NCBI GenBank assembly: GCA_902528515.1
Contig: CABZTD010000016.1
Location: forward strand, 1 to 40,725
Length of the DNA: 40,725 nucleotides
From: K189A clade bacterium
GTDB taxonomy: Bacteria; Pseudomonadota; Gammaproteobacteria; Pseudomonadales; Azotimanducaceae
Direction: 5' to 3'
This document shows, in pieces, positions 1-40,725 of the stretch; positions within the stretch are counted from its first letter, which is position 1, and each line of letters starts with the position of its first letter. The notes under the pieces were generated by a model. That model did no database searches. It was given only the letters and a program-made list of their open reading frames with translations, and was not told where the DNA came from. The translations under genes and the position numbers were made by a program.

Positions 1-465
1 GCATTCTGGGGCCTTGGCAGGTGTGATGGGTCGATGGCTGCGCATCCATGCTCGCTTTGCAAGCCCAGAATTGTCCGGGCTTAAGTCAAAAATTCCAGCA
101 GACAAACCTTCGTTTACCGAGCGCAGTAGGGGTTCTCGTACATCGAGTGACGGTACTATAGATATCGGATCTTCCTCGGCTAACGCTAGCAGCTCGGTCT
201 TAGTATCAACGCGCTTGAAAATGACCACTTCGACGGTGAACAAGTTGTCAGGCAGTCGTTCATCGAGGGATTCAAGCCCCGCCAGCCGCGTGGCAGCATA
301 GTTTGCGTTCAGGGCGTCTTGCTGCGACGTATCCCAGGCATTGGTATTCGTCGACACATTGCCCTCTGCATGGGCCATAACGGCTGGAACTGCGGCTAGA
401 ACGCCACTGAAGATCGCGAACAGTAGGAACTTCAAATGATGCAGGACCGTATCTGTGTCACTCAT
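1..465 (-). CDS. CsiV-like exported protein, N-terminal part (truncated by window edge)
   Basis: The minus strand is open from an ATG at 465 to the window edge, giving 155 residues with no stop. Residues about 8-32 form a signal-peptide-like segment (hydrophobic core FLLFAIFSGVLAAVPAVMA, then AHAEG). About 80 residues in, the stretch LFTVEVVIFKR resembles the opening of the CsiV family, periplasmic proteins linked in Vibrio to the PBP1A/LpoA peptidoglycan synthase. The gene follows mfd on the same strand with an 82-base gap, an arrangement I recall from Pseudomonas and other gammaproteobacteria. No convincing Shine-Dalgarno is visible. The family call rests on one short motif plus synteny, and the C-terminal half is missing. 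Confidence 0.6.
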   Translation of the reverse strand, partial: MSDTDTVLHHLKFLLFAIFSGVLAAVPAVMAHAEGNVSTNTNAWDTSQQDALNANYAATRLAGLESLDERLPDNLFTVEVVIFKRVDTKTELLALAEEDPISIVPSLDVREPLLRSVNEGLSAGIFDLSPDNSGLAKRAWMRSHRPITPAKAPEC

Positions 466-547
466 GCGCTGTGATGGGTTAGCAGGTAAGGGCATCCGTT
501 TCCGCTTCGATTTGCTGGCGTTGCAGCAGTGAGTGCTCGGATCACCC

Positions 548-3500
548 TCAGGCTGCTTTGCTATCCGCAGACAATAGCCTAAATAGGGCCTGAACGAATA
601 TGACCCGATCCTCAAATGTGGGCAAAGATTCTTCAATTCGCAGAGTTGAGGCACCATCGAGACGGTAGGTACTGCTGTGTTGCTGTACCAACTGCACGAC
701 GGCCATGGGCTCAACCCGGGTGGTTTTGCTGAACTCGATTTTACCCTTGGATTCCGCCAGGTCGATTTTGAGGATGCCCAGGCCCTGTGCGGCAAGTTTC
801 AAAAGAGTGATTTCAAACAGATTCTTAACGGAGTCGGGTAGCAGACCAAATCGGTCGATGATTTCCGCCCGAAGATCATCAAGCTCTACTTCAGTGCCGG
901 CTCCTGCTATGCGCTTGTACAGGATCAGACGACTTTGCACATCGGGTAGGTAGTCTTCGGGTATGAGAGCGGGCACGTGGAGATTCACTTCCTGATTTAC
1001 CGGTTCCAGTGGCGTGTCCCGATCAGGGATCTTGCCGGCCCGCAGCGCTTCCACAGCGCGGTTCAGCATTTCCAGATACAGGGAAAAACCGATGGATTCG
1101 ATTTGGCCCGACTGATCGTCCCCTAGGAGTTCGCCGGTGCCGCGGATTTCCATATCTTGGGTAGCCAGAGTAAAGCCAACGCCAAGTTCTCCCGCGGCCT
1201 CAATCGCCTCTAAGCGTTTCACGGCGTCGGCGGTCATGCTCTTTGGATCGGGCGTGAGTAGATAGGCATAGGCTTGGCGGTGGCTGCGTCCGACCCGCCC
1301 GCGCAGCTGATGTAGCTGCGCTAAGCCGAATTTATCTGCCCGCTCGATAACAATCGTGTTGGCATTTGGAATGTCGATGCCGGTTTCAATAATCGTCGTA
1401 CACACAAGTACGTTGAGGCGACGGTGATAGAACTCGCCCATCACCTGTTCCATTTCGTTCTTACGCATTTGGCCGTGGGCGACGCCAACGCGTGCTTCCG
1501 GAACCAGCGCCTCTATGTCGCTGGCTGCTTGCTCAATGGTTCGCACCTCATTGTGCAAATAAAACACCTGACCACCGCGCATCAGTTCTCGGCTGATGGC
1601 TTCCTTTATGTTGTGGTCTCTTCGTGGCTGCATAAATGTTTTGATCGATAGTCGCTTGGCTGGTGGCGTCGCGATAATCGACAAATCCCTGAGCCCGCTC
1701 AATGACATGTTGAGAGTTCGCGGGATGGGTGTGGCGGTAAGCGTCAGTACGTCGACTTCCGCCCGCATCGCGCGTAAGCGCTCTTTTTGACGCACGCCAA
1801 AACGATGCTCTTCGTCAATGATGACCAGACCTAGGTCGTGATACTTGAAATCCGGATTCAAGAGTTTGTGGGTCCCAATCAGAATATCGATGTTGCCTGA
1901 ACGACAGCGCGCGCTGATGGCGTCGGTTTCCTGCTGACTGCGCTGCCGAGAAACTACGTCGATGCTGATTGGCCAGCTCGCGAATCGATCTCGAAATGAC
2001 TCGAAATGTTGTTGGGCCAGCAGAGTGGTGGGCACCAATAGAATCACCTGTTTGCCGCTTTGCACTGCGGTAAAGGCGGCGCGCATCGCAACTTCGGTTT
2101 TACCGAAACCGACGTCGCCACAGACCAAACGGTCCATCGCTTGCTCCGCCGCCAAATCGCGCAAGGTTTCTTCGATTGCAATGCCTTGGTCCGGAGTGAC
2201 TTCGTAGCCAAACTCGTCGGCAAACGCCTGGTAGTCGTCGGCGTTAGCACTTAATTGATGTGACTTGCGAGCGGCACGCCGCGCATAGATATCGAGCAAT
2301 TCTGCGGCGACGTCGATAACCTTTTCTGCCGCCTTCTTTTTCGCGCGCTCCCATTGATCTGATCCAAGGCGATGCAGCGGGGCACTTTCCTCGTCAGCGC
2401 CAGCATAGCGGCCGACTAGATGCAGGGATGTGACCGGTACATAGAGCTTAGCACTTCCCGCATAACCCAAGGTCAGAAACTCCTCAGCGCTGCCATCAAT
2501 CGTTAGGGTTTGCAGTCCGAGGTATCGGCCGACGCCGTGATCGACATGCACGACCGGCGCACCCATGTTCAGTTCTGTGAGATTGCGGACAATTTGTTCA
2601 GGATCGATAACTCGCTTACTGCTATCGCGTCTTTTGCCACTGGTCCTTGTGCCCAGCACATCGGCTTCGCAGACGATCACACCGTCTGGTAATTCCATAC
2701 CCTGCTGTATAGGGCCAATGCAAATGCTGTGACCGTCACCGACAAGATGCTCTGTAAAACCATCAATGTGCCTGGCCTCGATGTGATGCTTACGCAGGAG
2801 CTCGTCGAGAACCTCACGTCTGCCGGCAGATTCGGCCACAAAAAGCACGCGTTTTTCGCGTTTCTCCACATATTGCTGCAGCAGATGTGCAGGTGTTTCA
2901 GCCTTGGCGTCAACCCGCAGGTCCGGCAAGGGCTGGGCCGCAAACTCGCACTGATGCTTTGGGTGTTCGCCGCCAAGCACGATGCGCTTGCGTGCGCCTA
3001 GGCGCTGATTGAGTTCGTCTGCACCCAGGTAGAGCTTCTGCGGTGCCAGGACAGGTCTCTCGACATCATGGCACAACGACTCGTAGCGTTTGTTCACGTC
3101 GTCTTCAAAAGTTTGGGCGGCTGCTGCCATGCCAGCTTCGGTAATAAAAATGGCATCTTTTGGCAGATAATCGAATAGCGTCGCAAGCTCGTGGAAAAAG
3201 AGCGGCAAATAGTATTCAACACCGTTCGGTGCAATGTAGTTGCTCACGTCCTGATAAATGCTGCACTGACGAACATCTACCTGAAACAGGTCGTGCCATT
3301 GCTCCCGAAACCGGGCAACGGCTGCGTCGTCAAAGGGAAATTCTTTTGCCGGCAACAGGTCCAGACGCTCTATGCGTTCGACAGTCCGCTGAGAATCGGG
3401 ATCAAAGGTCCGCAGGGTATCGATTTCATCATCAAACAGATCGATGCGCACCGGCAGGGCGGCACCCATGGGATAGATGTCCATCAAAGCACCACGCACG

Positions 3501-4087
3501 GCATACTGACCGCGCTCGGTAACGGTTTCGACGCACTGATATCCGGCGGACTCCAGGGCTAGACGCTGGTTGGCAACATCGAAGGTCGCGCCGCAAACGA
3601 GTTCAAAGCATGCGCCGTCGAGGTAACTCAGAGGCGGTACTCGTTGCATCAGTGTGGATACAGGCACGGTTAGCAGGCCGCATCTCGCGTGTCTTAAATG
3701 TTGTAGCGTGCTTAGGCGCTCAGAAATAATGTCCTGGTGCGGCGAAAAAGCGTCATAGGGTAGGGTTTCCCAGTCCGGGAAACGCAGATTAGGTACGCTG
3801 GCATCGCTGGAAAAAAACGTTACGCCATCATGCCAGCGATCCGAGGTTGCAGGCTGGTTGGTCACAACGACGCACAGCTGGTCGAGCTGTTTCGCCATGG
3901 ATACGGCGGCTAATACATCGGCGCTGCCATGCAATCCAGTCCAGTGCAGACGCATGCCTTCCTTGCTGGGCAGGCAGAGGTCTAAGCGCGGGCGTGATGG
4001 GTGTTCTAGCGCCGCTGGCGCTGGGGCCGTAGTCGACTCGTGGTTAACCAAGTATGCGTCCTTTGTGCGTGCGTAAATCAGTGACAC
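548..4087 (-). CDS. mfd: Transcription-repair coupling factor Mfd
   Basis: This 1179-residue ATP-dependent translocase displaces RNA polymerase stalled at DNA lesions and recruits UvrA. Its length is close to the E. coli protein (about 1150). Domains are in the expected order: an N-terminal UvrB-homology region, a CarD-like RNA-polymerase-interaction domain around residues 510-570 (VVHVDHGVGRYLGLQ), then the RecG-like motor. Motor motifs include Walker A GDVGFGKTE near 660, DEEHRFG near 754, LTATPIPRTL, and the GRVGRSHRQAYAYLL segment near 930, followed by the C-terminal TRCF domain. The ATG at 4087 adds about 40 residues before the conserved region; the internal Met in MRLHWTGLHG is a possible later start. 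The gene is divergent from the oxidoreductase operon at 4360. Confidence 0.97.
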   Translation of the reverse strand: MSLIYARTKDAYLVNHESTTAPAPAALEHPSRPRLDLCLPSKEGMRLHWTGLHGSADVLAAVSMAKQLDQLCVVVTNQPATSDRWHDGVTFFSSDASVPNLRFPDWETLPYDAFSPHQDIISERLSTLQHLRHARCGLLTVPVSTLMQRVPPLSYLDGACFELVCGATFDVANQRLALESAGYQCVETVTERGQYAVRGALMDIYPMGAALPVRIDLFDDEIDTLRTFDPDSQRTVERIERLDLLPAKEFPFDDAAVARFREQWHDLFQVDVRQCSIYQDVSNYIAPNGVEYYLPLFFHELATLFDYLPKDAIFITEAGMAAAAQTFEDDVNKRYESLCHDVERPVLAPQKLYLGADELNQRLGARKRIVLGGEHPKHQCEFAAQPLPDLRVDAKAETPAHLLQQYVEKREKRVLFVAESAGRREVLDELLRKHHIEARHIDGFTEHLVGDGHSICIGPIQQGMELPDGVIVCEADVLGTRTSGKRRDSSKRVIDPEQIVRNLTELNMGAPVVHVDHGVGRYLGLQTLTIDGSAEEFLTLGYAGSAKLYVPVTSLHLVGRYAGADEESAPLHRLGSDQWERAKKKAAEKVIDVAAELLDIYARRAARKSHQLSANADDYQAFADEFGYEVTPDQGIAIEETLRDLAAEQAMDRLVCGDVGFGKTEVAMRAAFTAVQSGKQVILLVPTTLLAQQHFESFRDRFASWPISIDVVSRQRSQQETDAISARCRSGNIDILIGTHKLLNPDFKYHDLGLVIIDEEHRFGVRQKERLRAMRAEVDVLTLTATPIPRTLNMSLSGLRDLSIIATPPAKRLSIKTFMQPRRDHNIKEAISRELMRGGQVFYLHNEVRTIEQAASDIEALVPEARVGVAHGQMRKNEMEQVMGEFYHRRLNVLVCTTIIETGIDIPNANTIVIERADKFGLAQLHQLRGRVGRSHRQAYAYLLTPDPKSMTADAVKRLEAIEAAGELGVGFTLATQDMEIRGTGELLGDDQSGQIESIGFSLYLEMLNRAVEALRAGKIPDRDTPLEPVNQEVNLHVPALIPEDYLPDVQSRLILYKRIAGAGTEVELDDLRAEIIDRFGLLPDSVKNLFEITLLKLAAQGLGILKIDLAESKGKIEFSKTTRVEPMAVVQLVQQHSSTYRLDGASTLRIEESLPTFEDRVIFVQALFRLLSADSKAA

Positions 4088-4359
4088 GTGTGCCGACTAA
4101 GTGGCAGGGACGAGTTTACCTATTGCTATACCTTGTGTCAGTGCTCACGGCGTCGAATGTTGGTGAATCTCTTGCATAAATGGCATGGTCGGCCATCTTG
4201 ATGCCTTGCTATTTGGCACCCAAATCGGCTTTGTTAGGCACTGGCGTATCACTATTGGCTACGCTAGAGTTTCGTCACCGCGAGGGGGTCGCGTTCTATC
4301 AATAGAGGGGAATGTGTTGGCAGAGGTTGTTATTGCCTCTCTTTGTCGCGCACGTAGCT

Positions 4360-6144
4360 ATGGAACCAACAAATATTTTCGACCCAAACTACTTTCATAA
4401 AGTAGTGGACTGTCAGTACGCATGTCCTGCGCACACACCAGTACCGGAATACATTCGATTAATTGCTCAAGAGCGCTATACACAGGCGTACATGCTTAAT
4501 TGGGACTCGAATGTGTTTCCTGGCGTGCTTGGCCGCACCTGTGATAGGCCCTGCGAGCCTGCCTGTCGCCGAGTGCGCACCGAGGAAACGCCAGTGGCTA
4601 TCTGCCGCTTGAAGCGAGCTGCGGCGGATAATAAGGGCGACCTAACGCCATATTTACCCCATGTGCCAACAGAAAAAAATGGTAAGCGCATCGCCCTGAT
4701 TGGGGCGGGGCCCGCATCCCTTGCGGTGGCTCGAGATTTATTGCCCTTTGGCTATGAAGTGCATCTGTTCGAACAAGACGAAAAGGGTGGGGGCTTTATG
4801 CGCAGCCAAATCCCTGCCTTCCGCCTACCTGAGGAGGTGCTGGATGAGGAGGTCGAGCGCATTTTGGACATGGGCGTGCACTGCCACTTCGGTCAGGCCA
4901 TCGACAGTTTGAAAGCGCTTATGGCCCAGGATTTTGATGCCTACTTTGTCGGCACTGGCGCGCCTCGTGGTCGGGATCTGGAACTGACTGGTCGGGATCA
5001 GGTTGACGAATATATACACATTGGCATCGATTGGCTGAGTAGCGTCGCCTTCGGTCATGTCAGCGAGATCAAGGGCAAGGTCATCGTGATGGGCGGCGGT
5101 AATACCGCCATGGACTGCTGTCGTACCTCGCTTCGATTGGGTGCCGAATCGGTGATGGTCGTCGTGCGCTCTGCTTTTGAAGTGATGAAGGCCTCCGAGT
5201 GGGAGAAAGAGGATGCCATGCGCGAGGGCATTCCGATCATAAACAACCGCCCTCCCAAGGAATTCGTGCACGAAAACGGCAAGTTGAAGGGTGTGCTTTT
5301 TGAGTGCGTAACCCCCGTTCGTGGCGACGATGGGCGGCTGCGCTATGAGCCGTCTGGAGAGCCTGAGGAATTCATCGAGTGTGACCATGTGTTGATGGCT
5401 ATTGGACAGGACAATCACTGCCCGTGGATTGAGCGGGATTTGGGCATCAATTTTGATAAGTGGGATTGTCCGGAGCTGGATGAAATTACCCTGCAATCTA
5501 CAAATCCCAAGGTTTTTTTTGGCGGTGACAGCGCCTTTGGTCCGGAGAATATTATTTGGGCATCCGCCCATGCACATCGCGCCGCGATCAGCATTCATCT
5601 TTACTGCCAGGGCAGGGACCTAAAAAACGATCGCCCTCCAGAGGGCGTTAATTTGCTATCCACCAAGATGGGTGTACATGAGTGGGCGTACGACGCGGCT
5701 CATGATCCTGCCAAGCGACACCTCGTTCCTCTGGTGGAGCACGAGTCATCGCTGAACAATCTTGAGGTGGAGGTTGAGCTTGGATTCGACGCCCAACTTG
5801 CCGCTCAGGAGGCTCAGCGCTGCTTGAACTGCGACGTTCAAACGGTGTTCTCCGATAACCTTTGTATCGAATGCGATGCCTGCGTCGATATTTGTCCCAT
5901 GGACTGTATTTCGTTCGTCGAAAACCAGCCCGAAGCAGAGCTTCGTCAGACGCTGACCGCTCCGGCACTCAATGCCGAGCAAGACCTCTATGTTTCTAAT
6001 GGTCTTAAAACCGGGCGGGTGATGGTTAAGGACGAGGATGTTTGTTTGCATTGTGGTTTGTGCGCCGAGCGCTGCCCAACAAATGCGTGGGATATGCAGC
6101 GTTCAGTTGTCCACGTACCACAATTGGGTTCATTCGGGGAGTAG
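4360..6144 (+). CDS. GltD-like NAD(P)/FAD oxidoreductase with C-terminal 2x[4Fe-4S] ferredoxin domain
   Basis: This 594-residue flavoprotein probably passes electrons between NAD(P)H and the 2-oxoacid oxidoreductase encoded next. An N-terminal glutamate-synthase-beta-type Fe-S region has Cys18, Cys22, Cys61, Cys65 and Cys69. A Rossmann FAD motif (IALIGAGPASLA) follows near 115-145, then a second dinucleotide site (VIVMGGGNTAMD) and the AIGQD motif. The C-terminus carries two [4Fe-4S] motifs: Cys502/505/508/512 (then CPMDC) and Cys562/565/568/572. The start is uncertain. ATG 4360 begins the family-like sequence (MEPTNIFDPNYF) but lacks a Shine-Dalgarno; TTG 4333 has AGAGG six bases upstream; ATG 4312 is one base after AGAGGGGA. 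The stop lies six bases before korA, so the genes are likely co-transcribed. The donor or acceptor direction is inference. Confidence 0.9.
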   Translation: MEPTNIFDPNYFHKVVDCQYACPAHTPVPEYIRLIAQERYTQAYMLNWDSNVFPGVLGRTCDRPCEPACRRVRTEETPVAICRLKRAAADNKGDLTPYLPHVPTEKNGKRIALIGAGPASLAVARDLLPFGYEVHLFEQDEKGGGFMRSQIPAFRLPEEVLDEEVERILDMGVHCHFGQAIDSLKALMAQDFDAYFVGTGAPRGRDLELTGRDQVDEYIHIGIDWLSSVAFGHVSEIKGKVIVMGGGNTAMDCCRTSLRLGAESVMVVVRSAFEVMKASEWEKEDAMREGIPIINNRPPKEFVHENGKLKGVLFECVTPVRGDDGRLRYEPSGEPEEFIECDHVLMAIGQDNHCPWIERDLGINFDKWDCPELDEITLQSTNPKVFFGGDSAFGPENIIWASAHAHRAAISIHLYCQGRDLKNDRPPEGVNLLSTKMGVHEWAYDAAHDPAKRHLVPLVEHESSLNNLEVEVELGFDAQLAAQEAQRCLNCDVQTVFSDNLCIECDACVDICPMDCISFVENQPEAELRQTLTAPALNAEQDLYVSNGLKTGRVMVKDEDVCLHCGLCAERCPTNAWDMQRSVVHVPQLGSFGE

Positions 6145-6150
6145 GCTTCT

Positions 6151-7977
6151 ATGAGCAACAACATTAATGACTTTGTCATTCGCTTCGCGAATGTAAACGG
6201 GTCAGGATCAGCCAGTGCAAACGGCATGTTTGCCAAAGCGCTGTTTCGCATGGGTATTCCTGTGGCGACTCGCAACATCTTTCCCTCAAATATCCAGGGG
6301 CTGCCGACCTGGTTTGAAGTGCGGGTAAGCGAAAAAGGCTACCTAGGCAGACGCGAGGGCGTGGACATCATGGTGGCCATGAATGCTGAAACTTTCGCCG
6401 AGGACATCGATAGTATCCTGCCCGGAGGCTACCTACTTTACGATAACTCTAAGCCCCTAGCGAAGGAATTTGTGCGGCAGGACATTCATGAGATGGGCAT
6501 CCCCATTGCCACGATGTTGCTGCCCGAATTTGCAGATCCCAAGCAAAGAAGTTTGTTTAAAAACATCACCTATCTTGGGGCCCTCGCAGCACTGTTGAAC
6601 ATTGAGTTCGAAGTCATTACGGGAATGGTTTCAACCCAGTACAAGGGTAAGGATGCTCTCATTGAGCCGAATATCCGCGCCCTGGAACTGGGCCGCAATT
6701 ATGCGCTTGAGTATCTTTCGGCCCCGCTGCCGCTTCAGGTAAGGCGAAGTGATGCCGTAGGTGACCGCATCATGATGGAGGGTAATGACGCAGCCGGACT
6801 GGGGAGCCTCTACGGAGGCGCTACCGTGTGTGCCTGGTACCCGATCACACCTTCGACCTCGGTCGCAGAGAGTTTTGAAAATCACTGTAAAAAGTTACGG
6901 CTTGATCCACAGACCGGGGAGAAGAATTACGCCTTTGTGCAGGCCGAGGACGAATTGGCTGCGATTGGTATCGTGATTGGCTCGGCCTGGAACGGTGCGC
7001 GCTCGTTTACGGCTACCAGTGGCCCAGGCATATCGCTAATGTCTGAGTTTTTGGGGCTTGCCTACTTCGCGGAGATCCCAGCAGTGGTCTGGGATATTCA
7101 GCGCTCTGGACCCTCAACCGGTATGCCAACGCGCACCCAGCAGGGTGATCTGATCAGCGCCGCCTATGCCTCCCATGGCGACACCAAGCACCCGCTGCTG
7201 TTCCCAGCCAGTGCCAAGGAGTGTTTTGACTTCGCTGCCGATGCACTGGATTTGGCAGACCGCCTGCAAACGCCTGTACTTGTCCTTAGCGACCTTGAAT
7301 TGGGCATGAACGAGAACTTGAGCGAGCCGCTGGAATGGGATGACGCCCGTCGCTACGATCGTGGCAAGGTGCTCAATGCACATCAGCTCGATGAAATTGA
7401 AACGTTTGGTCGGTATCTTGATGTAGATGGCGACGGTGTGGGTTATCGAACATTGCCCGGCACGCATCCGGACAGAGGCGCATTCTTCACTCGCGGCACA
7501 TCTCGGGATGAGTATGCGGCGTACACCGAATCGCCCGATGCCTATCAGCGCAACATGGAGCGACTGCAGCTGAAATGGCAGACCGCACGCCAACTTGTCC
7601 CAAAGGCCGAGATCGTTGGCCAAGGTGGATCCGTAGGCGTGCTGTATTTCGGCACGACTTCGCTGCCGATCCCCGAGGCTCTAGATAAACTTGCCGTGAG
7701 AGGGATATCCCTGGATACCTGCAGAGTGCGCGCATTTCCCTTTGGTGACGGGGTCGAAGCCTTCGTTGCCGAGCACGATTTGATATTTGTGGTGGAGCAG
7801 AATCGCGATGGGCAAATGCGCACGCTACTTATCAACGAACTGCAAACCAATCCGGCTAAGTTGATCCCGATTTTATACTTCGCGGGACTTTCTATTTCGG
7901 CTGATTTTATCGATGAGCAAATCAGTGCCTATTACGAAGATCACAAACTGGCACGCCTGTCGGAGGTGAAATCATGA
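6151..7977 (+). CDS. korA: 2-oxoacid:acceptor oxidoreductase, fused gamma-alpha subunit (KorA type)
   Basis: This is the 608-residue large subunit of a CoA-dependent 2-oxoacid oxidoreductase, probably 2-oxoglutarate or a related 2-oxoacid to acyl-CoA, with electrons going to a ferredoxin-type centre. Residues about 10-190 are the gamma domain, opening with the glycine-rich NGSGSASANG segment. The alpha (pyrimidine-binding) domain starts near 205 and has the family YPITP motif at 230-234 and the TSGPGISLMSE segment. Domain II lies in the last 110 residues. A GGGGAGTAGG stretch precedes the ATG. The stop overlaps the korB start as ATGA (7974-7977), indicating translational coupling. The fused gamma-alpha layout is the two-subunit type known from archaea and several bacteria. 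Substrate specificity cannot be read from the sequence. Confidence 0.92.
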   Translation: MSNNINDFVIRFANVNGSGSASANGMFAKALFRMGIPVATRNIFPSNIQGLPTWFEVRVSEKGYLGRREGVDIMVAMNAETFAEDIDSILPGGYLLYDNSKPLAKEFVRQDIHEMGIPIATMLLPEFADPKQRSLFKNITYLGALAALLNIEFEVITGMVSTQYKGKDALIEPNIRALELGRNYALEYLSAPLPLQVRRSDAVGDRIMMEGNDAAGLGSLYGGATVCAWYPITPSTSVAESFENHCKKLRLDPQTGEKNYAFVQAEDELAAIGIVIGSAWNGARSFTATSGPGISLMSEFLGLAYFAEIPAVVWDIQRSGPSTGMPTRTQQGDLISAAYASHGDTKHPLLFPASAKECFDFAADALDLADRLQTPVLVLSDLELGMNENLSEPLEWDDARRYDRGKVLNAHQLDEIETFGRYLDVDGDGVGYRTLPGTHPDRGAFFTRGTSRDEYAAYTESPDAYQRNMERLQLKWQTARQLVPKAEIVGQGGSVGVLYFGTTSLPIPEALDKLAVRGISLDTCRVRAFPFGDGVEAFVAEHDLIFVVEQNRDGQMRTLLINELQTNPAKLIPILYFAGLSISADFIDEQISAYYEDHKLARLSEVKS

Positions 7978-9029
7978 CATTTGTCACCAAGCCTAGAGTC
8001 CATCACCCGAATTTACCGATCAATGAGTTAGGGCTGACGCGCCGCGACTACGAGGGCTCGATATCGACGCTATGCGCTGGTTGTGGACATGATTCCGTAA
8101 GCGCGGCTATCGTGCAAGCGTGTGCCGAGCTGTCCTTGCCCCCGCATCGCTTTGCCAAAGTTTCGGGCATCGGTTGTTCCTCGAAAACCCCGAGCTATTT
8201 TTTGAATCGAAGTCACGGATTCAACTCCGTACATGGTCGTATGCCAAGCGTCATTACAGGAGCGAATTTGGCGAATAGGGACCTTATGTGTATCGGCGTT
8301 TCCGGTGATGGGGATAGTGCTTCAATAGGTCTCGGGCAGTTTGCTCACGTGGTGCGCCGTCGCACCAACATGCTGTATCTGGTGGATAACAACGGCACCT
8401 ACGGCCTCACCAAGGGACAGTTCTCTGCGACCAACGATAAAGGATCCACCAGCAAAAAAGGTGCGCCGAATCTTTATGAGCCCATTGATTTAGTCAGTAT
8501 GGCGCTGCAGTTGGGTGCCAGCTTTGTGGCGCGCAGTTTCTCTGGCGACAAACGCCAGCTCGTGCCGCTGATCAAAGCGGCTTTGAAGCACAAGGGCATG
8601 GCCTTTATCGACGTAATCTCACCCTGCGTAGCCTTTAACAATCATGCAGGCTCGACGAAGAGTTTTGAGTTTGTGCGCGAGCATATGCAAAGTGCCGTTC
8701 AGGCAGATTTGATTTTTGGGCAGCCAGAAATCACTGCGGATTATGCGCAGGGCACCCGAGAGAGTATCACCATGCCTGACGGCAGTATCCTGCAGCTGTA
8801 CAAGGTCGATGCGGACTACGACCCTTATGATCGTATTGGTGCGCTAACCTATGTGCAAAAAATGCACGAAGAGGGCCAAGTGGCGACGGGACTTTTGTAC
8901 GTCGACCCCGATGCCGTCGAATGCCATGATATTTTAGAAACAACTGCCACACCCCTGAACGCGTTGTCCGAAGACGCGCTATGTCCCGGTAACGAGGCTC
9001 TCACGGCAATCAATCAGGGATGTAGATAG
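7974..9029 (+). CDS. korB: 2-oxoacid:acceptor oxidoreductase, beta subunit (KorB type)
   Basis: This 351-residue thiamine-diphosphate-binding subunit partners the preceding gamma-alpha protein. The ThDP/Mg motif is clear: GDGD at 111-114 followed by VDNNGTYGLTKGQ. Four cysteines match the ligand pattern of the beta-subunit [4Fe-4S] cluster in two-subunit enzymes: Cys34 and Cys37 (CAGCGH), Cys68 (GIGCSSKTP) and Cys218 (SPCVAFN). The internal cluster would relay electrons from ThDP towards the ferredoxin domain of the flavoprotein encoded first in the operon. Translation is coupled to korA by a 4-base overlap. Most aerobic gammaproteobacteria use the 2-oxoglutarate dehydrogenase complex instead, so a complete KorAB set here is notable. 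No separate ferredoxin gene is adjacent. Confidence 0.92.
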   Translation: MTFVTKPRVHHPNLPINELGLTRRDYEGSISTLCAGCGHDSVSAAIVQACAELSLPPHRFAKVSGIGCSSKTPSYFLNRSHGFNSVHGRMPSVITGANLANRDLMCIGVSGDGDSASIGLGQFAHVVRRRTNMLYLVDNNGTYGLTKGQFSATNDKGSTSKKGAPNLYEPIDLVSMALQLGASFVARSFSGDKRQLVPLIKAALKHKGMAFIDVISPCVAFNNHAGSTKSFEFVREHMQSAVQADLIFGQPEITADYAQGTRESITMPDGSILQLYKVDADYDPYDRIGALTYVQKMHEEGQVATGLLYVDPDAVECHDILETTATPLNALSEDALCPGNEALTAINQGCR

Positions 9030-9238
9030 AGTCTTTAGCTTCTGGCTAGTTCAATGTCATCCATTGAGCCTGCCCGCCAATCCTAATGGTGCCTGCCTGT
9101 GGGATCACCTATGACATGGTGATAAACTCGCGCGCCGCCGACACAGGGCGAGGGTGCAAAGCTTAAAACGGCACAACTGCACCCAGCGTTGTGAGCAGAA
9201 GCAGTGCCATCAAAAGTGTAATTGAGCGAGGAGACACC

Positions 9239-10708
9239 GTGGCCCTTAGTAACCTAGATGATTACTTCCCCGATTGGAAAGAGCGCGAGGCGCTGGCAGA
9301 GGCCATGATTCCGCTGATCGGCAAGCTCTACCGCTCCAATGTCGTGCTCTATTGCTACGGACGCGCACTCTACAACCAAAGTGTTACCCAGCTGATGAAA
9401 CATCACCGCTATGTACGCCAGGTGGCTAAGAACGAGCTTTCTGAGTTCGAGACTTTTCCAGTGCTGCGGGCCATTGCCGGTCTAAATTTAGGACCATCTC
9501 ATGTTGATCTTGGCAAGTTGGCCACCAAGTACATGGAAGACGAGGCCTCATCGAAAATGAGTCCGGAAGATTTTGTCGCCAGTGAGTGCGCAAGTGTACT
9601 TGGCGTAACCACACCGCCCATTGCCGAGCCGCAAGATGTGGTTCTTTACGGTTTTGGTCGAATCGGCCGTCTACTCGCCAGACTCCTAATCGAGAAGACC
9701 GGTAGCGGCAGCCAGCTGCGTTTGCGGGCCATCGTCGTGCGCAAGGCCAGCGGAGAGGATCTTGTCAAAAGGGCTAGTTTGCTTCGCAGGGATTCGATTC
9801 ACGGCAGCTTCCAAGGCACGATACGGGTTGATGAAGAGAACGAGTGCATTATCGCTAACGGCAATGTGATCCGAATCATCTATGCACCCAGCCCTGACCA
9901 AGTCGACTATGAGTTCTACGGCATCACCAATGCCCTGATCATTGACAACACCGGCGCTTGGCGCGACATGGCAGGGTTGTCAGAGCACCTCAAATCCAAG
10001 GGAGCTGGCAAAGTGGTCCTGACCGCTCCCGGCAAGGGAGAGGTTAAAAATATCGTTTCTGGCATCAATACCGCGGACATGAAAGAGACCGACCGTGTCT
10101 TGGCAGCGGGAAGCTGTACCACGAATGCCATTGTTCCAGTCTTGAAGGCGATGAACGATCACTATGGCATCGAGTATGGACATATGGAGACGGTGCATGC
10201 CTACACCAACGATCAAAATCTGATCGATAACTATCACGGGAAAAATCGTCGCGGACGCGGTGCGCCGCTAAACATGGTCATCACCGAGACCGGTGCTTCT
10301 TCTGCAGTGGTCAAGTTGCTGCCTGAACTTGATGGCAAGCTCACAGGCAACGCAATACGCGTGCCCACGCCAAATGTATCCCTAGCGATCCTCAACTTGA
10401 CCCTTGAAAAAACTGTCAATGAAGATGAGGTGCGAGAGTTTCTCCGTAATGCAGCCCTGCACAGTAGCCTGCAGCGCCAGATAGATTTCACCTCGTCGCC
10501 GGAACTTGTGTCATCGGACCTTGTCGGTAATCGCCATGCCTGTATTGTTGACGGCGAAGCAATTATCACCAAGGACAACCGCGTCGTGCTGTATGTCTGG
10601 TATGACAACGAGTTCGGTTACGCATGCCAAGTAGTGCGGGTGGTGCAAAAATTGGCGGGCATACGATATCCGCTGATTCCTCAAGACGTTATAAAGATGG
10701 GATTTTAG
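9239..10708 (+). CDS. Long-form glyceraldehyde-3-phosphate dehydrogenase
   Basis: This enzyme oxidises glyceraldehyde 3-phosphate to 1,3-bisphosphoglycerate with NAD(P)+. It has an N-terminal extension of about 130 residues (EREALAEAMIPLIGKLYR...) before the Rossmann motif YGFGRIGR near residue 135. The catalytic cysteine is Cys293 in GSCTTN, and the C-terminal WYDNEFGYACQV segment is typical. It resembles the long GAPDH (PA3001 type) that lies next to mfd in Pseudomonas. I chose the GTG at 9239 (489 residues) because GAGGAG at 9228-9233 sits five bases upstream; an in-frame GTG at 9191 would add 16 residues but has no ribosome site. The stop is three bases before the gltX start. About 200 bases separate it from korB, so it probably has its own promoter. 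Confidence 0.93.
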   Translation: MALSNLDDYFPDWKEREALAEAMIPLIGKLYRSNVVLYCYGRALYNQSVTQLMKHHRYVRQVAKNELSEFETFPVLRAIAGLNLGPSHVDLGKLATKYMEDEASSKMSPEDFVASECASVLGVTTPPIAEPQDVVLYGFGRIGRLLARLLIEKTGSGSQLRLRAIVVRKASGEDLVKRASLLRRDSIHGSFQGTIRVDEENECIIANGNVIRIIYAPSPDQVDYEFYGITNALIIDNTGAWRDMAGLSEHLKSKGAGKVVLTAPGKGEVKNIVSGINTADMKETDRVLAAGSCTTNAIVPVLKAMNDHYGIEYGHMETVHAYTNDQNLIDNYHGKNRRGRGAPLNMVITETGASSAVVKLLPELDGKLTGNAIRVPTPNVSLAILNLTLEKTVNEDEVREFLRNAALHSSLQRQIDFTSSPELVSSDLVGNRHACIVDGEAIITKDNRVVLYVWYDNEFGYACQVVRVVQKLAGIRYPLIPQDVIKMGF

Positions 10709-10711
10709 GCG

Positions 10712-12226
10712 TTGGAGAGCGCCCCTGTACGCACACGTATCGCGCCATCACCCACCGGAGACCCCCATGTAGGTACCGCTTATATGGCGCTGTTCAATTG
10801 GGTGTTTGCTCGCAGTCACGGGGGACAATTCGTACTGCGCATCGAAGATACCGATCAAGCCCGAAGCACTCCTGCTTCCGAGCAGGCTATCTACGACTCG
10901 CTGCGATGGCTTGGGCTTGATTGGGACGAAGGTCCCGAGGTCGGGGGGGAGTACGGTCCGTACCGTCAAAGTGAGCGCAAATCAATCTATCATCACCATG
11001 TTGAGGTTTTGCTGGAAAAGGGCCACGCCTTTCACTGCTTTTGCTCCAAGGAACGTCTCGACGCTGTTCGAGCCGAACAGCAGGCCAACAAACAAACGAC
11101 GCGCTATGATGGGCTGTGTAGCTCCCTGAGCGCAGATGAGGTGGCAGATCGAATCGCTAGGGGCGAAGAGCATGTGATACGCATGCGTGTGCCCGAGGAG
11201 GGTGCCTGCACCTACACCGATCGCCTGCGCGGTGAAATCACAATTCCATTCGCACAAATCGATATGCAGGTGTTGGTCAAGGCAGACAGGATGCCCACCT
11301 ACCATTTGGCAGTTGTCGTGGACGATCACCTCATGGGTATCACGCATATCTTGAGGGGCGAGGAATGGCTCAACTCGGTGCCCAAACAAAAGCTTCTATA
11401 TGATTACTTCGGCTGGCCGATGCCGGAACTGATCCACCTGCCGCTGTTGCGTAACACTGACCAGAGCAAGCTATCCAAACGCAAGAATCCCACTAGCGTT
11501 ACTTACTATCGTGACAAGGGTTATCTGCCCGAGGCCTTGCTCAACTATCTGGGCCTGATGGGGTGGTCTATGCCAGACGAGAGCGAGATTTTTTCGCTGC
11601 ATCAGATGGTTGAGGCCTTCGATGTCGATCGCATTACCACTGGTGGGCCGATTTTCGATCAGACCAAGCTGGGCTGGCTGAATGGTCAGTACCTGCGCGA
11701 ACTGTCCCCGCAAGCCTATGCCCAACGCGTACAGGATTGGATGCTCAATAGCGACAAGTTAGAGCAGCTGATTCCTCTAGTGCAGGAACGGGCCGAGCGA
11801 TTGTCAGATTTGGTGCCACTTGTGAGCTATTTGCTCGGCAATCTGCCGGCCCTTGGTGAAGCGGATTTCGAGCACAAATCTATGCAGCGAGCTGATGTAT
11901 TGAAGGTGCTGCACCACACTCTGGCGGCCTTTGACGAGATGCGGGACTGGCGTAGGGACGAGTTGTTTGCGCTGTGCCAGGCACTGTCCGAGGCTATGGG
12001 GCTAAAATTTAGAGATTTTCTTGTGCCGCTGTTTATTGCCACCAGCGGACGGGCGGTCTCCTTACCATTGTTTGACTCCTGGGTTTTCATGGGCTCAGAC
12101 CTTAGCCGCTCTCGATTACGTGCCGCCCTTGACGCTTTGGGCGTCTCAAACAAAGAGCGCAAGCGCCTGGATAAGGAATATCAGGGGATTAGAAGTACCC
12201 TTGCTGCCAGTGATGCCAGCAATTGA
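10712..12226 (+). CDS. gltX: Glutamyl-tRNA synthetase
   Basis: This class I synthetase charges tRNA-Glu (504 residues, normal length). The HIGH-type signature is PSPTGDPHVGTAY near the N-terminus, and the KMSKS loop appears as KLSKRKNP. The start is TTG at 10712: the conserved VRTRIAPSPTG begins at the sixth codon and no ATG or GTG lies between the previous stop and this motif. The start is three bases after the dehydrogenase stop, implying coupled translation. The zinc-binding insert keeps Cys109, Cys111 and Cys136 with the 25-residue spacing of E. coli (98/100/125), but the fourth ligand, His127 in E. coli, is replaced by Ser138. The stop codon overlaps the -35 box of the tRNA-Ala promoter. 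Confidence 0.97.
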   Translation: MESAPVRTRIAPSPTGDPHVGTAYMALFNWVFARSHGGQFVLRIEDTDQARSTPASEQAIYDSLRWLGLDWDEGPEVGGEYGPYRQSERKSIYHHHVEVLLEKGHAFHCFCSKERLDAVRAEQQANKQTTRYDGLCSSLSADEVADRIARGEEHVIRMRVPEEGACTYTDRLRGEITIPFAQIDMQVLVKADRMPTYHLAVVVDDHLMGITHILRGEEWLNSVPKQKLLYDYFGWPMPELIHLPLLRNTDQSKLSKRKNPTSVTYYRDKGYLPEALLNYLGLMGWSMPDESEIFSLHQMVEAFDVDRITTGGPIFDQTKLGWLNGQYLRELSPQAYAQRVQDWMLNSDKLEQLIPLVQERAERLSDLVPLVSYLLGNLPALGEADFEHKSMQRADVLKVLHHTLAAFDEMRDWRRDELFALCQALSEAMGLKFRDFLVPLFIATSGRAVSLPLFDSWVFMGSDLSRSRLRAALDALGVSNKERKRLDKEYQGIRSTLAASDASN

Positions 12227-12251
12227 CACCTTTGTGGCGCCTACCTAATAT
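12223..12251 (+). promoter_or_regulatory. Sigma-70 promoter of tRNA-Ala, overlapping the gltX stop
   Basis: A perfect -35 box TTGACA (12223-12228) is followed by exactly 17 bases and a -10 box TAATAT (12246-12251). Transcription would start near 12258. The TGA inside TTGACA is the gltX stop codon. The bases after the -10 (GCGCGCTCC) form a GC-rich discriminator of the kind associated with stringent control of stable RNA genes. Regulation is inferred from this pattern only. Confidence 0.85.
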
Positions 12252-12263
12252 GCGCGCTCCTTC

Positions 12264-12339
12264 GGGGCCATAGCTCAGCTGGGAGAGCGCGTGAATGGCA
12301 TTCACGAGGTCGGGAGTTCGATCCTCCCTGGCTCCACCA
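12264..12339 (+). tRNA. tRNA-Ala (anticodon GGC)
   Basis: This is a 76-base cloverleaf with encoded CCA. The acceptor stem GGGGCCA pairs with TGGCTCC and contains the G3-U70 wobble that identifies alanine tRNAs. The D-arm contains AGCTCAGCTGGGAGAGC. The anticodon stem encloses the seven-base loop ATGGCAT, giving anticodon GGC, which reads GCC and GCU. The T-arm contains GTTCGATCC. Seven Ts at 12340-12346 directly follow the CCA and may help end transcription. It appears to be a single-gene transcript from the promoter at 12223-12251. Confidence 0.97.
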
Positions 12340-12547
12340 TTTTTTTCTGCCTGACGGGTCGCAAGCTGTTTACGCCCCGGTCCGCTCTCGAATTATGTTG
12401 ATAAACCTTAGGTCGACATCTTCACTTCCCTCTTTTTGAACGATGCACATATCGATTCGTGAATAAAGCCCGATGCCGTCTTTTAGTTTTGATATGCTGT
12501 TGCGGCGGCGAGCTGCAGTTCAAAATTAGGATTGAATAGAGGGGTAT

Positions 12548-13498
12548 ATGAATACGAAACATCTTCTGCATCCTGAACTGCATCCTATTGCCGAGGCAGT
12601 ACCAGCATTCAAGTTTACGCGAGATAACCTCGACCAGTTTCGAAACGCCAGACTCTCCTCAGCAGTGCTAGGTGATGCCGAGGCATCTGGGGTGACTCGA
12701 GAAGAGGTCGTTATCAACAGTACTGCCGCCAGAGGCGGCACTCACAAGATGTCGTGTTTGCTTTATCGCCCAAAAAACGAGAGTTCTAATTCCGCTTACC
12801 TGCACATTCACGGCGGGGGCTATGTTGGTGGACGCAAAGAATACGCAGATTTAATGAATACCTCGATTTCTAGGAAGCTTGGAATAACCGTGCTCGCTGT
12901 TGGTTATCGCTTGGCTCCAGAGCATCCCGTGCCGACTCCTCTGGACGATTGTTATTCAGCCTTAGCTTGGCTGCATGACCAAGCAGAGCAACTTGGCATA
13001 GAAAGCTGTCGTGTCGCAATTGGCGGCGAAAGTGCCGGCGGTGGACTTGCTGCGGCTCTCGCCATCCGCGCTCGAGACGCAGGCAAGTATCCCGTGTGCC
13101 ATCAACACCTAACCTATCCTATGCTCGATCACCGCACTGGAACGCCCGAACACTTTGGAGATCCTCTGGTGGGCGAGTTCGTGTGGACCCGCGAAAGCAA
13201 TCAGTTTGGTTGGTCTTGTTACTTGGGGTCACACCCGGCCCAGGCGCCCTATGTGCCAGCAATGGTGGCCGATATGAAAGGTTTGCCATCGGCTTGGATA
13301 TTTACCGTGTCGCTGGATTTATTTCGCGACGAAAACATCGCCTATGCTCAACGATTGTTGGCGGCGGGTGTCGACACGGAACTTGTTGTGATGCCCGGGG
13401 CATGTCATGGTTTTCAGTTGCTACCCAATACTTCCCTCGGCAAGCGTTATGTAGAGGCGCATATTGAGGCCCTGGGCCGTGCGTTAAAATCCGTTTAG
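12548..13498 (+). CDS. Alpha/beta hydrolase, hormone-sensitive-lipase family esterase
   Basis: This 316-residue protein belongs to the HSL (family IV) esterases, which cleave short to medium acyl esters. The oxyanion-hole motif HGGGYVGG starts at His88. The nucleophile elbow GGESAGGG puts the catalytic serine at 162. The acid is probably the Asp of SLDLFRDEN, and the catalytic His is 287 in ACHGFQ. A purine-rich AGAGGGG lies just before the ATG. There is no signal peptide, so it is probably cytoplasmic. It sits alone after the tRNA and is followed on the same strand by the pterin dehydratase gene after 47 AT-rich bases. The natural substrate is unknown. Confidence 0.9.
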   Translation: MNTKHLLHPELHPIAEAVPAFKFTRDNLDQFRNARLSSAVLGDAEASGVTREEVVINSTAARGGTHKMSCLLYRPKNESSNSAYLHIHGGGYVGGRKEYADLMNTSISRKLGITVLAVGYRLAPEHPVPTPLDDCYSALAWLHDQAEQLGIESCRVAIGGESAGGGLAAALAIRARDAGKYPVCHQHLTYPMLDHRTGTPEHFGDPLVGEFVWTRESNQFGWSCYLGSHPAQAPYVPAMVADMKGLPSAWIFTVSLDLFRDENIAYAQRLLAAGVDTELVVMPGACHGFQLLPNTSLGKRYVEAHIEALGRALKSV

Positions 13499-13545
13499 AA
13501 ATATTATGTAAAGCATTTATTTTATTACTAATTTTAGGAAATTTT

Positions 13546-13794
13546 GTGCAGATCCCTGAACATTGGACACACGAGGAAAATCAGCTAAGTCGGGAATTTC
13601 GGTTCGAAGATTTTTCAGCGGCTTTCGCTTTTATGACCCGAGTAGCCCTGCTGGCCGAACAAGCAAATCATCACCCCAACTGGTCTAACGTCTACAACGT
13701 TGTATCGATCGCGCTGACTAGCCACGACGCGGGCAACGTAGTTACGAAGAAAGATTTTGCGCTAGCAAGCAGAATAAACAGCTTGTTGGCCTGA
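13546..13794 (+). CDS. phhB: Pterin-4a-carbinolamine dehydratase
   Basis: This 82-residue protein dehydrates 4a-hydroxytetrahydrobiopterin, the step that recycles the cofactor of aromatic amino acid hydroxylases. The family core is clear: AEQANHHPNWSNVYNVV followed by a THDAG-like element (SHDAGNVVTKKDF). The adjacent histidines before PNW are the catalytic pair. It is shorter at the N-terminus than the usual 95-115 residues. Translation starts at GTG 13546 (QIPEHWTHEE...), preceded by TTAGGAAATTTT; there is no ATG at a suitable place. No phenylalanine hydroxylase gene is in the window, so the partner must be elsewhere. Confidence 0.88.
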   Translation: MQIPEHWTHEENQLSREFRFEDFSAAFAFMTRVALLAEQANHHPNWSNVYNVVSIALTSHDAGNVVTKKDFALASRINSLLA

Positions 13795-13991
13795 GCGGCC
13801 GAATACTTTTTACGGCAATGCACATTTAATCGACCTCGAGTTGGAGGTTCGTACAAATGATCTGCCATCTAAACCTACCGTACCGCGAGCAAAGGCAAAT
13901 ACCTGCAGATTGGCCCGAGACTTTTATTGTTGTCGGCTAGTGCTTTCGCTAAATTGCCAAGGAAATTTGTCACTCACGAAGGAGCAATTGA

Positions 13992-14312
13992 ATGCCTAAG
14001 ATCACCTTTATTGAACACGATGGTACGCAGCACACAGTCGACGCTGAGGTTGGGAAATCTGTTATGCAGGCCGCCATGGATAATTTGGTGCCAGGCATTG
14101 ATGCGGACTGTGGTGGCGAATGTTCCTGTGCTACCTGTCATGTTATGGTGAATGCAGACTGGACAGGGATAGTTGGCGAGCCAAATGAAGCCGAAGATTC
14201 GATGCTGGATCTGAATCCAGAACGTGCCACAAATTCTCGCCTTTCCTGCCAAATGACCGTCAGCGATAATCTCGATGGTTTGATTGTTGATCTACCGGAG
14301 TTCCAATTCTGA
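13992..14312 (+). CDS. [2Fe-2S] ferredoxin, adrenodoxin/putidaredoxin type
   Basis: This small electron carrier has 106 residues. The cluster ligands follow the adrenodoxin pattern: Cys40, Cys46, Cys49 and Cys86 (DCGGECSCATCH...RLSCQM). A strong GGAG precedes the ATG. The TGA stop shares its last base with the start codon of the P450 gene (14312), so the two are translationally coupled and the ferredoxin is almost certainly the P450's direct electron donor. No ferredoxin reductase gene is adjacent; it must be encoded elsewhere or a general reductase is used. Confidence 0.95.
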   Translation: MPKITFIEHDGTQHTVDAEVGKSVMQAAMDNLVPGIDADCGGECSCATCHVMVNADWTGIVGEPNEAEDSMLDLNPERATNSRLSCQMTVSDNLDGLIVDLPEFQF

Positions 14313-15556
14313 TGAGCGAAGCACCGACTCTAAACATGGCGGACTTTGACCCGCAGGACCTTGCACTTGAAGACATAGATGTAAGCCAGCGCAGTATATG
14401 GATACACGATAAAAAAATGTCATTTTTTGAGCGTCTCAGGAATGAAGCGCCCGTTCACTACTGTAAAGATTCCGAGTATGGGCCCTATTGGTCGGTAACA
14501 AGATACAAAGACATTATGGAGATCGACTGTAACTGGCAGGACTTTTCTTCTGAGCCTGCCATTACTATTGTCGAGCCTGAAGAAGATTTTCCACTGCCGA
14601 TGTTCATTGCAATGGATCCGCCGGTCCACGACGAGCAGCGCAAGACGGTTCAGGGCTCTGTCGCCCCAGCTAACCTCAAGCTGATGGAAGAAACGATACG
14701 ATCACGCACTCAGCAAGTACTGGACGACCTCCCGATTCGCGAGCAGTTTGATTGGGTAGACCGAGTCTCGATCGAACTGACGACGCAAATGTTGGCGACG
14801 CTTTTCGATTTTCCCTTTGAAGATCGCCGCAAGCTGACCCGCTGGTCAGATGTTGCGACCGGCGACGAAGAGAGCGGTATCGTTGAGAGCGAGGAGGCTC
14901 GGCAGGCCGAGCTGTATGAGTGCCTTGAATATTTTACACGTCTTTGGCACGAACGCGAAGAGCAGGGAGAGCGCAATGACCTCGTGTCCATGCTTGCCCA
15001 GGGCGAGGCGACGAAGAATATGACGCCACAAGAGTATCTTGGAAACCTTATCCTGCTGATTGTGGGTGGCAACGATACAACGCGTAATTCCATGACTGGC
15101 GGCGTCTGGGCGTTGAATCAAAATCCAGGTGAATATGCCAAGCTGCGCAATAATCCTGGCGTGATTCCCAACATGGTCTCCGAAATAATTCGATGGCAGA
15201 CACCACTAGCGCATATGCGTCGGATCGCCAACAAAGACTACGTTATAGATGGACAAACGATCAAGGCCGGAGATAAGGTCATCATGTGGTACCTGTCGGG
15301 GAATCGCGACGAACGATCTATCGACAGGCCTAACGAGTTCATCATCGATAGAGACAAAGCACGTCAGCATTTGTCCTTTGGCTTTGGCGTGCATCGCTGC
15401 ATGGGCAATCGATTGGCAGAGATGCAGCTAAGAATTTTATGGGAAGAAGTTCAAAAGCGATTCCATATGATAGAGGTGATTGGTGAACCCAAATTAGTTC
15501 CATCAAATTTCGTGCACGGGTACACAGAAATGCAGGTCGTGCTGCATTCGCACTGA
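14312..15556 (+). CDS. Cytochrome P450, CYP153-like (terminal alkane/fatty acid hydroxylase)
   Basis: This is a soluble class I bacterial P450 of 414 residues. The heme-thiolate ligand is Cys363 in FGFGVHRCMGNRLAEMQ. The I-helix motif GGNDTT is at 252-257 and the ExxR motif is Glu291-Arg294. The segments GGNDTTRNSM, HRCMGNRLAEMQLRILWEE and MFIAMDPPVHDEQRK are, from memory, hallmarks of CYP153, enzymes that hydroxylate the terminal carbon of medium-chain alkanes, fatty acids or similar chains. The ATG overlaps the ferredoxin stop by one base. A rho-independent terminator follows 17 bases after the stop. The substrate cannot be fixed from sequence, and other P450 families with this motif set are possible. 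Confidence 0.92.
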   Translation: MSEAPTLNMADFDPQDLALEDIDVSQRSIWIHDKKMSFFERLRNEAPVHYCKDSEYGPYWSVTRYKDIMEIDCNWQDFSSEPAITIVEPEEDFPLPMFIAMDPPVHDEQRKTVQGSVAPANLKLMEETIRSRTQQVLDDLPIREQFDWVDRVSIELTTQMLATLFDFPFEDRRKLTRWSDVATGDEESGIVESEEARQAELYECLEYFTRLWHEREEQGERNDLVSMLAQGEATKNMTPQEYLGNLILLIVGGNDTTRNSMTGGVWALNQNPGEYAKLRNNPGVIPNMVSEIIRWQTPLAHMRRIANKDYVIDGQTIKAGDKVIMWYLSGNRDERSIDRPNEFIIDRDKARQHLSFGFGVHRCMGNRLAEMQLRILWEEVQKRFHMIEVIGEPKLVPSNFVHGYTEMQVVLHSH

Positions 15557-15573
15557 TTCCAAGATTCGGAACA

Positions 15574-15601
15574 AGCCAGCTTTTTAGCTGGCTTTTTTTT
15601 T
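15574..15601 (+). terminator. Rho-independent terminator after the P450 gene
   Basis: A seven-base-pair stem, AGCCAGC (15574-15580) with GCTGGCT (15587-15593), encloses the six-base loop TTTTTA and runs into a tract of eight Ts. It closes the ferredoxin-P450 transcript before the hydrolase gene at 15632. Confidence 0.92.
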
Positions 15602-15631
15602 GGTTAAGGTTCGTTGGTCAAAGGAGGGTAG

Positions 15632-16366
15632 ATGGCAATTTTTGTAATCGGTGAGGCACAGCTAGCCTATGAAGTTCATGGCGCAGGCTTTCCAATTTTA
15701 TTGATTGCGCCCGGCGGGCTCCGCTCAGAACGGGGTATGTGGCGAGGAAGTCCTCTGAATCCTCTAGCGGCATTAAGCGATCACTTTCGAGTCATTGCCA
15801 TGGATCAACGCAATGCGGGAGAGTCCACAGGGCCGATTGAGAGCGACCACGACTGGAGCACCTATACCCAAGATCAACTTAATCTCATGACGCATCTGGG
15901 TCATGAGCGATTCGCTGTGGTAGGTATGTGTATTGGCGGGCCGTACATTCTGAATTTGTTGAAGACGGCACCCGAGCGCATTGTTGCAAGCGCCGTCATG
16001 CAAACGATCGGCCGTGACAATAATCGGGCGGAGTTTTTGACCATGTTCGACGGTTGGGCCGAGCACCTGCATGCCCAAGACCCGCAAACGTATCCGTCGG
16101 AGGCGTTGGCAGGGCTACGCCGGCGTATGTTTGAAAATGACCTAACTTTTATGGCGATGAGTGATCAAGTGATCGAAGATTTCGCTGCACCAATGCTTAT
16201 CCTCGACGGAGCGGATACCTATCATCCAGCATCGTCATCTGAGCGGCTTGCGCAGCTACAGCCTCAGGCTCAGCGCATTCATGAATGGAAAGAACCCGCC
16301 GCGCTTGAAGCTGCGACGGAGGCGTTCGTTTCGTTTTTCCAAAATCATGCGGTGTCTGCCTCCTGA
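15632..16366 (+). CDS. Alpha/beta-fold hydrolase with cysteine in the nucleophile elbow
   Basis: This 244-residue protein has an alpha/beta-hydrolase layout: an N-terminal strand-rich segment with LLIAPGGLRSERGMW (oxyanion region), then DQRNAGES, then the nucleophile elbow GMCIGGP. The nucleophile position holds Cys100, not the usual Ser. A likely acid is the Asp in LILDGADTYHP; the His of YHP is the nearest histidine and there is no typical GH motif near the C-terminus. AAAGGAGG upstream makes the ATG start secure. Cys nucleophiles occur in dienelactone hydrolase and some other branches, so this need not be inactive. The terminator just upstream shows it is transcribed separately from the P450. 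Substrate unknown. Confidence 0.85.
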   Translation: MAIFVIGEAQLAYEVHGAGFPILLIAPGGLRSERGMWRGSPLNPLAALSDHFRVIAMDQRNAGESTGPIESDHDWSTYTQDQLNLMTHLGHERFAVVGMCIGGPYILNLLKTAPERIVASAVMQTIGRDNNRAEFLTMFDGWAEHLHAQDPQTYPSEALAGLRRRMFENDLTFMAMSDQVIEDFAAPMLILDGADTYHPASSSERLAQLQPQAQRIHEWKEPAALEAATEAFVSFFQNHAVSAS

Positions 16367-16487
16367 TCAAGATTCACAGTGGGCTCATAGGTGCCGTTGA
16401 ACCACAGCTAGTATAAGGTATCGGGCCGGGAAGTCAGTTTTCCCTGGCTCGCCGCAGCATTTTCTTACCATGACATTAGGAGTCTGC

Positions 16488-16988
16488 ATGTCGTTAGTAG
16501 CAGTAATGGAAACCAACAAAGGCACGATCCGATTGGATTTGTATCCGGAAAAAACGCCAGTTACCGTCGCCAACTTTGTGAATTTGGTGCAACGAGGCTT
16601 CTACGACGGGTTATCATTTCACCGTGTGATCAACGATTTCATGATTCAAGGGGGATGTCCTCAGGGCACGGGTACTGGCGGACCAGGCTATCGATTCGCC
16701 GATGAGTTTGTGCCCAGCCTGCGCCACGATGCACCGGGCAAATTTTCAATGGCAAACGCTGGCCCGGGAACCAACGGCTCACAGTTTTTTATCACTCATG
16801 TACCCACTCCATGGCTAGATGACGCGCACAGTATCTTCGGCGCGGTGCAATCTGATGACGACCAAGCGGTTGTTAACGCAATTTCCCAGGGGGACAACAT
16901 TGTGAGAGTCACTATCGAGGGTGAAGTGGAGCCGCTGTTGGACAGCGTCGAACAAGTGAGCGACTGGAACGCTGTATTGGACGGATAA
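16488..16988 (+). CDS. Cyclophilin-type peptidyl-prolyl cis-trans isomerase
   Basis: This 166-residue cytoplasmic prolyl isomerase speeds protein folding. Characteristic segments are the active-site [13 protein letters not shown], the [14 protein letters not shown] loop, [18 protein letters not shown] and the W-L-D segment before HSIFGAV. It lacks a signal peptide and matches the small PpiB-like class. I chose ATG 16488 because AGGAG (16476-16480) lies seven bases before it; the in-frame ATG at 16470 would put that ribosome site inside the gene. It is followed after 36 bases by the CoA-transferase gene and may share its transcript. Confidence 0.94.
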
Positions 16989-17024
16989 AACTGGCGCGAT
17001 TCGTCAGTGGAGCGAGGGGTTGGA

Positions 17025-18230
17025 ATGAGCGACAAGCTGCTGTTTGCTGATCTTAAAGTGATTGATATGAGCAGTTGGATCGCCGCGCCAGTGGCGGCAA
17101 CGATGTTGGCTGACTATGGCGCCGAAGTCATTAAGATTGAGCCGCCAGAAGCAGGGGACGGCTACCGCAATTTTGCGTTGATGACATCTTCTCCGACTAG
17201 TGATGTGAACTATACCTGGGAGATGGATAACCGTAACAAGCGCTCGCTAGGCCTGAACTTAAAGACCGAAGAAGGTCGTAAGGTGCTGCGCCGCTTAGTC
17301 GCCGAGTGTGATGTCTATATCACCAATACGCCGCATCCCATGCGACGGGAGTGGGGCCTCACCTACGAGGAGCTTGCTGAAATAAATCCTAGGCTAATCT
17401 ATGCATCGCTCACGGCCTACGGCGAGCAAGGGCCGGAACGGGACCGAGAGGGCTTTGATCTGGTCGCCTACTGGGCTCGCTCAGGACTGATGGATTTGGT
17501 CCGCGCGCCTGGCGCAGACCCTGCGCCCGCGTTGCCGGGTATGGGTGACCATCCCACGGCGGTGAGCCTATATGCGGCAATCCTCACTGCGCTGTTTAAA
17601 CGTCAGCAGACCGGAGAGGGCAGTCATGTGCATACTTCTCTGCTTGCAAACGGCATCTGGTCAGCTTCCTGCATCGCTCAGGGTGTGTTTGCCGAGGCTG
17701 ATTTCACCCTATATCACCATCTTTCGAGTAATCTTTTTACCCGCCTGCTCTATCAAGCATCGGACGGTCGGTGGCTGCAATTTAGTATGGTACGCACCGA
17801 TGAAGAAGTGGACATGCTGTTTACCGTTATCGGTCGGCCAGATCTGCTACTCGACCCCCGCTTTGTTAGTGCAGAACTGCGCGTTGAGCACGGCAATCTG
17901 CTGGTCGAGGAGATGAAGGCGGCATTGATCACTCAGACCTCCGATCACTGGATGCAGGCACTAACCGATGTTGGTGTACCTGTCGCCTTGGTCGGTCGAG
18001 TGGACGAATTAAGATCAGATCCTCAGATTGTCGCCAACACTATGACCATGACGCCGACTCCCGATGTGGGCATGCCTAGCGTGATCAAGCACCCACTAAA
18101 TATTGATGGGCTGGCTACCCGACCTGCAGGGCCAGCACCGGATCTGGGTGAACACAGTGAGGCGATTTTGGCTGAGCTGGGCTATACATCTACAGACATC
18201 GCTCGCGCTAAAGAGCAGGGCATCATTTAG
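17025..18230 (+). CDS. CaiB/BaiF family (class III) CoA transferase
   Basis: This 401-residue protein moves CoA between carboxylic acids, usually to activate a substrate for degradation. The N-terminus VIDMSSWIAAPVAATMLADYGAEVIKIE is the family signature. The catalytic aspartate, which forms the acyl anhydride, is Asp145 in REGFDLVAYWARSG. The later TGEGSHVHTSLLANG and the C-terminal LGEHSEAILAELGY are also typical. ATG 17025 follows GAGGGG at a good distance; an upstream in-frame GTG (17007) is less likely. The gene lies 18 bases before the SelD fusion gene, probably in one transcript. Related enzymes act on carnitine, bile acids, formyl- or alkylsuccinate; the substrate here is unknown. Confidence 0.93.
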   Translation: MSDKLLFADLKVIDMSSWIAAPVAATMLADYGAEVIKIEPPEAGDGYRNFALMTSSPTSDVNYTWEMDNRNKRSLGLNLKTEEGRKVLRRLVAECDVYITNTPHPMRREWGLTYEELAEINPRLIYASLTAYGEQGPERDREGFDLVAYWARSGLMDLVRAPGADPAPALPGMGDHPTAVSLYAAILTALFKRQQTGEGSHVHTSLLANGIWSASCIAQGVFAEADFTLYHHLSSNLFTRLLYQASDGRWLQFSMVRTDEEVDMLFTVIGRPDLLLDPRFVSAELRVEHGNLLVEEMKAALITQTSDHWMQALTDVGVPVALVGRVDELRSDPQIVANTMTMTPTPDVGMPSVIKHPLNIDGLATRPAGPAPDLGEHSEAILAELGYTSTDIARAKEQGII

Positions 18231-18248
18231 ACGAGGCATTGTGCCCCC

Positions 18249-20492
18249 ATGCAAATGCAGACTCCCGTTGTTCGAGACCTGCTGCTACTTGGTGGCGGAC
18301 ATAGCCATGTGCAGGTGCTAAAGCACTTTGCCATGCATCCAGTGCCCGGAATTCGGCTTACGCTTATTTCCGATGACTACGTATCAACCTATTCAGGGAT
18401 GGTGCCGGGTTTCATTGCGGGGCATTACACGTTGGACGAAATTCAAATCGCGCTAGAGCCTTTGTGCCGAGCGGCAGGCGCTCGGTTCATCTGCGCAAGA
18501 GTCACAGGGCTAGATCGAGACGAGCATCGCGTGTTGATGGCGAGGCGCCCGCCACTGCGCTATGACTACCTTTCGATCAACAGCGGCGCACGGCCTGACC
18601 TGAGGGGTATGCCGGGAATTGCGGTTAAACCTATCAGCGGTTTTCTTTCTAGATGGCCCGCAGTACGGGCCAGCCTGCAGGCCGCTCATCAGCCTCAAGC
18701 GATGACAGAATTAACCTCTCCAGGTCGAGGCAGAACGAATAGGAGGGGCCTTATGCTGGTCGGCGCTGGCGCTGGTGGTGTCGAGATGGCTTTCGCTTGC
18801 CGAGCCAGTCTCCCTAGTGTGGTACCGATTAAGTTGGTGGGTCCGACACTTTTGCCCGGTCTGAATCGTCGCGCGAAAAAGCTTGTCGGCAAGGCGATGC
18901 GCGAAAAACGCATCGAGTATATTGCGCAGCGGGTGACGAGTGCGAGCGAGACCCAGGACGGGTATCGCATCACCTTGACCGATGGATCCGCAGAGGAAGC
19001 GTGTGAGCTGCTCTGGGTTACAAATGTTCGTGCTCCTGAGTGGCTGGCCGAGTCCGGTCTTGTTTGTGATGATAAAGGCTTTGCCAAAGTCGACGCGTCA
19101 ATGACGTGCATTGGCGATAGCCACATTTTCGTGGCTGGTGATGCAGCGCATCTGCAAGGACAAGAGCGGGCGAAGGCAGGGGTATTTGCGGTGCGTGCCG
19201 CACCGGTCCTGGCTGCCAACTTGGCGCGAGCTGTTCAGGGATTGCCGCTGCATGGCCCTAGGTCAAGTTTCAGCCCCCAGGAGTCTTTTTTAACCCTAAT
19301 AGGGCTGGGTGCGCCCTGTCGACCGGACGCGATCGCAGTTTGGGGCGCGTGGGCACTACGCGGCAAGATTTTCTGGCGCCTTAAGGACTGGATCGACCAG
19401 CGCTTCATACGTCGATACAACGAATTGCCCTCGATGGGAGCTGAGTCGGTCGACTTGCCCGAGTCTCTTGCTGGGGCGTTACCCGACGATCGTATGCGCT
19501 GTGGCGGATGCGGCGCCAAACTCGCCTCTGATCCATTAGGGCGAGTATTAAAGAGACTGCCTACACAATCCGCTCCACATGTGGTCCTTGGCATTGGCGA
19601 CGACGCAGCCGAGGTGCGGCATGGTACGGGGTCGACCTTACTCAGCGTTGATGGCTTTCGCGCGATGATCGACGATCCATATCTTTTAGGCAGAATTTGC
19701 GCCCACCACAGTCTCAATGACCTGTACGCGATGGGCGCGCAGCCTGCTTCTGCGCTAGCACTCGCAACGATTCCACTTATGGCGGAACCCATGATGGAAG
19801 AGGAGCTTTACCAATTGCTATCTGGGGCCGTGGATGTTCTTAACAAAAGTAGCGCTCCGCTTGTGGGCGGGCATTCTGCGGAGGGCGCTGAACTTAGCAT
19901 TGCCCTGACTGTCACCGGAGCGCCAGGCCAGACTACTCTCAGGAAGTCTGGTGCCCAAGTAGGCGATGTACTTATCCTGACCAAACCCTTGGGTACCGGA
20001 GTGATTCTTGCGGGTGCGATGCGCGGTATCCATGTTCCCGGCGCAATATCTGCGGCGGTCGACTGCATGGACAGCAGTAATGCTCTGTCAGTTGAGATAC
20101 TGCAAGACTGTGGCGTAAATGCATTGACCGATGTCACTGGTTTTGGGTTGTTAGGTCATCTGTCAGAGATGCTTCGAGCCAGTAACTGTGGGGTAGCCTT
20201 ACGTCTCGCCGATATACCTTTGCTGCCAGGGGCACTGCCCATGGCGAAACGCAATATTGCAAGTTCTCTGCAAGATGCTAATGCCCTCGTCCTTAGGGAT
20301 TTTCGTTTGGTCGACGATCTCGATCCGTGCCGTCTCGCGATTCTCAGCGATCCGCAAACCTCCGGCGGCATGCTGGCTAGTGTGCCAGCTCACCAGGCCG
20401 ATACCTGCATAAAAGCACTGCGCGATCGGCAGATTGAAGCGGCGAAGATTGGCGACATTGTGCCCGCATCCACGCGCATCGTCACGGCTTAG
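18249..20492 (+). CDS. selD: FAD/NAD(P) oxidoreductase - selenophosphate synthetase (SelD) fusion
   Basis: This 747-residue fusion makes selenophosphate, the selenium donor for selenocysteine and 2-selenouridine. Residues about 1-390 are a type-II NADH-dehydrogenase-like flavoprotein: the FAD motif LLLGGGHSHVQVLKH, a second nucleotide motif MLVGAGAGGVEMAF, and the FAD-binding segment HIFVAGDAAHLQ. Residues about 415-747 are SelD: RCGGCGAK carries the catalytic Cys421 (TGC, not TGA) and Lys424; GIGDDAAEV and SVDGFRAMIDDP form the ATP/Mg region; TDVTGFGLLGHL and SDPQTSGG follow. The flavin domain may reduce a selenium source for SelD; that role is inference. ATG 18249 lacks a strong ribosome site. 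The gene is convergent with metX, nine bases apart. Its presence fits the selenoprotein at 25233-25574. Confidence 0.94.
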   Translation: MQMQTPVVRDLLLLGGGHSHVQVLKHFAMHPVPGIRLTLISDDYVSTYSGMVPGFIAGHYTLDEIQIALEPLCRAAGARFICARVTGLDRDEHRVLMARRPPLRYDYLSINSGARPDLRGMPGIAVKPISGFLSRWPAVRASLQAAHQPQAMTELTSPGRGRTNRRGLMLVGAGAGGVEMAFACRASLPSVVPIKLVGPTLLPGLNRRAKKLVGKAMREKRIEYIAQRVTSASETQDGYRITLTDGSAEEACELLWVTNVRAPEWLAESGLVCDDKGFAKVDASMTCIGDSHIFVAGDAAHLQGQERAKAGVFAVRAAPVLAANLARAVQGLPLHGPRSSFSPQESFLTLIGLGAPCRPDAIAVWGAWALRGKIFWRLKDWIDQRFIRRYNELPSMGAESVDLPESLAGALPDDRMRCGGCGAKLASDPLGRVLKRLPTQSAPHVVLGIGDDAAEVRHGTGSTLLSVDGFRAMIDDPYLLGRICAHHSLNDLYAMGAQPASALALATIPLMAEPMMEEELYQLLSGAVDVLNKSSAPLVGGHSAEGAELSIALTVTGAPGQTTLRKSGAQVGDVLILTKPLGTGVILAGAMRGIHVPGAISAAVDCMDSSNALSVEILQDCGVNALTDVTGFGLLGHLSEMLRASNCGVALRLADIPLLPGALPMAKRNIASSLQDANALVLRDFRLVDDLDPCRLAILSDPQTSGGMLASVPAHQADTCIKALRDRQIEAAKIGDIVPASTRIVTA

Positions 20493-20501
20493 TGCTGACG
20501 G

Positions 20502-21587
20502 TTAGAAGTAGGCAGCCATGGCAGGCCTGAAGCGATCCATGTCGACTAAAAAGGAGTCGTGACCTTGCAGGCTGTCCAAGGGGACAAAGGCGACGTCCGC
20601 GACCTTTTCTGCGAGAGCGTCCGCTAACGCCTGCTGCTGAACCAGTGGAAACAAAGTATCAGTACTCACCCCGATAACCATGGCGGAATCTAGCTGCAGG
20701 CTGCTGAAGCTTGCCGTTAGGCTGCCGCCGTGATCCAAGCCGTCAAATAGATCCATGGCCCTGGATAAGTATAGGTAGCAATTGGCGTCGAAAGACCCAG
20801 TAAAGCGATTTGCATGGCTTTCAAGATAGGATTCAACCTCGAAATCAATGCCGAAAGGCGTATCTGACTCTGTAAAATCTGGCGCGCGTTCGCGACCAAA
20901 GCGCTTAGCCCATTCCTGACCGGAACGGTAGCTAATCATGCCGAGTTTGCGCGCCAGGCGCATGCCGTTAATCGGCCCATGACCCTTAGTGTCGTATTGC
21001 CCGTTCTGCCACAGAGGATCTTTGCGAATGATTTCACGTTGGAGCGAGCGCAGGGCGATCGCATGGGGTAACGCCCGGGCAGCGGAAGAAATCGAGACCA
21101 GGCGTTTGCAGCGAGCAGGTTGTTCGAGGGCAAAGGCGAGGGCGGTCATACCACCCATGGAGGCTCCTACGACGGTATGGAGCTGGTCAATACCAAGATC
21201 TTCAAGAACATGGGCGGCTGAATTTGCGATGTCCTCGACCGTGAGCACTGGAAAATCCAGGCGGTAGGGCTTTTCGGTCTCAGGATTTTTACTGGCAGGA
21301 CCGGTGCTACCAAAACAGCTACCCAAGGAATTGATGCAGATGATGTAGTAACGGTCGGTATCCAGGGGTTTACCGTGGCCAATCATGTCTTCCCACCATC
21401 CCGCTGACGGGTCTGTGGGAGACGAGGCAGCGTGGGCCGAAGGCGATAAGCCGGTAAAGATTAACACCGCATTGTCGCCTGCCGCATTTAATACACCCCA
21501 GGTTTCGTACGCGATGGTAGGCGATATCAGATGACCGCGCTGCATGGCAAAACGGTCCTGAATTTCAAAGAATTTAACTGCTTTCAC
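20502..21587 (-). CDS. metX: MetX-family homoserine (or serine) O-acyltransferase
   Basis: This 361-residue alpha/beta-hydrolase-fold acyltransferase acylates homoserine for methionine synthesis, or serine for cysteine synthesis. The catalytic triad is visible: Ser143 in GASMGGM, Asp310 in GVSTDTLFPL and His343 in QGHDSF. The segments LIFTGLSPSAHA and SAGWWEDMIGHGKPLDTDRY match the family. The loop NSLGSCFGSTGPAS differs from the NVLGGC.GTTGPSS form that I recall for classic MetX and resembles enzymes described as serine O-succinyltransferases. No metW follows, unlike the Pseudomonas metX-metW pair. I use metX as the family name; the acyl donor and acceptor are open. Confidence 0.88.
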   Translation of the reverse strand: MKAVKFFEIQDRFAMQRGHLISPTIAYETWGVLNAAGDNAVLIFTGLSPSAHAASSPTDPSAGWWEDMIGHGKPLDTDRYYIICINSLGSCFGSTGPASKNPETEKPYRLDFPVLTVEDIANSAAHVLEDLGIDQLHTVVGASMGGMTALAFALEQPARCKRLVSISSAARALPHAIALRSLQREIIRKDPLWQNGQYDTKGHGPINGMRLARKLGMISYRSGQEWAKRFGRERAPDFTESDTPFGIDFEVESYLESHANRFTGSFDANCYLYLSRAMDLFDGLDHGGSLTASFSSLQLDSAMVIGVSTDTLFPLVQQQALADALAEKVADVAFVPLDSLQGHDSFLVDMDRFRPAMAAYF

Positions 21588-21707
21588 GCGCTCTCCCCGT
21601 TATAGGTCTAACAGTATGAGATTGGTGGGTGAAGTTCCAATGTGGGACTACTCTAAGCATAGGTCGCTTAGTCATTAGGCGCTCGAAAGGAACCGCGCGC
21701 GTGGGTG

Positions 21708-22001
21708 TTATTGAGGATTTTCGCCGGTGACTGAGAACGTCTGAGAGACTTGTTCTGCAGTCAACAAAATATCGTCGATCTGCGCAAGGGCGAGCTCATC
21801 AAAAGAGATGCCGATAAACGCAGTGGTCGACAGTTCGATGAACAACTCCAGCAACTGCTCCTCCGAAGCGACAGCATTTAAGTCGACAAATAGCTTAGTA
21901 AAGAATCCGGCAGCCGCCATCTGGTCTGTACCGTTCAGATGCAATAAGAGATCTTCAAATTTTGGTCGGAGGGTGTCTTTGACGGATTCGATGGCATTCA
22001 T
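21708..22001 (-). CDS. Hypothetical acidic small protein
   Basis: This ORF codes 97 residues (MNAIESVKDTLRPKFEDLLL...). It is acidic, helix-rich by composition, without cysteines, signal peptide or membrane segment, and I do not recognise a family. It stands alone between metX (about 120 bases away, same strand) and a divergent split-barrel protein gene. The ribosome site is weak (GACGGG near the ATG). Codon use looks like its neighbours, and no competing frame is better, so I consider it probably real. Confidence 0.55.
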   Translation of the reverse strand: MNAIESVKDTLRPKFEDLLLHLNGTDQMAAAGFFTKLFVDLNAVASEEQLLELFIELSTTAFIGISFDELALAQIDDILLTAEQVSQTFSVTGENPQ

Positions 22002-22097
22002 CCCGTCACACTGCGAGTAACCTCGTGAACTTGCTGTGAACTTTGCGGGTTATTTCTATGCCGGATCTTCACTTGCAGGACGCAATACTTTGAGATC

Positions 22098-22550
22098 ATG
22101 AAAAAGCTATTTCGTTGGATCAATCCACTAGTATTTGGTGTCTCGAAGACGCCTTTTCACTGGCTATTCAGCCATCAGGTGATGGTGCTCCAATTCAAAG
22201 GGCGTCGCAGTGGGAAGGCTTACGCGATTCCGGTGAGTTATATGCCCGGCGATGCGGCACACGGCAGACGGCTTCTATGCATGACTGGCATCAATGGCCT
22301 ATGGTGGAAAAACCTAATCGATGCGAGATGCATACGAATCACACATCGCGGTAGGCAAAAGGACGCCTGCGTAAGAGTGATCGCATCGGATCTGACCATC
22401 AAGCGCGAGGCGCTCGCAGGTTTTTGTCGCCGCAGCCGAGTAAGCGCTTTTTTCTCTGGGGTTGGCATGAAAGCGGGCGAGCCGAACAAGGAAGAGTTAA
22501 CCGCTGCCGCGGAAAGACACGTCTTAATAGAGCTTAGTTTGGCTACTTAA
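22098..22550 (+). CDS. Split-barrel flavin/deazaflavin-dependent oxidoreductase-like protein
   Basis: This 150-residue protein resembles the deazaflavin-dependent nitroreductase/F420H2-dependent quinone reductase family (Ddn-like, DUF385). The diagnostic core is VLQFKGRRSGKAYAIPVSYM followed by LLCMTGINGLWWKNLIDA; the GRRSGK and WWKNL elements bind cofactor in the family. The N-terminus is basic (MKKLFRWINP) and could touch the membrane. Many members outside actinobacteria have unknown cofactors, and F420 synthesis is uncommon in gammaproteobacteria, so FMN, heme or no cofactor is also possible. It converges with the hypothetical gene at 22640. Confidence 0.72.
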   Translation: MKKLFRWINPLVFGVSKTPFHWLFSHQVMVLQFKGRRSGKAYAIPVSYMPGDAAHGRRLLCMTGINGLWWKNLIDARCIRITHRGRQKDACVRVIASDLTIKREALAGFCRRSRVSAFFSGVGMKAGEPNKEELTAAAERHVLIELSLAT

Positions 22551-22639
22551 AAACGGGGTGCTAGCTGGTGTTAGGCTTTTTCCTGAACATGGTCCTGGGT
22601 CGGGTTGGATGTGACTTGTGATGACGTTGCGCCGCGACG

Positions 22640-22969
22640 CTACCCCTCCATGGTGATCTGGCACACTCTGACTTCGGCGTACTCATCCGTCCAGTCGAGG
22701 CGTTCGAGATACTGCTCTCTTGCGTAGCCCCCGAAATTATCCAGCATGTAGGTCTGAACAGCATCGGCAAAGATCTGCAATCCGTCTAAAACCGTGGGGG
22801 CCGTCACCCGAATCTCGATATCAAATGGCTCAATGGGAAGCTCGTCCTCATCGTAACCCCATACGTCGCTCATCCGGAAAGCGACGGGATCCACGGGCTG
22901 AAGCTGCAGCATTTGCAACGCTACATGTCCGCCTTCTTCGGGCTTGAAGTGCCATTTTCCATGCTGCAC
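22640..22969 (-). CDS. Hypothetical protein, conserved-looking
   Basis: This ORF codes 109 residues, acidic, rich in Asp/Glu and aromatic residues (SDVWGYDEDELP, MLDNFGGYAREQYLERLDW). I see no signal peptide, membrane helix or known motif. The start is GTG at 22969, supported by GAGG about eight bases upstream; the first internal ATG is well inside. The amino acid makeup looks like a real protein. It converges with the split-barrel gene and diverges from the photolyase-like gene. Function unknown. Confidence 0.6.
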   Translation of the reverse strand: MQHGKWHFKPEEGGHVALQMLQLQPVDPVAFRMSDVWGYDEDELPIEPFDIEIRVTAPTVLDGLQIFADAVQTYMLDNFGGYAREQYLERLDWTDEYAEVRVCQITMEG

Positions 22970-23116
22970 GGGTCGATCCTCGGGTAAATGTTCTTTTTGA
23001 CCGACATCAATCCTCGGAGCGGACGGTCACTTAGTTGCCTAGGCCGAAACTAGCGAAAGGGTACAAAGATGTCTCATTTGATCAGATATTCAATTTAGAC
23101 AGAAAAAGGACAACGA

Positions 23117-24511
23117 GTGCGCTTGTCCCGAAGCCTCGGCATCGTTCGCCGAGACTGGTTGAACATCGACGGTATAGAAATGCAGCAATTGCCCTTGGGG
23201 AAAAACGAATCCGACAGTGACTGGTCCACACCCGGGCAACCGGCTTGGCCACCTCGAGCAACCCGCGCCCAAGGGCTGCAACAACTTGACGCCTTCATTT
23301 GTAAGGCAGGCCGCGCTTATCAGACTCACCGAAACGCTGACTTAGGCTCCGGGCGGCATGGCCACGTGTCTTTGCTTTCGCCATATCTGAGGCATCGCTT
23401 AATCGACGAAAGCGAAGTGATTTCTAAGGTTCTGGGCCAACACTCCCAGAACGAGGCCTTTAAATTTGTCCAGGAGGTGTTCTGGCGCACCTATTGGAAG
23501 GGGTGGTTGGAGCAGCGACGACTACTTTGGCCCGAATATCAGCAGCAGCTCCCTGCTGTGCTTCAGCAGCAATTACAAACCCGCCGACAAAGTGCTGATT
23601 ACACTGCTGCCATAAGCGCAGCGACACAGATCCCGTTATTTAACGAGTGGTGCGAAGAACTTATCAACACGGGCTACTTGCACAACCATGCGCGCATGTG
23701 GTTTGCCTCCATATGGATCTTTACCCTCAAACTGCCGTGGCAGCTCGGTGCTGACTTTTTTGTTAGGCACCTTATCGACGGAGACCCCGCCAGCAATACA
23801 CTTGGATGGCGCTGGGTGGCCGGTCTTCACACGGCAGGTAAGTCGTACCTGGCGACTCCTAAGAATATTAGAACCTGCGCCCAGGAGCGGTTGGCGGGGC
23901 GTAGCGATCAGGAGCTTGGTCTTAACAAACTTGCGTCCTCCACTTTTAATTTGCCCGAATATCTCTCGGCCAAGGCTCTGCAAAAAACGAATATTCGCTG
24001 GCCGGCGCCTGAATCTGCGGAGACCGCCGGTTATCGGGGGAACCATGGTCGAACGGCACTATTACTGACGGAAGAAGACCTCACATGGATGCCGTCGCAA
24101 ATGCCTCAAGGCTTGGTGGCCCTGAATGCGTCGCCTCGCAGCGTATTGGCAAACAGCAGCGACATTGTCACGCACTTTGTTGAAGCCGCCATTGATGACG
24201 GTCTGAAGCGTCTAACCAGTCACTATGCAGCTGAAGGGCTGCCTTGTGCCGGGATGGCGCTGGACGACGATGCCTTGGTGCAATGGTTGGTTGATGAACG
24301 AATGGATGAAGCGGTTTGTGCCTATGCTCCCATGGGGCCAACTCGCCTACGCCTTCGAGCGCTAAGGCAGACCCTGGCCTGCAAGGGCATCAGTTTGCGC
24401 ATGCAGATGCGGGACTACGACCGATTAGTATGGCCTCACGCTAATCGAGGTTTTTTCCAGCTGGGCAAACGCATTCCCGAGTTTTTGGACATCATGCGAG
24501 GCGAACAATAG
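23117..24511 (+). CDS. Photolyase/cryptochrome-related FAD-binding protein with reversed domain order
   Basis: This 464-residue protein has the photolyase FAD-binding helical domain at its N-terminus. Signatures are FVQEVFWRTYWKGWLEQR near 115-135, HNHARMWFASIWIF near 190, and DGDPASNTLGWRWVAGLHT near 222-240, which contains the FAD-contacting Asn/Trp/Arg residues. The usual N-terminal alpha/beta antenna domain is absent. Instead, residues about 300-464 form a second region (LLLTEEDLTWMP, VCAYAPMGPTRLRLRALRQ, FFQLGKRIPEFLDI) that could be a Rossmann-like domain placed after the FAD domain. Start GTG 23117 has AGGA seven bases before it; ATG 23180 is the alternative. It may repair DNA or act as a light sensor. 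It converges with the nitroreductase gene, eleven bases apart. Confidence 0.85.
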   Translation: MRLSRSLGIVRRDWLNIDGIEMQQLPLGKNESDSDWSTPGQPAWPPRATRAQGLQQLDAFICKAGRAYQTHRNADLGSGRHGHVSLLSPYLRHRLIDESEVISKVLGQHSQNEAFKFVQEVFWRTYWKGWLEQRRLLWPEYQQQLPAVLQQQLQTRRQSADYTAAISAATQIPLFNEWCEELINTGYLHNHARMWFASIWIFTLKLPWQLGADFFVRHLIDGDPASNTLGWRWVAGLHTAGKSYLATPKNIRTCAQERLAGRSDQELGLNKLASSTFNLPEYLSAKALQKTNIRWPAPESAETAGYRGNHGRTALLLTEEDLTWMPSQMPQGLVALNASPRSVLANSSDIVTHFVEAAIDDGLKRLTSHYAAEGLPCAGMALDDDALVQWLVDERMDEAVCAYAPMGPTRLRLRALRQTLACKGISLRMQMRDYDRLVWPHANRGFFQLGKRIPEFLDIMRGEQ

Positions 24512-24522
24512 GACAAGCCGTA

Positions 24523-25176
24523 TCAGGCCCAAGTTGCCCAAGAGTCCAGTGGCATGCGATCTGAAACGAGGGTGTTGACCGGCGCGCTAGGGTTCTTAAA
24601 GCCGATGGCCATGCCGCAAAACAGCATTAGATTGTCCGGGGTCTGCAAAAATGAAGTTACGGCTTTGGGACGCGTAGCCCAGGCCTCCTGCGCACAAGTG
24701 TCAATGCCTGCTTCCTGAGCAAGAAGCATAAAGGTCTGCAAAAACATCCCAAGGTCGGACCACTGAGGAGGGCCCATGTTTTCATCGATCAAACAAAAAA
24801 ACGCCGCGGGGGCGCCAAAAAACTCAAAATTTCTGGCCAAATGTGCAAATCGTGCGGCTTTGTCTTCGCGAGGAATGCCTAGCAAGCCATACATATCCTC
24901 ACCGACCTTAAAGCGGCTATCGCGATAAGGAGAGGGCAAGTCCTTGGGGTAAATGTCGTAGGCTGGGGTTTCGCGGGACTGGTGTTCCGACAAATGGCTT
25001 AAAAAATCTTGCATCCGGGCGCCGTTGATCACCTGAATTTGCCACGGCTGTACGTTGCCGCCCGAGGGCGCCCGGGCTGACTTGGCGAGTAGCTCTCTAA
25101 TAACGTCGTCACTGACTGGCGTGTCAAGAAAGGATCTTATTGAGCGGCGGGCCGCCACGGCGTCACTAACATTCAT
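24523..25176 (-). CDS. Nitroreductase family protein
   Basis: This 217-residue FMN-dependent NAD(P)H oxidoreductase has the N-terminal RRSIRSFLDTPV motif and ARAPSGGNVQPWQIQVI, both contacting FMN in the NfnB/NfsA-like fold. The segment WSDLGMFLQTFMLLAQEAGIDTCAQEAW is also typical. Substrates could be nitroaromatics, quinones or enones. It lies 56 bases downstream of the selenoprotein gene on the same strand, with a hairpin between them, so the two may share a transcript. A second related nitroreductase is at 33070-33705. Confidence 0.93.
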   Translation of the reverse strand: MNVSDAVAARRSIRSFLDTPVSDDVIRELLAKSARAPSGGNVQPWQIQVINGARMQDFLSHLSEHQSRETPAYDIYPKDLPSPYRDSRFKVGEDMYGLLGIPREDKAARFAHLARNFEFFGAPAAFFCLIDENMGPPQWSDLGMFLQTFMLLAQEAGIDTCAQEAWATRPKAVTSFLQTPDNLMLFCGMAIGFKNPSAPVNTLVSDRMPLDSWATWA

Positions 25177-25197
25177 GTTCAGTCTTCCCAGTGTGAA

Positions 25198-25222
25198 ATG
25201 CGGCCGGTGGTACCAGCCGCAT
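25198..25222 (-). repeat. Inverted repeat between selenoprotein and nitroreductase genes
   Basis: ATGCGGC (25198-25204) and GCCGCAT (25216-25222) form a perfect seven-base-pair stem around an 11-base loop that holds the palindrome TGGTACCA. On the minus strand it begins ten bases after the selenoprotein stop and is followed by only TTT, so it is at best a weak terminator, an attenuator or a mRNA-stabilising stem. Confidence 0.5.
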
Positions 25223-25232
25223 GTAAAGTGCG

Positions 25233-25574
25233 TTACTTGAACGCTGCGCTGTAAGTGTCTTCGTTAAAGCCAACGAGGATGTGTTTGCCGACGATAGCGG
25301 TTGGTGCACGTAGGTTGCCCGTACTACCTAGCATGGCTTCGACAGCTTCCTCAGACGCCTTGCTGCCACCTGCAAACTCAGTCACTTTTTTACCTTTGGA
25401 GACCACCATGGTTTTGGCCTTGGCCAACAACGCTTCGGCGTCCTCGCGCTGAAGTTTGCGGCTGGCGGGTATGGCCTCTGAAATTTCTATTTTGCTTGCT
25501 TCCAAAAACTTGGATGCTCGAGTGCAGCTGGTTCATCCGCCGCGAAAATAATACCAATCGACTTTTTTGCTCAT
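25233..25574 (-). CDS. ArsC/Spx-like thioredoxin-fold selenoprotein (in-frame UGA = selenocysteine)
   Basis: This 113-residue gene runs from ATG 25574, with AGGA eight bases upstream, to a stop at 25233, with one in-frame TGA at 25535-25533. Reading TGA as selenocysteine gives VDWYYFRGG-U14-TSC17-TRASKFLE, a UxxC redox motif at the position of the CxxC of Spx and related ArsC-family proteins. Downstream, TGNLRAPTAIVGKHILVGFNEDTY matches the conserved C-terminal part of ArsC-like proteins. Protein-like sequence continues in one frame on both sides of the TGA, which argues against a pseudogene. A SECIS-like hairpin lies at the expected distance and selD is in the window. It probably catalyses a thiol/selenol redox reaction; arsenate reduction is not shown. 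Conventional calling would yield only a TTG-start fragment of 90 residues from 25505. Confidence 0.87.
25498..25517 (-). promoter_or_regulatory. Putative bacterial SECIS element
   Basis: On the minus strand, 23 nt separate the UGA from an apical loop GUUU (25509-25506). The stem pairs G25517-C25498, C25516-G25499, U25514-A25501, C25513-G25502, C25512-G25503, A25511-U25504 and A25510-U25505, with an A-A mismatch at 25515/25500. A short stem with G and U at the start of the loop, placed about 16-37 nt after UGA, is the known bacterial SECIS pattern recognised by SelB. Folding was done by eye. Confidence 0.75.
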
Positions 25575-25749
25575 GAACTTGTCCTATTGTGATTGAATCT
25601 GACATGGTTGTCGTATCACCTATGGTAGGCGTCAGCAGCAATTATAGGGAAATACGACGCCACTAAGCTACGCCGTCGTGAGCGGATGACAAGGTAGTGA
25701 GGTATATGTTGATGGGCTAAGATCGGACGGATAGGGAAAGGAGAGGAAA

Positions 25750-26826
25750 ATGGCACCAACACCTAGAGGCAGCACTATCGCTGTGACGGGAGCGGCCGGA
25801 TTCATCGGCAGCTGGGTTGTTAAAGGCCTGCTAGACAAAGGCTATCGCGTTAGGGCCTGTGTGCGCGATGTGAACGATGCGCGCAAAACTGACTTTTTGC
25901 GGAATATGCCGGGCTACGCTTCTGGCCGGTTGACCCTGCACTCAGCAAATTTGGACGATCCCGGCTGTTTCGATGACATTTTCGCTGGCTGCCAAGGCGT
26001 TTGCCACGTATCTCACGTCAGTAGCTACGACGATCAGGATTACATACGTGGAGTTTGCGAACATATCATCGCAAGTGTCAATCATTCCGAAACGGTGAAC
26101 CGCGTCATAGTCACGTCGAGCGTTGCTGCTATCATTTCAGAGGCCGATCTTCAGGAGCTAGTACGTCGTCCAGTACTTTACGAGGAACGATATCCCGATG
26201 AGGAGAACCCCAAGCGAACTCCTGAACGCGGACAAGGCTATTCTATGGGCAAAGTTGCACTTGAGCGCCTCTTCACTAATGCCGCCGAAGCCCATGGCGG
26301 ATGGGACTGTATTCGCGTTTGCCCCGCGGATAACGTTGGTCCCATTTTGTCTGCTCACCAAAAAGACATGGGGCCTTGGCAGCACAATATTGAAATGATG
26401 CTTCTGGGTAAGTATTACCAGAATGGGGCCTATCGCCCTTGGATGACCGTCGATGTGCGCGACGATGCGGAATGTCATATTCGCCTGCTTGAAAACGTGA
26501 ATGTTAAAAATGGTGAGCGCTATATCGCATGGTCGACCGATACCCGGAATGTCGAAGATGTTTGCGCATCGATTGATCGACTGTTGCCAGAGCTTGGTTA
26601 TGCAACGCCAGCAGTAACGGATAATTTCCCCGAGCGTATTCAGGCTAGAGAGGAGGAAATGCGCGACATCTGGGCACAATGTGAGTTAAGAAACGACCGT
26701 ATCTGTGAGGTTACAGGTATGCGCTTTCGCTCATTGGATGAATCCATTCGAGACTGCGTGGAATCGCTATTGGCGGTGGCCAAGGTAAAACCCGTACTCC
26801 GGGAAGGGTTCGAGTCGATGGGCTAG
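25750..26826 (+). CDS. Extended short-chain dehydrogenase (dihydroflavonol-reductase-like)
   Basis: This 358-residue NAD(P)-dependent oxidoreductase has the Rossmann motif VTGAAGFIGSWVVKGLLDKGY at residues about 12-33, a conserved TSS segment (RVIVTSSVAAI) and the catalytic YSMGK (Tyr-x-x-x-Lys). The fold and motif order fit the extended SDR group that includes dihydroflavonol, cinnamoyl-CoA and 3-beta-hydroxysteroid reductases. The ATG has an excellent GGAAAGGAGAGG upstream. It is divergent from the selenoprotein gene, with 175 bases between the starts. The DUF427 gene follows 58 bases later and may be co-transcribed. Substrate unknown. Confidence 0.9.
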   Translation: MAPTPRGSTIAVTGAAGFIGSWVVKGLLDKGYRVRACVRDVNDARKTDFLRNMPGYASGRLTLHSANLDDPGCFDDIFAGCQGVCHVSHVSSYDDQDYIRGVCEHIIASVNHSETVNRVIVTSSVAAIISEADLQELVRRPVLYEERYPDEENPKRTPERGQGYSMGKVALERLFTNAAEAHGGWDCIRVCPADNVGPILSAHQKDMGPWQHNIEMMLLGKYYQNGAYRPWMTVDVRDDAECHIRLLENVNVKNGERYIAWSTDTRNVEDVCASIDRLLPELGYATPAVTDNFPERIQAREEEMRDIWAQCELRNDRICEVTGMRFRSLDESIRDCVESLLAVAKVKPVLREGFESMG

Positions 26827-26884
26827 TGCTCGGGAATGATCGACAACCCACCTCAATTTAATTCGTTCGGCAGAGGATGTAGTC

Positions 26885-27418
26885 ATGAGCAACAAATCGA
26901 AGGGCACAGGACTCTATGGCTGGAACTACACTGGCGCCCAGCGTCCAGACTTTGCTGTTGAACCTCAAACCGGGGAAGAGTCTGTTTGGGATTATCCGCG
27001 GCCGCCCGCCATCTCTGACGATTATCGCATTGTGCGGGTGCTGGCGTTGGACGGTACGTTGTTGGCCGAGACGAGCACCAGTAAACGAGTGCTGGAAACA
27101 GCGAGTCCGCCGACTTTTTATCTGCCACCCGAAGCTTTGCAGACGGACCTAGAGCCGGTAGACGGCAGTACATTTTGCGAGTGGAAAGGCGAGGCCAAGT
27201 ACTTTGCCTACGCTGATTGCAGATTGGCCTGGTGCTACTCCAAACCCACCCAGGCCTTTGCCGAGTTGACGGATTGGTTGTCTTTCTATCCCGCTCAATG
27301 CCAATGCTATGTCGCAGGACAAAGGGTCCGCTCTCAGGCAGGGGGATTCTATGGCGGGTGGATTACCGACGAAATTGTGGGTCCCTACAAGGGTGAACCC
27401 GGACGCTCAGGTTGGTAG
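26885..27418 (+). CDS. DUF427 domain protein
   Basis: This 177-residue protein matches the DUF427 family, whose biochemical role is not established. The core runs from VWDYPRPPAISDDYRIVRV through RVLETASPPTFYLPPEAL, STFCEWKGEAKYFAY and FYPAQCQCYVAGQRVRSQ to GGFYGGWITDEIVGP. This Trp-Lys-Gly and Gly-Trp-Ile-Thr pattern is highly characteristic. AGGA seven bases before the ATG supports the start. There is no signal peptide, so the protein is presumably cytoplasmic. DUF427 genes often neighbour oxidoreductases, as here with the SDR upstream. Confidence 0.9.
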   Translation: MSNKSKGTGLYGWNYTGAQRPDFAVEPQTGEESVWDYPRPPAISDDYRIVRVLALDGTLLAETSTSKRVLETASPPTFYLPPEALQTDLEPVDGSTFCEWKGEAKYFAYADCRLAWCYSKPTQAFAELTDWLSFYPAQCQCYVAGQRVRSQAGGFYGGWITDEIVGPYKGEPGRSGW

Positions 27419-27470
27419 CGGTACGAGGTCGCCGGTTGCATGGACGCTTGTAGGATGAATCGGCTAAACT

Positions 27471-27863
27471 TTGCCCTACTTTAGTGAGATTCGGCCAGAT
27501 CTAGCGTTTATGTTCCTGCCTGTTACTACTACCGCACCGATGCCGTTTACCGATAACTCGGTGAGTCGCGCAAAAATGGGTGTACCAAAAACTTTCGTGG
27601 GTCGCGGTACCTATGAGGGCTTGGGTGCCGCCAGTACCGTGGCACAGCAGTCTGGGAATGGCCAAACGGGAAAAGGTCTGCGCGAATCTATGTCGGCCAG
27701 AACTAGTGAGTTAAGCGCCGCTACCCGATTGGCGAGAACGAACGCCCTTGTGTCCCAAGCAGGATTGCCCGCTGGACTTAACAAGGCAGTGGATCGTCCC
27801 ACCGCAGACGTACTTGCTGTCCGAATGCAGCGACAGGACTTTATGCGGGCGACGGTGCGATGA
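27471..27863 (+). CDS. Doubtful small ORF, unknown
   Basis: The 527 bases between the DUF427 and sulfatase genes hold one open frame, starting at TTG 27471 or more plausibly ATG 27510 (about 117 residues). The product is basic and rich in Ala, Thr, Gly and Arg, with no recognised motif, signal peptide or membrane helix. Neither start has a good ribosome site. It could be a real hypothetical gene, the remains of one, or chance in a moderate-GC region. I see no better frame on either strand here. Confidence 0.3.
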   Translation: MPYFSEIRPDLAFMFLPVTTTAPMPFTDNSVSRAKMGVPKTFVGRGTYEGLGAASTVAQQSGNGQTGKGLRESMSARTSELSAATRLARTNALVSQAGLPAGLNKAVDRPTADVLAVRMQRQDFMRATVR

Positions 27864-27944
27864 TCTAGCCCGAACCAAAACGGGCGCGAAGGTCATCTGG
27901 GTTTATCGAAGGATTTGCCGCGGTGAGCCGATAGGAGGGGATCC

Positions 27945-29522
27945 ATGGCCCGCAAGCCTAATATTTTGGTCATTATGACGGATCAGCAGCGCGCTGATCA
28001 TGTCGGATTTATGGGCAATGGCGTTGTGCAAACACCGCATTTTGACAGTCTCGCTGCCTCGGGATGTGTTTTTGAAAATGCCTGGGTAAGTAATCCCGTA
28101 TGCATGCCTAACCGGGCAACGATCCTGACTGGGCGTATGCCCACAGCCCACGGAGTAATCTTTAACGATCGCTCTCTTGACTGGCGCGCCAATACATTTG
28201 TGCGCCAACTGCGTGCAGACGGCTACCGCACGGCCTTGTTAGGTAAGTCACATTTGCAGCACGGTATGAGTCGCAACGCGGTCGTGGACTTTCGCGGAGA
28301 GGGCGCAGTACTGCCGAGTGAGCCAGAGGGTTGGGATCAGTTCGAGGATTTCGAACGCTACACTGATGCACCGCCGAAAGATCCTGATGATTTTTACGGT
28401 TTTGAGAAGATTGAGCTATCGATAGACCATGGTGCTCGAGTGACAGGCCATCATCTGCACTGGGCACTTGAGCGCGGTGCCAGACGCGAGGATCTTTTAA
28501 CGCCTCTCGATCATACGGCCCCAGGCAAAAAACGTAGTGAGGAATGGTGGCAAATTTATGAAGCACCTTATAAGGAGCAGTATCACTCCACGCGCTTCGT
28601 GACCGAGCGCACCCAGCAGTTCATTAAAGAGGCCTGCGAGGGCGATGAACCCTGGATGGCATTGTGCTCATACCCTGACCCGCATCATCCGATGTGTCCG
28701 CCAGGGCCTTGGTTTGATCGTCATAGCCCGGATGATATGTTGTTGCCGCAGTCTCGGCATGACCCGTTAGAGCATGCTCCTGCACACTTGCGTTTATTCC
28801 AAGGTGTTCATCCTGCCAAACAGCGCGATTGGGTTGCCCCCTGCGGTTTCGGTAACGACCGCTTGCTCAGCCAAGCCATTGCTGCTACCTACGGCATGAT
28901 CGAGATGGTTGATGAAGGCGTCGGTCAGATATTGCGTCAGCTAGAAGAGCTTGGGGTCAGAGACAACACCATCATCGTATTTACCAGTGATCACGGGGAC
29001 ATGATGGGTGATCACGGCTTATTTCTAAAAGGATTCATGCACTATCGTGGCACGTTGCAGGTGCCGTTGATCATAGATGCTCCAGGTATGCCAGCCCTGC
29101 GCTCTTGTGGTCTGTCATCCAGTATTGATATTGCACCAACTCTGCTGGAGCTTTGCTCCCTTGCAGGCTACGACGGTATTCAGGGTAAAAGTTTAACGCC
29201 GATGTTGGCGGATGCTGCTGCGAGGGTGCGCGACCACGTGCTGATCGAAGATGATGTGGCCACCATTACCGCGAAATTGACCCCGATTCCGGCGAAAACA
29301 CGAACGGTGATCACCGAACAATACCGATATACGCGCAATAGCAAGGGCGAGGAGCAGCTGATGGATCTGATCGCAGACCCTGACGAGATGCGGGATCTAA
29401 CCGCAGAGCAACACCCTGATCGCGCTCTGATGATGGAAGCGCTTGCAGATGCACTGATGGCCGCTGACGATGCGGGCAGAGGAGCACCGACCCAGGGCGG
29501 TCATATCGCCGGTCTAGCATAG
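27945..29522 (+). CDS. Sulfatase (formylglycine-dependent, choline-sulfatase/PMH-like)
   Basis: This 525-residue alkaline-phosphatase-superfamily hydrolase cleaves sulfate (or phosphonate/phosphate) esters. The opening NILVIMTDQQRADHVG supplies the first metal ligands. The sulfatase signature is VCMPNRATILTGR: Cys53 in the C-x-P-x-R context is the residue converted to formylglycine. The distal metal site is TSDHGDMMGDHGLF. There is no signal peptide, so it acts in the cytoplasm, as choline sulfatases do. AGGAGG before the ATG fixes the start. No maturation enzyme gene is nearby. The GST gene follows after 52 bases. Substrates could be choline sulfate, alkyl sulfates or sulfated algal products; sequence alone does not decide. 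Confidence 0.92.
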   Translation: MARKPNILVIMTDQQRADHVGFMGNGVVQTPHFDSLAASGCVFENAWVSNPVCMPNRATILTGRMPTAHGVIFNDRSLDWRANTFVRQLRADGYRTALLGKSHLQHGMSRNAVVDFRGEGAVLPSEPEGWDQFEDFERYTDAPPKDPDDFYGFEKIELSIDHGARVTGHHLHWALERGARREDLLTPLDHTAPGKKRSEEWWQIYEAPYKEQYHSTRFVTERTQQFIKEACEGDEPWMALCSYPDPHHPMCPPGPWFDRHSPDDMLLPQSRHDPLEHAPAHLRLFQGVHPAKQRDWVAPCGFGNDRLLSQAIAATYGMIEMVDEGVGQILRQLEELGVRDNTIIVFTSDHGDMMGDHGLFLKGFMHYRGTLQVPLIIDAPGMPALRSCGLSSSIDIAPTLLELCSLAGYDGIQGKSLTPMLADAAARVRDHVLIEDDVATITAKLTPIPAKTRTVITEQYRYTRNSKGEEQLMDLIADPDEMRDLTAEQHPDRALMMEALADALMAADDAGRGAPTQGGHIAGLA

Positions 29523-29574
29523 CTTGCCGACTTTTTTGACGGCATACATATAAACACACAACCAAGGAGTCACC

Positions 29575-30432
29575 ATGAGCGATGAGAGGTCAAATTCCGC
29601 AGATGAATACATACCACCCAAGGTCTGGGAATGGGATAACGAAAGTGGTGGGCGCTTCGCCAACATAAATCGGCCCATTGCAGGGGCGACTCACCATAAA
29701 GAGCTGCCTCGGGGTGATAACCCGCTGCAGCTATACTCGCTCGCGACCCCCAACGGTGTCAAAGTGACTGCGCTTCTGGAGGAGCTGCTTGATCTTGGGC
29801 ACACTGGCGCCGAGTATGATGCCTACACGATCAACATCGGCGAAGGTCAGCAGTTCGGTAGTGGCTTCGTGGAAATCAATCCAAACTCCAAAATTCCCGC
29901 CTTGCTGGACTTGAGCACGCCGACGCCGACTAGGGTGTTTGAATCTGGTGCAATCATGGTCTATCTGGCCGAAAAGTTCGGTGCGTTTTTGCCCACTGAG
30001 CCATCGCAGCGTGCTGAATGCCTGTCATGGCTGTTCTGGCAGATGGGGAGTGCGCCCTATCTAGGAGGCGGTTTCGGTCACTTTTACGCCTATGCACCGT
30101 ACAAGATGCAGTACCCGATCGATCGATTCACCATGGAGGTTAAGCGCCAGCTAGACGTACTGGATCGTATGCTTGCTGAACGCGAGTTTCTCTGCGGCGA
30201 TGAGTACACGATTGCGGATATGGCTAACTATGCCTGGTACGGTCAACTTGTAATCAACAACCTATACCAGTCTCGCGAGTTTATTCAGGCGGATTCCTAC
30301 ACCCATGTCGCGCGTTGGGCGCATCAAATTGAGGCACGACCGGCAGTGGATAGAGGCCGCCGTGTAAACCGACCCTGGGGGGACCCGGAGACGCGCGTCG
30401 TTGAGCGACATAGCGCCGCAGATTTTAGGTAA
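29575..30432 (+). CDS. Glutathione S-transferase, YghU/nu-class disulfide-bond oxidoreductase
   Basis: This 285-residue protein matches the YghU-type (nu) GSTs, which have strong glutathione-disulfide reductase activity. It has the long N-terminal extension of the class (PPKVWEWDNESGGRFANINR). The thioredoxin-fold domain then begins with LQLYSLATPNGVKVTALLEE, and NPNSKIPALLD and ESGAIMVYLAE form the glutathione site. The helical domain has FLCGDEYTIADMANYAWYG. An AAGGAG precedes the ATG. It converges with the PhyH-family gene, eight bases apart. It may protect against oxidants or electrophiles produced by nearby oxidative enzymes. Confidence 0.93.
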   Translation: MSDERSNSADEYIPPKVWEWDNESGGRFANINRPIAGATHHKELPRGDNPLQLYSLATPNGVKVTALLEELLDLGHTGAEYDAYTINIGEGQQFGSGFVEINPNSKIPALLDLSTPTPTRVFESGAIMVYLAEKFGAFLPTEPSQRAECLSWLFWQMGSAPYLGGGFGHFYAYAPYKMQYPIDRFTMEVKRQLDVLDRMLAEREFLCGDEYTIADMANYAWYGQLVINNLYQSREFIQADSYTHVARWAHQIEARPAVDRGRRVNRPWGDPETRVVERHSAADFR

Positions 30433-30440
30433 TGGGGTCT

Positions 30441-31382
30441 TTAGTCTGCGTGATTCACTGTACTGTGCGATGCGATAGCGAGCGCCGAAAAGTACTCTGA
30501 CATATTCCATTCAGGCCAGCGTAGCTGGCACTGACGCAGCGTAAGCTCTGTCCAAAACTCATTCCCCGGCGCCGGAATTCCTAGGCATTCGAGTTGCGCT
30601 GGCGTAGCGTGATTCATTAAATGATGCCATGGGCGCTCAAGCGCATGCTGCCATACGTGGAAGCCAATATTGGCGTTATCGGCTCGTTTAAAACTCACGG
30701 TCATTGTGTAGCGCAGGCCATTTGGTTCGGTCATATTGGTGCCGCGGTGAAACGTATCGATGCCGTAGGCAATTATCGATCCTGCAGGAGCTGCCGTGGA
30801 GTGCTGTTTCGCCTTGAGTGCAATCTGGCATTCGGTGGGCGCCGCAATCGCACGCTTGCCCAAAATCGCGTCAGAGTCAGATTTTTTCACGTAGTGCATG
30901 GCTCCCAAGGCGTCAGTGACATCAGACAGGTAAATCACAAAATTCACTGTGCGCTGGGCAACGTCCTCGCCGGGCACCGTGAGCGTGTGATTGCCATAAT
31001 CACAGTGAAAGGGCTGGTCATAATCGGCTTCCCCAGTGAACTTGGCCCAGGTATGCGATTGGTAGAGCTGTACTGGTTGGTCGCCAAGCAGCTCAGCCGC
31101 CAGCTGAATTAGCGCTGGGTGAAGGGAAATCAGGTTTGTTGCCACACTACCATCGTAGGGCAGCGTATCGATATTCTTGAATTGTTTGGAGTGGAAGGCG
31201 CCTGCAGGCTGGCCGGTGTCGATTGCTAGTGGATAGCCTTGACCAGCGCCTTCCAATCCATACAAGCGTACATAGTCATCGTAAATAGGTGCGATCTCAT
31301 CGGGCCCGAAAAAGTTCGGAATAACTACAGCTCCGTCTTCATGCCAGGCTTTTAGATGGTTTTTTTGGTGACGCGCAGACAT
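30441..31382 (-). CDS. Phytanoyl-CoA dioxygenase (PhyH) family protein
   Basis: This 313-residue protein is a non-heme Fe(II)/2-oxoglutarate oxygenase. The metal triad is visible as the HxD of QPFHCDYGNHTL and the distal His in YGIDTFHRGTNM, with downstream Arg residues for 2-oxoglutarate binding (NGLRYTMTVSFKRAD). The N-terminus WHEDGAVVIPNFFGPDEI is typical of the family. AGGAGT lies about 12 bases before the ATG. The transporter gene is upstream on the same strand (52 bases between the transporter stop and this start), so uptake and oxidation of one substrate are possible. PhyH proteins hydroxylate lipids, phosphonates or secondary metabolites; the substrate is unknown. A second PhyH gene is at 38982. 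Confidence 0.9.
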   Translation of the reverse strand: MSARHQKNHLKAWHEDGAVVIPNFFGPDEIAPIYDDYVRLYGLEGAGQGYPLAIDTGQPAGAFHSKQFKNIDTLPYDGSVATNLISLHPALIQLAAELLGDQPVQLYQSHTWAKFTGEADYDQPFHCDYGNHTLTVPGEDVAQRTVNFVIYLSDVTDALGAMHYVKKSDSDAILGKRAIAAPTECQIALKAKQHSTAAPAGSIIAYGIDTFHRGTNMTEPNGLRYTMTVSFKRADNANIGFHVWQHALERPWHHLMNHATPAQLECLGIPAPGNEFWTELTLRQCQLRWPEWNMSEYFSALAIASHSTVNHAD

Positions 31383-31434
31383 GTTTACGAAAACACTCCT
31401 GTGGCTTATCTTTGCAGAAAAAAATTCGAGTGAC

Positions 31435-32943
31435 TTACTTCTCTAAGTTTATCTCTTTTTGAATTTCGGATAGCTTTTCTTCGGTCAATGGGTAGCGCCA
31501 AAGCATTGGAAGCGCTACGAACTTGAAGACAGCCGGCACGATAGAATACAGACAAGCAAGCCAAATAAGCGAGTACGCACTGTTGGGATTTTCGATGGGG
31601 TCAGCTAACGAGTTAAAGCCAACAATCGTTGCCGCCGTGGTGCCTACTACCAACCCCAGCGCGTAGGCGAGCTTGCGCGTCATCGTCCAAATGCTGAAGT
31701 AAGCTCCTCCCTGTTTCTTGCCTGTTCGTACGCTATCTAAGTCAATTACGTCCGCTGCCATGGCATAGGGCAAGGCGCTCAGGGCTCCTATGGCGCTACC
31801 TTTGAAGCACATGACGCCAATGAACAAAGCAAACTTGCCTGTGGGTATGCCTTCAAACTGGGCATTCATGCCAGCAAGCCAACTGTTTGGCAAAAATGAC
31901 AGCGTACGACTTAGTTCGAAGGCATCGAACCAGGCCTGCGGTGCTATCGCGATTAGCGGAATGAAACAAGACCAAAGTGCGTACCAGAAAATCGCGACCA
32001 TGGTCGCTCGGTGCTTACCGATACGAGCAGATAGCTTGAACCAAAGGGGAATCGCCACAATTTGCGAGAGGAAATAAGGGGCGAGATAGAACCCATACAA
32101 ATCGCCCGCAAGCAGTACATGTTTGACGAAGAAAAAACTAAGTGAGTTCGTCATGGCTGAACCTATAGTCGAGAACAGGAAGATAATCACTAGTACTCGG
32201 TAGGGTTCGTTCGCCCATACATAGCGAAAACTCTCCCGTAAGGTCAAGCGTTGGGTGTTACTCTCTTGAACCGGATGCTCTGGTACCGCATAAAGCATGT
32301 TTAAAATCAGAAGCGGCATGACGACCACCAGGGCAATGGTTAAAAAATAGACGTTATCGGTGGGTTTCGTATATCCCCAAAAGACAATCACCGCAGGTGT
32401 CATGGCGCCGATCAATGACCCCGTGACCGTAAAGGCCTCCTTCCAACTCATCACGAGAGTCCGCTCATTGTACCCTTGTGCCAGTTCAGCCCCCCACGCT
32501 GAATAGGGGACGTCTTTAATGGTGGCACCAACATACATGAGCACCAGTACTCCCAATAAGTAAGGGTAACCGGTATTGAATGTCATGCCGAGCCAGGTAA
32601 TCTGACGAAACTCGATGGGCGGAATCCACAATAGCCAAACCCCCAACATAAATATCGGCATTCCGATCAGGACGAAGGGTTTTCGGCGTCCCCATCGGGT
32701 GCGAATACGATCGGACATGAAACCGATCACTGGGTCCGTAACTCCGTCGAACACTCGAGACAGGGCCAGCATCAATCCAACGAAGGCGAGGCTAAGTCCG
32801 AAGCCTGCAGAGTCTGCATATACGGGCGTGAGATATACGGCCAGGGGCAGTGCCACCATCGATAACGGCATCGACGGCGCACCATAAGATGCCAACTGAT
32901 ATGTGTTTAACCGTTTACGCTCGGTTTTGGCGTCATCTGTCAT
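31435..32943 (-). CDS. MFS transporter, GPH/MelB-type cation symporter
   Basis: This 502-residue membrane protein has about 12 hydrophobic segments and the glycoside-pentoside-hexuronide:cation symporter pattern: YQLASYGAPSMPLSM at the N-terminus, VFDGVTDPVIGFMSDRIRTRWGRRKPF in the first cytoplasmic loop (Asp-rich cation region and basic RxGRRKP), and KQGGAYFSIWTMTRKLAYALG in the second half. I start it at ATG 32943 (MTDDAKTERKRLNTYQ), not the upstream in-frame start at 33021, because the extra 26 residues are unlike the family; the ribosome site is weak. Family members import sugars with Na+ or H+, but distant marine members may carry other small organics. It precedes the PhyH gene. Confidence 0.9.
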   Translation of the reverse strand: MTDDAKTERKRLNTYQLASYGAPSMPLSMVALPLAVYLTPVYADSAGFGLSLAFVGLMLALSRVFDGVTDPVIGFMSDRIRTRWGRRKPFVLIGMPIFMLGVWLLWIPPIEFRQITWLGMTFNTGYPYLLGVLVLMYVGATIKDVPYSAWGAELAQGYNERTLVMSWKEAFTVTGSLIGAMTPAVIVFWGYTKPTDNVYFLTIALVVVMPLLILNMLYAVPEHPVQESNTQRLTLRESFRYVWANEPYRVLVIIFLFSTIGSAMTNSLSFFFVKHVLLAGDLYGFYLAPYFLSQIVAIPLWFKLSARIGKHRATMVAIFWYALWSCFIPLIAIAPQAWFDAFELSRTLSFLPNSWLAGMNAQFEGIPTGKFALFIGVMCFKGSAIGALSALPYAMAADVIDLDSVRTGKKQGGAYFSIWTMTRKLAYALGLVVGTTAATIVGFNSLADPIENPNSAYSLIWLACLYSIVPAVFKFVALPMLWRYPLTEEKLSEIQKEINLEK

Positions 32944-33069
32944 TTGCTGCTTAGTTCTTTTTTGGTTTGCGTTTGCTTTACTTCGCCGCTGGGAACTTAT
33001 CCAGAGTGGGGTCGATCTCATGCATTAGATTAATTGATTCAGGTGCGTGTCGAATGATGCATCGGGGAG

Positions 33070-33705
33070 TTACCACCGGTTATAGCGGACCATTTGATCA
33101 ACAGAGCGGCGACGAATGCTGCCATGCCCGCCCAAAACAGGATGACCTATAGGAATATGCGCGCAGGTGTACCAGTCTTCTGGGATGTCCAGTAGGTCTT
33201 TCACCGCTGATTCTTCGTAGCACAGGAGGGTGGTGATTACGCAACCCAGACCCTCATTGCGGCATGCCAAAAGGAAGTTCTGGACCGCAGGGTATACCGA
33301 TCCGCCGCCAACCACGCTGGGTCGGTCCAGGTCGCTATCAGTAATGGCCATTAACTTGGGGTTGAAGCAGAAAATCGCAATCAGCGGCGCCTCGTGCATA
33401 TGAGCGGCCAGATAGTTACCGGCGTCCAGGGCCTTGATACTAGAGGTCTTGACGTCTTCGGGCATTTGGCCCAAGCGGGCCTCGTAGCCGGGCACATATG
33501 CGTCCCAATGAGGTTTGTAAAGGTCCTGCAGCGCCTGCTTTAACTCAGCGTCTGTGACTGCGATGATCCGCCAGGGCTGAGTATTTCCACCTGTTGGTGC
33601 CCATGTGGCGGCAGTGAGCACACGCTCGATGACGGCCTCCTCAATTGGGTCTGGTCGAAGTCTGCGCACAGCACGCAGTGTGCTCATGGCCTCGTATAGA
33701 TCCAT
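33070..33705 (-). CDS. Nitroreductase family protein (second copy)
   Basis: This 211-residue FMN oxidoreductase has MSTLRAVRRLRPDPIEE and AATWAPTGGNTQPWRIIAV for FMN binding, and a C-terminal LLACRNEGLGCVITTLLC segment typical of the fold. ATG 33705 follows GGGGATAGG at suitable spacing; the start at 33732 would add nine residues and lacks a site. It shares motif layout with the nitroreductase at 24523 but is clearly diverged, so they are probably not recent duplicates. It lies about 125 bases upstream of the transporter on the same strand and may be co-transcribed with the transporter and PhyH genes. Confidence 0.92.
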   Translation of the reverse strand: MDLYEAMSTLRAVRRLRPDPIEEAVIERVLTAATWAPTGGNTQPWRIIAVTDAELKQALQDLYKPHWDAYVPGYEARLGQMPEDVKTSSIKALDAGNYLAAHMHEAPLIAIFCFNPKLMAITDSDLDRPSVVGGGSVYPAVQNFLLACRNEGLGCVITTLLCYEESAVKDLLDIPEDWYTCAHIPIGHPVLGGHGSIRRRSVDQMVRYNRW

Positions 33706-33823
33706 AATCCTATCCCCTTTGCCGTAAAACATGGCCTATTTAGAGGGGGATTTCTAGCCTTTTCTGAGAACAGTTATGGCGATGATCGAGGCACAAACTT
33801 CTGGTAGTGAGGAGCGAGTTTTG

Positions 33824-34870
33824 ATGCACAGAAGGTTAATAATCGCAGTGCTATCTTTGTTGTTGATTGACGGGAGAACGTTCGCGGGAACAGATTCAGT
33901 CGCCATTAAAAGAGCGCCCTGGGACGATGGTAAATATGCCAATGCAAGCAAGTCACTTGATCACGGCAGCCTCAGGATCAAAGCGCCCTTCATGTTCCGG
34001 CGCCTCGGTACCTATTTTCGTAATGGCGAGAATGCGCCCCAGCTCCAGATACCTGATCTAGATCGGTTATACGGGTATAGCTCGCACAAACAACCCTCTC
34101 TAACTTGGATCGGTCATTCGACCATGCTTGTGCAAATGGGCGGCATGAGCTTTTTGACGGATCCGATTTGGTCAAAGATTCCGAGTCCTATACCGCTGCT
34201 AGGCCCCAAGCGTTTTGTACCAACCCCACTAGCGATAGTCGATCTGCCGAAAATCGACCTCGTGGTGATTTCTCACAATCACTATGACCATCTCGATATT
34301 CCCACCCTACGATCGCTCGCAGCACGAAATGCACAAACGCTGTTTTTGGTTCCCATGGGCAATGCTGCCCTGCTGCGCCGTCACGGCATTACTAATGTAA
34401 AGGAATTGGACTGGGGACAAAGCTTGGATCTCCCTGGACTTACAGTGCATTGTTTGCCCGCTCAGCATTGGAGCAAGCGCAGTCTTACCGATACCAATAA
34501 GACACTCTGGTCATCCTGGGCAATGATCAGCGATAACCGTCGTTTCTATCATGCTGGAGATACGGGCTACTTTTCGGGGTTTAAGGCAATTGCCGATTAT
34601 CTTGGACCATTTGATCTAGCTGCGCTTCCCATCGGCGCTTATGCCCCGCGGCAGATGATGCGGGCATCGCACATGAATCCAGAAGAAGCGGTGACGGCGG
34701 CAATAGATCTAAAAACAAAGGCAGCAGTAGCTATGCATTTCGGTACCTTCGATCTATCCGATGAGCCTCTTAGCCAGCCTCCAGAACGCTTCAAAGCCGC
34801 AGCCTCTGTGCAGGGGCTGGGTGAGCATCAGGCATGGGTTATGAAAATTGGTGAAACGCGGCCCTTTTAG
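33824..34870 (+). CDS. Exported metallo-beta-lactamase-fold hydrolase (NAPE-PLD/UlaG-like)
   Basis: This 348-residue protein begins with a signal peptide (MHRRLIIAVLSLLLIDGRTFA, probable cleavage before G) and is likely periplasmic. The metallo-beta-lactamase fold shows LTWIGHSTMLVQM, the metal motif HNHYDHLD, a further His in LPAQHWSKR, the bridging Asp in FYHAGDTGYF and a last His in AMHFGTFDL. This arrangement, with the Pro-rich TDPIWS segment, matches the N-acyl-phosphatidylethanolamine phospholipase D-like and UlaG-like branch. I chose ATG 33824, after GAGGAG ten bases upstream, because it puts the signal peptide at the start; ATG 33776 would add 16 residues. Possible substrates are phospholipids or lactones. 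Confidence 0.88.
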   Translation: MHRRLIIAVLSLLLIDGRTFAGTDSVAIKRAPWDDGKYANASKSLDHGSLRIKAPFMFRRLGTYFRNGENAPQLQIPDLDRLYGYSSHKQPSLTWIGHSTMLVQMGGMSFLTDPIWSKIPSPIPLLGPKRFVPTPLAIVDLPKIDLVVISHNHYDHLDIPTLRSLAARNAQTLFLVPMGNAALLRRHGITNVKELDWGQSLDLPGLTVHCLPAQHWSKRSLTDTNKTLWSSWAMISDNRRFYHAGDTGYFSGFKAIADYLGPFDLAALPIGAYAPRQMMRASHMNPEEAVTAAIDLKTKAAVAMHFGTFDLSDEPLSQPPERFKAAASVQGLGEHQAWVMKIGETRPF

Positions 34871-34930
34871 CGCGACGCTCAAGAAAGCTTTTATCGATGC
34901 CGACTTATGGTTTGAAGTAAACAATGTAAA

Positions 34931-35584
34931 ATGCCCATACACCTTATGAACGTTACCGAACCTTTTAGTAAGCTTCGATTTATCTGCTTTCGGGCAAATA
35001 CCTGCAAAATTTGGCTGTTGATTGCAGGTTGCCTGTGGGCGCCAATAAGCGATGCCGAAGACCTACCAACCGCCAATGATGCGTTTGAGCGAGGAGAATA
35101 CGGCACAGCGCTTGAGCTTTACGAGACGCTCGCGAGGCAGGGGAATGCTGAAGCTCAGTTTCAGGTGGGATTGATGAATGAGCAAGGTTTGGGGACTGAT
35201 GTTGATCGCCAAACCGCTCAGCGCTATTACCAACAAGCCGCGGAGCAACAGTCGCCCCAGGCACTGGATGCGTTGGGCACTTTGTATCTAAAAGGCGAGG
35301 GCGTAATTCAAAACTTCAAGGAATCTCTTCGACTCTTTCAACAAGCAGCTGCGCAAGGCTATCCGCAAGCCCAGCATAATCTGGGTGTTGCCTATGCGGA
35401 CGGCAAAGGTACCTTTCGCGACCCGGTCAAAGCGCACATGTGGTTTAACCTAGCCTCTGCCAATGGATACCCTCAGGCTGCCGCCAGTCGTGAGCGTCTG
35501 GCCTCGAGCATGGCTCAAAGTGAGATTGCGCGGGCCCAAGACAACGCAATGAAGTGCGCGGATAGAGGCTACGTTGGGTGTTGA
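34931..35584 (+). CDS. Sel1-repeat (TPR-like) exported protein
   Basis: This 217-residue protein has a signal-like segment around residues 27-43 (WLLIAGCLWAPISDA) preceded by a basic stretch, then Sel1-like repeats: ALELYETLARQGNAEAQFQVG, AQRYYQQAAEQQSPQALDALG, SLRLFQQAAAQGYPQAQHNLG and AHMWFNLASANGYPQAA. Each repeat is about 36 residues and forms a helical pair for protein-protein contact. It is probably periplasmic; the Cys in AGC could alternatively mark a lipoprotein, though the lipobox is poor. The start is uncertain (ATG 34931 or 34946, neither with a clear ribosome site). Partner unknown. Confidence 0.85.
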   Translation: MPIHLMNVTEPFSKLRFICFRANTCKIWLLIAGCLWAPISDAEDLPTANDAFERGEYGTALELYETLARQGNAEAQFQVGLMNEQGLGTDVDRQTAQRYYQQAAEQQSPQALDALGTLYLKGEGVIQNFKESLRLFQQAAAQGYPQAQHNLGVAYADGKGTFRDPVKAHMWFNLASANGYPQAAASRERLASSMAQSEIARAQDNAMKCADRGYVGC

Positions 35585-35778
35585 GTAGTTGCCTGAGTCA
35601 AGACTCGACTTTCCTTGACTGAATCTCATCGACATCTCGAAGGTGTCGTTCAAGGCAGGCAATTTGTTCTTGTGCTGGCATAATGGGAAGACATCGTGGG
35701 CAGTGAGCCTTACGCCTTATCTAGAATCTATCGGACTGTCGCAACGGTCCTTGAACCCAACATCGAAGGTAAAAAGCT

Positions 35779-37338
35779 ATGTCCAATCAATACGAAGTGG
35801 TCATTGTAGGGGGCGGTTTTTCCGGTTTGCTGTGCGGCTATTTTTTGAAAGAAGCCGGTATCGAAGACTTCTGCATTTTAGAAATGGGCGCTTCGCTGGG
35901 TGGCGTATGGCAAAAGGGGGGTGTCGGCGGCTATCCCGGGGCAGCATGCGATGTACCGTCATACGCCTACTTGCCCTTTTTAGATCGCATTGGCTTCATC
36001 CCTTCTAAGAAATATGTCACCCAGCACGAAATCGCGACTTATACAGATAAGCTGGTCGAATACTGCGGCTTAGAGCCACACATTCGTTTTTCAACCAAAG
36101 TAACCAGTATCAACTACGTTGGCACGGGGCAATGGCAGATCAGCACTCATGGCATGGCCAAAGGTAGCGATAGTGGCAACTATGTAGCGACTCACGTGGT
36201 GAGCGCGAGTGGGCCCTTATCGACACCTCGGATGCCGGAAGTGGCAGGCATGCAGCAGTTTAAAGGCGCGAGTTTTCATACCGCACAATGGGACTACGGT
36301 GTCGACCTAAAGGGCAAGCACGTAGGGATCATTGGTACAGGCGCATCTGCGGCTCAGGTCATCACCAGCATCGCCGATGAAGTTGAGACCCTTACAGTTT
36401 TTCAGCGCTCTGCCACATGGGCGCTGCCTAGAGACGATGAGCCGACGCCGCCAGAAATCGTAGAGGCGTTTAGGAAGGGCGGTTACAGCGAAAGTTTGCG
36501 ACATGTTGATTGGCAAAACGGCACGCCTCGGGACAGCGAATTGCCATTCAACTTCGACATGCTGCACGATAAGGAGGCAAACGACAAAATCTGTTCGGCT
36601 ATCGTAAAACGGATTCATCACGAGGTGGATGACCCAGAACTGGCGGTGCTGTTAACACCCGATTACCCCTTTTTCTGCAAACGAGTTTTGTTTATCGATG
36701 ATTACTACACCACTTTCAACAAGCCGAATGTTAAGTTAGTGAATGACCCTAAGGGGGTAGTCAAGATTACCGAGAGCGGAGTAGAGATGGCGAGCGGGGA
36801 CCGGCACCATGTCGACGTTCTGATTTACGCCACTGGCTTTGATAGCAACCACATCTCTTTTCCCGTGACCGGTCGAGAGGGCGTAACCTTGGCGGACCGG
36901 TATGGTGCAAATGAGGCCAACAACTGGCAGATGACTCGTCCCCAGTCGTTGTGGGGCATGCATGTAGAAAATTTACCAAATTTCTATTTGATGATCGGGC
37001 CCCAGAGTCTGAATCCGGTCACCAATGTGACCCTGCTTTGCGAGGAGCAGGGTAGGTACATTGCCAATCTGGTGGCCCGCATGCGTCGGGAGGGTGCACA
37101 CGAGGTCGAGCCTAGGGCTGAAGCAGTGGTGGATTGGACTCAGCGATGCAGTGCATCTGCTGATGGTAAAGTTTGGCTGCGCTGCAACAATTGGTACATG
37201 AAGAGCACAAAAACCGACGTGGAAGCCGGTCGTGAACGCTCTCAAGGCATGTGGATGGAAACTTACGAGACTTACCTGCAGCACTTGCTAGGCGGCGCTG
37301 GCGGGACGCAAGATACGTTGCTGCGGTTTCGCACCTGA
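35779..37338 (+). CDS. Flavin-containing Baeyer-Villiger-type monooxygenase
   Basis: This 519-residue FAD/NADPH enzyme has an N-terminal FAD motif VVIVGGGFSGLLCGYFLKEAG, a type I BVMO fingerprint FxGxxxHxxxW in FKGASFHTAQWDYG, and a second Rossmann motif VGIIGTGASAAQVI for NADPH. The late ATGFDSNHISFP segment is also typical. Type I BVMOs insert oxygen next to a carbonyl, turning ketones into esters or lactones, and are common in alkane, terpene and steroid degradation. Upstream is only a weak GAAGG. It stands alone, with the poorly coding 37.3-38.9 kb stretch after it. Confidence 0.92.
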   Translation: MSNQYEVVIVGGGFSGLLCGYFLKEAGIEDFCILEMGASLGGVWQKGGVGGYPGAACDVPSYAYLPFLDRIGFIPSKKYVTQHEIATYTDKLVEYCGLEPHIRFSTKVTSINYVGTGQWQISTHGMAKGSDSGNYVATHVVSASGPLSTPRMPEVAGMQQFKGASFHTAQWDYGVDLKGKHVGIIGTGASAAQVITSIADEVETLTVFQRSATWALPRDDEPTPPEIVEAFRKGGYSESLRHVDWQNGTPRDSELPFNFDMLHDKEANDKICSAIVKRIHHEVDDPELAVLLTPDYPFFCKRVLFIDDYYTTFNKPNVKLVNDPKGVVKITESGVEMASGDRHHVDVLIYATGFDSNHISFPVTGREGVTLADRYGANEANNWQMTRPQSLWGMHVENLPNFYLMIGPQSLNPVTNVTLLCEEQGRYIANLVARMRREGAHEVEPRAEAVVDWTQRCSASADGKVWLRCNNWYMKSTKTDVEAGRERSQGMWMETYETYLQHLLGGAGGTQDTLLRFRT

Positions 37339-37748
37339 TCCGAGACCTGTATCTATATATCGACGAGGCTCTATTAGGCTGCCACAGGGTTCTGGTTTCA
37401 GCGCGATAAGGCGGACCGACTTTTTGTTAGGTTGGCAACTTCTTACCAAAAGCGCTTTTCGCCAAGGCTACGATCCTGATCGCTATCGGGCATAGGATCA
37501 GTTGATTCTACTCGGCCAGCGCAAATAGCATGACGTCGACGACCTTTCGCGACGATTTCCGAGCGGCAGAGTTCTAACAAAGTGATCGAGCGTATTTGAA
37601 AAGGTGAAACTTTTTACCAGAGAGTGCTCAGTGATGAGGCGGCGTTTTTCTCTTTTCGTTTGGAAGACGCCAGGCTTTGGATATACCTCAGCACGCCTGC
37701 CTTAAATCAGTAATTCGCGAAGAATTCGGCCGGCAGTTATACACATCC
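37339..37748. other. Intergenic stretch without a recognisable gene
   Basis: These 410 bases after the monooxygenase gene contain no convincing ORF on either strand. A plus-strand frame crossing the right edge (about 37670-37835) reads LDIPQHACLKSVIREEFG and then YIDYRRRLAYLRISGTKAW, vaguely like an AraC-type DNA-binding domain remnant, but it has stops on both sides. I see no clear terminator or promoter. Confidence 0.4.
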
Positions 37749-38342
37749 TCATTTGAGGCCTATATTGATTATCGCCGCCGCTTGGCCTATCTCAGAATTT
37801 CCGGGACAAAAGCATGGCTGCCCTCGATTGACTGAGTCTTCAGCATTTTTCATTAGACAGTCGATGTTAAAGGGACATTTTAGAGCGAACTCACGTAAAC
37901 GACAAACGTCTATATGGCTGATCACGCCGAAGGTAATCGTCCTCATTCGATGACGACGCTCGTTGAGTTCTAATGCTTTAGCGGGTAGGACGCCTTTATT
38001 GTGAGCCGCGATACCGAACCGTGTGCTACGAGCGAGAAAAGTTTTTGCAGTGGCTCTGCCAAAAAGTCTGGTGTCGACTTGCACAACAGCAGATGGGTCT
38101 TCTCTGGGCCAGCTTAGTTTGCTGCTTACATTTAACGAAGAAGATTTGTTACCAGTGATGACTTGCCCTAGCATTTCGGTTGTCGATGCGCTCGTTTGCA
38201 TTTCTTTTTGAATATCTGGTTTGTCGTTCGCTACGCTATTTCTCGGCGGAATCAGCGCAAGATGGAGAGACACATCGTACGATAGCTGGCACTTGCTTTT
38301 TTCCGCGCACAATAGCGGTTTCAATATGCGTAGCATGGTCAC
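37749..38342 (-). CDS. Doubtful ORF, unknown
   Basis: This open frame of up to 197 residues ends at 37749 and overlaps the next minus-strand ORF by 107 bases in another frame. From about residue 40 onwards (DIQKEMQTSASTTEML..., FNIDCLMKNAEDSVNRG) the composition could be a protein, but no family, signal peptide or ribosome site is visible, and the first 40 residues overlap a better frame. It may be a short gene with a later start, the frameshifted tail of the upstream ORF, or not coding. Confidence 0.25.
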   Translation of the reverse strand: MTMLRILKPLLCAEKSKCQLSYDVSLHLALIPPRNSVANDKPDIQKEMQTSASTTEMLGQVITGNKSSSLNVSSKLSWPREDPSAVVQVDTRLFGRATAKTFLARSTRFGIAAHNKGVLPAKALELNERRHRMRTITFGVISHIDVCRLREFALKCPFNIDCLMKNAEDSVNRGQPCFCPGNSEIGQAAAIINIGLK

Positions 38343-38796
38343 AGTTCTCGTCGGCTATCTCTATGCTTTGTTCCGTAATACCCGGTGGTCCTGCATTGAA
38401 AGGGTGCCAGCGATAATTGTCAGGCGTCCATGCACGCATGTAGCCATCGCTGTCAGTTTGGTAGGTTCGGATAAACAGTGTCTTGCGCGGGTTACCCTGC
38501 AGCGGTCCTTTTACAACGGTATATCGGAGCTCTTTTCCAAAAATCCCAAGAACGCAGGTGACGTTCGTGAGGTATACGCCATCTTTCGAGGTTGGTACTC
38601 TCGCCATGTGAAAGAGTACCCCGGGCGCGTTTTGGTTCGGCGGTCTAGTATATTCGATCGGTGTAACAATCTTACGCGCCTCAACCGTCTCACATAGACT
38701 CATTGCTATCATAGTCACGAGATAGCGCAGGCCTAATATTGAAGTTTTGATACTTTTCCGCCGTCCCATTCGCTGTTTCCATGTGCTTGTCATCAT
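38236..38796 (-). CDS. Hypothetical exported protein
   Basis: This ORF codes 186 residues. The first 40 contain a basic start (KQRMGRRKS) and a hydrophobic segment (ILGLRYLVTMIAMSLC) ending near TVEA, consistent with a signal peptide. The mature part has paired cysteines (NVTCVLGIFG, DENCDHAT, VRCVSPSC) that could form disulfides in the periplasm. I recognise no family. Base composition here is lower in GC than the flanking enzymes, which may indicate acquired or decaying DNA. It is divergent from the PhyH gene at 38982. Confidence 0.45.
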   Translation of the reverse strand: MMTSTWKQRMGRRKSIKTSILGLRYLVTMIAMSLCETVEARKIVTPIEYTRPPNQNAPGVLFHMARVPTSKDGVYLTNVTCVLGIFGKELRYTVVKGPLQGNPRKTLFIRTYQTDSDGYMRAWTPDNYRWHPFNAGPPGITEQSIEIADENCDHATHIETAIVRGKKQVPAIVRCVSPSCADSAEK

Positions 38797-38981
38797 TTGT
38801 CGAGCGGCATCAAGGCCCTCGCCTCGGGACTGCGGATACCACGAACATGAAATAATCTAATGCAGGCGGCCAAAATTTTCTTGATATGTCATTTTGATCG
38901 ATTGGTGAGAAAATTTTTGAGCTGTCTTAAAGTGCTGTCTAGAGTTAAGAACAGCAGGAATTAATAGAAAACGAGCGCAGT

Positions 38982-39818
38982 ATGCGACACCCTCGAAATA
39001 CGGAATTTACTTGGCAGCAACCAATGCCGCCCTATCAACTTATTACCCCTGAACAGGCCAATGCTTATCGCGAGCTTGGCGGCTTTGTACTTGAAGACGC
39101 CTTCAGTGATGAAGAGCTGTCGCTGCTGCTTTCCGCGTTGGACCCTATTGAGGCTGAGGTTAATGATCGTTTGGCCAGTGATTCTGGAAATCAGCCCAAC
39201 ATTGCTAGAGCAAATGAAATTGTGTTTAGCGCTCATGTGGTTTTGCGAAGCGTCGAAGCGAGAACCTTCGCTCAGCACAGGGTTTTTGCGCAACTGTGCC
39301 ACGATCTGATCGGTCCTAGGAGCCGGCTGTATTGGGACCAGCTGGTCTATAAAAGACCGGGTACCGTTGAGGAATTTCCCTGGCATCAGGATAACGGCTA
39401 CACCTTCGTTGAGCCTCAGCAGTATCTTACCTGCTGGGTCGCGCTAACGGACGCGACAGCGGATAACGGATGTCCTTGGATCGCACCTGGACTACACTTA
39501 GAAGGAACACTTGCCCACAAATGGACGCATTTGGGTTTTGAGTGTTTGCACAACGCACCAGAAAACGCTCAGGTGATGCCTTTAAGGGCAGGTTCGATTG
39601 CGGTTTTTTCTAGCTTAACGCCTCATCGCACTGGCCCTAATCTGACAAGTCAGGTGCGTAAAGCCTACATTCTGCAATACGCACCAGACGGTGCTCTGGT
39701 TTATCCCTTTAATGGAGATCCTGAATCCGCCGATGATCCGAACCGGCAGTTTCTGGTGGCTTCTGAAAATACGTCTCAACTCAATGCCCCGAGCCGAAAC
39801 TTGAGCGAAAGAATTTAG
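38982..39818 (+). CDS. Phytanoyl-CoA dioxygenase (PhyH) family protein (second copy)
   Basis: This 278-residue Fe(II)/2-oxoglutarate oxygenase has the HxD pair in FPWHQDNGYTF, the distal His in TPHRTGPNLT and the following Arg in VRKAYILQYAPDG. The N-terminus QANAYRELGGFVLEDAFSDEE and the WVALTDATADNGCPWIAPG segment are strongly typical of PhyH proteins. It differs clearly from the copy at 30441, so they belong to different subgroups. ATG 38982 has only a weak site; an in-frame ATG at 39024 is possible. It is transcribed alone. Likely acts on an acyl-CoA or a hydrophobic acid; substrate unproven. Confidence 0.92.
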   Translation: MRHPRNTEFTWQQPMPPYQLITPEQANAYRELGGFVLEDAFSDEELSLLLSALDPIEAEVNDRLASDSGNQPNIARANEIVFSAHVVLRSVEARTFAQHRVFAQLCHDLIGPRSRLYWDQLVYKRPGTVEEFPWHQDNGYTFVEPQQYLTCWVALTDATADNGCPWIAPGLHLEGTLAHKWTHLGFECLHNAPENAQVMPLRAGSIAVFSSLTPHRTGPNLTSQVRKAYILQYAPDGALVYPFNGDPESADDPNRQFLVASENTSQLNAPSRNLSERI

Positions 39819-40097
39819 GTCATTGATGACCGAACGATTCACTATTAGAGGGTAACCCGAGCTCGTTGAACACCTTTATACTCTTGGGCCTTATATAAAG
39901 TGGGATGCAATTAGCCGATTCCTTTGGCATGCCAGCAGTGTCACAATCCCGCTCGGTCTCAGAGGTGCGTGAAGTAAAAAAAGAAAATGTTCCAAACCTA
40001 TGATTTGCAGGCGTTATTACAGTACTGACATAAAGCGGCGTCATCGCTCGAGTGTTTACATAATATTGGGAACCGAGTATTCGGGAGTCATCAGACA

Positions 40098-40725
40098 GTG
40101 AACAGATTCGAATACTTATTTGCCGGTCTCATGAATCAAACCGAGGAGGTAAATTTAGCGCCGAAAGAGTACTACGAGTTCAACGTAAAGGACCGAGTTA
40201 TAGTGGTCGAGCAAGGCGACGTGCTGATTATCACTCCGCCAAATCCAGAAACAGGCCGCTCCAGGAGGCATATACTTACGAATCGTGATCCTTACGGTGT
40301 TGCCGAAGCTATTTCTTCTGTGGTGCCCCAATTCGATTGCACGGTGCAATCTCCTACTAAGCTGCGCATCTACGACGGAGCGCAGATCCGCCAATTTGCT
40401 AATCAGGCAGGCGTATTTGCCCGCACGATCATCCGCTACAGCTTGAAGCGAATCTTCGCGGACAATGAGCGAGATCAGAAAGCAACCATCAAGTTCGAAG
40501 ACGATTTTATCTATGCCAATAGGGATGATCTGAGAAATATGGAGATTCCCGCCGAAATTGTCATTTTCAAAGCTGGTGCTGAGGCCGATAAAATGTATTT
40601 TATCGAAAAAGGCGAAGTGGCCATCAATACGGCGCAAAACAAGCTGATTGCCATGTTGGGAAGCGGAGATTGCTTCGGCGAATCGGTACTACTGGGAGAG
40701 GGTAAACGGACGGCAGCTGCGGTCG
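40098..40725 (+). CDS. Tandem cyclic-nucleotide-binding-domain protein, N-terminal part (truncated by window edge)
   Basis: From GTG 40098, with GGGAG about ten bases upstream, the frame stays open to the window edge (209 residues). Residues about 20-125 look like a degenerate cNMP-binding beta-roll (VVEQGDVLIITPP, then a C-terminal helix ARTIIRYSLKRIF). A second domain begins near 145: EIVIFKAGAEADKMYFIEKGEVAI followed by GDCFGESVLLGEGKRTAAA, which has the phosphate-binding FGE...R pattern of CRP-like proteins. The first domain lacks that cassette. The output domain lies beyond the window. ATG 40131 is an alternative start. Ligand binding is inferred from the second domain only. Confidence 0.78.
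   Translation, partial: MNRFEYLFAGLMNQTEEVNLAPKEYYEFNVKDRVIVVEQGDVLIITPPNPETGRSRRHILTNRDPYGVAEAISSVVPQFDCTVQSPTKLRIYDGAQIRQFANQAGVFARTIIRYSLKRIFADNERDQKATIKFEDDFIYANRDDLRNMEIPAEIVIFKAGAEADKMYFIEKGEVAINTAQNKLIAMLGSGDCFGESVLLGEGKRTAAAV

Follow-up and report, generated by a model that had tools for sequence, protein, structure and literature searches.

A UGA-interrupted gene on the minus strand

The window, the whole 40,725-nucleotide stretch of contig CABZTD010000016.1 analysed here, carries on its minus strand a reading frame that runs from an ATG at 25574 to a TAA at 25235–25233 and contains a single in-frame UGA, at 25535–25533. When this UGA, codon 14, is read as selenocysteine (Sec), the frame (25233–25574) encodes a product of 113 residues with the motif U14-T-S-C17, which belongs to the NF041106 family. 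On the sequence evidence of the frame, the profile match and the conservation of the UGA, the locus very probably holds a genuine selenoprotein gene, with a predicted Sec at the active site of its product. A preliminary description of the locus had proposed the same frame with identical coordinates, and the AGGA that it noted upstream lies at 25585–25582 on the minus strand, just 5' of the ATG, for which it is the likely ribosome-binding site. Of the 32 printed sequences, most have, as judged by eye, a purine-rich stretch resembling AGGA ahead of the start codon.

In a listing of open reading frames under translation table 11, the only entry in this frame is a 90-residue ORF that begins at a TTG (25233–25505), the fragment that the preliminary description expected of standard gene calling; an ordinary listing would here shorten a selenoprotein that reading of the raw sequence recovered. 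A codon-usage scan of the UGA-interrupted frames of the window outside its 25 long ORFs ranked this frame top with a score of 28.9, the next among the four listed reaching 9.8. Variation in codons 2–13, on the 5' side of the UGA, is mostly synonymous (pS 0.74, pN 0.18, pN/pS 0.25; 26 of the 32 sequences, after removal of 6 near-duplicates), which argues that these codons are translated and bears out the earlier impression that the sequence ahead of the UGA is conserved as protein.

The next gene downstream, at 24523–25176 on the minus strand, encodes a nitroreductase-family protein (PF00881, 4e-26) and may be an operon mate in close relatives only. Its neighbour cluster recurs in 14 of 32 loci and that of a divergent epimerase-like gene in 13 of 32, both counts being lower bounds because several loci have short flanks. 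Outside the close relatives, neither neighbour was seen among these 32 loci, several with short flanks, aside from one nitroreductase gene about 3 kb off in L015. As both neighbours were, with that one exception, seen in close relatives only, we rejected the neighbourhood as a clue to function. For both the nitroreductase-family gene and a second minus-strand gene about 8 kb away (33070–33732), the BluB model gives a match below its cut-off.

Conservation of the UGA and a hairpin on its 3' side

From a scan of GTDB species genomes we took 33 related loci, of which 31 share the UGA at this codon position, with identities ranging from 97% to 38% and record labels that include Pseudomonadales, Gammaproteobacteria, Myxococcota, Acidobacteria, Planctomycetales and Melainabacteria. 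The 97%-identical gene comes from a public MAG (L002). In the remaining two loci, both from Bacillaceae (L033 and L034), a Cys is aligned at the UGA column and the Spx/MgsR model is passed instead; these were left out of the main alignment, which comprises the window and the other 31 loci. Its invariant residues include W7, Y9, R11, G13, residue 14, C17, K60-G61-K62, G86-N87, R89, P91 and G102. In 7 of the 31 printed frames (L008, L015, L020, L023, L024, L028 and L031) a second UGA stands where the protein is expected to end, so that UGA seems to serve as both Sec codon and stop within one gene.

A wider survey of the same taxonomic family found a match in 79 of 150 genomes, at 80 places, 78 of which are listed with one TGA, including a short fragment at the end of a contig (G780). 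The position of the TGA was checked in the copies that were fetched (the 18 copies of the 17 loci L097–L113, the piece L096, L036–L042 and L090–L093); all 18 copies of L097–L113, which are partly the same genes as those of the 33 loci, have the UGA at the same codon. One of the two places without a TGA, in G764, carries no information, since the match is partial and a run of N falls within the portion that is missing. An enlarged alignment of 42 rows added 16 of 23 further copies, the other 7 being left out as near-duplicates. One contig of G723 carries two copies of the UGA gene separated by about 2 kb (L112:407–472 and 2656–2721, minus strand), and their hairpin loop, in the element described below, reads GGUC instead of GUUU. 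A search for a plasmid-borne copy gave no match among 72,556 records. When NF041106 was searched across the phylum, 117 of 398 genomes matched at E≤0.001, with only the window's own protein over the cut-off; the other listed rows have no internal stops, and we assume them to be ordinary Cys-containing ArsC/Spx-like proteins.

A full-length homologue from the same taxonomic family (G685, L094:1826–2167, minus strand) has TGT in place of the UGA, which gives the motif C-P-A-C, and passes the NF041106 cut-off with 93.1 bits. The stretch of 26 nucleotides corresponding to the hairpin folds to only −2.8 kcal/mol in this gene, compared with −4.9 to −13.9 kcal/mol in the UGA copies that were folded. 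By sequence it is a natural Sec/Cys exchange without the hairpin, in a genome that keeps selA. The earlier suggestion that homologues be compared for a Cys at this codon has thus been answered by UGA in 31 loci, Cys in two and TGT in L094.

The stem-loop that the preliminary description placed 23 nucleotides after the UGA corresponds to a hairpin at 25517–25498 on the minus strand, a stem with an A.A mismatch closed by a GUUU loop, the G of which (25509) lies at that distance. Bacterial SECIS elements are modelled, in a 2026 review, with a loop of 3–9 nucleotides, an upper stem of 4–16 base pairs, a distance of 16–37 nucleotides from the UGA, a G within the first two loop positions and a minimum free energy of −7.5 kcal/mol or lower (PMC13188914). 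The geometry of the hairpin, a 4-nucleotide loop starting with G, an upper stem of 5 base pairs and a spacing of 23 nucleotides, falls within this description, and the 26-nucleotide segment folds at −7.3 kcal/mol, just short of the limit quoted there. Predicted stability is thus marginal. Single-sequence folding of a 59-nucleotide stretch gave another structure, at −8.7 kcal/mol, a value that shuffled sequences match (z 0.21), and the RNAalifold consensus is weak (−1.7 kcal/mol, only 5 pairs, 3 of them in this stem). At the gathering scores of Rfam, the window yielded one tRNA only.

The stem was also compared across sequences. Among 26 sequences, 84.6% of cells pair, three pairs have changed on both sides and the covariation of 0.114 lies above all 500 shuffles; among 42 sequences, 83.0% of cells pair, five pairs have changed on both sides and the covariation of 0.105 again exceeds all shuffles. 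On two other measures, 11 and 17 of 500 shuffles reached the value observed with 26 sequences, and on one measure 16 of 500 did so with 42. When the structure is slid along the alignment, no more than 49.7% of cells pair, although a shift of −1 gives a covariation (0.083) close to that of the unshifted structure and equals or almost equals it in the number of pairs with two-sided changes. Where the third base of codon 20 meets that of codon 25, six pair types occur, with 23 of the 42 sequences, including the window, unpaired at this position; among the 26 sequences, no synonymous difference was seen in codons 21 and 22. We read the hairpin as a real but weak mini-SECIS, judging from covariation and folding.

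Selenocysteine machinery

The preliminary description had pointed to a selD gene about 5 kb away and suggested a search of the rest of the genome for selA, selB and selC. SelD forms the C-terminal part of a fusion gene at 18249–20492 on the plus strand, about 4.7 kb from the selenoprotein gene, and as a selenophosphate synthetase would be the source of activated selenium (TIGR00476, 258.4 bits, cut-off 125; TIGR03169, 343.4 bits, cut-off 310). In this fusion SelD stands behind a pyridine nucleotide-disulfide oxidoreductase domain, and a fusion model labelled 'not SelD', TIGR04369, scores 467.9, under its cut-off of 700. The remaining components, selA, selB and the gene for tRNA-Sec (selC), lie near each other on another contig of the same genome (C7), each over its cut-off.

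Across 293 genomes of the order, selA is over its cut-off in 39, and every one of the 8 genomes with a near full-length UGA copy belongs to these 39 (Fisher p 5e-8, a value that is too small because the 8 holders represent one taxonomic family). Since all 12 sampled genomes of that family have selA, the association is partly a matter of kinship. Of the family's 77 genomes that carry a UGA copy (partial in one case), 6 gave no selA match and 3 more, among these draft genomes, gave only pieces under the cut-off; two of the 6 without a match are 93% and 96% complete. The order also yielded two further weak matches, one in G151, which has no TGA and is absent from the list of selA genomes, and one in G255, which has both a TGA and selA. 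The latter (L043:1471–1800, plus strand) is a more distant UGA-containing ArsC-like protein with the motif U-T-G-C, from another bacterial family of the order, and scores 78.4 bits against the NF041106 cut-off of 85.

Family membership, fold and predicted activity

The window protein matches the 'ArsC family (seleno)protein' model NF041106 (ArsC_rel_Se_1) over all of its 107 positions (106.5 bits, E 1e-30, curated cut-off 85), and nothing sets it apart within that family, in which it scores lower than the distant L031 (144.4 bits) and L032 (138.4 bits). In the 2026 review, NF041106 stands under the name 'Arsenate reductase-like protein' with the same UxxC motif and is credited to reference 61, Zhang and Gladyshev 2008, the ocean-metagenome (GOS) survey (PMC13188914). 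A table of that survey gives an 'Arsenate reductase 2', UxxC, with 42 selenoprotein sequences in 21 samples (PMC2398784), which we infer to be the same group, and an 'Arsenate reductase-like protein' with UxxC also appears in a 2022 review (PMC9312934). The selenoprotein reading is therefore not new: the NF041106 cut-off is passed, and the family already stands in a database and in reviews. Judged by these sources, the window gene is a further copy in a catalogued selenoprotein family, and the earlier view that such a gene looks undescribed finds no support; the marine-metagenome precedent that the same description named is supported by the 2008 survey. Much else of that interpretation stands, namely the selenoprotein itself, the Sec-x-x-Cys motif, the Spx/ArsC-like fold and the Sec machinery.

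An AlphaFold2 model of the protein (pLDDT 88.7, pTM 0.79) places residue 14 just before a helix of residues 15–26. Searched with Foldseek, the model finds its best PDB matches in Spx chains, with a moderate TM (0.55) and an rmsd of 6–8 Å, in keeping with the earlier assignment of U-T-S-C to an Spx/ArsC-like active site. In a profile comparison with PDB sequences, a putative arsenate reductase (2m46) came first at 1.2e-8 and Spx second at 5e-7. Glutaredoxin-like (seleno)proteins of the Uxx-star type (NF041212), which we take to resemble the window protein as small thioredoxin-fold selenoproteins, differ in that it scores 18.0 bits against their cut-off of 66.

Both Spx placements would suit a redox regulator of the Spx kind, in which a Sec14–Cys17 switch is oxidized in stress and acts on RNA polymerase or another partner, the protein being no enzyme. 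The fold is indeed shared, and UxxC stands where Spx/MgsR proteins have CxxC. However, Sec replaces the first Cys, the sequence RAP is found where two Spx/MgsR-type rows have KRP, and the score of 33.9 bits lies well under the TIGR01617 cut-off of 75.05, as it does under all Spx cut-offs, on which ground we rejected membership of Spx. We regard such a regulator as unlikely. We would also give little credence to its wider form, a Spx-type Sec redox sensor of marine gammaproteobacteria and several other phyla that would read oxidants or selenium status and act on transcription or a partner protein. A selenium version of arsenate reductase, with Sec14 attacking arsenate and glutathione or Cys17 completing the cycle, would agree with the name 'Arsenate reductase-like' in the catalogue of the 2026 review (PMC13188914) and with a weak match to the ArsC superfamily (PF03960, 19.4 bits, under the gathering score of 24). 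Yet the model of glutaredoxin-dependent ArsC, TIGR00014 (cut-off 106.05), is not among the 9 families that match the window protein at E≤1, and the genome has a separate, canonical ArsC on contig C29 (TIGR00014, 140.5 bits) with a CSKS motif where the window protein has UxxC. Of the three arginines of ArsC, presumably only R89 is placed to match one, which also counts against this reading. Lacking the support of a family model and with a separate ArsC in the genome, a role as main arsenate reductase was set aside, and we consider an arsenate-reducing selenoprotein improbable.

That no selenoprotein is made at all, the UGA being an ordinary stop or a sequencing error and the 90-residue TTG ORF the only product, would fit the presence of that ORF and the weakness of the hairpin in single-sequence folding. 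The UGA is, however, common to 31 of 33 loci from separate assemblies, the codons on its 5' side are constrained, a Cys version exists in L094, and selA, selB, selC and SelD are all present. We rejected sequencing error and ordinary stop on the shared UGA and the constraint on codons 2–13, and hold this last reading to be extremely unlikely.

We favour a Sec-containing member of the ArsC-related NF041106 family, and its role as a selenol/thiol oxidoreductase is likely from the sequence. It would most likely be a selenol oxidoreductase and not the cell's main arsenate reductase, and there is no sign here of a role as transcription regulator. Selenol or thiol chemistry is what this motif and fold suggest, as in thioredoxin-fold enzymes generally. 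Starting from what is shown here (the gene structure, the conserved UGA, the Cys version, the hairpin covariation, the Sec machinery and the family membership), the following scheme can be proposed. Codon 14, a UGA, would be decoded by SelB and tRNA-Sec with the aid of the hairpin on its 3' side. The predicted product is a single thioredoxin-fold domain of the Spx/ArsC type, in which the redox motif Sec14-x-x-Cys17 stands just before helix 15–26 and the invariant Pro91 is most likely the cis-proline of the fold. To judge from fold and motif, Sec14 might then attack a disulfide, a peroxide or a similar oxidized substrate, Cys17 might resolve the intermediate by forming a selenenylsulfide, and the protein might be returned to its reduced form by glutathione/glutaredoxin or thioredoxin.

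Because the family is already in the database and in reviews, its biochemical function would be the real step forward. What the present data set adds for NF041106 is a UGA kept in records of several phyla, a natural Cys version without the hairpin, and, for the hairpin itself, compensatory changes that fall on third codon positions.
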